The notes beneath the pieces were generated by a model that saw only the letters and a program-made list of their open reading frames with translations, was not told where the DNA came from and did no database searches. Shown piece by piece: positions 1 through 39,645 of a stretch of 39,645 bases of DNA (positions within the stretch are counted from its first letter, which is position 1; each line of letters starts with the position of its first letter). Origin of the DNA: an uncultured Paracoccaceae bacterium (GTDB taxonomy: Bacteria > Pseudomonadota > Alphaproteobacteria > Rhodobacterales > Rhodobacteraceae). The translations under genes and the position numbers were made by a program. The DNA is taken from positions 1 to 39,645 of the forward strand of contig CAJXWO010000001.1 in NCBI GenBank assembly GCA_913062865.1. The letters run 5' to 3'.

Positions 1-3000
1 GGTGTCTTGAGCGCGGGTGCGGATGAGGATGACGCGGTGTTCAGCGTGAACCTGCTGCAGGGCGCGGCGGACGTGGATGCGGGCGCGGTGCTGAGCGTGA
101 CGGGCGTGACGGGCCTGCCCACCTGGGCCACGCTGAACGGCAACAGCCTCGACGTGGACCCCGACCACCCCGACCTGCAATCGCTGAGCGATGGCGACAC
201 GGCGGTGGCGACGATCACCTACAGCGTCGCGGACGAGACCGGTGCCAGCGTGCCGCAGAGCGCGACGCTCACGATCACCGGGACCAATGACGCGCCGGTG
301 GTCAGCGCCGGGGTCGCCGTGACCACCAATGAAGATGAGGCCGCGGCAAGCGCGGACCTGTTGGTCAATGCCTCGGACGTGGATACCGATGCGGTGCTGA
401 GCGTGCAGAGCGTTATCCAAACCGTCGGGCGCGCGGTGCCCTTTACGGTCACCAGCGCCACGCTGGAGATCGACCCGTCGGGATTCCAGGATCTGGCGCT
501 TGGCGAAAGCGAGACGGTCACGTTCAGCTACGAGGTGACGGACGGGATCGCGGTCGTGCCGACCACGGCGGTCTTCACCATCGAGGGGCGTAACGATGCG
601 CCCGAAGTCACCGGCGCGGTCGACCTGCAACTGGCCACCAGCGGCACGCCTTATGCGCTGACGCTCGATCCGGGGCTGTTCACGGATATCGACGCCAGTG
701 ACGGGCTGACGCTGAGTGCGGCGCAGGCCAATGGCGATGCGTTGCCGGCCTGGCTGAGCTTCACCCCCGGCACGGGCGCGTTCGCCGGCACCCCGCCCAC
801 GGACGCGGGGCTCATTCGCATCACCGTGACCGCGACGGACCCGCATGGTGCCGAGGCGGATACGAGCTTCTGGCTGGCCTATGCTTCGGACGCGCTGATC
901 GGTACGCGGGACGGTGACAGCCTGAACGGCACGAATGCGACCGAGATCCTTTTGGGGTTGGCGGAGAACGACTCCCTCACCGGGGGGCGCGGCGATGACA
1001 TCTACATCATTCGCGAGGGCGAGGGGATCGATGTCATAAACGAGAACGGGATCGGCAGCACAGACCGGTTGTTGCTGTCGGACCTGACCCTGGCGGAGGT
1101 CGAACTGGATCGCCTGACGCCGGGCGGCATGGATCTCGTCATTCGGCGCAACGGTGAAATTCTGGCGATTGTCGAGAACACCCTGAATGGCACTGTCGCT
1201 GACTTCGTCGAAGAACTGATCTTCGAAGATGGCACGGTCCTGAGCATCGAAGATATCCGCGACATCATCCTGGCGCAGGAGCAGACCACGGGCGATGATC
1301 GCAGCTTTGGCTTCAACGGCAACCAGAGCCTCGACATGGGCGAAGGTGACGACTATGTGCGCGGCGCCGCGGGCAGCGACACCTATATCTATACGTCGGG
1401 CGACGGGGCGGACGTGATCGAGGATGACGGTTTCGCCTCGATCGACGTGTTGCAGTTCACCGATTATGCCTCGACCGATGCCACCCTGCGGGCCGACCCG
1501 CGCAACCTGGGCAACCTGATCATCGATTTCGGGAATGGCGACAGCGTGACCCTGATCGACGCCATCAACGGCAGTGCGTCCAATGAGATCGAACGGATCG
1601 TCTTTGATGGCGACGGCATGATGCTGTTCCCCGAAGACGTGAGGCAGATTTTGATCACGCAGTCGCAGACGGCTGGCGATGATGTCGTTCTCGGGTATGA
1701 CGTGGGCACCGATACGCTCGAAGGGGGATTGGGCAACGATTACCTGTCCGGAGGCCGATCGTCGGACATTTACCTGTTCAATGCCGGGGACGGCAAAGAC
1801 ATCGTGGATGACAACGGCTTCAGTTCGACGGATATCGTGCGCTTTGTCGATTACAGCTTTGTCGATGCCACGTTCGCGCTCGGATCCGGGAACAGCGGTA
1901 GCATTGTGATCAGCTTCGCCTCGGGCGACAGCGTCACGGTCATCAACGGCTTCGAATCCGCGGCGAGCGACGGGATCGAGCGGTACGAGTTCCTCGGCAC
2001 CGGTTCGACCGAATTCTACACCGCGACTGACCTGCGCCAGATCATCCTGGCCGCCGAGGAAACCGCCGGCGATGACGAGATCGTCGCCGCGTTTTCCAGC
2101 AGCGATACGGTCGGGGGCGGGCAGGGCAACGATTTTCTGTCACTTGGTCGGGGGTCAGATACCTACGTGTTCGAGGCCGGGGACGGGCGTGACACCATCG
2201 ATGATAACGGCTTTACCAGCACCGATGTGCTGGACCTGACCGACTTCGTGATTGCCGATGCGTCCTTCCGCGAGGTGGTCGGGCGGGCGACTGATCTGGT
2301 CATCACCTTGCCCGGCGGGGATGAAATCACGGTCCTGGGGCAATCCGGCACGAGTGGCTCGATCGAGCAGTTCGTTTTTTCGGACGGCACGTTGTCCTAC
2401 GCGGACATCCAGGCCAGCCCGGCCTTTACCGGCCCGCCCGGCGATGTCTTCAACGGAACGTCGGGGGCGGAGACGCTGTCGGCGAATGGCGGGTATGACC
2501 ACATCTTCGGCTTTGGCAATGGCGATACCTATGAATTCGATATCGGCGATGGCCGTGTCGAGATCGAGGATAATGGCAATGTCATCGGCACAGACCGTGT
2601 CGTGTTCACCGGCTATGCCTCGACCGACGCGGTGTATTCGCGGCCCGCGGGCCACCCGGATGACCTGATCATCGAGTTGCCGGGCGGGGACGAGGTGCGC
2701 CTGCGAAACGGCGTGAACGGCAGTTCGTCGGACGGGATCGAAGAGATCGTGTTCAACGGCGACAGCACCACGCTGAGCATTGCGGATGTGCGGCTGATCC
2801 TGCTGTCCCAGCAACTGACGGCCGGGAATGACAGCATTCTGGGCTTTGTCGACGCCGAAACGATCGAGGGCGGCCTTGGCGATGACTTCCTGAATGGCGG
2901 CGGGGGGGGCGATACTTATGTCTTCACCCCCGGCGATGGTCAGGACACGATTGCCGAAGGCACCTCGGGCGGCAGCGATACGCTGTTGATCCAGGGCTAT

Positions 3001-3957
3001 GACGTGACCGACGCGACGATCACGCGGGTGCCGGGCACGGGCTCGGACATCCTGATCGATTTCGGCGGCGGCGACAGCATCGAGGTGCGCGGCACGTTGA
3101 CGGGCGGCTTTTTCACCGAGATCGAGACGATCACATTCGACGGGCCGGGCACGGTGACGTCGTTCACCTCCGCCGACCTGCGTCATCTGCTGGCCGATCA
3201 GGAGGCCACGGCAGGCGATGACGTGATCATCGGTACATCGGCCACTGACACGCTGGAAGGCGGGCTGGGCGATGACTTCCTGTCCGGTCAGGGCAGCGGA
3301 GATCAATATCTCTACACGTTCGGCGATGGCCATGACACGATCTGGGACAGAGGCGGCGGCAGTGGCGACGAGGTTGTGATCGATGGCATCCTGTCCAGCG
3401 ATGTCACGTTTGAACGGGCTGCGGACAATCTCGATACGGTGATCATGACGTTCGCCGGCGGAGGCTCGATCCGGCTGGAGGGGTCACTCAACGGCAGCTT
3501 CAGCTTCGGGATCGAAACGGTGACCTTCAATGCCGACAGCACCAGTTTCACCATGCCGCAGCTTCGCGATATCCTGACGGCGCAGACTGCGACATCCGGG
3601 AACGAGGATATCCTTGGCTGGTCGACGGCTGACACGCTTTTCAGCGGGGCAGGGGATGATGTCTTGAGCGGCTTTGCGTCGGGGGACACTTATGTCTTCG
3701 ACATTGGCGACGGCGACGACGTGGTCGACGACAATGGCGGCGGCAACGGGGATGAGATCATTTTCAACGATCGCGACAGCACGGACGCCACGTTCAGCGC
3801 ATTGGTGCCGGGCAGCGACGACCTGCTGATCGAGTTCGCCAACGGCGACAGCGTGATCGTGATTGATGGAACCACGTCCAGCTTTGTCGACCGGATCGAG
3901 GAGTTCGTCTTCGACGATACCACGCTCATGCATGGCGACGTGCTGCTGCTGCTTTGA
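1..3957 (+). CDS. RTX-type calcium-binding adhesin/large secreted repeat protein, 3' part (5' end outside window)
   Basis: The reading frame is open at the left edge, so the true start lies upstream and about 1,318 C-terminal residues are visible. The first ~290 residues hold three cadherin/Ig-like modules, two of them ending in a TNDAP- or RNDAP-type linker typical of VCBS/cadherin-like adhesins. The third resembles a putative Ig (He_PIG) domain. The rest is eight tandem units of about 129 residues. Each has an RTX-like nonapeptide stretch (GGLGDD, LSGG), a [S/G]DxY...GDG.D.I...G block, a region reading like the haemolysin-related domain, and a short D[IV]R.I[IL] linker. In this family RTX repeats bind calcium outside the cell and export is by a type I (ABC/MFP/TolC) secretion system using the C-terminus. 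No exporter genes are visible here. The protein ends a few residues after unit eight in a Leu-rich tail. It is probably a surface or biofilm adhesin. No enzymatic domain is seen. Confidence 0.85.
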   Translation, partial: GVLSAGADEDDAVFSVNLLQGAADVDAGAVLSVTGVTGLPTWATLNGNSLDVDPDHPDLQSLSDGDTAVATITYSVADETGASVPQSATLTITGTNDAPVVSAGVAVTTNEDEAAASADLLVNASDVDTDAVLSVQSVIQTVGRAVPFTVTSATLEIDPSGFQDLALGESETVTFSYEVTDGIAVVPTTAVFTIEGRNDAPEVTGAVDLQLATSGTPYALTLDPGLFTDIDASDGLTLSAAQANGDALPAWLSFTPGTGAFAGTPPTDAGLIRITVTATDPHGAEADTSFWLAYASDALIGTRDGDSLNGTNATEILLGLAENDSLTGGRGDDIYIIREGEGIDVINENGIGSTDRLLLSDLTLAEVELDRLTPGGMDLVIRRNGEILAIVENTLNGTVADFVEELIFEDGTVLSIEDIRDIILAQEQTTGDDRSFGFNGNQSLDMGEGDDYVRGAAGSDTYIYTSGDGADVIEDDGFASIDVLQFTDYASTDATLRADPRNLGNLIIDFGNGDSVTLIDAINGSASNEIERIVFDGDGMMLFPEDVRQILITQSQTAGDDVVLGYDVGTDTLEGGLGNDYLSGGRSSDIYLFNAGDGKDIVDDNGFSSTDIVRFVDYSFVDATFALGSGNSGSIVISFASGDSVTVINGFESAASDGIERYEFLGTGSTEFYTATDLRQIILAAEETAGDDEIVAAFSSSDTVGGGQGNDFLSLGRGSDTYVFEAGDGRDTIDDNGFTSTDVLDLTDFVIADASFREVVGRATDLVITLPGGDEITVLGQSGTSGSIEQFVFSDGTLSYADIQASPAFTGPPGDVFNGTSGAETLSANGGYDHIFGFGNGDTYEFDIGDGRVEIEDNGNVIGTDRVVFTGYASTDAVYSRPAGHPDDLIIELPGGDEVRLRNGVNGSSSDGIEEIVFNGDSTTLSIADVRLILLSQQLTAGNDSILGFVDAETIEGGLGDDFLNGGGGGDTYVFTPGDGQDTIAEGTSGGSDTLLIQGYDVTDATITRVPGTGSDILIDFGGGDSIEVRGTLTGGFFTEIETITFDGPGTVTSFTSADLRHLLADQEATAGDDVIIGTSATDTLEGGLGDDFLSGQGSGDQYLYTFGDGHDTIWDRGGGSGDEVVIDGILSSDVTFERAADNLDTVIMTFAGGGSIRLEGSLNGSFSFGIETVTFNADSTSFTMPQLRDILTAQTATSGNEDILGWSTADTLFSGAGDDVLSGFASGDTYVFDIGDGDDVVDDNGGGNGDEIIFNDRDSTDATFSALVPGSDDLLIEFANGDSVIVIDGTTSSFVDRIEEFVFDDTTLMHGDVLLLL
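900..3950 (+). repeat. Eight tandem in-frame repeat units of about 387 nt inside the RTX gene
   Basis: The block encoding [S/G]DxYx(F/Y/I)..GDG or its equivalent recurs near nt 993, 1375, 1765, 2158, 2521, 2909, 3301 and 3682. The spacings are therefore 382, 390, 393, 363, 388, 392 and 381 nt. The units are diverged at DNA level, so recent slippage or assembly collapse is unlikely, but protein-level periodicity is clear. Unit 5 is the shortest and follows a Pro-rich linker. Confidence 0.85.
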
Positions 3958-3980
3958 GCTGACTGAGACGAAAAAAGTAA

Positions 3981-4008
3981 AAGGGCCTGGAGAACTCTCC
4001 AGGCCCTT
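3981..4008 (-). terminator. Intrinsic terminator of tRNA-Asn (minus strand)
   Basis: A perfect 12-bp stem (AAGGGCCTGGAG / CTCCAGGCCCTT) with a 4-nt loop sits just past the tRNA 3' end. On the minus strand it is followed by TTTTACTTTTTT. It could also end transcription of the RTX gene from the other side, but there the T-tract is weaker. Confidence 0.8.
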
Positions 4009-4015
4009 GGAATTT

Positions 4016-4090
4016 TGGCTCCGGCGGTAGGGATCGAACCTACGACCAATTGATTAACAGTCAACTGCTCTACCGCTGAGCTACGCCGGA
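4016..4090 (-). tRNA. tRNA-Asn (anticodon GTT)
   Basis: The minus strand folds as a complete cloverleaf. The acceptor stem is TCCGGCG / CGCCGGA, the D arm contains AGCTCAGCGGTAGAGC, the anticodon loop is CTGTTAA with anticodon GTT, and the T loop is TTCGATC. The 3' CCA is encoded. The length is 75 nt including CCA. It is convergent with the RTX gene. No phage or island attachment duplication is visible next to it. Confidence 0.95.
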
Positions 4091-4151
4091 ACACAGCGGC
4101 GTCTATAACAACAGCGATTCCGCTCGTCCAGAGGCTTTTGTCACAAAATCC

Positions 4152-5090
4152 TCACTTTCCCTCTCGCAGGGCAAAGGCGGTGTCGGCCGACAGCGGCCCC
4201 TCGGGCGCAACACGCTTTTTTCCATATAGATCAACGAGGTGGGCAAAGACGTTGCGGGCGGCGGCGGGCAGGAGTGCAGGGGGCGTGTCGGTGTAGACGC
4301 GGGCGGCCAGGGCCCGGGCGGTGGCGGGGCCCGCGGCAAGCGCGGCGATCACCTGGGCCTCGCGCGCGGCGCGGTGGTCGATCAGCCAGTCAAGCCGGGT
4401 GGCAGGGTCCGCGATGGGGGCGCCGTGGCCCGGGTGGAAGACGCGCCAGGGCATCGCGAGCAGTCGCCGGCAGGAGGCCATGAAATCGGTCAGATCGCCA
4501 TCGGGGGGCGAGACGAGGCTCGACGCCCAGCCCATCACCAGATCGCCGCAGAACAGCGTGTCGCCCCAGGCGAAGCTCAGGTGGTTGCCCATATGCCCCG
4601 GCGTGTGCAGCGCAGTGAGGCTCCAGCCGTCGCCCGCGATCTCTTCGCCATCCCGCAACGTGATGTCGGGGGCAAAGCCCGTATCCACGCCTTCGCCGCC
4701 CCCGGCGAGCCCCTGCGCAGCCAGCGCGGTCATGACGTCGGAGCGTCCGGCCTCGGCCGTGCCGAAGGCCAGGACCGGCGCGCCGGTCGCCTCGGAGAGC
4801 GGGCCGGCCAGGGGGGAATGGTCCACATGGGCATGGGTGACGAGGATGTGGCTGATGCTTTGGCTCGGGCCCACCGCATCGAGAATGGCCTGCAAGTGCC
4901 CGTCATCGTCGGGGCCCGGGTCGATCACCGCCAGCGCGCCTTTTCCCGGTATACCTGTGCCCAGCAGGTAGGTGTTGGTGCCGCGAAAGGTCATCGGCGA
5001 CGGGTTCGGCGCCACGATGCGGCGCAGGCCGGGCGCCAGGGGTTCGGCCACGCCCGGGACGGGCTGGAAGCTGGGATCGGGGTCGTGCAT
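4152..5090 (-). CDS. LACTB2-like metallo-beta-lactamase-fold hydrolase
   Basis: This 312-residue protein has the metal-binding signature HxHxDH (THAHVDHS, His86, His88, Asp90, His91), a second ligand in HTPGHMGNH (His166), Asp183 in CGDLVMGW, and HPGHG near residue 230. The C-terminal ~80 residues look like the small winged-helix domain of LACTB2/MBL hydrolases. Relatives hydrolyse thioesters, lactones or RNA, so the substrate cannot be given. No signal peptide is seen, so a cytoplasmic protein is expected. It is divergent from the histidine kinase gene, with 70 bp between start codons. The ATG is preceded by GAGGAGCGATC, a good ribosome-binding site. Confidence 0.85.
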   Translation of the reverse strand: MHDPDPSFQPVPGVAEPLAPGLRRIVAPNPSPMTFRGTNTYLLGTGIPGKGALAVIDPGPDDDGHLQAILDAVGPSQSISHILVTHAHVDHSPLAGPLSEATGAPVLAFGTAEAGRSDVMTALAAQGLAGGGEGVDTGFAPDITLRDGEEIAGDGWSLTALHTPGHMGNHLSFAWGDTLFCGDLVMGWASSLVSPPDGDLTDFMASCRRLLAMPWRVFHPGHGAPIADPATRLDWLIDHRAAREAQVIAALAAGPATARALAARVYTDTPPALLPAAARNVFAHLVDLYGKKRVAPEGPLSADTAFALREGK

Positions 5091-5139
5091 GATCGCTCCT
5101 CGGGCCGGGCCGCGAAACCGATTTCCCGGCGTGCCCGCT

Positions 5140-5158
5140 TGCGCTAAGCCTTAGCGCA
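5140..5158 (+). promoter_or_regulatory. Perfect inverted repeat abutting the kinase start codon
   Basis: TGCGCTAA-GCC-TTAGCGCA forms an 8-bp perfect stem with a 3-nt loop that ends two bases before the ATG at 5161. The AGG that could serve as ribosome-binding site straddles its right arm. It may be an operator shared by the divergent pair or an RNA hairpin limiting translation of the kinase. Only the palindrome itself is seen directly. Confidence 0.55.
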
Positions 5159-5160
5159 GG

Positions 5161-6477
5161 ATGTTCCAATGGCTCAAATCCTATATGCCCCGCAGCCTTT
5201 ATGGCCGGGCCGCGCTGATCCTGGTGGTGCCGGTGGTCACGCTGCAGCTTGTCGTGTCGGTGGTTTTCATCCAGCGCCATTTTGAAGGCGTGACCGAGCA
5301 GATGACCCAAGGGGTCGCGCGCGAGCTGCGCTATCTGACGCGGATCGTGAACACGGCGCCGGACATGGACGTGGCAATGGCCGAGGTGCGCGACCTGGCG
5401 CGGGGGCTGGACCTGACGGTGGAGCCAATCCCGGTGGCGGCCATCCCGTCGCGGAATCTGCGGCGCTGGTACGATTTTTCCGGCCGTGTCGTGATCCGGG
5501 TGCTGAACGAGCGGCTTGTGGCGACCCGCGTGGTGGAATTGCCCGATGACTGGGATGTACGGCTGGTGCTGGACACGCTGCACGGGCCGCTCAGCGTGGG
5601 GTTCGACCGGCAGCGCCTCTCGGCGTCGAATCCGCATCAGCTTTTGGTGAACATGGTGTTCTTCGGAATGCTGATGACGCTGATCGCCTTCATCTACCTG
5701 CGCAACCAGTTGCGGCCCATCACGCGGTTGGCGCGGGCGTCCGAAGCCTTTGGGCGCGGGCGGCACATCCCCTATCACCCGTCGGGCGCGGTCGAAGTGC
5801 GCGCGGCGGGCAACGCCTTCCTGGACATGCGGGCACGGATCGAGCGGCAGATCGAACAGCGCACGCTGATGCTGTCGGGCATCAGCCATGACCTGCGCAC
5901 GCCGCTGACCCGGCTCAAGCTGGGGCTGAGCCTTCTGGACGATGCTGACCGCGTGCCGATGGAGCGCGACGTGGAGGACATGCAGCGGCTGCTGGACGAG
6001 TTCCTGAACTTCGCGCGGGGCGATGCGGGCGACCTGACCGAGATGGTCGATCCGCTGGACCTGGTCGCCCTCGTGGTCGAGGATGCACAGCGGACGGGCA
6101 TCCCGGTGACCCTGCGCGAGGCCAGCGGGGCCGGGCAGGTGGCCCTGCGCCCCATGGCGATCCGGCGGGCGCTGGAGAACCTGATCGGCAATGCGGTGCG
6201 CTACGGGACGCGGGCGGAGGTGTCGGTGCAACTGACGCCCAAGTCCCTGCGCATCCGGGTCGAGGATGACGGGCCGGGCATCCCTGCGGACAAGCGCGAG
6301 GAGGCGCTCAGGCCCTTTGCCCGGCTGGAACCGGCGCGCAACCAGAACCGCGGCACCGGCGTGGGGCTTGGCCTGGCCATCGCCACCGACATCGCGCGGT
6401 CCCATGGCGGGGTGCTTCGTTTGGGGGAAAGCACCACCCTTGGGGGACTGCGGGCCGACCTCGTGATCGGGCGGTAG
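5161..6477 (+). CDS. EnvZ/OmpR-class sensor histidine kinase
   Basis: This 438-residue inner-membrane kinase has one transmembrane helix near residues 13-33, a periplasmic domain of ~125 residues, a second helix near 160-180, and a HAMP linker to about 235. A HisKA dimerisation domain follows, with phospho-acceptor His243 in ISHDLRTPLTRLK. The HATPase_c domain carries the N box (ENLIGNAVRYG), G1 box (EDDGPGIP) and G2 box (GTGVGLGLAI). All catalytic boxes are intact. The topology and HAMP-HisKA sequence resemble EnvZ. No response regulator lies beside it: the left neighbour is a hydrolase and the right neighbour a tRNA, so it is an orphan here and its partner must be elsewhere. The signal is unknown. 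Confidence 0.9.
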   Translation: MFQWLKSYMPRSLYGRAALILVVPVVTLQLVVSVVFIQRHFEGVTEQMTQGVARELRYLTRIVNTAPDMDVAMAEVRDLARGLDLTVEPIPVAAIPSRNLRRWYDFSGRVVIRVLNERLVATRVVELPDDWDVRLVLDTLHGPLSVGFDRQRLSASNPHQLLVNMVFFGMLMTLIAFIYLRNQLRPITRLARASEAFGRGRHIPYHPSGAVEVRAAGNAFLDMRARIERQIEQRTLMLSGISHDLRTPLTRLKLGLSLLDDADRVPMERDVEDMQRLLDEFLNFARGDAGDLTEMVDPLDLVALVVEDAQRTGIPVTLREASGAGQVALRPMAIRRALENLIGNAVRYGTRAEVSVQLTPKSLRIRVEDDGPGIPADKREEALRPFARLEPARNQNRGTGVGLGLAIATDIARSHGGVLRLGESTTLGGLRADLVIGR

Positions 6478-6490
6478 CGTGATCCAAAGG

Positions 6491-6512
6491 AGCGCCTCCG
6501 CGCGCTTTTTCT
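6491..6512 (+). terminator. Possible weak terminator after the kinase gene
   Basis: AGCGC-CTCCGC-GCGCT forms a 5-bp stem that runs into TTTTTCTTCT 14 nt after the stop codon. The stem is short, so this is a tentative call. Confidence 0.4.
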
Positions 6513-6620
6513 TCTGAAATCGGTGCGGTGCCGCTTTGGGCCCGCGAGGCCGCGTGCTGCAACGCCGGGCCGAGGTATTTGGGCCAAGAAGAAGCAGAGG
6601 GCGTGGCGCGCCGGGGCAGC
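6513..6620. other. Intergenic stretch with nothing recognisable
   Basis: Together with the neighbouring tRNA and the purM leader this is a ~340-bp gap between protein genes. The part up to 6620 contains no ORF with a ribosome-binding site, no repeat and no clear promoter. On the minus strand it lies downstream of the tRNA and should contain its processing or termination region. Confidence 0.5.
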
Positions 6621-6697
6621 TGGTAGGCCCGGAGGGACTTGAACCCCCAACCAAAGCGTTATGAGCGCTCTGCTCTAACCAATTGAGCTACAGGCCC
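6621..6697 (-). tRNA. tRNA with CAT anticodon, probably tRNA-Ile2 (lysidine type)
   Basis: The minus strand folds into a 77-nt cloverleaf with encoded CCA. The acceptor is GGGCCTG / CGGGCCT-type, the D arm AGCTCAATTGGTTAGAGC, the anticodon loop CTCATAA, and the T loop TTCAAGT. A CAT anticodon is shared by initiator tRNA-Met, elongator tRNA-Met and tRNA-Ile2. The paired first base pair rules out the initiator. The GGGCC acceptor resembles isoleucine tRNAs more than elongator Met, so TilS modification to read AUA is likely but inferred. Confidence 0.85.
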
Positions 6698-6817
6698 GCC
6701 GATCGCTTGGGTAGCACAGCGCTCGGTCCCGTCAAGCCTTTGGCGATTGCGGAGGGCAGGGCTTTGGTCTAACCCCACGGGCACTGTGAGACACGGGGCG
6801 TGAGACAGGGGGTCGCC

Positions 6818-7864
6818 ATGGCTGAGCGCAAGAACGGGATCACCTATGCCGATGCGGGCGTGGATATCGACGCGGGCAACGCGCTGGTCGATCGGATCAA
6901 GCCTGCCGCGGCACGCACCCAGCGGCCCGGGACGATGGCCGGGCTCGGGGGCTTCGGTGCGCTGTTCGATCTGAAGGCGGCGGGCTATTCCGATCCGATC
7001 CTCGTGGCGGCGACCGATGGCGTGGGCACCAAGCTGCGCATCGCTATTGATACTGGCGAGCTCGGCGGTGTTGGCATCGACCTGGTGGCGATGTGTGTCA
7101 ACGACCTGGTCTGCCAGGGGGCGGAGCCCTTGTTTTTCCTAGACTATTTCGCGACCGGAAAGCTCGCGCTCGATGAGGCCGCGACGGTGATCGAGGGGAT
7201 CGCCGCTGGCTGCGAAGGCGCGGGCTGCGCGCTCATCGGTGGCGAGACCGCGGAGATGCCGGGCATGTACGGGTCGGGCGATTTCGACCTGGCGGGTTTT
7301 GCCGTGGGCGCGATGGAGCGGGGTGCGGATCTGCCCAAGGCCGTGGGCGACGGCGATGTTCTTCTGGGGCTTGCCTCGGACGGGGTGCATTCGAACGGCT
7401 ATTCGCTGGTGCGCAAGATCGTGGAGCTGTCGGGATTGAACTGGGACGCGGCTTGCCCCTGGGGCGACGGTACGTTGGGCCGTGCGCTGCTGGCGCCCAC
7501 GCGGCTTTACGTCAAACCGGCGCTGTCCGCGATCCGCGCAGGCGGGGTGCACGGGCTGGCCCATATCACCGGCGGGGGCCTGACCGAGAACCTGCCGCGG
7601 GTGTTGCCTGAGGGGCTGGTCGCCGAGATAGACCTGGGTGCCTGGGCTCTGCCGCCCGTCTTTGCCTGGCTTTCGGAACAGGGCGGGATCGCAATGCCCG
7701 AAATGCTCAAGACTTTCAATTGCGGGATCGGCATGGTGCTTGTCGTCAAGGCGGAGGCGGCCGAGGCGCTGACCGGGCGTCTGACCGAGGCAGGAGAAAC
7801 GGTCGTGGCGCTGGGCCGCGTGACCGAGGGCGAAGGCGTGCGGTATACCGGGACGCTTGCGTGA
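6818..7864 (+). CDS. purM: Phosphoribosylformylglycinamidine cyclo-ligase (AIR synthetase)
   Basis: PurM closes formylglycinamidine ribotide to aminoimidazole ribotide with ATP, step five of purine synthesis. The 348-residue protein has the family hallmarks: the N-terminal [12 protein letters not shown], the [15 protein letters not shown] loop, ATDGVGTKL, and [11 protein letters not shown], with HSNGYSLVR in the C-terminal half. The ATG at 6818 was preferred over an upstream GTG because it follows a CAGGGGG ribosome-binding site and gives the usual N-terminus. It ends in a 4-nt overlap (GTGA) with purN, so the two are translationally coupled. Confidence 0.97.
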
Positions 7865-8454
7865 CCAAGCGGGTCGCGATCCTGATCTCGGGCGGGGGGT
7901 CCAACATGGTCTCGCTCGTCGACAGTATGACAGGGGACCATCCGGCGCGCCCGGTGCTGGTTTTGTCGAACAGGCCCGGGGCAGGCGGGCTCGACAAGGC
8001 CGCCGCGCGGGGCGTCCCGACGGCGGTGGTCGATCATCGGCCCTTTGGCGGCGATCGTGCCGCGTTCGAGGCCGCATTGCAGACGGGGCTTGCCATGGCG
8101 CGGCCGGACATCCTGTGTCTTGCCGGTTTCATGCGGGTGCTCACGCCCGACTTTACCAACGCCTGGGCGGGCCGCATGCTCAATATCCACCCCTCGCTTT
8201 TGCCAAAGTACCGCGGGCTGCACACCCACCAGCGCGCGATCGAGGCGGGTGACGCGGAGGCGGGCTGCACGGTTCACGAGGTGACGGCGGAACTCGATGA
8301 CGGCCCGATCCTGGGTCAGGCGCGGGTGCCGATCCGGCCGGGCGATACGGCCGAGACGCTGGCGGCCCGTGTGCTGGTGCAGGAACACGCGCTTTATCCG
8401 GCCGTTCTGCGCCGCTTCGCCGCCGGGGACCGGACGCCGATATTCCTGCCCTGA
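7861..8454 (+). CDS. purN: Phosphoribosylglycinamide formyltransferase (10-formyl-THF dependent)
   Basis: PurN transfers a formyl group from 10-formyltetrahydrofolate to glycinamide ribotide. The 197-residue product starts with [12 protein letters not shown], the phosphate-binding loop. The catalytic triad is Asn108 and His110 ([12 protein letters not shown]) with Asp146 (ELDDGPI), aligning with Asn106, His108 and Asp144 of the E. coli enzyme. The start codon is GTG, overlapping the purM stop as GTGA. Length and motifs are complete. Confidence 0.96.
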
Positions 8455-8533
8455 GGGGTGCTTTGCATTTCGCGCTGGCCTTCGTTAGACCAGCGGTGGG
8501 GCGACAAGAACGATTGCCACGAAACGGGCCCAG

Positions 8534-9691
8534 ATGAAAACACTGACCACCACCGAAGACTTGGCCGCGTTCTGCGAGGCCGCGCGCGCGCATGATTACG
8601 TGACCGTGGACACCGAATTCCTGCGCGAGCGGACCTATTATTCGCGGCTGTGCCTCATTCAAATGGCCATGCCGGGCACCGGTGACGATACCGCCGTGCT
8701 GGTCGACCCGCTGGCGGGCGATCTGGATTTGGCGCCGCTTTACGCGCTCTTCCGCGACACATCGGTGGTCAAGGTGTTCCACGCCGCGCGCCAGGACATC
8801 GAGATATTCCAGACCTCTGCGGGCGTGATCCCGGAGCCGCTTTTCGACACGCAGGTGGCCGCGATGGTCTGCGGTTTTGGCGAACAGGTGGGCTATGAGA
8901 CGCTGGTCAAGAAGATCGCCAAGCAGCCGCTGGATAAGTCCTCGCGTTTCACCGACTGGTCGCGGCGTCCGCTGACCGATGCGCAGAAGTCCTATGCCTT
9001 GGCCGACGTAACCCATCTGCGCCAGATCTACGAGTTTCTGGCCACCGAACTGGAAAAGACCGGCCGCGCGGCCTGGGTCGAGGAAGAGCTGGCGATCCTG
9101 ACCGACCCCGAGACCTATATCACCCGGCCCGAGGATGCGTGGAAGCGCGTGAAGACGCGCACCAACTCGCCGCGTTTCCTGGGCATCGTGCGGGAGCTGG
9201 CGCGGTTCCGTGAGGATTACGCCCAGTCGAACGACGTGCCCCGGTCGCGGGTGTTCAAGGACGATGCTCTGGTCGAGCTTGCCTCGACCAAGCCGCAGAC
9301 GATGAACGACCTGGGCCGGTCGCGGCTGTTGCTGCGCGAGGCGCGCAAGGGGGCGATCGCCGAGGGCATTCTGGCCGCGGTGAAGACCGGGCAGGAGATG
9401 CCTGCCGAGGAGCTGCCGAAACCGGACACGACCCGCGACAAGCTGCAGGTGAACCCCGCACTGGCGGACCTTTTGCGCGTGCTGCTCAAGGCCAAGACCG
9501 AGGCAATGGGCGTGGCGCCCAAGCTGATCGCGCCGGCCTCGGACCTTGATGCGATCGCGGCGGGGATGCGGGACGTGGCCGCCCTGCGCGGCTGGCGGCG
9601 CGAGGCGTTCGGCGAGGACGCGTTGCGGCTTTGCGAAGGGCAGATCGCCCTGACCGCCAAGGGCAAGACGGTCGAGGTCGTCGCGCTCTAG
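8534..9691 (+). CDS. rnd: Ribonuclease D
   Basis: This is a 3'-to-5' exoribonuclease of the DEDD superfamily that matures tRNA and small RNA 3' ends. The 385-residue protein has ExoI with Asp26 and Glu28 (VDTEFLRE), ExoII with Asp88 (VFHAARQDIEIF), and ExoIII with Tyr154 and Asp158 (YALADVTHL), so it is DEDDy. An HRDC domain follows at about residues 210-290. Length is normal for the family. The ribosome-binding site before the ATG is weak. It lies downstream of purN across a 79-bp gap and may be cotranscribed. Confidence 0.95.
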   Translation: MKTLTTTEDLAAFCEAARAHDYVTVDTEFLRERTYYSRLCLIQMAMPGTGDDTAVLVDPLAGDLDLAPLYALFRDTSVVKVFHAARQDIEIFQTSAGVIPEPLFDTQVAAMVCGFGEQVGYETLVKKIAKQPLDKSSRFTDWSRRPLTDAQKSYALADVTHLRQIYEFLATELEKTGRAAWVEEELAILTDPETYITRPEDAWKRVKTRTNSPRFLGIVRELARFREDYAQSNDVPRSRVFKDDALVELASTKPQTMNDLGRSRLLLREARKGAIAEGILAAVKTGQEMPAEELPKPDTTRDKLQVNPALADLLRVLLKAKTEAMGVAPKLIAPASDLDAIAAGMRDVAALRGWRREAFGEDALRLCEGQIALTAKGKTVEVVAL

Positions 9692-9700
9692 CGGCGCGCT

Positions 9701-9719
9701 GCGCGTCTTGGGGACGCGC
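9701..9719. terminator. GC hairpin between convergent rnd and lipoprotein genes
   Basis: GCGCGTC-TTGGG-GACGCGC is a perfect 7-bp stem with a 5-nt loop in the 37-bp gap between the two stop codons. No T-tract follows on either side, so intrinsic termination is uncertain. Confidence 0.35.
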
Positions 9720-9728
9720 CGGGTCGCG

Positions 9729-10238
9729 TTAACGGCGCACGGACCGGGCGTTGGTGCGGGCCGAAACCCAGATTGTCCGGATGCCTTCAAGGTCCTGATC
9801 CGTCACCCGTGTCGCGACGGTGAATTCGCGGCTGGCTTCAGTGCCCACCCGCCGCACGTCCGGGTTGTAGATTCCCAGCAGCTGGTAGGACAGCATGTCC
9901 GGCTCGGCATCTTCGTCCGGCACGAGGCGCAGGTCATAGGCGCCCTGCTTGGCGGCAAGCGCCGTGGCGCGGATCAGCGCGCCGCCGGGCACACGTTCCA
10001 CCGACAGGGCGCGGACCTCTTCCATCGGCACGCCTACATATTCGCCCATGTCGTTGTCACGGAAGATGCTGGCGCGGCGCGGGATCAGGGTGTTGACCTC
10101 GCCATCCTCGGCGGCGGCTACCGCCTCTTCGCGGCTCTGCCCGAACCAGTTGAACGGGTTGAAGCGGCTGTCGCGGACCGTGGCGCAGGCGCTGAGCGTG
10201 AACGACACGAGGATCAGGGCCATCAGGGGATGTCGCAT
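9729..10238 (-). CDS. Small putative lipoprotein of unknown function
   Basis: This 169-residue protein begins with a lipoprotein signal peptide. A short basic start is followed by a hydrophobic run and the lipobox LSAC near residues 16-19, so Cys19 would be lipidated. No retention Asp follows the Cys (next residues A-T-V), which is compatible with outer-membrane sorting. The mature part has a polar N-terminal stretch (FNPFNWFGQSREE) and a compact ~110-residue domain with no recognised catalytic motif. AAAGAGG precedes the ATG. It is divergent from sufE and convergent with rnd. Function is not recognised. Confidence 0.75.
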   Translation of the reverse strand: MRHPLMALILVSFTLSACATVRDSRFNPFNWFGQSREEAVAAAEDGEVNTLIPRRASIFRDNDMGEYVGVPMEEVRALSVERVPGGALIRATALAAKQGAYDLRLVPDEDAEPDMLSYQLLGIYNPDVRRVGTEASREFTVATRVTDQDLEGIRTIWVSARTNARSVRR

Positions 10239-10339
10239 GGGCGGGCCTCTTTTGCTGCCCGTTCGGAGTAGCGCAGAAATCTTCGGTTGAAAAGCATCAT
10301 GCGCCGGGGCTGGACCTTGGGCGGGTGGCCGCTTAGGTG

Positions 10340-10360
10340 CTTGTCAGACGAACCGACAAG
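10340..10360 (+). promoter_or_regulatory. Dyad overlapping the sufE ribosome-binding site
   Basis: CTTGTC-N9-GACAAG is a perfect 6-bp inverted repeat ending at 10360. The AAG of the AAGGAG ribosome-binding site is part of the right arm. It could be an operator or a hairpin affecting translation of sufE. It does not match an iron-responsive box that I recognise. Confidence 0.4.
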
Positions 10361-10369
10361 GAGACCGGC

Positions 10370-10771
10370 ATGGCCAGCGCCGCTTTCGAAGAGATCGTGG
10401 AGGATTTCGCCTTTCTCGAGGATTGGGAGGATCGCTATCGCCACATCATCGAAATGGGCAAGGCGATGGATCCGCTGGGCGAGGCGCTCAAGGTGCCCGC
10501 GACCAAGGTCGAAGGCTGTGCCAGCCAGGTCTGGCTGCATCCCGTGCCCGAAAGCGGGCGGTTCTATTTCAAGGGCGACAGCGATGCGATGATCGTACGC
10601 GGTCTGATCGCGGTGTTGCGTGCATTGTACGACGGAACGCCGATGGACGAGATCGCATCGGTCGATGCACGGGCCGAACTGAGCCGCCTCGGACTGGACG
10701 AACACCTGTCCGCACAACGCTCGAACGGGGTGCGGGCCATGATCGAGCGCATCCGCAGCTACGAGGGCTGA
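10370..10771 (+). CDS. sufE: SufE family Fe-S cluster assembly protein (cysteine desulfuration)
   Basis: SufE takes persulfide sulfur from the desulfurase SufS and passes it to the SUF scaffold. The 133-residue protein has the family fold markers: the N-terminal helix (FEEIVEDFAFLEDWEDRYRHI), PLG, and the active-site Cys50 in KVEGCASQVWL, followed by the YDG.P and LGLDEHLS blocks. The ATG at 10370 follows a strong AAGGAG. No other suf gene is adjacent, so it stands apart from the suf operon. CsdE-like function cannot be excluded. Confidence 0.93.
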   Translation: MASAAFEEIVEDFAFLEDWEDRYRHIIEMGKAMDPLGEALKVPATKVEGCASQVWLHPVPESGRFYFKGDSDAMIVRGLIAVLRALYDGTPMDEIASVDARAELSRLGLDEHLSAQRSNGVRAMIERIRSYEG

Positions 10772-10776
10772 GCCGT

Positions 10777-10815
10777 TGCGCCACGCCGATCGAACGGGCG
10801 TGGCGCAGCATTGTT
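10777..10815 (+). terminator. Stem-loop terminator of sufE
   Basis: TGCGCCACGCC / GGCGTGGCGCA is an 11-bp perfect stem (10777-10787 with 10797-10807) with a 9-nt loop. It begins 6 nt after the sufE stop, followed by the moderately T-rich GCATTGTTGT. Confidence 0.6.
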
Positions 10816-10846
10816 GTCCGCCCGCACAGGCGGGGGCGTGTCCGGA

Positions 10847-11494
10847 TCAGCCCTTTCTTTCGCAAGCGCGCACGATCATGCCTTCGAGCGTGCCCTCGTA
10901 ACTCATGCCCATCCAGCTAGAGGTCAGTTCATACTCCACGTCCAGCGCGATGACGGCAATCAGAAGCGCGATTTCCTTGTCGGGCAGGTGGACCTTGCCA
11001 TGCACCCGGCCATACCAGCGCCCGGGATGGCGGCATTCCTCGACGGGTTTTTTCAGCGGGTCGCGCACAAGGCCCACATTCGCCATGCCGTCCATGACGC
11101 TGCGGGTCTCGACCGCGCCGGGGCCGTCGATGTCGAACCGGCCTGTGAAGTAGCCGCGTTCCTCGATCATGTCCTTTCGATCGGTCGAGCGCGCCTCGTC
11201 ATGGCCGAAGCTCACCGAGTAGCTCGCCGCGAAGTCCCCGGTCAGGTAGCGCTGGCTGAATTCGCTGTCGCACCGTGCACTGCGCCAGCTCCTGCAGCCG
11301 AAATCGCCGACGAAGTGCAGGTGATAGGCCCTGAGCGGGCTTTCGCAACGACTGTCCACATAATCCTGTTTGTTCTTGCCGGAAAAGCTTTTCGACACGG
11401 CATGGGTGACTTGCGGGCCGCCATGGACGGGCGGGTTCGCAAGATCGCGGGTTTTCTCGGCCAGTTCGGCCCAATCGGCAAAATTGAATGCCAT
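10847..11494 (-). CDS. Conserved-looking hypothetical protein, 215 residues
   Basis: The ATG at 11494 is chosen because it is preceded by a strong GAGGAG, and upstream in-frame codons lack one. The protein begins MAFNFADWAELAEKTRDLANPPV and has no signal peptide or membrane helix, so it is probably cytoplasmic. The middle is rich in Cys, Arg and aromatic residues (RCESP, HLHFVGDFGCRSWRSARC). The C-terminal third reads like a beta-sandwich (GRWYGRVHGKV, DVEYELTSSWMGMSYEGTLEGMIV). I do not recognise a family. It is convergent with sufE and oriented like the downstream corrinoid genes. Confidence 0.7.
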   Translation of the reverse strand: MAFNFADWAELAEKTRDLANPPVHGGPQVTHAVSKSFSGKNKQDYVDSRCESPLRAYHLHFVGDFGCRSWRSARCDSEFSQRYLTGDFAASYSVSFGHDEARSTDRKDMIEERGYFTGRFDIDGPGAVETRSVMDGMANVGLVRDPLKKPVEECRHPGRWYGRVHGKVHLPDKEIALLIAVIALDVEYELTSSWMGMSYEGTLEGMIVRACERKG

Positions 11495-11615
11495 CGGTGA
11501 CTCCTCAAAACAGTGTTCAAAACGATCCGCGCGGAAAATTCGGTCGCGTCGGCCTGCCCGTGGGGCAGGGGGCCAGACTACTGCAGAACGGCCGGATCTC
11601 GGAGTGAAAAATCTG

Positions 11616-12281
11616 CTAGAAGCTGTGCGGCGTGTCGGATGTCGCCTGCCGCAAGAAATCGGCAAGCTCTCCGTAGCCTGTCCAGCGTCGCTCGAACGCC
11701 AGCCCCAGCCGGTCCGCGCAGGCCCGGGCGGCCTCGGTCAGGGCCGGATCGTCGGTCTGGGCCTGGTAGACAAGCTTGGTGTAGTGGCCGAAATACATGT
11801 CCCTGAGGTCGGGATGCCGGTCGAGGCCCAGGGGTTTCCAGACAAAGGCATCGAACTGGCGGACCAGGAAATCGGTCAGGTAGAAGGCCGTGACCTCGTT
11901 ATGGTCTGCAAAGCGGTCGACCCCTTCGAAAAAGGCGTAGCAATGGGGTCCGCGGACCATCTCGATTCCCAGTTCGGCGCAGGCCGCCTGTAACTGACCG
12001 CCAGTACCGCAATCTGCATAGGCCACGCAGACGCGGTCGTAATCGTCCCGGTGCCGCGCCACGGCATCGCGCACCGCGCCGGTGATCCGCTCGGGGTGGT
12101 TGTGCAGGATCGCGGGCAGGCAGGTCAGGTCCAGGTGATCCCAGCCGTTCAGGCGCTTCAGGTCGAGGATCTCGCGTGCGAGCGCCCCGCAGGCGATGAT
12201 CAGAACACGCCCCGTGCCCGCGGGGGCCAGACCTGTCCGGGTCAGCTGCGTGTCGCAGGGGGGCAGGTCGGTCGGGGTCAT
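11616..12281 (-). CDS. DUF1638 family protein of the corrinoid methyltransferase locus
   Basis: This 221-residue protein has the DUF1638 pattern: IIACGALAREI near the N-terminus, LDLTCLPAILHNHPERI, and VAYADCGTGG, with HCYAFFEG and KPLGLDRHPDL further on. Conserved Cys and His residues (CGA, CLP, HNHP, DCGTGG, HCY) suggest a metal or corrinoid-related role. No enzymatic activity is established as far as I know. Members commonly sit beside corrinoid proteins and methyltransferases, as here, two genes after the cobalamin-binding protein. The ATG overlaps the stop of the preceding mini-ORF as ATGA, so translational coupling is expected. It may handle the corrinoid protein or its methyl group, which is inference. 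Confidence 0.88.
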   Translation of the reverse strand: MTPTDLPPCDTQLTRTGLAPAGTGRVLIIACGALAREILDLKRLNGWDHLDLTCLPAILHNHPERITGAVRDAVARHRDDYDRVCVAYADCGTGGQLQAACAELGIEMVRGPHCYAFFEGVDRFADHNEVTAFYLTDFLVRQFDAFVWKPLGLDRHPDLRDMYFGHYTKLVYQAQTDDPALTEAARACADRLGLAFERRWTGYGELADFLRQATSDTPHSF

Positions 12282-12406
12282 GTCAGAACACCTTCGGCAT
12301 CGGCGCGCTCAGCGCAGGTGCCGCGAACCGTTGCGCGCGACAGTGTAATCCGGGCCGGGGTCGTTTCCGCGGTATTTCGGGCCGCGGGGACGTTCGGAGC
12401 GGCCAT
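12278..12406 (-). CDS. Possible 42-residue coupled ORF between corrinoid protein and DUF1638
   Basis: A short frame on the minus strand starts MAAPNVPAARNTAETT with a good ribosome-binding site (GAGGGG, 6 nt before the ATG). It ends in a 4-nt ATGA overlap with the DUF1638 start. It fills most of the 193-bp gap after the corrinoid gene. The sequence is Ala/Thr/Arg-rich with one Cys and matches no family I know. It may be a real small protein or a translated leader that couples DUF1638 to its operon. The start signal and exact overlap argue against chance, and the composition argues for caution. Confidence 0.45.
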   Translation of the reverse strand: MAAPNVPAARNTAETTPARITLSRATVRGTCAERADAEGVLT

Positions 12407-12474
12407 GGTGCACCCCTCTGCATTGACGCCGGGTGAGCATGCAGCCACGGGCCCAGGCGGGCTATGCTGTTCGG

Positions 12475-13179
12475 TCAGCCGGCTGCCATCTGGTTGTGCT
12501 TGCGCGAGATGAAGTCCTTGGCGGTCTCGACCGCGACGGCGGCATCTCGGCAATAGGCATCGGCGCCGATCGCACGGCCGAATTCCTCGTTCAGTGGCGC
12601 GCCGCCGACAAGAACGACGTAATCCTCGCGGATACCTTTCTCGACCATCGTGTCGATCACGACCTTCATGTAGGGCATGGTCGTGGTTAGCAGGGCCGAC
12701 ATGCCAAGGATGTCGGGCTCTTCGGTTTCCAGCGCCTCGAGGTAGTTTTCGACAGGGTTGTTGATCCCGATATCGACCACCTCGAAACCTGCGCCTTCCA
12801 TCATCATGGACACGAGGTTCTTGCCGATGTCGTGGATGTCGCCCTTGACCGTACCGATCACCATCTTGCCCTGCTTGGGCGCGCCGGTTTCGGCCAGGAG
12901 CGGCTTCAGGATAGCCATACCGGCCTTCATCGCGTTGGCGGCCAGCAGCACCTCGGGGACGAACAGGATCCCGTCGCGGAAATCGTGTCCGACGATCGTC
13001 ATGCCCGCGACCAGCGCCTCGGTCAGGATACGGTAGGGGGCCCAACCTCGTTCGAGCAGGATGTTGACGCCCTCTTCGATCTCTTCCTTGAGACCGTCAT
13101 AGAGGTCGTCCATCATCTGTTGGACCAGTTCCTCGTCGTCAAGTTCGCTGAGGATGATGTCGTCTTGGTCTTCCGACAT
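12475..13179 (-). CDS. Cobalamin (corrinoid)-binding protein, methyl-carrier subunit of split methionine synthase
   Basis: This 234-residue protein combines an N-terminal helical B12-binding-2 (cap) domain at about residues 15-100 with a Rossmann-like cobalamin domain. The domain carries the DxHxxG signature, Asp114-His116-Gly119 in GDIHDIGKN, where His116 would be the lower axial cobalt ligand. GINNPVENYLEA and VLVGGAPLNEEF complete the fold. This is the same architecture as the MtbC/MttC corrinoid proteins and the central modules of MetH. With the separate homocysteine methyltransferase 1.3 kb away, it most likely carries the methyl group for methionine synthesis. AAAGGAAG precedes the ATG. 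Confidence 0.93.
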   Translation of the reverse strand: MSEDQDDIILSELDDEELVQQMMDDLYDGLKEEIEEGVNILLERGWAPYRILTEALVAGMTIVGHDFRDGILFVPEVLLAANAMKAGMAILKPLLAETGAPKQGKMVIGTVKGDIHDIGKNLVSMMMEGAGFEVVDIGINNPVENYLEALETEEPDILGMSALLTTTMPYMKVVIDTMVEKGIREDYVVLVGGAPLNEEFGRAIGADAYCRDAAVAVETAKDFISRKHNQMAAG

Positions 13180-13351
13180 GGGTGCGCTTCCTTTTATCCG
13201 GCCGGGATGCCGAGTTCGCCTTGTCGGTCAGGTTTCGTCAAATTGGCCCTTGGCCACTATGCGGATTGCGACACTGCCCGCGCCGCAACCGACTTGCCGG
13301 GATGCATTTGCCGGAAATGTGACCGAAAACACGCATCGGACGCAGGACACG

Positions 13352-13380
13352 TTGCGCATGTTCCTCCTTTGTTCTAAAAT
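13352..13380 (+). promoter_or_regulatory. Promoter with LexA (SOS) box in the spacer
   Basis: The -35 element TTGCGC (13352-13357) and the -10 element TAAAAT (13375-13380) are separated by exactly 17 bp. Inside the spacer lies GTTC-N7-GTTC (13360-13374), the known alphaproteobacterial LexA operator. Seven bases after the -10 element is the ATG at 13387, and no ribosome-binding site precedes it, so the transcript may be leaderless. Repression by LexA and induction by DNA damage are predicted for the downstream radical SAM gene. Confidence 0.7.
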
Positions 13381-13386
13381 GGGCGT

Positions 13387-14472
13387 ATGCGTGAGGACAT
13401 GCCGCACATTCCGACGGAACGCCGCCCCGGGCGCGGCACCGGCCTGAATCCCGAGGGCCGGTTCGAGAGCCTGCGCCGGTCCGATTTCGACGATGGCTGG
13501 GACCGCGACGAAGAGCTTCCGCCGTTCCGCACCCTCATCACGGAAGAACGCCCACGCCGCATGATCACGCGCAACCAGTCTCCCGATGTGCCCTTCGACC
13601 GGTCGCTGAACCCCTACCGGGGCTGCGAGCATGGCTGCATTTATTGCTTCGCCCGTCCCGGGCACAGCTATCTGGGCCTGTCGCCGGGGCTCGATTTCGA
13701 AACGCGGCTGGTGGCACGGCCCGCGGCGGCAGAGGTGCTTGAGCGTGACCTGAGGCGCAGATCCTATCGCCCGGCAGTGATCGCCCTTGGGACGGCGACC
13801 GACCCCTACCAGCCCATCGAGGCGCGCTATGGCATCACTCGCGCCTGCCTAGAGGTCTTGCGCGACTACCGTCACCCGGTGGGCGTGGTCACGCGCGGCA
13901 CGCTGGTCGAGCGGGATGTGGATGTGCTGGCCGAGATGGCCGCGATGGGGCTGGCGCAGGTGGGCATTACCGTGACGACGCTCGACGCCGGGCTTGCGCG
14001 CAAGCTCGAACCCCGCGCGCCATCGCCTGCACGCCGCCTGAAGATGATCGCGACCCTGGCGCAGGCGGGTGTTCCCGTGCGCGTGAATGTCTCGCCCATC
14101 ATCCCCGGGCTCAGCGATGACGGGATCGAGGCGGTAATGGCCGCGGCCCGCGATGCAGGCGCGGTCAGGGCCAGCTGGGTCATGCTCCGGCTGCCCTTCG
14201 AAGTCTCGGAGCTGTGGCGCGACTGGCTGGCGACCCATTACCCCGACCGCGCGGGCAAGGTCATGGCCCGCCTGCGTGACATGCACGGCGGCCGCGACTA
14301 TGCGCCGGACTGGGGCCACCGCATGCGGTGCGAGGGGCACTATGCCCAGATGATCGCGCATCGCTTCAAACTGGCCCAACGGCGGCTGGGGCTCGATGCC
14401 GACCTGCCGGAGCTGCGTACGGATCTCTTTCGGGTGCCGCCCCGGGCCGGCGATCAGCTGAGCCTGTTCTAG
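13387..14472 (+). CDS. PA0069-family radical SAM protein (SPL-like)
   Basis: This 361-residue protein has the radical SAM cluster motif CxxxCxxC at Cys80, Cys84 and Cys87 (GCEHGCIYCFARP), ligating a 4Fe-4S cluster that cleaves S-adenosylmethionine. The surrounding sequence (SLNPYRGCEHGC, ALGTATDPYQPIE, VNVSPIIPGLSD) matches the PA0069/Rv2578c family, distantly related to spore photoproduct lyase. The substrate is unknown. It lies between two genes of the methionine synthase island but on the opposite strand and with its own LexA-boxed promoter. A DNA repair or damage-response role fits better than methyl transfer. The ATG at 13387 is used; a second in-frame ATG is at 13399. Confidence 0.92.
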   Translation: MREDMPHIPTERRPGRGTGLNPEGRFESLRRSDFDDGWDRDEELPPFRTLITEERPRRMITRNQSPDVPFDRSLNPYRGCEHGCIYCFARPGHSYLGLSPGLDFETRLVARPAAAEVLERDLRRRSYRPAVIALGTATDPYQPIEARYGITRACLEVLRDYRHPVGVVTRGTLVERDVDVLAEMAAMGLAQVGITVTTLDAGLARKLEPRAPSPARRLKMIATLAQAGVPVRVNVSPIIPGLSDDGIEAVMAAARDAGAVRASWVMLRLPFEVSELWRDWLATHYPDRAGKVMARLRDMHGGRDYAPDWGHRMRCEGHYAQMIAHRFKLAQRRLGLDADLPELRTDLFRVPPRAGDQLSLF

Positions 14473-14478
14473 GTCGGC

Positions 14479-15498
14479 TCAGCTCGTCCGCCGCCGCCGT
14501 CCGCGCCGTTCGCGGGCCGGGGCGGCATCGTCGCCGGTGCCATCGCTGGCCGAGGAGAAGCCGCCCAGTGCCCCCGCGATCTGGTCGAGCGTGGGGCGCG
14601 GACCTGCCGGGCGGTCCTCCAGTGCAGCGCGCATGTGGCGCAGATGCTCGGGTGTCGTGCCGCAGCAGCCGCCGATGATCCGCGCGCCGCAATCGCGGGC
14701 CAGCACCGCGTATTCCGCCATCAGCGCGGGCGTGCCATCGTAGTGGATATGGCCGTCCACGTATTTCGGGATGCCCGCGTTGCCCTTGGCGATGACCGGC
14801 CGCTCGGTGCCTTGGGCCACGAACCCCAGCACCGTACGCAACAGATCCGACGCGCCCACGCCGCAATTCGCGCCGAAGGCGATGGGCGGGTTGGGCAGCG
14901 TCTCGACCATCTGCGCCATGTCGGTGGCCGTGAGGCCCATCATCGTGCGGCCCGCGGTGTCGAAACTCATGGTGCCGCACCATGGCATGTCGGCCAGGGC
15001 AAAAGCCTCGGCCGCGGCGCGGTATTCCTCGGGCGCGCTGATGGTTTCGAGCCAGAGGATATCGGCGCCGCCCTCTTTCAGCCCCTCGGCCTGTTCATGG
15101 AAGATCTCTACCGCAGCAGCATGGCTCAGCGCGCCGGTGGGCTCCATGATTTCGCCCGTGGGTCCGACCGAGCCTGCCACGATCAGGGTGCGCCCGGCGG
15201 CATCGGCCACCTCGCGGCCCAGTTCGGCGGCCACGCGGTTCAGTTCGCGCACGCGGGACTGGGCGTCGTGCAGTTTCAGCCGCGCGGCATTACCGCCAAA
15301 GGAGTTGGTCAGGAACAGGTCGGACCCGGCCTCGACCGGCCCGCGATAGAGCGCACGGATCTTGTCGGGCTGGTCTACGTTCCACAGCTCGGGCGCGTCG
15401 CCGGACTGGAGCCCCATGTTGAACAGCGTCGTGCCGGTCGCACCGTCCGCCATGATCCAGTCGCGGGTGGCCAGCAGGTCGCTCAGGGCGTCGGTCAT
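14479..15498 (-). CDS. bmt: Zinc-dependent homocysteine S-methyltransferase (betaine--homocysteine methyltransferase family)
   Basis: This 339-residue enzyme equals the N-terminal homocysteine-binding module of MetH/BHMT. It has an N-terminal DGATGTTLFNMG, and the zinc ligands Cys212 (GANCGVG), Cys278 and Cys279 (IGGCCGTTPEH). It would transfer a methyl group to homocysteine to make methionine. Annotation pipelines often call it betaine-homocysteine methyltransferase. In Phaeobacter, as I recall from published fitness data, a homologous locus with a separate corrinoid protein acts as a split methionine synthase. The C-terminus is an Arg-rich tail of unknown role, beyond the usual barrel. It is convergent with the radical SAM gene, with six bases between the stop codons. 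Confidence 0.9.
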   Translation of the reverse strand: MTDALSDLLATRDWIMADGATGTTLFNMGLQSGDAPELWNVDQPDKIRALYRGPVEAGSDLFLTNSFGGNAARLKLHDAQSRVRELNRVAAELGREVADAAGRTLIVAGSVGPTGEIMEPTGALSHAAAVEIFHEQAEGLKEGGADILWLETISAPEEYRAAAEAFALADMPWCGTMSFDTAGRTMMGLTATDMAQMVETLPNPPIAFGANCGVGASDLLRTVLGFVAQGTERPVIAKGNAGIPKYVDGHIHYDGTPALMAEYAVLARDCGARIIGGCCGTTPEHLRHMRAALEDRPAGPRPTLDQIAGALGGFSSASDGTGDDAAPARERRGRRRRTS

Positions 15499-15499
15499 G

Positions 15500-15538
15500 G
15501 TGATCTGTCCCGTTTATATTGCGGCTTGCCCAGATCAC
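15500..15538 (-). promoter_or_regulatory. 8-bp dyad spanning the bmt leader
   Basis: GTGATCTG and CAGATCAC flank a 23-nt interval and end one base from the ATG of the homocysteine methyltransferase gene. In the transcript they would form a hairpin enclosing the candidate ribosome-binding site (CGGGA). It does not obviously match the SAM-II, SAH or SAM/SAH riboswitch consensus as I know them. It could instead be a repressor operator. Confidence 0.45.
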
Positions 15539-15683
15539 ATCGCGCAGCATGACACAAATCCATAATCCTCAAGCAAACCATGAGGACGGCTGCAAATGGC
15601 ACACCGTGCCCCCAAGAGCGCTGCCGCCAAAGTGCTGTTCCCGGGCGGCTGGCCTTGCGGGCCCTACGAACAGGACCGCGGGC

Positions 15684-15720
15684 ATGAAAAAAGGGGTGCC
15701 GCGCGGACACCCCTTTTCAT
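15684..15720 (-). terminator. Terminator of the DUF1476 gene (possibly bidirectional)
   Basis: AAAAGGGGTG / CACCCCTTTT is a 10-bp perfect stem with a 9-nt loop. On the minus strand the right arm runs into TTTTTT. It lies about 35 nt after the stop of the DUF1476 gene and shields the divergent bmt promoter region. Confidence 0.8.
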
Positions 15721-15754
15721 GATCTTGTGCGCCATGGGCGCGCTCGCGCGTGGC

Positions 15755-16069
15755 TCAGCTTTCGGAAAGCAGCTGCGCCTTGGCTTCCGCCAGCAGCTCG
15801 GCCATCTTGGCGCGGATGTCTTCGGGCGACGACTTGTCGCCCAGATCGCCCGCGACCTTGCGCACGACGTCCTCGTGCCCGGCCTCTTCGAAATCGGCCT
15901 TCACGACTTCCTTGGCATAGGCGTCCGCCTCGGCACCGGATTTGCCCATCAGCCCGGCGGCCCAGAGGCCAAGGAGCTTGTTGCGGCGCGCCTCGGCCTT
16001 GAACTGCATCTCGGCGTCATGGGCGTACTTGGCTTCAAACGCGTGTTCGCGGTCGTCGAAAGTGGTCAT
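15755..16069 (-). CDS. ATPase inhibitor subunit zeta (DUF1476)
   Basis: This 104-residue helical protein starts MTTFDDREHAFEAKYAHDAE and contains the family motifs FKAEARRNKLLGLWAA and DFEEAGHEDVVRKVAGDL. In alphaproteobacteria such as Paracoccus the zeta subunit binds the F1 sector through its N-terminus and blocks ATP hydrolysis by the F1Fo ATP synthase. The inhibitory N-terminal segment is present. The ATG at 16069 gives the standard N-terminus. It is divergent from purC across 152 bp and is not linked to atp genes here. Confidence 0.93.
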   Translation of the reverse strand: MTTFDDREHAFEAKYAHDAEMQFKAEARRNKLLGLWAAGLMGKSGAEADAYAKEVVKADFEEAGHEDVVRKVAGDLGDKSSPEDIRAKMAELLAEAKAQLLSES

Positions 16070-16221
16070 GGGTGCATCCCTCGCAGGCTGGTGTTGATAC
16101 TGGTATGCAATCCTTCGCCGCGCGCCGCAAGCCCGTGCCTGCGCTTGCGACACTGGCGCCCATGCACTAAGAGAGCGCAATCCGGGACCGGACGGATCGG
16201 CCCCCGACACACGAGGTTTCC

Positions 16222-16983
16222 ATGGCGCGGCGCAAGAAGATCTACGAAGGCAAGGCGAAGATTCTCTACGAAGGCCCCGAACCGGGCACGATCGTGCAGT
16301 ATTTCAAGGACGACGCCACCGCCTTCAACGCCGAAAAGCGCGATGTGATCGACGGCAAGGGCGTGCTGAACAACCGCCTGTCCGAGTTTTTCATGACCGG
16401 GCTTAACGGCATCGGCGTGCCCACGCATTTCATGAAGCGGCTCAACATGCGCGAGCAGCTGGTGCGCGCCTGCGAGATCATCCCGCTCGAGGTGATCGTG
16501 CGCAACTTCGCCGCCGGTTCGCTGTCCAAGCGGCTGGGCATCGAAGAAGGCACCCCGCTGCCGCGGCCCATCGTCGAGTATTGCTACAAGGACGACGCCC
16601 TGGGCGATCCGCTGGTGACCGAAGAGCATATCGCGGCCTTCGGCTGGGCCAGCCAGCAGGACATGGATGATATCCTGAGCCTTGCGCTGCGGGTGAACGA
16701 CTACCTGTCGGGCATCATGTATGGCGTGGGCATCCGGCTTGTCGACTTCAAGATCGAGATCGGCCGCGTCTATGACGGCGATTTCCAGCGACTGATCGTG
16801 GCCGACGAGATCAGCCCCGACAGCATGCGCCTGTGGGACATCGAGACCGGTCAGAAGCTCGACAAGGACGTGTTCCGCCGTGACCTCGGAAACCTGACCG
16901 ACGCCTATACCGAGGTGGCCCGCCGTCTGGGTGTCATGCCGCAGAACGCCGCCCCCCTCGGAAAGCCCACGCTGATCAACTGA
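16222..16983 (+). CDS. purC: SAICAR synthetase (phosphoribosylaminoimidazole-succinocarboxamide synthase)
   Basis: PurC joins CAIR and aspartate with ATP in purine synthesis. The 253-residue protein has [11 protein letters not shown] (ATP loop), [29 protein letters not shown] and [10 protein letters not shown], and ends with the usual RLGVMPQN segment. The ATG follows CGAGG. It is the first gene of a tightly packed operon. Its TGA shares one base with the next ATG (TGATG). Confidence 0.97.
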
Positions 16984-17330
16984 TGTTCGGGCTCTTTCGC
17001 AGGAAGGATCCGAACAAGGACCGCAACGATGCGGTCCGCGCCGAACTGGCCGCGCGCGGCGATGACGGCACCGCCCCAAGGCTCGTGCGCCATCACGTGC
17101 GACCGACGGGCGCGGGACAGACCAACGCGACGGTCGTGCGCGAATATCTGGCGATGAACGGGCTCGAGGTTGGCGCAGGGCTGGGCGAGGCGCTGATCGC
17201 CACCGAGCGGCGCGAGGTCGCGTCGGACGCCTTCGATACCCGCACGGCACGGCTTGCCCACGCGATGCAGGAATGGCACTGGTCCTATGACGGCTGGGAC
17301 AGCGCGGAAGACGCAGGAGAGACACCATGA
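16983..17330 (+). CDS. Probable RraB-like ribonuclease E inhibitor
   Basis: This 115-residue soluble protein starts with a basic FGLFRRKDPNKDR segment. Its body resembles RraB (DUF1260): an N-terminal amphipathic helix followed by G-D-D, RHHV, a LEVG block, FDTRTARLAHAM and a closing WSYDGWD. The last resembles the YDGW near the C-terminus of E. coli RraB. In E. coli RraB binds the C-terminal scaffold of RNase E and lowers its activity. The match is by eye and low in identity. The gene overlaps both purC (TGATG) and purS (ATGA), so it is co-translated with purine enzymes, and RNase E is encoded 5.5 kb downstream. Confidence 0.6.
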   Translation: MFGLFRRKDPNKDRNDAVRAELAARGDDGTAPRLVRHHVRPTGAGQTNATVVREYLAMNGLEVGAGLGEALIATERREVASDAFDTRTARLAHAMQEWHWSYDGWDSAEDAGETP

Positions 17331-17557
17331 AAGCCAAGGTTCACGTTATGCTGAAAGACGGGGTTCTGGACCCCCAGGGCGAGGCGGTGCGCCACGCGCT
17401 GGCGAACCTGGGCTTCGACGGCGTCGAAGGTGTGCGGCAGGGCAAGATCATCGAGTTGGACCTTGCCCCCGGCACCGACGAAGCGACCGTGGCCGAGATG
17501 TGCGAAAAGCTGCTCGCCAATACCGTGATCGAAAGCTACCGGATCGAGATGCCCTGA
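17327..17557 (+). CDS. purS: Phosphoribosylformylglycinamidine synthase subunit PurS
   Basis: This 76-residue protein starts MKAKVHVMLKDGVLDPQGEAV and contains FDGVEGVRQGKIIELDL, the standard PurS sequence. PurS bridges the small PurL and the glutaminase PurQ in the three-part FGAM synthase and channels ammonia. It overlaps the upstream gene by ATGA and the downstream gene by TGATG. purL is not in the window. Confidence 0.96.
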   Translation: MKAKVHVMLKDGVLDPQGEAVRHALANLGFDGVEGVRQGKIIELDLAPGTDEATVAEMCEKLLANTVIESYRIEMP

Positions 17558-18600
17558 TGCGCGCGGCGCAGATCACTGCCTGGCGGGCGCCGCCCGACAT
17601 CGTCGATCTGGCCGACCCGGCACCGCCGAAGGGCGGCGTCGTCCTCAGGGTGCTGGCGGCCGGTGTTTGCCGGTCGGACTGGCACGCCTGGACCGGGGCC
17701 GACAGCGACGTGTCCTTGCCCCATGTTCCTGGTCACGAATACTGCGGCGAGGTCGTGGCGGTCGGCGCCGGCGTGACGCGCTGGAAAACGGGCGACCGGG
17801 TGATCGCGCCCTTCATCCTTGCCTGTGGGGCCTGCGCCGATTGCGCGGCGGGGCACCAGACGATCTGCGCCGACCAGGTTCTGCCCGGGTTCACCGCACC
17901 GGGGGCCTTTGCCGAATTTGTCGCGGTCGCCCATGCCGACGCGAACCTCGCGGCCTTGCCCGACAGCATCGCGCCGGACCTGGCCGCCGGGCTCGGCTGC
18001 CGCGTGACAACCGCCTGGCACGCCCTGACGGGCCGTGCCGCCCTGCAACCCGGCGAGTGGCTGGCGGTGTTCGGCGGTGGCGGGGTCGGCATGTCCGCGC
18101 TCTTGCTGGGCCGGGCCATGGGCGCGCGGGTCATCGTCGTCGACGTGGTGCCTGAGAAACTGGACTTCGCGCGCTCGCTCGGGGCGGATGCCGTGGTGAA
18201 TGCCGCAACCGAAGATCCGGTCACCGCGATCCGCGACATCACCGGCGGCGGGGCCGATCTGTCCATCGAGGCGCTGGGGATCGCCGAGACGACCGTCGCC
18301 GCGCTGCGCTGCTTGCGGAAACTGGGGCGCATGGTCCAGATCGGGATGCCCGCGGGGGACCATGCCGCGATGAAGCTGCCTATGGACGTCGTCTATTCCG
18401 GGCAGCTGGCGATCTATGGCACCCGGGGCATGCCCGCCTGGCGGTATCCGTCCCTTCTGAACCTGATCGCGGGCGGGCGGGTGGACCTGACACCCCTCGT
18501 CACCCGCCGGATCCCGTTGAGCGCGGCGGGGGCCGAGCTAGCCGCCTTCGACGGGCCCGCGCCTCCGGGCGTCGCCGTCATCACCGATTTCCTGACCTGA
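17557..18600 (+). CDS. Zinc-dependent alcohol dehydrogenase (medium-chain family) inside the purine operon
   Basis: This 347-residue MDR protein has the catalytic zinc ligands Cys38 (GVCRSDWH) and His60-Glu61 (GHEYCG). The structural zinc lobe is complete, with Cys90, Cys93, Cys96 and Cys104. The Rossmann motif is VFGGGGVGMSALL, followed by an acidic residue in VIVVDVVPEKL that favours NAD over NADP. The oxidised substrate is unknown. It lies between purS and purQ, sharing TGATG with purS, so it must be translated from the purine transcript. No link of this family to purine synthesis is known to me, and co-option or insertion of an unrelated gene are both possible. Confidence 0.9.
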   Translation: MRAAQITAWRAPPDIVDLADPAPPKGGVVLRVLAAGVCRSDWHAWTGADSDVSLPHVPGHEYCGEVVAVGAGVTRWKTGDRVIAPFILACGACADCAAGHQTICADQVLPGFTAPGAFAEFVAVAHADANLAALPDSIAPDLAAGLGCRVTTAWHALTGRAALQPGEWLAVFGGGGVGMSALLLGRAMGARVIVVDVVPEKLDFARSLGADAVVNAATEDPVTAIRDITGGGADLSIEALGIAETTVAALRCLRKLGRMVQIGMPAGDHAAMKLPMDVVYSGQLAIYGTRGMPAWRYPSLLNLIAGGRVDLTPLVTRRIPLSAAGAELAAFDGPAPPGVAVITDFLT

Positions 18601-18612
18601 GGACCTTTGCCC

Positions 18613-19281
18613 ATGCGTGCCGCCGTCATCGTTTTTCCCGGATCCAACTGCGATCGCGATCTTGCCGTAGCCCTGCGCCAGGCGGGCGCCGATGTGACCA
18701 TGGTCTGGCACAAGGAGACCGCGTTGCCCGAGGGGATCGACCTCGTCGGTATTCCGGGCGGGTTTTCCTTTGGCGACTACCTGCGCTGCGGGGCCATCGC
18801 GGCGCGCTCGCCGATCTGCCGTGCAGTCGTCGACCATGCCGGTCGGGGCGGCTATGTGCTGGGCATCTGCAACGGCTTCCAGGTGCTGACCGAAACGGGG
18901 CTGTTGCCCGGGGCGCTGATCCGCAACGCGACCCTGAAATTCGTCTGCAAGACCGTGGGCCTGACCGTGGGCAGCACCGACAGCGTCTTTACCCAAGGCT
19001 ACGAGGCCGGGCAGGGCGTCTTCATCCCCGTGGCCCATCACGATGGCAACTACGTGGCCGACGACGCGCTGGTCGAACGGCTCAGGGGCGAGGGGCGCAT
19101 CGCCTTTACCTATTACAACAATCCCAACGGCTCGGTCGCGGATATCGCGGGCGTGCTGAGCGACAGCGGCCGGGTCCTGGGGATGATGCCCCATCCAGAG
19201 CGCGCGGTGGACGAGACCCATGGCGGAACAGACGGACAGGCGGTTTTCCGCGGATTGGTCGAGGCGCTGGCGCCGGCGTGA
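18613..19281 (+). CDS. purQ: Phosphoribosylformylglycinamidine synthase subunit PurQ (glutaminase)
   Basis: This 222-residue class I glutamine amidotransferase supplies ammonia to FGAM synthase with PurS and PurL. The nucleophile is Cys86 in LGICNGFQ, and the His194/Glu196 pair lies in MMPHPERAV. The N-terminus [15 protein letters not shown] is standard. The ATG at 18613 follows GAGGA at the end of the dehydrogenase gene. It closes the purine operon. Confidence 0.96.
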
Positions 19282-19317
19282 CTTGAGCCCCCCCGCCGCG
19301 GGGCGTAACTTGCCGCA

Positions 19318-21081
19318 ATGGTGGTGACGTCGTCCCAATTGCCGGAAAAGGCGCGCACCGGACCGCTGGACTGGCGGGTCCGGCTGGCGTTGTTGGGGCT
19401 TCTGGCCATCGCGGTGATGACCGTGATCTACACCAACCGCCTGCTGACCGATCGTTTCACCGAAACCACGCGCAACCGCGCCGAGCTGCGGCTGGCGCTA
19501 TATTCGGGCAACCTCGTATCCGAGCTGCGCTCGAACGCGATCGTGCCCCAGCTTCTGGCGCGGGATCCGGCGCTGATCGGGGCGCTGAATTCCGGCGATT
19601 ACGTGCAGTCCACGCAGCGCCTGATCGAATACGGCACCGAGATCGGCGCGGCATCGCTGATGATGCTCGACCGCGACGGGCGCACCGTGGCGGCTACCGA
19701 TCGCAACCGGCTGCAAAGCACGCACCGCAACGCCGCCTATTTCGTGGAGTCGATCCGGTCGGCCGGCACCGTCTTCTCGGTCGTTCCGCTCGAGGCATCG
19801 GGCTATTCCTTTGTCTATTCGCGCCGGATCGAAAGCCAGGGCAGCGTGATCGGCGTGATCGTCGTCGAGGTCGATCTCGCCAAGTTCGAACGCACCTGGG
19901 CCGGCATCACGGACGCAGCCTTCGTCACAGACAGCGAGGGCCGGATCATCCTTGCGACCGAGCCGCGCTGGCGGGGCCTGACGGAGGATGCGGCGCTGCA
20001 ACGCGAGCCGCCCGCGAGCGCCATCGAGCGGGCGATCCAGGCCACGTCGGACTGGACCGCACTGCCGGCGGATGCCTATGTGCAGGGCGAGGCGGTGATG
20101 CGCGTCGACGCACGGGTGCCGTTCCGGGGCTGGCGCATCACCAGTTTCACGACCTATGCCAGCGTGCGCGAACGGGTTAACGCCGTGCTCGCACTCGAGA
20201 TCATGGGGTTCGCGATCCTTCTGGCGCTCGCCTTTTACGCGCTCAGCCGCAAGACCGCGTTGCGCATGGCCCTTTTCCAGAGGGAATCGGCGGAATTGCG
20301 GGCGTTGAACGCGCGGCTTCAGCGCGAGATCGCCGAGCGCGAGCGGGTGCAGGAGACCCTCGCCGTGGCCGAGCAATCGCTTGAGCAAAGCTCCAAGCTG
20401 GCCGTGCTGGGCGAGATGTCGGCGGCCGTCAGCCACGAACTGAACCAGCCCCTGGCGGCGATGAAGACGTACCTGGCGGGCGCCCGGCTTCTGATGCGGC
20501 GCAACCGGCCCGAAGAGGCATTATCGTCCTTCCAGCGGATCGACGACCTGATCGAGCGGATGGGCGCGATCACCCGACAGCTGAAATCCTATGCCCGCAA
20601 GGGCGCCGAGAGCTTTCAGCCGGTTGACATGACCGACGCTCTCGCCTCGGCCCTGTCGATGATGGAGCCCCAGCTGCGCCAGCGTCACGTCCGGATCAAC
20701 CGCATCCTGCCGACCGAGCCGGTGCGCGTGATGGGCGACCGGATGCGGATCGAGCAGGTGATGATCAACCTGCTGCGCAACGCGCTCGACGCGACCAAGG
20801 GCGTCGACGATCCGAAGATCGATGTCATCCTTGCGGCCGGTGAGACCGCGACGCTGACGGTACGCGACAACGGCCACGGGATCGAGGATCTCGAGGCGCT
20901 GTTCGAGCCATTCTACACCACCAAGCAGGCGGGCGACGGGTTCGGCCTCGGGCTTGCCATCTCTTCGGGCATCGTGACCGACCATGGCGGCCGTCTGACC
21001 GCCCGCGATGCCGAGGGCGGCGGGGCCGTCTTCGAAATGCAATTGCCGATCCTGGGCCAGGATATCGAGGCAGCGGAGTAA
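19318..21081 (+). CDS. dctB: DctB-like C4-dicarboxylate sensor histidine kinase
   Basis: This 587-residue membrane kinase has a transmembrane helix at about residues 22-42 and a long periplasmic double-PAS (dCache) domain to about 290 that contains LMMLDRDGRTVAATDRN and GYSFVYSRRI. A second transmembrane helix lies at about 293-313. A coiled coil is followed by a HisKA domain with His373 in AAVSHELNQPLAAMK, then an HATPase domain with NLLRNALDA, DNGHGIED and GFGLGLAIS. This is the DctB layout, in which succinate, fumarate or malate bind in the periplasm. It is followed 14 bp later by its regulator. No TRAP or DctA transporter is next to the pair. Confidence 0.88.
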   Translation: MVVTSSQLPEKARTGPLDWRVRLALLGLLAIAVMTVIYTNRLLTDRFTETTRNRAELRLALYSGNLVSELRSNAIVPQLLARDPALIGALNSGDYVQSTQRLIEYGTEIGAASLMMLDRDGRTVAATDRNRLQSTHRNAAYFVESIRSAGTVFSVVPLEASGYSFVYSRRIESQGSVIGVIVVEVDLAKFERTWAGITDAAFVTDSEGRIILATEPRWRGLTEDAALQREPPASAIERAIQATSDWTALPADAYVQGEAVMRVDARVPFRGWRITSFTTYASVRERVNAVLALEIMGFAILLALAFYALSRKTALRMALFQRESAELRALNARLQREIAERERVQETLAVAEQSLEQSSKLAVLGEMSAAVSHELNQPLAAMKTYLAGARLLMRRNRPEEALSSFQRIDDLIERMGAITRQLKSYARKGAESFQPVDMTDALASALSMMEPQLRQRHVRINRILPTEPVRVMGDRMRIEQVMINLLRNALDATKGVDDPKIDVILAAGETATLTVRDNGHGIEDLEALFEPFYTTKQAGDGFGLGLAISSGIVTDHGGRLTARDAEGGGAVFEMQLPILGQDIEAAE

Positions 21082-21095
21082 CCGCGGAGAAAACA

Positions 21096-22430
21096 ATGTC
21101 AAAAAGTCTCAAGATTGCGATCGTCGATGATGAACAGGACATGCGCCTTTCGATCAGCCAGTGGCTGGCCCTGTCGGGCTACGACACCGAAACCTTCGCG
21201 GGGGCCGAAGAGGCGCTCAAGGTGCTGGGGCCGGATTATCCCGGCATCGTCATTACCGACATCAAGATGCCGGGCATGGACGGGATGCAGCTTTTGAAAA
21301 AGCTGATGAGCGTGGACAGCGCCCTGCCGGTGATCATGGTCACGGGCCATGGCGACGTGCCCATCGCGGTCGAGGCGATGCGGCTGGGGGCCTTCGACTT
21401 TCTCGAAAAGCCGTTCAACCCCGATCGGATGACCGAACTGGCCAAGAAGGCCGCAAATGCCCGCCGCCTGACGCTCGACAACCGGGCGCTGCGGCGCGAA
21501 CTGTCCGATGGCAGCCAGCTGATGGCCAAGCTCATCGGGTCGAGCCCCGTTATGGAACGCTTGCGCGAAGACATCCTGGACCTGGGCCAGGCCGACGGGC
21601 ACGTGCTGATCGACGGTGAGACCGGCACGGGCAAGACGCTCATCGCCCATGCGCTGCACGCTGTTGGGCCCCGGGCGGGCAAGAAATTCGTCCTGCTGTC
21701 CTGCGCGGCGATGGATGAAACCACACTGGGCCGCAGGCTTTTCGGTCCGATGCAGCCGGACGAGGCGCGCCTGCCCGCCATCGAAGAGGCCCGTGGCGGC
21801 ACCCTCGTGCTCGAGGATATCGAGGCGCTGAGCGACGCGCTTCAGGGCCGCCTGTTGGGCATGATCAACGACCAGGGCACCCCGCCCGAGACGCGGATCA
21901 TCGCCATCTGCAACATGCAGGAACAGGACCGCACCTGCGAGGATGCGCTGCGCAGCGACCTGTTCTATCGGCTTGCCTCGCTTCGAATGACCGTGCCGCC
22001 CCTGCGCCAGCGGGGCGAGGATATCCTGACGCTCTTCACCCGGTTCAGCGAGCAGCTGGCCGAAGAGTATGGTTGCGACACGCCCGAGGTCAGCGCCCAG
22101 GAGGCCGCGCAGCTGTTGCAGGCGCCCTGGCCGGGCAACGTGCGCCAACTCATCAACGTGGCCGAGCGTGCAGTGCTGCAATCGCGCCGCGGGTCGGGCA
22201 CCATCGCGTCGCTTCTGATGACCGACAACGACGAGATGCGGCCGGTGATGACGACCGAGGGCAAGCCGCTCAAGGAATATGTCGAGGCGTTCGAGCGGAT
22301 GCTGATCGACAACACCATGCGTCGCCACAAGGGCTCCATCGCCAGCGTGATGGAGGAATTGTGCCTGCCGCGCCGGACGTTGAACGAGAAGATGGCCAAA
22401 TACGGCCTGCAGCGGTCCGATTACCTTTGA
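21096..22430 (+). CDS. dctD: DctD-like response regulator with AAA+ domain lacking the GAFTGA loop
   Basis: This 444-residue NtrC-class regulator has a receiver with Asp55 in VITDIKMPG, an AAA+ domain with Walker A GETGTGKT (residues 174-181), a Walker B-like GGTLVLEDIE and an arginine-rich sensor region. A Fis-type helix-turn-helix lies at the C-terminus (SIASVMEELCLPRRTLNEKMAKYG). The stretch that normally holds the sigma-54-contacting GAFTGA loop is shortened to FGPMQPDEARLPAIEEARGG, with no GAFTGA-like sequence. Regulators without this loop, such as Rhodobacter NtrC, act with the housekeeping sigma factor. Sigma-54-independent control is therefore likely. GGAG precedes the ATG. Confidence 0.88.
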   Translation: MSKSLKIAIVDDEQDMRLSISQWLALSGYDTETFAGAEEALKVLGPDYPGIVITDIKMPGMDGMQLLKKLMSVDSALPVIMVTGHGDVPIAVEAMRLGAFDFLEKPFNPDRMTELAKKAANARRLTLDNRALRRELSDGSQLMAKLIGSSPVMERLREDILDLGQADGHVLIDGETGTGKTLIAHALHAVGPRAGKKFVLLSCAAMDETTLGRRLFGPMQPDEARLPAIEEARGGTLVLEDIEALSDALQGRLLGMINDQGTPPETRIIAICNMQEQDRTCEDALRSDLFYRLASLRMTVPPLRQRGEDILTLFTRFSEQLAEEYGCDTPEVSAQEAAQLLQAPWPGNVRQLINVAERAVLQSRRGSGTIASLLMTDNDEMRPVMTTEGKPLKEYVEAFERMLIDNTMRRHKGSIASVMEELCLPRRTLNEKMAKYGLQRSDYL

Positions 22431-22854
22431 TCGCCGCCGCGCGGGCGTTGGGGCAGGGGGCGGCGGGGGCTGCATCAACCACCTGTGGATTTTCCCATTG
22501 TCTTCACCCCGATGCACACCTTATGCTGTAGCGACGGCCAGAGGCAGTTGCTGCCCGCCGCACAAGTTTCGCTGATCAGGTTCCGACCGTGGCCGCTGCC
22601 CGGCGGACGTGAACAGACCGATCCGGCCCTCGGGCCAGAAATACGCCCGGACCGCGCAAGCGACGGGTCATTAACAGGCGCCCCGCGGGGTGTCGGAGAA
22701 GAACCGCGATGACACGCGTGCAACCACAACCGAGCAGATGCGCGGCCCCGCCGGGCCCCGTCTGCCGCACGCAAGCACTCGCCCAGACAAAACAGCCCCT
22801 GATCGCGCCGCTCCCACGGGATCCGGCGCGCACGGTGCTGTGCAAACGGATAAT
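22431..22854 (+). promoter_or_regulatory. 424-bp non-coding stretch: dctD 3' end and long rne leader
   Basis: No convincing gene is seen. Near the left end is a GC-rich dyad (CGCCGCC ... GGCGGCG) without a T-tract. A promoter candidate follows at 22498-22527, and then roughly 320 nt of leader rich in short GC stems, for example CCCCGCGGGG and GGCCC-CGCC-GGGCC. RNase E messages in other bacteria carry long leaders through which the enzyme controls its own mRNA. A similar role here is inferred. The rne frame is open back to 22690, so a longer N-terminus is formally possible. Confidence 0.5.
22498..22527 (+). promoter_or_regulatory. Candidate sigma-70-type promoter for rne
   Basis: TTGTCT (22498-22503) and TATGCT (22522-22527) are separated by 18 bp, which predicts a start near 22534 and a leader of about 320 nt before the rne ATG. 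Confidence 0.45.
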
Positions 22855-25785
22855 ATGGCTAAGAAAATGCTCATCGACGCCACCCACGCGGAGGAAACCC
22901 GCGTCGTGGTGGTGGACGGAAACAAGGTTGAGGAGTTCGACTTTGAATCCGAGAACAAGCGCCAGCTCGCTGGCAACATCTATCTCGCCAAGGTAACCCG
23001 GGTCGAACCGTCGCTTCAGGCGGCTTTTGTCGACTACGGCGGCAACCGCCACGGCTTCCTCGCCTTCTCGGAAATCCATCCGGATTATTACCAGATCCCC
23101 GTCGCCGACCGCGAGGCGCTGATGGAGGAAGAGCGCGCCGATGCCGAAGCGCAGAAGGCCCGCGAAGAGGAAGAGGACAAACCCAAGTCCAAGTCCAGGT
23201 CGCGTTCGCGGTCGCGCAGTTCGGCCAAGAAGGTGTCGAGCAAGGACGCCGTCGAGACCCGCGAGGTCGAGACAGCCACGGACGCTCCGGCCGATGGGCC
23301 CGATGCGTCTCCCGGCACCGAGAGCAACGAGATCTCGGGCATGGAGACCATCGATCTTGATCGGGAGGCAGGCACGCCCGAGGGTACATCGCCCATCGAC
23401 CTTGTCGACGAGCCCCCTGTGCCCACACCATTGTCCGACGACCAAGTGTCCGACGATCAAGGCGCCGAGACGGACACGGCAAATGACGCTGCGCAGGACG
23501 TCAGCGCAAGCGCCGAGGGCGAGAGCGCCGCGGCATCCGCCGACGCGGCCGTGTCCGATGAGGCCGACGAGGCCCCCGCCGAGGAGGACGCGACCGACCC
23601 GACCGATGGGCAGGACGCCGATGATGACGCCGCCGATGACGAGGACGGAGCCACCCGCCGTGCCGCGCGCGAGGATGACGACAGCATCGAATCCGTCTCT
23701 GAACACGACGACCAGGAAGAGATCCGCCCGGTGCGCAAACCGCGCCCGCGCCGCTACAAGATCCAGGAGGTCATCAAGGTCCGCCAGATCATGCTGGTGC
23801 AGGTCGTGAAGGAAGAGCGCGGCAACAAAGGTGCGGCGCTGACCACCTATCTCAGCCTTGCGGGCCGCTACTGCGTCCTGATGCCCAACACCGCGCGCGG
23901 TGGCGGGATCAGCCGCAAGATCACCAACGCCGCAGACCGCAAGAAGCTCAAGGAAATCGCGACCGAGATCGACGTGCCCTCGGGCGCGGGCCTGATCATC
24001 CGCACCGCCGGTGCGAACCGCACCAAGGCCGAGATCAAGCGCGACTACGAATACCTGCAACGGCTTTGGGAACAGATCCGCGAATTGACCCTTCAGTCGA
24101 TCGCGCCGGCAAAGATCTACGAAGAGGGCGACCTGATCAAACGCTCTATCCGCGACCTGTATAATCGCGAGATCGACGAGGTTCTGGTGGAAGGCGAGCG
24201 GGGCTATCGCAACGCCAAGGACTTCATGAAGATGATCATGCCGTCCCACGCAAAGAACGTGAAGAACTACCACGACAGCCTGCCGCTCTTCGCGCGCTAC
24301 CAGGTGGAAAGCTACCTGTCGTCGATGTTCAACCCGACGGTGCAGCTGAAATCGGGTGGCTATATCGTGATCGGCGTGACCGAGGCGCTTGTCGCCATCG
24401 ACGTGAACTCGGGCCGTGCGACCAAGGAGGGCTCGATCGAGGAAACTGCGCTCAAGACCAATCTCGAGGCCGCCGAGGAGGTGGCCCGCCAGCTGCGCCT
24501 GCGCGATCTTGCCGGTCTGATCGTGATCGACTTCATCGACATGGACGAGCGCAAGAACAACACCGCCGTCGAGAAAAAGCTCAAGGACAAGCTCAAGACC
24601 GACCGCGCGCGCATCCAGGTTGGCCGCATCTCGGGCTTCGGCCTGCTCGAGATGAGCCGCCAACGCCTGCGCCCCGGCATGATCGAGGCGACGACTCAGC
24701 CGTGCCCGCATTGCCATGGCACCGGCCTGATCCGGTCGGATGACAACCTGTCGCTTTCGATCCTGCGTCAGATCGAGGAAGAGGGTGTGCGCCGCCGGTC
24801 GCGCGAGGTGTTGGTGAAGTGCCCCGTGGCCATCGCCAATTACCTCATGAACCAGAAGCGCGAGCATGTGGCCCAGATCGAGGCGCGCTATGGCCTGTCG
24901 GTCCGGATCGAGGGCGATCCGATGCTCGTGAGCCCCGATTTCGCGCTCGAGAAGTTCAAGACCGCGACCCGCACGGTGCCCGAGCCGTCGGACGCGTTCG
25001 TGTCCGTGGACAGTTCCTCGGCGATGGCCGAACCCGATGAGGTGACGGATCCCGAGGAGGCGCCGGCCGCGGACGCTCAGCCGTCCACGTCCGAGGAGGA
25101 CGACGGCAAGCCCAAGAAGAAGCGCCGCCGCCGTCGCCGCAAGAAATCCGGATCGTCGAACAACGGCGCATCGGGCCAGGGCGATGATACCGGGTCCAAC
25201 GGTTCCGATGGTGATGGGCAGCAGGCCGACAGCACCGGTGCGGATACGGCGGCGGATGAAAACACGGCCGAAACCGTGCCCGCCGAAGCCGCACAGGCCG
25301 CGCCCGAAGCCGCCGATCCGGCGGATGGCGCTGCCGCCCCGGAAACCGCACCCGACGAGACCGCGAAGCCCAAATCCGGCGCGTCGCGCAGCCGCTCGGG
25401 CAGCGGATCGCGGTCGCGGTCCAGCGGCTCGCGCAGCAAATCCTCCGCCACCTCCACGCGGTCGAAGGGCAGCAAGGCCAAGGAAGAGACCGCCGGCGAT
25501 CCCGCCGCATCGGCGCCGGAGACAGAGGCCCATGCAACCGAGGACCAAACCCCGGCAGACCCCGCATCGGAGACCGCCGAGAAGGTGGTCGCCCTCGAGC
25601 CCGTGACTGCCGAGGCCGAAACCACGGTCGCACAGCCGGAACCCGTCGCAGAGACGCAGCCGGAACCCGTCGCCGCGAAACAGCCGGAACCCGCTGACGC
25701 AGCGGCAGATGCGCCCGCGCCAGAGCCCAAGGCCGAAGAGGCGCCGAAGCCCAAGAAGCGTGGGTGGTGGTCGCTCGGCCGCTAA
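22855..25785 (+). CDS. rne: Ribonuclease E (alphaproteobacterial type with acidic S1 insert)
   Basis: RNase E is the main endoribonuclease for mRNA decay and rRNA/tRNA processing. The 976-residue protein starts MAKKMLIDATHAEETRVVVV. The S1 domain is interrupted at about residues 85-295 by an Arg/Ser then Asp/Glu-rich insert. The DNase-I-like catalytic aspartates are Asp516 (AIDVNSG) and Asp559 (IVIDFID), the same 43-residue spacing as Asp303/Asp346 in E. coli. The Zn-link is Cys617-Cys620 (CPHCHGTG). After ~740 the tail is disordered, with a Lys/Arg block at about 753-766, an RS-rich patch, Ala/Glu/Pro repeats, and a C-terminal KKRGWWSLGR that probably docks a degradosome partner. The start at 22855 is chosen from the family N-terminus. 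Confidence 0.95.
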   Translation: MAKKMLIDATHAEETRVVVVDGNKVEEFDFESENKRQLAGNIYLAKVTRVEPSLQAAFVDYGGNRHGFLAFSEIHPDYYQIPVADREALMEEERADAEAQKAREEEEDKPKSKSRSRSRSRSSAKKVSSKDAVETREVETATDAPADGPDASPGTESNEISGMETIDLDREAGTPEGTSPIDLVDEPPVPTPLSDDQVSDDQGAETDTANDAAQDVSASAEGESAAASADAAVSDEADEAPAEEDATDPTDGQDADDDAADDEDGATRRAAREDDDSIESVSEHDDQEEIRPVRKPRPRRYKIQEVIKVRQIMLVQVVKEERGNKGAALTTYLSLAGRYCVLMPNTARGGGISRKITNAADRKKLKEIATEIDVPSGAGLIIRTAGANRTKAEIKRDYEYLQRLWEQIRELTLQSIAPAKIYEEGDLIKRSIRDLYNREIDEVLVEGERGYRNAKDFMKMIMPSHAKNVKNYHDSLPLFARYQVESYLSSMFNPTVQLKSGGYIVIGVTEALVAIDVNSGRATKEGSIEETALKTNLEAAEEVARQLRLRDLAGLIVIDFIDMDERKNNTAVEKKLKDKLKTDRARIQVGRISGFGLLEMSRQRLRPGMIEATTQPCPHCHGTGLIRSDDNLSLSILRQIEEEGVRRRSREVLVKCPVAIANYLMNQKREHVAQIEARYGLSVRIEGDPMLVSPDFALEKFKTATRTVPEPSDAFVSVDSSSAMAEPDEVTDPEEAPAADAQPSTSEEDDGKPKKKRRRRRRKKSGSSNNGASGQGDDTGSNGSDGDGQQADSTGADTAADENTAETVPAEAAQAAPEAADPADGAAAPETAPDETAKPKSGASRSRSGSGSRSRSSGSRSKSSATSTRSKGSKAKEETAGDPAASAPETEAHATEDQTPADPASETAEKVVALEPVTAEAETTVAQPEPVAETQPEPVAAKQPEPADAAADAPAPEPKAEEAPKPKKRGWWSLGR

Positions 25786-25811
25786 GCCACAGGAAGATCT
25801 CAAAAGAAAAA

Positions 25812-25838
25812 GCCCCGGTCCCGCGCCGGGGCGTTTGC
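25812..25838. terminator. Bidirectional terminator between rne and the TusA-like gene
   Basis: GCCCCGG-TCCCGCG-CCGGGGC is a 7-bp GC stem. On the minus strand it runs into TTTTTCTTTTG, a strong terminator for the TusA-like gene. On the plus strand GTTTG follows, weaker, for rne. Confidence 0.8.
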
Positions 25839-25853
25839 CCTGCCGGCAAGGCG

Positions 25854-26075
25854 CTATCCGCGCCGAATGATATAGACCTGCACGCCCTCGACCTCTTCCT
25901 GCAGCTCCAGCACATGTCCGGCCTCGGTGCAGAAATGGGGCACATCGACAACGGCCGCCGGGTCGTCCGCCAGAAGCCGGACACGCGTGCCCTTGGGCAA
26001 CGCCGCGAGGGTCCGCCGCGCGCGCAGCACAGGAAGGGGGCACAAGAGCCCGATCGCGTCAATCTCGAGATCCAT
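25854..26075 (-). CDS. TusA/SirA-like sulfurtransferase
   Basis: This 73-residue protein has the family signature CPLPVLRARRTL with the sulfur-carrying Cys12, and a DDPAAVVDVPHFC block that adds a second Cys. TusA-like proteins relay persulfide sulfur for tRNA thiolation or other sulfur transfers. It is one of several small sulfur-handling genes in the window but is not linked to tus or mnm genes. The ribosome-binding site is poor. The start at 26075 follows family length. Confidence 0.87.
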   Translation of the reverse strand: MDLEIDAIGLLCPLPVLRARRTLAALPKGTRVRLLADDPAAVVDVPHFCTEAGHVLELQEEVEGVQVYIIRRG

Positions 26076-26169
26076 GGGGCGGCATGTAGCGCGAAATGTG
26101 ACAGTTGGTCCACGGGCTTGTGACGCAGCAAGCCGTGACGTGCGCCCGGCGATGGCATATGTCGGGGAC

Positions 26170-26922
26170 ATGTTCGGAATAGAAATCATCGACGCGGGGC
26201 TATTGCCCGCCATGCTCGTGGCGCTTGTGGCCGGGATCATCTCGTTCCTGAGCCCCTGCGTTCTGCCCATCGTGCCGCCCTATCTGGCCTATATGAGCGG
26301 CGTCTCCGTGGGCGACATGGCGCAAGGCGGGGTGTCGCGGGGCCGCGTGATCGTGCCGGCGCTGTTCTTCGTGCTGGGCCTGTCGACGGTGTTCCTGTTC
26401 CTGGGCTTCACGGCCTCGGCCATCGGGACGCTGTTCCTGTCCTACCAGGGCTGGTTCAATACCATTGCTGGCGTTCTCGTGATGATTTTCGGCGCGCATT
26501 TCGTGGGCGTCTACCGGATCGGGTTTCTTGACCGCGAGGCGCGGCTTGATGCGGGCGACCAGGGCGGGTCGTCCTTTGGCGCGTATATCCTGGGCCTCGC
26601 CTTTGCTTTCGGCTGGACGCCCTGTATCGGCCCGCAACTTGGCGCGATCCTGTCGCTGGCAGCCTCCGAGGCGTCGGTCAGCCGGGGCACGCTGCTTTTG
26701 GCGGTCTACGCCATCGGCCTGGGCGTGCCGTTCCTGTTGGTGGCCGCCTACCTGCCGCGGCTGGGTGGGCTCATGTCCTGGATGAAGCGGCATATGGAGC
26801 GGATCGAGCGGGTGATGGGACTTCTGCTCTGGACCATCGGCCTCTTGATGCTCACGGGCGGCTTCTCGGCCTTCTCCTACTGGCTGCTTGAAACCTTCCC
26901 GGCGCTGGCCACCTTGGGCTGA
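26170..26922 (+). CDS. ccdA: Cytochrome c biogenesis protein CcdA (transmembrane thiol-disulfide transporter)
   Basis: This 250-residue protein with about six membrane helices has the paired redox cysteines Cys30 (FLSPCVLPIVPPYLAY) and Cys152 (GWTPCIGPQLG), both in the expected helix positions. It moves reducing equivalents from cytoplasmic thioredoxin to periplasmic thioredoxin-like proteins used in cytochrome c maturation. The ATG at 26170 is preceded by GGGG. An in-frame ATG at 26152 is possible but has no ribosome-binding site. No other ccm genes are adjacent. Confidence 0.94.
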   Translation: MFGIEIIDAGLLPAMLVALVAGIISFLSPCVLPIVPPYLAYMSGVSVGDMAQGGVSRGRVIVPALFFVLGLSTVFLFLGFTASAIGTLFLSYQGWFNTIAGVLVMIFGAHFVGVYRIGFLDREARLDAGDQGGSSFGAYILGLAFAFGWTPCIGPQLGAILSLAASEASVSRGTLLLAVYAIGLGVPFLLVAAYLPRLGGLMSWMKRHMERIERVMGLLLWTIGLLMLTGGFSAFSYWLLETFPALATLG

Positions 26923-27002
26923 CCCCCGGTTTCTGCCTTACTGTCGCCCGAAAGCGGGGCTATCGTGGCGGGATAGGAAACGATCCGTCCGACGAGGCAG
27001 GC

Positions 27003-28241
27003 ATGAGCGAGGGACGCAACAGACGCGTGCGGCGGCGCCGGGTGTTCTACATTCCCGGCTACGATCCCGTGCACCCGCGCCGCTACCGCGAGGTCTATCG
27101 CCGCGAGGCGCAGAAACAGGCGGCGATCTCGGGCTACACGATTTCGCAAAGCGCCAAGCGGGACGGCGGGCTTTACGGATGGCACGTGGAGGCCGAGATC
27201 GACGGCGACACGGTCACCACCGATATCGAGGTGCTGATCTGGTCGGACATCGTCAAGGACAGCATGGACCGTGGGATCGCTGCGACCTATGGCCAGCTGT
27301 TTCGCACCGCCTGGGCCTATATCGGGTCGGGTGCCTTGCGCCGGCTGATGCATCTGCCCAAAGGGCCGATCGTGGCCGCGCTTTATCCGATCGTTTTCCT
27401 GCTGGGGCAGGCGCTTCTGGCCGGGATCGCGGCAACCTCGGTGGCGTTTCTGCTGTATCTGGGGGGTGCGCCGCTCGTGGGATGGGTGGCCTGGCCGTTG
27501 GCGGGGACGGCTTGGCTGGCGGTCGGCTGGTACGTGCTGGACCGCTTCCGCAAGGCCGATGGCCGGTTCCTTGCCTATTACCTGATGCACGATTACGGCT
27601 ATTCGGCGCAGCATAATGGGGCAAACCCGCCCGAGCTTGAAAGACGCCTGTCGGAGTTTCGAGGCACGATCGCCGAGGCGTTGCAGTCAGAGGCCGACGA
27701 GGTGCTGGTCGTGGGCCATTCCTCGGGTGCGCATCTGGCCGTGTCGATCCTGGCCGACCTGATCCGGCGCGGTGAGGTGCCCGAAAACGGGCCCGAGCTG
27801 GGCTTGCTGAGCCTCGGTCAGGTGGTGCCGATGGTGTCCTTCCTGCCCAAGGCGGACCGCTTGCGCGCCGATCTGCACGACCTGTCTACCCGTGAAGAGC
27901 TGGCCTGGGTCGACGTCACGGCGCCCGCTGATGGGTGCACCTTCGCGTTGTGCGATCCGGTGGCGGTCTCCAGTGTCGCCCCGGCCGAGGGCAAGATCTG
28001 GCCGGTGGTGTTTTCCGCTTCGTTCTCGCAGACCATGGCGCCCGAGCGCTGGGAGGCGCTGAAACGCAAGTTTTTCCAACTGCATTTCCAGTATCTCTGC
28101 GCCTTCGAGCGGCCAAAGGATTATGACTATTTCCAGATCACCGCCGGGCCGGTGACCCTGCGTGACCGCTACCGCGACCGCCCGTCATCGCGCTCGCGGA
28201 TCGAGCGGCCCGTGAACAAGTTCACCTCGCGCGCCGCATGA
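27003..28241 (+). CDS. Membrane-anchored alpha/beta-hydrolase-like protein of unknown function
   Basis: This 412-residue protein starts with a basic segment and VFYIPGYDPVHPRRYREVY, resembling the first strand and oxyanion region of hydrolases. Two or three membrane helices occupy about residues 122-178. The nucleophile elbow GHSSG (Ser240 in VLVVGHSSGAHLAV) follows in the C-terminal half. Asp and His residues that could complete a triad exist but cannot be assigned by eye. Its start follows CGAGGCAGGC. The stop overlaps the start of the cytochrome P450 by ATGA, so the two are translated together and probably act on a common substrate. The substrate is unknown. Confidence 0.8.
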   Translation: MSEGRNRRVRRRRVFYIPGYDPVHPRRYREVYRREAQKQAAISGYTISQSAKRDGGLYGWHVEAEIDGDTVTTDIEVLIWSDIVKDSMDRGIAATYGQLFRTAWAYIGSGALRRLMHLPKGPIVAALYPIVFLLGQALLAGIAATSVAFLLYLGGAPLVGWVAWPLAGTAWLAVGWYVLDRFRKADGRFLAYYLMHDYGYSAQHNGANPPELERRLSEFRGTIAEALQSEADEVLVVGHSSGAHLAVSILADLIRRGEVPENGPELGLLSLGQVVPMVSFLPKADRLRADLHDLSTREELAWVDVTAPADGCTFALCDPVAVSSVAPAEGKIWPVVFSASFSQTMAPERWEALKRKFFQLHFQYLCAFERPKDYDYFQITAGPVTLRDRYRDRPSSRSRIERPVNKFTSRAA

Positions 28242-29605
28242 TCCCGCCGAAACCACCCGCCCGCGCCGAGCGCGTCTCGCTCTGGCGGTATCTGAAACTG
28301 TTTCGCCAGGACATCCTGTCGGCCCAGCCCGCGCGGCTGTACCGGGCCTGGATGGCCGAGTTCAAAACGCCCTTCTTCCGCTCCTACATGGTGAACCAGC
28401 CCGCGCTTGTGGACCTTGTGCTGAAAGAGCGGCCTGACGATTTCCCGAAATCCGACCGCGTGGGCGAGGGGCTGCGGCCGCTTCTGGGCAATTCTGTCTT
28501 CGTCACCAATGGCGAGATCTGGAAGCGTCAGCGGCGGATCATCGACCCGGCCTTCGAGGGCGGGCGGCTCAAGGACACGTTTCCCGCCATGTGGGCTGCG
28601 GCCGAGGCCGCAGTGGCGCGGCTGTCGGACCTGGCCGGGCAGGAGGTCGAGATCGAGGCCGAGACGAGCCATGCCGCCGCCGACGTGATCTTTCGCACGC
28701 TCTTTTCGATCCCCATCGAGCATGAGACCGCGTCCAAGGTGTTCCACGAATTCCGCGCCTACCAGCGCAGCCAGCCGATCCTGAACCTCGCGGCCTTTGT
28801 GCCGCTGCCGCGCTGGATGCCGCGGGGCTTCCGGCGCGAGACGACCGCGACTGCACGCGAGATCCGCCGCCTGATCACCGATCTGACCGCCGCGCGCCAG
28901 GCCGAGATCGCCGCGGGCACCGCGCCGGACGATCTGGCGACCAAGATCATGACCACCACCGACCCGCTGACCGGCGCACGGTTCGAAACGGCCGAGATGG
29001 TGGACCAGGTGGCGATCTTCTTCCTCGCGGGGCATGAAACCTCGGCCTCGGCGCTGGCCTGGACACTCTACCTGATGGCGCTTTATCCGGATTGGCAGGA
29101 AAAGGTGGCCGAAGAGGCGGCGGCGCTCGATGCGGGTCCAAGCTTCTCGGTCTTGTCCAAGCTGCGCACCAGCCGCGATGTGTTCCGCGAGGCGCTGCGG
29201 CTCTATCCGCCCGTACCGATGATGGTGCGCGAGACCGTGCAGCCCGAGCGGTTCCGCGACCGCGACGTGCCCAAGGGCGCGCAGGTGGTGCTAAGCCCCT
29301 GGCACTTGCACCGCCAGACCCGGCTTTGGGACAATCCGGACGGGTTCGACCCGACCCGCTGGCAGACGGAGAATGGCAAGACCTGTATGCGCGAGGCCTA
29401 TATGCCGTTTTCTGCCGGGCCGCGGGTCTGCACCGGGGCGGGCTTTGCCATGGCCGAGGGGGTGCTGCTTTTGTCGATGCTGCTGCGGCACCTGCGGGTG
29501 GAGCTGACCGACCGGCCGCCGCCGGTGCCCGTGGCGCATCTGACCGTTCGGTCGCGGGATGGGATCTGGCTCAGGGTGTCACGGCGGGCGGAGCAAAACT
29601 CTTGA
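28238..29605 (+). CDS. Cytochrome P450
   Basis: This 455-residue protein has all P450 marks. The I-helix is FLAGHETSASAL near residues 262-273 (acid-alcohol pair ET). The K-helix ExxR is in FREALRLYPPVP. A PERF-like segment is VQPERFRD, and the heme loop is FSAGPRVCTGAGFAMAEG with the thiolate ligand Cys398. It is a monooxygenase, and the class resembles long-chain/fatty-acid-type bacterial P450s, but the substrate is not deducible. No ferredoxin or reductase gene is adjacent, so electrons must come from elsewhere. It overlaps the hydrolase gene by 4 nt. Its last codons form the left arm of the terminator. Confidence 0.95.
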   Translation: MIPPKPPARAERVSLWRYLKLFRQDILSAQPARLYRAWMAEFKTPFFRSYMVNQPALVDLVLKERPDDFPKSDRVGEGLRPLLGNSVFVTNGEIWKRQRRIIDPAFEGGRLKDTFPAMWAAAEAAVARLSDLAGQEVEIEAETSHAAADVIFRTLFSIPIEHETASKVFHEFRAYQRSQPILNLAAFVPLPRWMPRGFRRETTATAREIRRLITDLTAARQAEIAAGTAPDDLATKIMTTTDPLTGARFETAEMVDQVAIFFLAGHETSASALAWTLYLMALYPDWQEKVAEEAAALDAGPSFSVLSKLRTSRDVFREALRLYPPVPMMVRETVQPERFRDRDVPKGAQVVLSPWHLHRQTRLWDNPDGFDPTRWQTENGKTCMREAYMPFSAGPRVCTGAGFAMAEGVLLLSMLLRHLRVELTDRPPPVPVAHLTVRSRDGIWLRVSRRAEQNS

Positions 29606-29618
29606 CCCAAGAGTTTTT
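29595..29618 (+). terminator. Terminator overlapping the P450 stop codon
   Basis: AAAACTCTTG-ACC-CAAGAGTTTT plus T is a 10-bp perfect stem with a 3-nt loop. The TGA stop (29603-29605) lies within the left arm and loop, so the last codons of the gene are part of the terminator. Confidence 0.75.
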
Positions 29619-29619
29619 C

Positions 29620-29717
29620 CAAAAGCGTTGTGAAGGCTTTTGCGATGCGGCGCCTAACGGCGGGGGCCCAAAACGCTCGAAACGAGCGTTTTGACAAAAG
29701 CCTTTTGAAGGCTTTTG
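29620..29717. repeat. Cluster of palindromes including two near-identical 23-nt copies
   Basis: Three more stem-loops follow the P450 terminator. CAAAAGC-N9-GCTTTTG spans 29620-29642. CAAAACGCTCG-AAA-CGAGCGTTTTG spans 29669-29693 with an 11-bp stem. CAAAAGCCTT-TTG-AAGGCTTTTG spans 29695-29717 with a 10-bp stem. The first and third are 23-nt copies of each other differing at two positions. The third ends three bases from the convergent gene and probably terminates it. It looks like a REP-like dispersed palindromic unit or stacked terminators. Confidence 0.65.
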
Positions 29718-29719
29718 GA

Positions 29720-29950
29720 TCAGCAGATGACGCGGACCGGTTCGTTGTTGCAGAAGATCACGATCTGACCGGCGTTTTCCACCGCATGGTAGCCCCGCCG
29801 CAGCAGTTTACGCTCGAACCGGGCGCGGCCGACAATGCGCTCCACGTCCCGGGCACTGCGGCGGACGATCCCGCCTTCGCGCGCGGCTTTCGCGTCGAAG
29901 ATGCGTTGCAGCCAGATATCGGCGGGCAGGGCGGGGCGCAGGTAGCTCAT
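29720..29950 (-). CDS. Small conserved-type protein (76 residues), function unknown
   Basis: The protein starts MSYLRPALPADIWLQRIFDAKAAREGGIVRRSARDVER and ends with FERKLLRRGYHAVENAGQIVIFCNNEPVRVIC. It is small, basic and without a signal peptide or membrane helix. I recall similar Rhodobacterales proteins being labelled phosphoribosylanthranilate isomerase, but at this length and without a barrel that label cannot be right. It is the last gene of the fumC operon, 35 bp after the RHH gene. Confidence 0.65.
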   Translation of the reverse strand: MSYLRPALPADIWLQRIFDAKAAREGGIVRRSARDVERIVGRARFERKLLRRGYHAVENAGQIVIFCNNEPVRVIC

Positions 29951-29985
29951 GGCTCGAGACTGGCGCAGTACCAGTTAACCCGCGG

Positions 29986-30204
29986 TTACCGTCTGTACCA
30001 ATCCAGCACATAGACCCGGATCGCCGAGGCGAGGCCGACCTCGTAATCCCGCCCCTCGTCGATCTCGGCCGCCAACGCGTTCAGCGCCATGCCCCGCTCG
30101 GCCGCGATGTCGCGGAAGGCCGTCCAGAATGCATCCTCGAGCGAGACGCTGGTGCGGTGGCCGCGCAGGGTGAGCGAGCGTTTGACGGGCCGACCGCCGC
30201 TCAT
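29986..30204 (-). CDS. Ribbon-helix-helix domain protein (RHH_4 type)
   Basis: This 72-residue protein begins [38 protein letters not shown] and continues through ALNALAAEIDEGRDY. This is the RHH_4 pattern with the beta-strand RTSVSLE and two helices. Such domains bind DNA as dimers. The protein may regulate its own operon, though no operator was identified. Its ATG overlaps the DUF4169 stop (ATGA). Confidence 0.88.
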   Translation of the reverse strand: MSGGRPVKRSLTLRGHRTSVSLEDAFWTAFRDIAAERGMALNALAAEIDEGRDYEVGLASAIRVYVLDWYRR

Positions 30205-30373
30205 GGCTCGCGCTTGTGCCCGTCATGGTCCCGCGCGGCGCGGTCCGCTTCCGCGCGGGCCTTTGCTTTTTCCGCCTTGGTCCGCCCGAACCGCACTGCG
30301 TTCTCCTCTGCCTGCGCTTTCTTCTCGGCGCGGGCCTTGGCCTTGCGGAACCGGTTCAGGTTGACAGCCTGGC

Positions 30374-30377
<4 letters not shown>
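30201..30377 (-). CDS. DUF4169 family small basic protein
   Basis: This 58-residue frame starts [20 protein letters not shown] and is almost entirely Lys/Arg/Ala/Glu, ending HDGHKREP. It is the family's typical highly charged single helix. Function is unknown. It is joined by ATGA overlaps to fumC upstream and the RHH gene downstream. Its length and double overlap support it as a real gene despite its size. Confidence 0.82.
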
Positions 30378-31771
<1,394 letters not shown>

Positions 31772-31840
31772 GGGACGCTCCTTGGGTATGCGGTTGCATG
31801 CCGTTTAGCGCCGCGGGAACGGCAGCACAAGAAGGCGGGT

Positions 31841-32311
31841 CTACTTGCGGAAACTGTCCAGGCTGACGACCTCGGCATCGGTCCTGTCCGCGTCCGACTC
31901 GGGGGTTTCCTCGGCATCGAGCGCGACGGGCGCGGCCACGGGCTCGCCCTCGTCCTCGTCGGGCGTTTCGAACCGCAGACCGAATTCAACCGACGGGTCC
32001 ACGAAGGTCTTGATCGCGGTGTAGGGGATGTAAAGCGGCTCGGGCGTATCGCCGAAATTCAGCGTCACGGCAAAGCCTTCGTCGCCGACCTCGAGATTAT
32101 CGTACCAGTGCTGCATCACCACCGTCATCTCGTCCGGGTACCGGTCCGACAGCCAATCGGCCAGCTCCACATCCGGGTGGTGGGTGTCGAAGGTGATGAA
32201 GAAATGATGATCGCCGGGCAACCCGTTCGCGGCCACATCCTCGAGCACGTTCTGGATCAGGCCCCGCATGGCCCGATGCATCAGATTGCCGTAGTCGATG
32301 GTGCGCGTCAT
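31841..32311 (-). CDS. sspB: SspB family ClpXP adaptor (alphaproteobacterial)
   Basis: This 156-residue protein starts MTRTIDYGNLMHRAMRGLIQNVLEDVA and has the substrate-binding core HHFFITFDTHHPDVELADWL. A flexible acidic tail follows, ending VVSLDSFRK, which resembles the ClpX-docking motif. SspB delivers ssrA-tagged proteins to ClpXP. The tmRNA that makes those tags is 2.2 kb away. CGGAG precedes the ATG. Confidence 0.92.
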   Translation of the reverse strand: MTRTIDYGNLMHRAMRGLIQNVLEDVAANGLPGDHHFFITFDTHHPDVELADWLSDRYPDEMTVVMQHWYDNLEVGDEGFAVTLNFGDTPEPLYIPYTAIKTFVDPSVEFGLRFETPDEDEGEPVAAPVALDAEETPESDADRTDAEVVSLDSFRK

Positions 32312-32360
32312 GGCGGCTCCGTTGTCTGGATAATCTCACAATAGGGGATTCGGGATGAAA

Positions 32361-32381
32361 CGAAAGGCCCCGTCGCGGGGT
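32361..32381 (-). terminator. Probable chrA terminator
   Basis: CCCCG-TCG-CGGGG is a 5-bp GC stem with a 3-nt loop. On the minus strand it is followed by GCCTTTCGTTTC and lies just past the chrA stop. Confidence 0.5.
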
Positions 32382-32387
32382 GTGGCG

Positions 32388-33650
32388 TCACAGGAGGCTC
32401 AGCCCCGCACCGGCGCAGGCCATCAGCCCGAGTACGGGCAAAAGCGGCCATTGCCGCCACAGGAGGAGGGCCGCGGCCAGCAGGAACAGCCCTGCGGCGC
32501 GGGGATCGAAGCTTGCCAGGTCCGGCACAGGCAGGGCGAGGCCCAGGGGCGCATCGTCGATCCGGCCGAAGAAGACATGCAGCGCGAACCACAGAGACAG
32601 GCTCAGAATCACGCCCACCACGGCAGCGGTCACGGCGGCCAGGGCCGCGCCGATGCGGGGGCGGGTGGTGATCGCCTCGAGATAGGGCGCGCCCGCGAAG
32701 ATCCACAGAAAGCACGGCACGAAGGTCATCCAAAGCACGACCAGCCCGGCCAGAAGCCCAAGACCGATCCCGCCCTGTTCGACGCCCGCGATATGGCCCA
32801 CGAATTGCGTGACCAGGATCAGCGGCCCCGGCGTGGTTTCGGCCAATCCCAGCGCGTCGATCATCTGTGCGGTGCTCAGCCAGCCATGCTCGGTCACCAC
32901 GGCCTGGGTCATGTAGGCCAGCACCGCATAGGCCCCGCCAAAGGTCACGACGGCGAGTTTCGCAAAGAACACGGCCAACCCCAGCAGAAACTCGGCCTGA
33001 AGCGCCCAAAGGACAAGGGCAGGCGCGGCCCAGAGCGCGCCCCAGATCAGGACCGTGCGCCAGGTCTCGGGACGGGCAGGGGTGTCTGCCGGGGGGGCTT
33101 TCGACAGATCGGCGGTCCAGGCCCCGTAGGCGGCGGCAAGTGCGATCACCAGCGGAAAGGGCAGGCCAAAGAGAAAGAGTGCCGCAAAGGCGAGCCCTGC
33201 CAGCACCCAATGGGCGGTCGTGGCCAGCGCCTTTTTCGACAGGCGCAGCAGGGCCTGGATCACGATCACCACCACCGTGGCCTTGATCCCGAGAAAGAGC
33301 GCCTGCACCAGCGGCAGATCGCCCACCGCCGCATAGGCCAGCGCCAGCGCCATGATCACCAACGCGCCGGGCAGCACGAAGAGCGCGCCCGCGATCAGCC
33401 CGCCGGGCACGCCACGCAGCCGCCAGCCCGCATAGGTCGCCAGCTGCATCGCCTCGGGCCCCGGCAGCATCATGCAGAACGACAGGGCGCGCAGGAACTG
33501 ATCCTCGGTCAGCCAGTCCCGCTCGTCCACGAGGGCGCGGTGCATAAGGGCGATCTGGGCTGCGGGCCCGCCGAAGGACAGGATGCCGATACGCCCGAAC
33601 ACCCAGGTCAGGGTGCCAAGATCGGCAGGGTCTGAGTGTCTGTCGGTCAC
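32388..33650 (-). CDS. chrA: Chromate efflux transporter ChrA (CHR family)
   Basis: This ~420-residue inner-membrane protein has two homologous CHR halves. The first contains FGRIGILSFGGPAAQIALMHR and MMLPGPEAMQLATYAGWRLRG, the second FFAKLAVVTFGGAYAVLAYMTQAVV with TTPGPLILVTQFVGHIAG. About ten or more helices are predicted. ChrA exports chromate by a chemiosmotic mechanism, but many homologues are of unproven specificity. The GTG at 33650 is chosen because it follows AGGGGA. An upstream ATG adding 21 residues is possible. No chrB regulator is adjacent. Confidence 0.9.
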   Translation of the reverse strand: MTDRHSDPADLGTLTWVFGRIGILSFGGPAAQIALMHRALVDERDWLTEDQFLRALSFCMMLPGPEAMQLATYAGWRLRGVPGGLIAGALFVLPGALVIMALALAYAAVGDLPLVQALFLGIKATVVVIVIQALLRLSKKALATTAHWVLAGLAFAALFLFGLPFPLVIALAAAYGAWTADLSKAPPADTPARPETWRTVLIWGALWAAPALVLWALQAEFLLGLAVFFAKLAVVTFGGAYAVLAYMTQAVVTEHGWLSTAQMIDALGLAETTPGPLILVTQFVGHIAGVEQGGIGLGLLAGLVVLWMTFVPCFLWIFAGAPYLEAITTRPRIGAALAAVTAAVVGVILSLSLWFALHVFFGRIDDAPLGLALPVPDLASFDPRAAGLFLLAAALLLWRQWPLLPVLGLMACAGAGLSLL

Positions 33651-33782
33651 CGGCGGTCCCCTGTGTGTTGGTTGTGCAGGCACATAGCGCAGGGCGGGAA
33701 ATGCCCAGTGCATCCGCGCCTCATGACCACGTTTTATGAAACCCGTGCGACGGTGCCGGGATTTCAGGGTAGGGATCGCGCG

Positions 33783-34427
33783 TCAGCCGGTCACGCGGCT
33801 GATTTCGCGCAGGATCTTGGCGCGGATCGCACGGGCGTAGTCGCGGTGGCCGCGTGCGGTCATCACGAAGCCGTCCAGCGTGATGACGCTGCGGCGGTAG
33901 AAATTGGTGATCGCGATGCCCAGCCCTTCGATGGCAAGGCCGTTGATGGTGACCCCCATGCGTTGGGCGCGTATGCGCTCGGGCCCGGTGTCGCCCCCGG
34001 CATTGGGCGTGCCGTCGCCCGAGACGTCGATCACCCGGCGGGTGCAGTCGGGGGCCGTGCGGAAGTGGTTCAGGGCAAAGCGCATCGCCTCGGCCGGGGC
34101 CGTGTCGGACAGCACGAAGGCCCGTTCAAGCCCGCGGACCCGTTGGGCGAAATTGGCCACATGCAGCGGGCTCAGCATCTGCTCCCAATCGAGGCTGACC
34201 GCCTGCTTGTCGATGCCCGACCACTGGATCACCGACAGGGCGACCCGGTCACGCACCAGGATCTCAGAGATTTCAGGATCCTGCAGCGCCAGGGCCAGGC
34301 CGTCGATCTGCAGCCGGTACTCACCCACATCGACCGAGTTCGACACGTCCATCGCCAGGATCAGCGCCGTCTCGCAGGCCGCGGCGGGACCGGTCAGGCA
34401 AAGCGATGCGATGGCGGCACGGATCAT
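33783..34427 (-). CDS. DUF1194 protein, secreted VWA-like domain
   Basis: This 214-residue protein has a short signal-like N-terminus (MIRAAIASLCLTGPAAA) followed by a von Willebrand A-like fold with a MIDAS motif, Asp27-Ser29-Ser31 in LAMDVSNSVD. VIDVSGDGTPNAGG and GLAIEGLG give further VWA strands. It is probably periplasmic and binds a divalent metal, perhaps for protein-protein contact. Function of DUF1194 is not established. The gene lies downstream of ssrA on the same strand. Confidence 0.88.
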   Translation of the reverse strand: MIRAAIASLCLTGPAAACETALILAMDVSNSVDVGEYRLQIDGLALALQDPEISEILVRDRVALSVIQWSGIDKQAVSLDWEQMLSPLHVANFAQRVRGLERAFVLSDTAPAEAMRFALNHFRTAPDCTRRVIDVSGDGTPNAGGDTGPERIRAQRMGVTINGLAIEGLGIAITNFYRRSVITLDGFVMTARGHRDYARAIRAKILREISRVTG

Positions 34428-34501
34428 GACCGCAGCGTGGCCGCAGCGCCGTCACGGGTCAAGACACACGCATGAGAGAGGGTCGGGGAAAGAAGGGAAA
34501 T
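34428..34501 (-). other. Gap between ssrA and the DUF1194 gene
   Basis: No gene is seen. On the minus strand the 3' flank of tmRNA runs into TTTCCCTTCTTTCC, a pyrimidine stretch that could aid termination. Confidence 0.5.
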
Positions 34502-34808
34502 GCAGGCTTCTGTTGCCAGGTGCCTGCGAACCCCGCCTTAGGCGGCTAGGCCCAAGGACTTAGATTTCGGTTTTTCGGACTGCTTACGCAGCCAGAGCAA
34601 CCGGAGCACGATTGTCGTTGGCAATTATGCTTAGTGAACCGATAACGGTGGTATCTCACCGGGACAAGGCTAACCCCTTTAGACGTTCGTCGATCCTGTT
34701 TCGGCCCCATGTCCCGCCAACGACCGGGTGTTTGGTGGAGCCGCCGGGTACCGCCCCCGGGTCCGATCCGCTTATTACGAGCGCGTTTATGTCCATAGTT
34801 CCGAAGAA
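34502..34808 (-). ncRNA. ssrA: tmRNA, circularly permuted two-piece form
   Basis: On the minus strand the acceptor piece comes first. Its T arm CCGGG-GGCGGTA-CCCGG and 3' acceptor strand CGGCTCC-A-CCA end at 34733. A short intervening sequence follows. The coding piece begins at 34708 with GGGGCCGAAACAGGATCGAC, whose first seven bases pair with CGGCTCC. The tag reading frame lies at 34584-34622. A hairpin GCAGGC / GCCTGC (34502-34527) closes the 3' side. The permuted order is standard for alphaproteobacteria, where the precursor is cut into two RNAs. The outer ends are approximate. tmRNA rescues stalled ribosomes together with SmpB. Confidence 0.93.
34584..34622 (-). other. tmRNA proteolysis tag reading frame
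   Basis: The minus strand encodes ANDNRAPVALAA followed by TAA. The C-terminal Ala-Ala is the ClpX recognition end, and AANDN-like residues bind SspB. It fits with sspB in this window. Confidence 0.92.
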
Positions 34809-34814
34809 CACCCC

Positions 34815-34844
34815 AGATATCGGCGGGATGGCCGGGAATTTCAA
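34815..34844 (-). promoter_or_regulatory. Candidate ssrA promoter
   Basis: TTGAAA (34844-34839 on the minus strand) and ATATCT (34820-34815) are separated by 18 bp, predicting transcription from about 34808, just upstream of the tmRNA acceptor piece. Confidence 0.5.
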
Positions 34845-34864
34845 GGGGGCTCAGCGCGGGAGGG

Positions 34865-35215
34865 TCAGAGATTGGCCCAGATCAGCCAGGCGGCAAAGCC
34901 CGCCTCGAAGGCGAAATAGATGAATGCCTTGGGTTGCGGCGGCTGGTCCAGCACCATCGAAATCAGCCGCCCTGCCGAGGCACCGGCATAGGCCACACCC
35001 ATCATGGCGTAGGCCATCGGTGCGCCCAGGATCAGGCAGCCCAGCCCCAGCGCCACGAAGAGCCCGCCGACCGAAGCCCGCATCTCGGACAGGCCCATGT
35101 TGGTGTTCTTGGGGGCAAGGTCCAGCACATACGCCGTGAAGCGCGGGGCCAGGAACCCGAAGGCGCCGAAGGCGATGGTCATCAGGGCGATGGCGATGTT
35201 GATCCACTCGGTCAT
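34865..35215 (-). CDS. DUF4345 family small membrane protein
   Basis: This 116-residue protein has four hydrophobic segments, near residues 5-25, 47-65, 68-84 and 96-114, consistent with four membrane helices. MRASVGGLFVALGLG in the second helix is typical of DUF4345. No catalytic residues are obvious and function is unknown. It is divergent from the DUF2182 gene across about 120 bp. The ribosome-binding site is weak. Confidence 0.75.
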   Translation of the reverse strand: MTEWINIAIALMTIAFGAFGFLAPRFTAYVLDLAPKNTNMGLSEMRASVGGLFVALGLGCLILGAPMAYAMMGVAYAGASAGRLISMVLDQPPQPKAFIYFAFEAGFAAWLIWANL

Positions 35216-35335
35216 GCGCCCAAGGTAGGCCGCTGCGCAGGCGGGGGAACCCCGAAAAAGACACTGCGTCAAAGGTTTCCGGACTTGCGGGGCGGGCCCG
35301 GGCGCGGCAACGTCACCGACGGAGGAGAAACCGAA

Positions 35336-36097
35336 ATGATTTCCAGCCGCATCCGGGCGTTTGCGCTGCCCCATTGGATCTTTCTTTTCGGCGTCATTCT
35401 CGTGGCGTGGGCAATGCTCTATGCCATGGCCGTCTCGACCGAGCTGCGCGAGGCCGGGCGCATTTACGGTGCGGATCTTCTGGCGCAGTTCTGCATGGTT
35501 AGCCCCGACGCAGCGGGGTTTGCCCGCCTGCTTGCCATGTGGGCGCTGATGTCGGCGGCGATGATGGCGCCCACAGCGCTTCCGGCCTTTGCAACCTATG
35601 ACGACCTGTCCCAGGCCGGTGCCGAAACGCGGTTCTGGGCGCTGGTAGGCGGCTACATCACCGTCTGGCTGGGTTTTTCGGCACTCGCTGCCGGGACGCA
35701 GATCGCGTTTTTCCAGGCGGGTCTGCTTAGCCCCTTCGGCGACAGCCTGTCATGGGTCCTGTCGGGTACCCTGTTGCTCGGGGCGGGGGCCTACCAGTTC
35801 AGCGCGCTCAAGGCGGCCTGCCTTGCGAAATGCCGCCACCCGCTGACCTTTTTCATGGCCCATTGGGACGAGGGGCCATGGCGTAACGGCCTGCGGTTGG
35901 GGGCGGTCTGCGTTGGCTGCTGCTGGGCCCTGATGCTTCTGGCCTTCGTGGGCGGGGTGATGAACCTCGCCTTCATGGGACTTGCCACGCTGCTGATGGC
36001 CGTGGAAAAACTGCCCAGCCCGGGACGGTGGCTCACGCCGGTGCTGGGGGTCGGGCTGCTCGCGGCGGGGGCGTTGACGCTTTTCGCCGGGATCTAG
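35336..36097 (+). CDS. DUF2182 integral membrane protein, probable metal-related
   Basis: This 253-residue protein has about six membrane helices and the DUF2182 motifs: MSAAMMAPTALPAF in helix two, CLAKCRHPLTFFM between helices, and GAVCVGCCWALMLLAFVGGVMNLAFM. The Met- and Cys-rich patches suggest soft-metal binding. The family is described as predicted metal-binding. A strong GGAGGAG precedes the ATG at 35336. It is the first gene of a three-gene set with DUF1326 and DinB, 15 bp ahead of the DUF1326 gene. Confidence 0.88.
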   Translation: MISSRIRAFALPHWIFLFGVILVAWAMLYAMAVSTELREAGRIYGADLLAQFCMVSPDAAGFARLLAMWALMSAAMMAPTALPAFATYDDLSQAGAETRFWALVGGYITVWLGFSALAAGTQIAFFQAGLLSPFGDSLSWVLSGTLLLGAGAYQFSALKAACLAKCRHPLTFFMAHWDEGPWRNGLRLGAVCVGCCWALMLLAFVGGVMNLAFMGLATLLMAVEKLPSPGRWLTPVLGVGLLAAGALTLFAGI

Positions 36098-36112
36098 AAA
36101 GGGAGGACAAGC

Positions 36113-36751
36113 ATGGCATTCGACGGTGAGGTCGGAACGGTTCCGTGGACGATCAAGGGTGAGTTGATCCTCAATTGCAACTGCACGGTCTTCTGCCCCT
36201 GCGTGGTCAGCCTGGGCAAGCATCCGCCCACGGAAGGCCACTGCCAGACCTGGGGCGGCGTGCGGATCGACAGCGGCAGCTACGGCGATCTGGACCTGAG
36301 CGGGTTCAACATCGGATTGATGATCGAGATCCCCGGCATGATGAGCCGCGGCAACTGGAAGGTCGCGCTGTTCATCGACGACCGCACCAGCGACGCGCAA
36401 TACGACGCGCTGGTCAACATCTTCAGCGGCGCGGCCAAGGGCACCACGGGCCTGTTCCAGATCCTCGTGGGCGAGATCCTGGGCCATGAGCGCCAGCCCG
36501 TCACCTATGAGACCGAGGGCAAGACGCGCCACATCACCGTGGGGCGCAAGATCCACGGCGTGGTGGCCCCGGTGTCGGGCAAGGACAAGGACCGCGATCT
36601 CGTCATCACCAACACCGAATACTGGATGGGGCCCGACATCACCGTGGCGACCGCGTCGAAGGGCAAGCTGCGCGCCTATGGCCGGGTCTGGGATTTCGAC
36701 GGGCGCTCGGCCGAGATCTGCCAGATCGACTGGAAAGGGCCGCGCGGATGA
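36113..36751 (+). CDS. DUF1326 protein with CxCx3CxC cysteine cluster
   Basis: This 212-residue soluble protein starts with a short beta-rich stretch and the cluster Cys22, Cys24, Cys28, Cys30 (NCNCTVFCPC), followed by His37, His43 and Cys44. These are likely metal ligands. The rest is a beta-rich domain with GNWKVALFIDDRTSDAQ and TGLFQILVGEILGHERQPV. DUF1326 commonly neighbours or is fused to DUF2182, as here. A role in copper or other soft-metal handling is inferred. The stop overlaps the DinB start (ATGA). Confidence 0.88.
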   Translation: MAFDGEVGTVPWTIKGELILNCNCTVFCPCVVSLGKHPPTEGHCQTWGGVRIDSGSYGDLDLSGFNIGLMIEIPGMMSRGNWKVALFIDDRTSDAQYDALVNIFSGAAKGTTGLFQILVGEILGHERQPVTYETEGKTRHITVGRKIHGVVAPVSGKDKDRDLVITNTEYWMGPDITVATASKGKLRAYGRVWDFDGRSAEICQIDWKGPRG

Positions 36752-37263
36752 TCGACCCGGCCTATTGCGTGATGATGGCGCGCTACAATGGCTGGCAGAA
36801 TCGCCAGCTGCGCAAGCTCTGCGAGGGTCTGAGCCATGAAGACCTGACACGGGACCGGGGGGCGTTTTTCGGGTCGATCTTCGGAACGTTGAACCATGTG
36901 CTCTGGGCCGATCAGATGTGGCTTGCGCGGTTGACCAAGGCCGAGTTGCCGCCGACGCCCGACGACAACGGCGTGACCTGGCAGCCCACCTTTGCCGCGT
37001 GGTCGGCAGAGCGGTTCCGTGTGGACGGGCGGCTGCTGCTATGGGCGGAAAAGCTGAGTTCGATCGACCTGCGAGGCCCTCTGACGTGGTATTCCGGGAT
37101 CAAGAAAGCCGATGTGAGCCGCCCGATCGCGCAATGCGTGGTGCATCTGTTCAACCACCAGACCCATCACAGGGGACAGGTGCACGCGATGCTGACCGCC
37201 GCCGGGCTGGAGGCTCCGGTCAGCGACGTGGCCTTCATGCCCGACAAGGGGCCATGGGTCTGA
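36748..37263 (+). CDS. DinB family four-helix metal protein
   Basis: This 171-residue protein has the DinB metal triad His50 (TLNHVLWAD), His137 and His141 (NHQTHHRGQ), the HX(n)HxxxH pattern of the DinB/YfiT superfamily. Members bind zinc or nickel, and several are thiol-S-transferases using bacillithiol, mycothiol or glutathione. The biochemical role here is unknown. It is translationally coupled to DUF1326. Confidence 0.92.
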   Translation: MIDPAYCVMMARYNGWQNRQLRKLCEGLSHEDLTRDRGAFFGSIFGTLNHVLWADQMWLARLTKAELPPTPDDNGVTWQPTFAAWSAERFRVDGRLLLWAEKLSSIDLRGPLTWYSGIKKADVSRPIAQCVVHLFNHQTHHRGQVHAMLTAAGLEAPVSDVAFMPDKGPWV

Positions 37264-37357
37264 CCCGAGAACGGGGGATGCGCCCAAGCCGCGAATCTGC
37301 CTAGCTGCTGGCAAGCGAGTTCAGGGCCCCACGGCCCGCAAAGAAAGGGATAAGACA

Positions 37358-38350
37358 ATGTTCAATGCGCTGGTCGTAGACAAGGACGACGACGGCAAAA
37401 CCCACGCACAGGTCAAACAGATCGGACTGGACGATCTGCCCCAGGCCGAGGTGACCGTCGCGGTCGAGTATTCCACCGTCAACTACAAGGACGGGCTTTG
37501 CATTGGCCCGGGCGGCGGGCTGGTGCGCACCTATCCGCATATCCCCGGCATCGACTTTGCAGGTACGGTCGAGGCATCGGACGATGACCGCTACAAGCCC
37601 GGCGACAAGGTCGTTCTGACCGGCTGGCGCGTGGGCGAGGCCCATTGGGGCGGTTATTCCCAGAAGGCGCGGGTCAAGGCAGATTGGCTGGTGCCGCTGC
37701 CCGAGGGCCTCGACACCCGACAGGCGATGGCGGTGGGCACCGCCGGTCTTACCGCGATGCTGTCGGTGATGGCGCTCGAGGACCACGGTCTCGCGCCCGG
37801 CCATGGCCCGGTGCTGGTGACAGGGGCCGCGGGCGGCGTGGGGTCGACCGCGACTGCGATCCTGGCCAAGCTGGGCCACGAGGTGGCGGCGGTGACGGGC
37901 CGTCCGGAAACGGCCGACTACCTCAAGGGCCTCGGCGCGACCGAGATTGTCCCGCGCGACGAGCTGACCGAGGTGACGCGCAAGCCGCTTGAAAGCGAAC
38001 GCTGGTCGGGCTGCGTCGATGCCGTGGCGGGCGCGATGCTGGGCCAGGTGCTGAAGCAGATGAAATACGGCACCTCTGTCGCCGCCGTGGGCCTCGCGGG
38101 CGGTGCGGCGATCGAAGGCGCGCTGATCACGCCCTTCATCCTGCGCGGCGTGAACCTATTGGGAATCGACAGCGTGATGCAGCCCTTCGCCAACCGCCTG
38201 CGCGCCTGGCAGCGGATCGCGCAGGACATGCCCATGGACAAGCTCGAGGCGATGGTCCAGCCCGCCACCTTGGGCGATCTGCCGGGCCTCGGGGCGGATA
38301 TCCTCAAGGGCCAGGTCAAGGGTCGGATCGTGGTGGACGTGAACGCCTGA
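37358..38350 (+). CDS. acuI: Acrylyl-CoA reductase AcuI (YhdH family)
   Basis: This 330-residue NADPH-dependent MDR enzyme has the family N-terminus MFNALVVDKDDDGK and the motifs STVNYKDGLCIGPGGGLVRTYPHIPGIDFAGTV (residues ~39-72), GWRVGEAHWGGYSQKARVKADWLVPLP and VTGAAGGVGSTA. It lacks the zinc ligands of alcohol dehydrogenases. AcuI reduces acryloyl-CoA to propionyl-CoA, detoxifying acrylate released from DMSP. No dmdA or ddd lyase is next to it. The ribosome-binding site is AAAGGG. Confidence 0.9.
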   Translation: MFNALVVDKDDDGKTHAQVKQIGLDDLPQAEVTVAVEYSTVNYKDGLCIGPGGGLVRTYPHIPGIDFAGTVEASDDDRYKPGDKVVLTGWRVGEAHWGGYSQKARVKADWLVPLPEGLDTRQAMAVGTAGLTAMLSVMALEDHGLAPGHGPVLVTGAAGGVGSTATAILAKLGHEVAAVTGRPETADYLKGLGATEIVPRDELTEVTRKPLESERWSGCVDAVAGAMLGQVLKQMKYGTSVAAVGLAGGAAIEGALITPFILRGVNLLGIDSVMQPFANRLRAWQRIAQDMPMDKLEAMVQPATLGDLPGLGADILKGQVKGRIVVDVNA

Positions 38351-38389
38351 TCGGCCTCTTGTAGCCATATTTCCCAAAAGATCCAAACG

Positions 38390-38420
38390 CCGCAGGTCAT
38401 CTGGCCTGCGGTTTTTGTTT
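38390..38420 (+). terminator. Intrinsic terminator after acuI
   Basis: CCGCAGG-TCATCTGG-CCTGCGG is a 7-bp GC stem (38390-38396 with 38405-38411), followed by TTTTTGTTTT. It lies 40 bp after the acuI stop. Confidence 0.88.
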
Positions 38421-38489
38421 TGCCAAGCCCTTCGGCTCTTTTGTTTGGTTGTATCCGAACGGGATCTACCGTTAGGCTAAGCATGCGAT

Positions 38490-38505
38490 CGGCAATCTCT
38501 TGCCG
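38490..38505 (+). promoter_or_regulatory. Small palindrome upstream of the stress-protein gene
   Basis: CGGCAA-TCTC-TTGCCG is a 6-bp inverted repeat 83 bp before the GTG start of the universal stress protein gene. It could be an operator. No family consensus is recognised. Confidence 0.3.
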
Positions 38506-38587
38506 AAATGAAAACCGAATACCCCGCGCAGGTCAGGCGCGCCGGTAACGCGGTGTGTCCCGTCCTGAGCACAAAAGGAGGGAGACA

Positions 38588-39007
38588 GTGTTTAGGAAAA
38601 TTATGACGCCCGTCGATCTGGCGCATCAGGATCGTCTGGCCAAGGCGCTGCAAGTCAGCGCCGATCTGGCCAAACACTACAACGTCCCGGTGATCTATGT
38701 CGGCGTCTCGGCTGCCACGCCCAGCTCGGTCGCCCACACGCCGGCCGAGTTTGCCGACAAGCTTGGCAAGTTCGCGGCTGGCCAAGGTGAGCTGCACGGG
38801 ATCGAGGCGTCTGCGCATGCGATCACCAGCCACGATCCGAGAACGGATCTTGACCCGACGCTGCTCAAGGCGGTGGACGAGACCGGCGCGGACCTGGTGG
38901 TGATGGCCAGCCACATTCCCAACGTCACCGATTACATCTGGCCGTCCAATGGCGGCACGATCGCGGGCCATGCCAAGGCTTCGGTGCTCGTGGTGCGCGA
39001 CAGCTAA
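38588..39007 (+). CDS. Universal stress protein (UspA family)
   Basis: This 139-residue single-domain protein starts with FRKIMTPVDLAHQDRLAKAL and has LKAVDETGADLVVMASH and GGTIAGHAKASVLVVRDS, the C-terminal nucleotide-binding strand. A full ATP-binding G-2x-G-9x-G-S/T is only partial, so it may be of the non-ATP type. The GTG at 38588 is chosen because it follows GGAGGG. It is cotranscribed with the BCCT transporter, 41 bp upstream. Small Usp proteins of this kind are often found beside osmolyte or TRAP transporters and may regulate them. Confidence 0.9.
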   Translation: MFRKIMTPVDLAHQDRLAKALQVSADLAKHYNVPVIYVGVSAATPSSVAHTPAEFADKLGKFAAGQGELHGIEASAHAITSHDPRTDLDPTLLKAVDETGADLVVMASHIPNVTDYIWPSNGGTIAGHAKASVLVVRDS

Positions 39008-39048
39008 GCGCGCGCCACGCCCCTGACGACAGCAAACGGAGGTCATCC

Positions 39049-39645
39049 ATGAGCGATGAATCAACGGATATGGAAGGGATCCCGGCGCCGGAAGGTGCGT
39101 CGGATCTGATCGAGACCGATTACGAAATCGGTCAGGACAATATCGAAACGCAAATCGGCCCGTTCGGGCTGGACATTCACAACCCGGTCTTTCTGATCTC
39201 GGGGCTGAGCGTTATGCTGTTCGTCTTCTATACGCTGGCCCTGCCGGAACAGGCGGGTGCGCTGTTCTCGGCGATGTTCAACTTCACCACCCAACAGTTC
39301 GATTGGTTCTTCCTGGGCGCGGCCAATATCTTTGTGCTGTTTTGCCTGCTTTTGATCTTGTTGCCTGTTGGCTCTGTCCGGCTGGGCGGCGCGGACGCCA
39401 CACCCGATTACACCTATATCGGCTGGTTCGCGATGCTGTTCGCCGCCGGCATGGGCATCGGCCTGATGTTCTACGGCGTCTCGGAGCCGATGAGCCACTT
39501 CAGTTCGTCCATCGGCGGGACAGCGGCCGAAGGCGGTGCGCGCACCGACTGGGCACCGCTGGGCGCTGCCGGGGGTGACGAACAGGCCGCGGTGCGCCTG
39601 GCCTTTGCCGCGACGATCTTCCACTGGGCGTTGCACCCCTGGGCG
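39049..39645 (+). CDS. BCCT family transporter (betaine/choline/DMSP type), 5' part; 3' end outside window
   Basis: The visible 199 residues start MSDESTDMEGIPAPEGASDLIETDYE, an acidic N-terminal tail, then two hydrophobic helices and a third containing GMGIGLMFYGVSEPMSHF, the BCCT glycine-rich signature. The open frame ends in HWALHPWA, the start of the next helix. BCCT carriers import glycine betaine, choline, carnitine or DMSP with sodium or protons. The GMGIGL form does not discriminate substrate. GGAGG precedes the ATG. Cut off by the window edge. Confidence 0.93.
   Translation, partial: MSDESTDMEGIPAPEGASDLIETDYEIGQDNIETQIGPFGLDIHNPVFLISGLSVMLFVFYTLALPEQAGALFSAMFNFTTQQFDWFFLGAANIFVLFCLLLILLPVGSVRLGGADATPDYTYIGWFAMLFAAGMGIGLMFYGVSEPMSHFSSSIGGTAAEGGARTDWAPLGAAGGDEQAAVRLAFAATIFHWALHPWA

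Follow-up and report, generated by a model that had tools for sequence, protein, structure and literature searches.

The splB-type radical SAM gene at positions 13,387 to 14,472 on the plus strand of the window (the whole stretch of 39,645 nucleotides that was analysed) is very likely both controlled by LexA and transcribed as a leaderless mRNA, as judged from its promoter region and those of its relatives.

Promoter and operator organisation

The whole regulatory region would amount to a housekeeping-sigma promoter of which the -35/-10 spacer is nearly all LexA operator. The -35 element TTGCGC (13,352–13,357, plus strand) and the -10 element TAAAAT (13,375–13,380, plus strand), both only partial matches to the consensus, are separated by a 17-bp spacer (13,358–13,374), with 15 of these 17 bp taken up by the operator GTTC-N7-GTTC, GTTCCTCCTTTGTTC (13,360–13,374, plus strand). 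The A of the ATG at 13,387 is the seventh base past the -10 element and, based on this geometry, is the predicted transcription start. A start codon earlier than 13,387 is excluded because a TAA is found in frame at 13,375. When the sequence is read directly, no Shine-Dalgarno (SD) sequence is present ahead of this ATG, and the operator contains CCTCCTTT, which has the anti-SD sense. An earlier sequence-only reading had described the same promoter, with the operator over 15 spacer bases, an ATG seven bases past the -10 element and no ribosome-binding site; both the direct reading and the coordinates agree with that description.

Counts of the box are close to chance, with two occurrences in the window versus 1.14 expected (not significant) and 62 genome-wide versus 53 for a reversed control pattern (no clear excess). 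Such counts would fit a chance match in front of a gene outside LexA control. Since the numbers alone are near chance, conservation was used as the test; the significance of the predicted operator comes from its position and conservation, a single box in 40 kb being insufficient. The second GTTC-N7-GTTC of the window, at 17,878–17,892, is located inside an alcohol-dehydrogenase-like ORF. It is probably a chance occurrence and was put aside as an SOS site.

Conservation of the operator

Orthologues were drawn from two collections. The first comprised 80 alphaproteobacterial loci from genome contigs, covering the region from 300 nt upstream, and 75 of these have the exact box. The second was a sample from the order, in which the gene is present in 168 of 197 genomes, and provided 109 same-family upstream regions of 180 nt each. 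Here the exact box is found in 96 regions, versus 0.33 expected from a Markov simulation, although the orthologues share descent and a syntenic locus and are not independent counts. Control repeats with other words, or with a spacing of 5, 6, 8 or 9, are found in 0 to 4 of the same 109 regions. The box that the sequence-only reading proposed to look for upstream of orthologues is thus present in both collections. Of the 13 orthologues that lack an exact box, three carry a box with one mismatch at a distance of exactly 27 bp from an ATG; in the other 10 of the 109, no exact box and no suitably placed box with one mismatch is present.

The orthologous proteins are approximately 55–69% identical, with variable bases both within the box and around it. 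Two promoter columns outside the searched pattern are kept in the 77 class A orthologues (described below). One is the TTG at box -8 (98, 85 and 90% per base), the other is [TC]A at +15/+16 (99–100%). A T at +20 is found in 75% of them, and the flanks outside these promoter columns are not conserved. The -35 and -10 elements were assigned based on their sequence together with these columns. In the other classes of the phylum, 14 of 21 homologues carry a CTGT-N8-ACAG box upstream. With the box retained in nearly all orthologues of the order, held at a fixed place with respect to promoter and start codon, and replaced by another LexA motif in other classes, a chance match is very improbable.

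On the minus strand, the operator sequence is AAAGGAGGAACATG, which could instead be taken as the SD (AAAGGAGG-AAC-ATG) of a small ORF, with the GTTC repeat being incidental. However, the inner seven bases that form the AAAGGAGG SD vary freely in orthologues, whereas the GTTC words do not. This reading was rejected on that lack of conservation and has a negligible probability. The ORF itself runs on the minus strand from 13,359 down to 13,228 (43 codons) and is probably a chance ORF.

The splB-type gene lies on the strand opposite to both of its neighbours, a corrinoid protein gene (12,475–13,179) and a betaine-type homocysteine S-methyltransferase gene (14,479–15,498). A further neighbouring ORF is found at 11,616–12,281 (region 11,616–15,498). 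This arrangement is nearly unchanged across the Rhodobacterales loci.

Probable SOS regulon of the genome and earlier reports

LexA is encoded in the genome (TIGR00498, 181.8 bits; cut-off 110.95). With gene identities taken from a family search, exact boxes precede lexA (49 bp, in the opposite orientation), recA (67 bp), uvrA (95 bp), a uvrD/pcrA-like helicase gene (55 bp) and a Y-family, imuB-like gene (19 bp). The splB-type box has a motif identical to the alphaproteobacterial SOS operators of recA, lexA and uvrA. The presence of lexA, the same box at SOS genes and its near-universal occurrence at the orthologues all speak for the earlier claim that this is the established alphaproteobacterial SOS operator. 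The boxes of lexA, recA, uvrA and the uvrD-like gene lie 49–95 bp before the start codon, where a leader fits, whereas that of the splB-type gene lies 27 bp before it.

An exact LexA-type box is also found 119 bp before a gyrB-like ORF (L087), which was not counted as an SOS gene; in Sinorhizobium meliloti, parE is an SOS gene according to PMC3323433. Another box, GTTCTTTAAATGTTC (L110, G000:C14:22627-22641), lies between an aldo/keto-reductase-like ORF and a 208-aa ORF, 31 bp before the latter. Judging by its AT-rich spacer, this box may mark one more SOS gene, but the 208-aa ORF has no Pfam or NCBIfam match and was not counted either.

According to Sanchez-Alberola et al. (2012, PMC3323433), LexA control of splB is predicted in alpha- and betaproteobacteria by group-specific LexA motifs, and splB is cited elsewhere as SOS regulated in several species (PMC8565304). 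Because of this 2012 prediction, the core claim, SOS control of splB, is already known. The present gene is a further member of this set, being likewise predicted to be under SOS control by the motif of its own group. The sequence-only reading was therefore right in placing the gene in the DNA damage response, though this is not new. In its available part, the 2012 account of splB mentions neither where in the promoter the operator lies nor a leaderless start, nor does it describe a clamp motif or the absence of the relay residues of spore photoproduct lyase (SPL). Literature searches pairing PA0069 with LexA returned no match.

Probable leaderless geometry and promoter classes

Three classes of upstream region can be told apart. 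In class A, comprising 77 of 96 orthologues, the ATG follows the start of the box at 26–29 bp, and at exactly 27 bp in 51 of them. The class A transcript is for this reason predicted to start on the AUG. SD-like 4-mers are found in 1 of the 77 class A regions versus 58 of 238 neighbour ORFs.

In the second class (n = 34; other alphaproteobacteria), the TTG of the -35 element is inside the box, at +4 in 31 of 34, the TA of the -10 element is at +26 to +28 in 31 of 34, and the ATG is at 37–40. Ten same-family orthologues belong to this class, with a box-to-ATG distance of exactly 39 bp. Based on these columns, promoter and ATG have shifted jointly by about 12 bp downstream relative to the operator. 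The spacing between -10 element and ATG stays at about 7 bp despite this shift, and by the positions of promoter and ATG the second class would again be leaderless. SD-like 4-mers are counted in 13 of its 34 members, a number that is inflated by the -10 element itself often reading TAGGA. The third class, mostly Rhizobiales, shares the promoter type of the second class but has its ATG at least 45 bp from the box; SD-like 4-mers are found in 26 of 33 of these long leaders.

The third class could be taken to indicate that LexA control is real at the splB-type gene while its mRNA has a leader as well, with transcription starting further upstream or with translation from the in-frame ATG at 13,399, behind a 12-nt leader that contains GAGGA (13,393–13,397). 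However, this GAGGA is 1 nt from the ATG, which is too close for a normal SD, and the ATG of relatives keeps its class A distance and follows the -10 element when the promoter moves. A leadered mRNA is therefore unlikely.

The splB-type mRNA is very probably leaderless, and the main basis for this reading is the fixed -10-to-ATG geometry in relatives. Together with the absent SD, it favours the earlier suggestion of a possibly leaderless gene, still as a prediction. In S. meliloti, 171 leaderless mRNAs have been mapped, all starting with AUG (PMC3616915). Like these, the splB-type mRNA would have the A of its AUG as first base and no SD; the start is predicted here from comparative geometry, whereas theirs were mapped, and the splB-type gene differs from that set by the SOS operator in its promoter spacer. 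The conserved leaderless arrangement was not found in the literature searched and is apparently new. That the start codon moves along with the promoter while the operator stays in place argues clearly, by comparison, that leaderless translation has been selected for in an SOS gene.

As long as cells are undamaged, LexA sitting on the spacer would keep RNA polymerase off the promoter. Upon DNA damage, RecA-stimulated cleavage of LexA would free it, such removal of LexA being established for SOS genes. Transcription would then begin at the A of the AUG itself or one or two bases away from it, and the ribosome would initiate at the 5' AUG without an SD, as is established for leaderless mRNAs.

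Family, fold and catalytic residues of the radical SAM protein

The 361-aa product matches the Pfam Radical_SAM family and scores 489.4 bits against NF033668, well over the curated cut-off of 360, and the earlier assignment to the PA0069 family stands on this match. The radical SAM cluster motif CEHGCIYC is located at residues 80–87 (13,624–13,647, plus strand), and C80, C84 and C87 are invariant in the family alignment. An AlphaFold2 model, built on a 39-sequence alignment, has a mean pLDDT of 80.4, with residues 1–47 poorly defined and a weak tail. The top PDB fold match to this model is SPL (Foldseek E-value of 8e-08), which was missed by sequence search and matched by fold search only. Using VIA-align, the model aligns to SPL with a Z of about 20 and an rmsd of 3.3–4.8 over 263–280 residues; the next fold family is NifB, with a Z of 15.5.

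As described in PMC5368176, radical transfer in SPL involves C141, Y99 and Y97 (Bacillus subtilis numbering). A local profile alignment with SPL covered 68 columns, and the equivalent residues were therefore taken from a MAFFT alignment of remote homologues. Both the MAFFT alignment and the profile also include a B. subtilis row, and the conclusion rests on the row of 4FHC, the SPL of Geobacillus thermodenitrificans. The Y97 position corresponds to Y86 and is kept, whereas F88 stands in place of Y99. Around the C141 position, the sequence is GTxTDPYQPIE, with T136, T138 and D139 invariant, and the only conserved cysteines in the PA0069 family are C80, C84 and C87. Consequently, the family alignment holds no conserved counterpart of the H-donor Cys (C141) or of the relay Tyr (Y99). 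The PA0069-family protein thus shares with SPL (4FHC and B. subtilis SplB) the radical SAM fold, the CxxxCxxC motif and the Tyr97 equivalent, and differs from it in these two residues.

Since conservation is lacking for the H-donor Cys and for one relay Tyr, true lyase activity appears doubtful. It could be argued, in line with the 2012 proposal, that the SOS system nevertheless controls a genuine SPL or an enzyme of photoreactivation here, with SPL being by far the best fold match and with the cluster motif and the Tyr97 equivalent kept. An unusual donor would be possible for the PA0069 family, since clostridial SPL has its Cys at another position (PMC5368176). Against this stands, besides the two residues, the spore photoproduct itself, which is typical of endospores (PMC3742179). 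These bacteria do not form endospores. Overall, a genuine lyase is rather unlikely. For photoreactivation, it is of note that repair by SPL is not light-driven. The protein modelled here probably has a related fold and performs DNA-directed radical chemistry without the SPL mechanism. The earlier claim of a relationship to SPL is thus upheld by the fold and not by the catalytic residues.

A putative clamp-binding motif at the C-terminus

The protein ends in QLSLF (residues 357–361; 14,455–14,469, plus strand), a putative beta-clamp-binding motif according to its conservation and the published consensus, QL[S/D]LF or QxxLF (PMC12309361). In the last five residues of 109 alphaproteobacterial homologues, Q is found in 102, L in 89, a variable residue at the third position, L in 100 and F or L in 100, while the stretch ahead of these residues is more variable. 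When read by eye, all 21 homologues from other classes have QxxL[F/L/W] within their final seven residues. The pLDDT of the tail is 71 for residues 351–360 and 51 at residue 361. PolC has the identical pentapeptide, also at its extreme C-terminus (PMC12309361), whereas the solved SPL 4FHC ends without such a motif. The tail is accessible and conserved and matches the consensus, although the motif is short and linear. Binding of the beta sliding clamp by this tail is, on sequence grounds, somewhat more probable than its absence. No paper on a clamp motif in the PA0069 family was found in the literature searched, and the C-terminal QLSLF-type motif is apparently new.

Implications for the PA0069 family

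The product would be a radical SAM enzyme with the SPL fold, probably acting on DNA. Through its flexible QLSLF tail it could dock on the beta sliding clamp at sites of replication or repair, where it may react with some lesion. Tentatively, and with somewhat less than even confidence, the PA0069 family may thus be seen as an SOS-induced radical SAM DNA-repair enzyme other than SPL, delivered to lesions by the sliding clamp by way of QLSLF. In this view, Rhodobacterales and several other alphaproteobacteria would translate it from a leaderless mRNA, the ATG having kept its distance to the -10 element as the promoter moved by about 12 bp against the LexA operator. So far, splB has been regarded as encoding a photoproduct lyase. 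With relay residues lacking and a clamp-type tail conserved, another role is suggested, in which the clamp recruits a radical enzyme that repairs damage or helps the cell to tolerate it.
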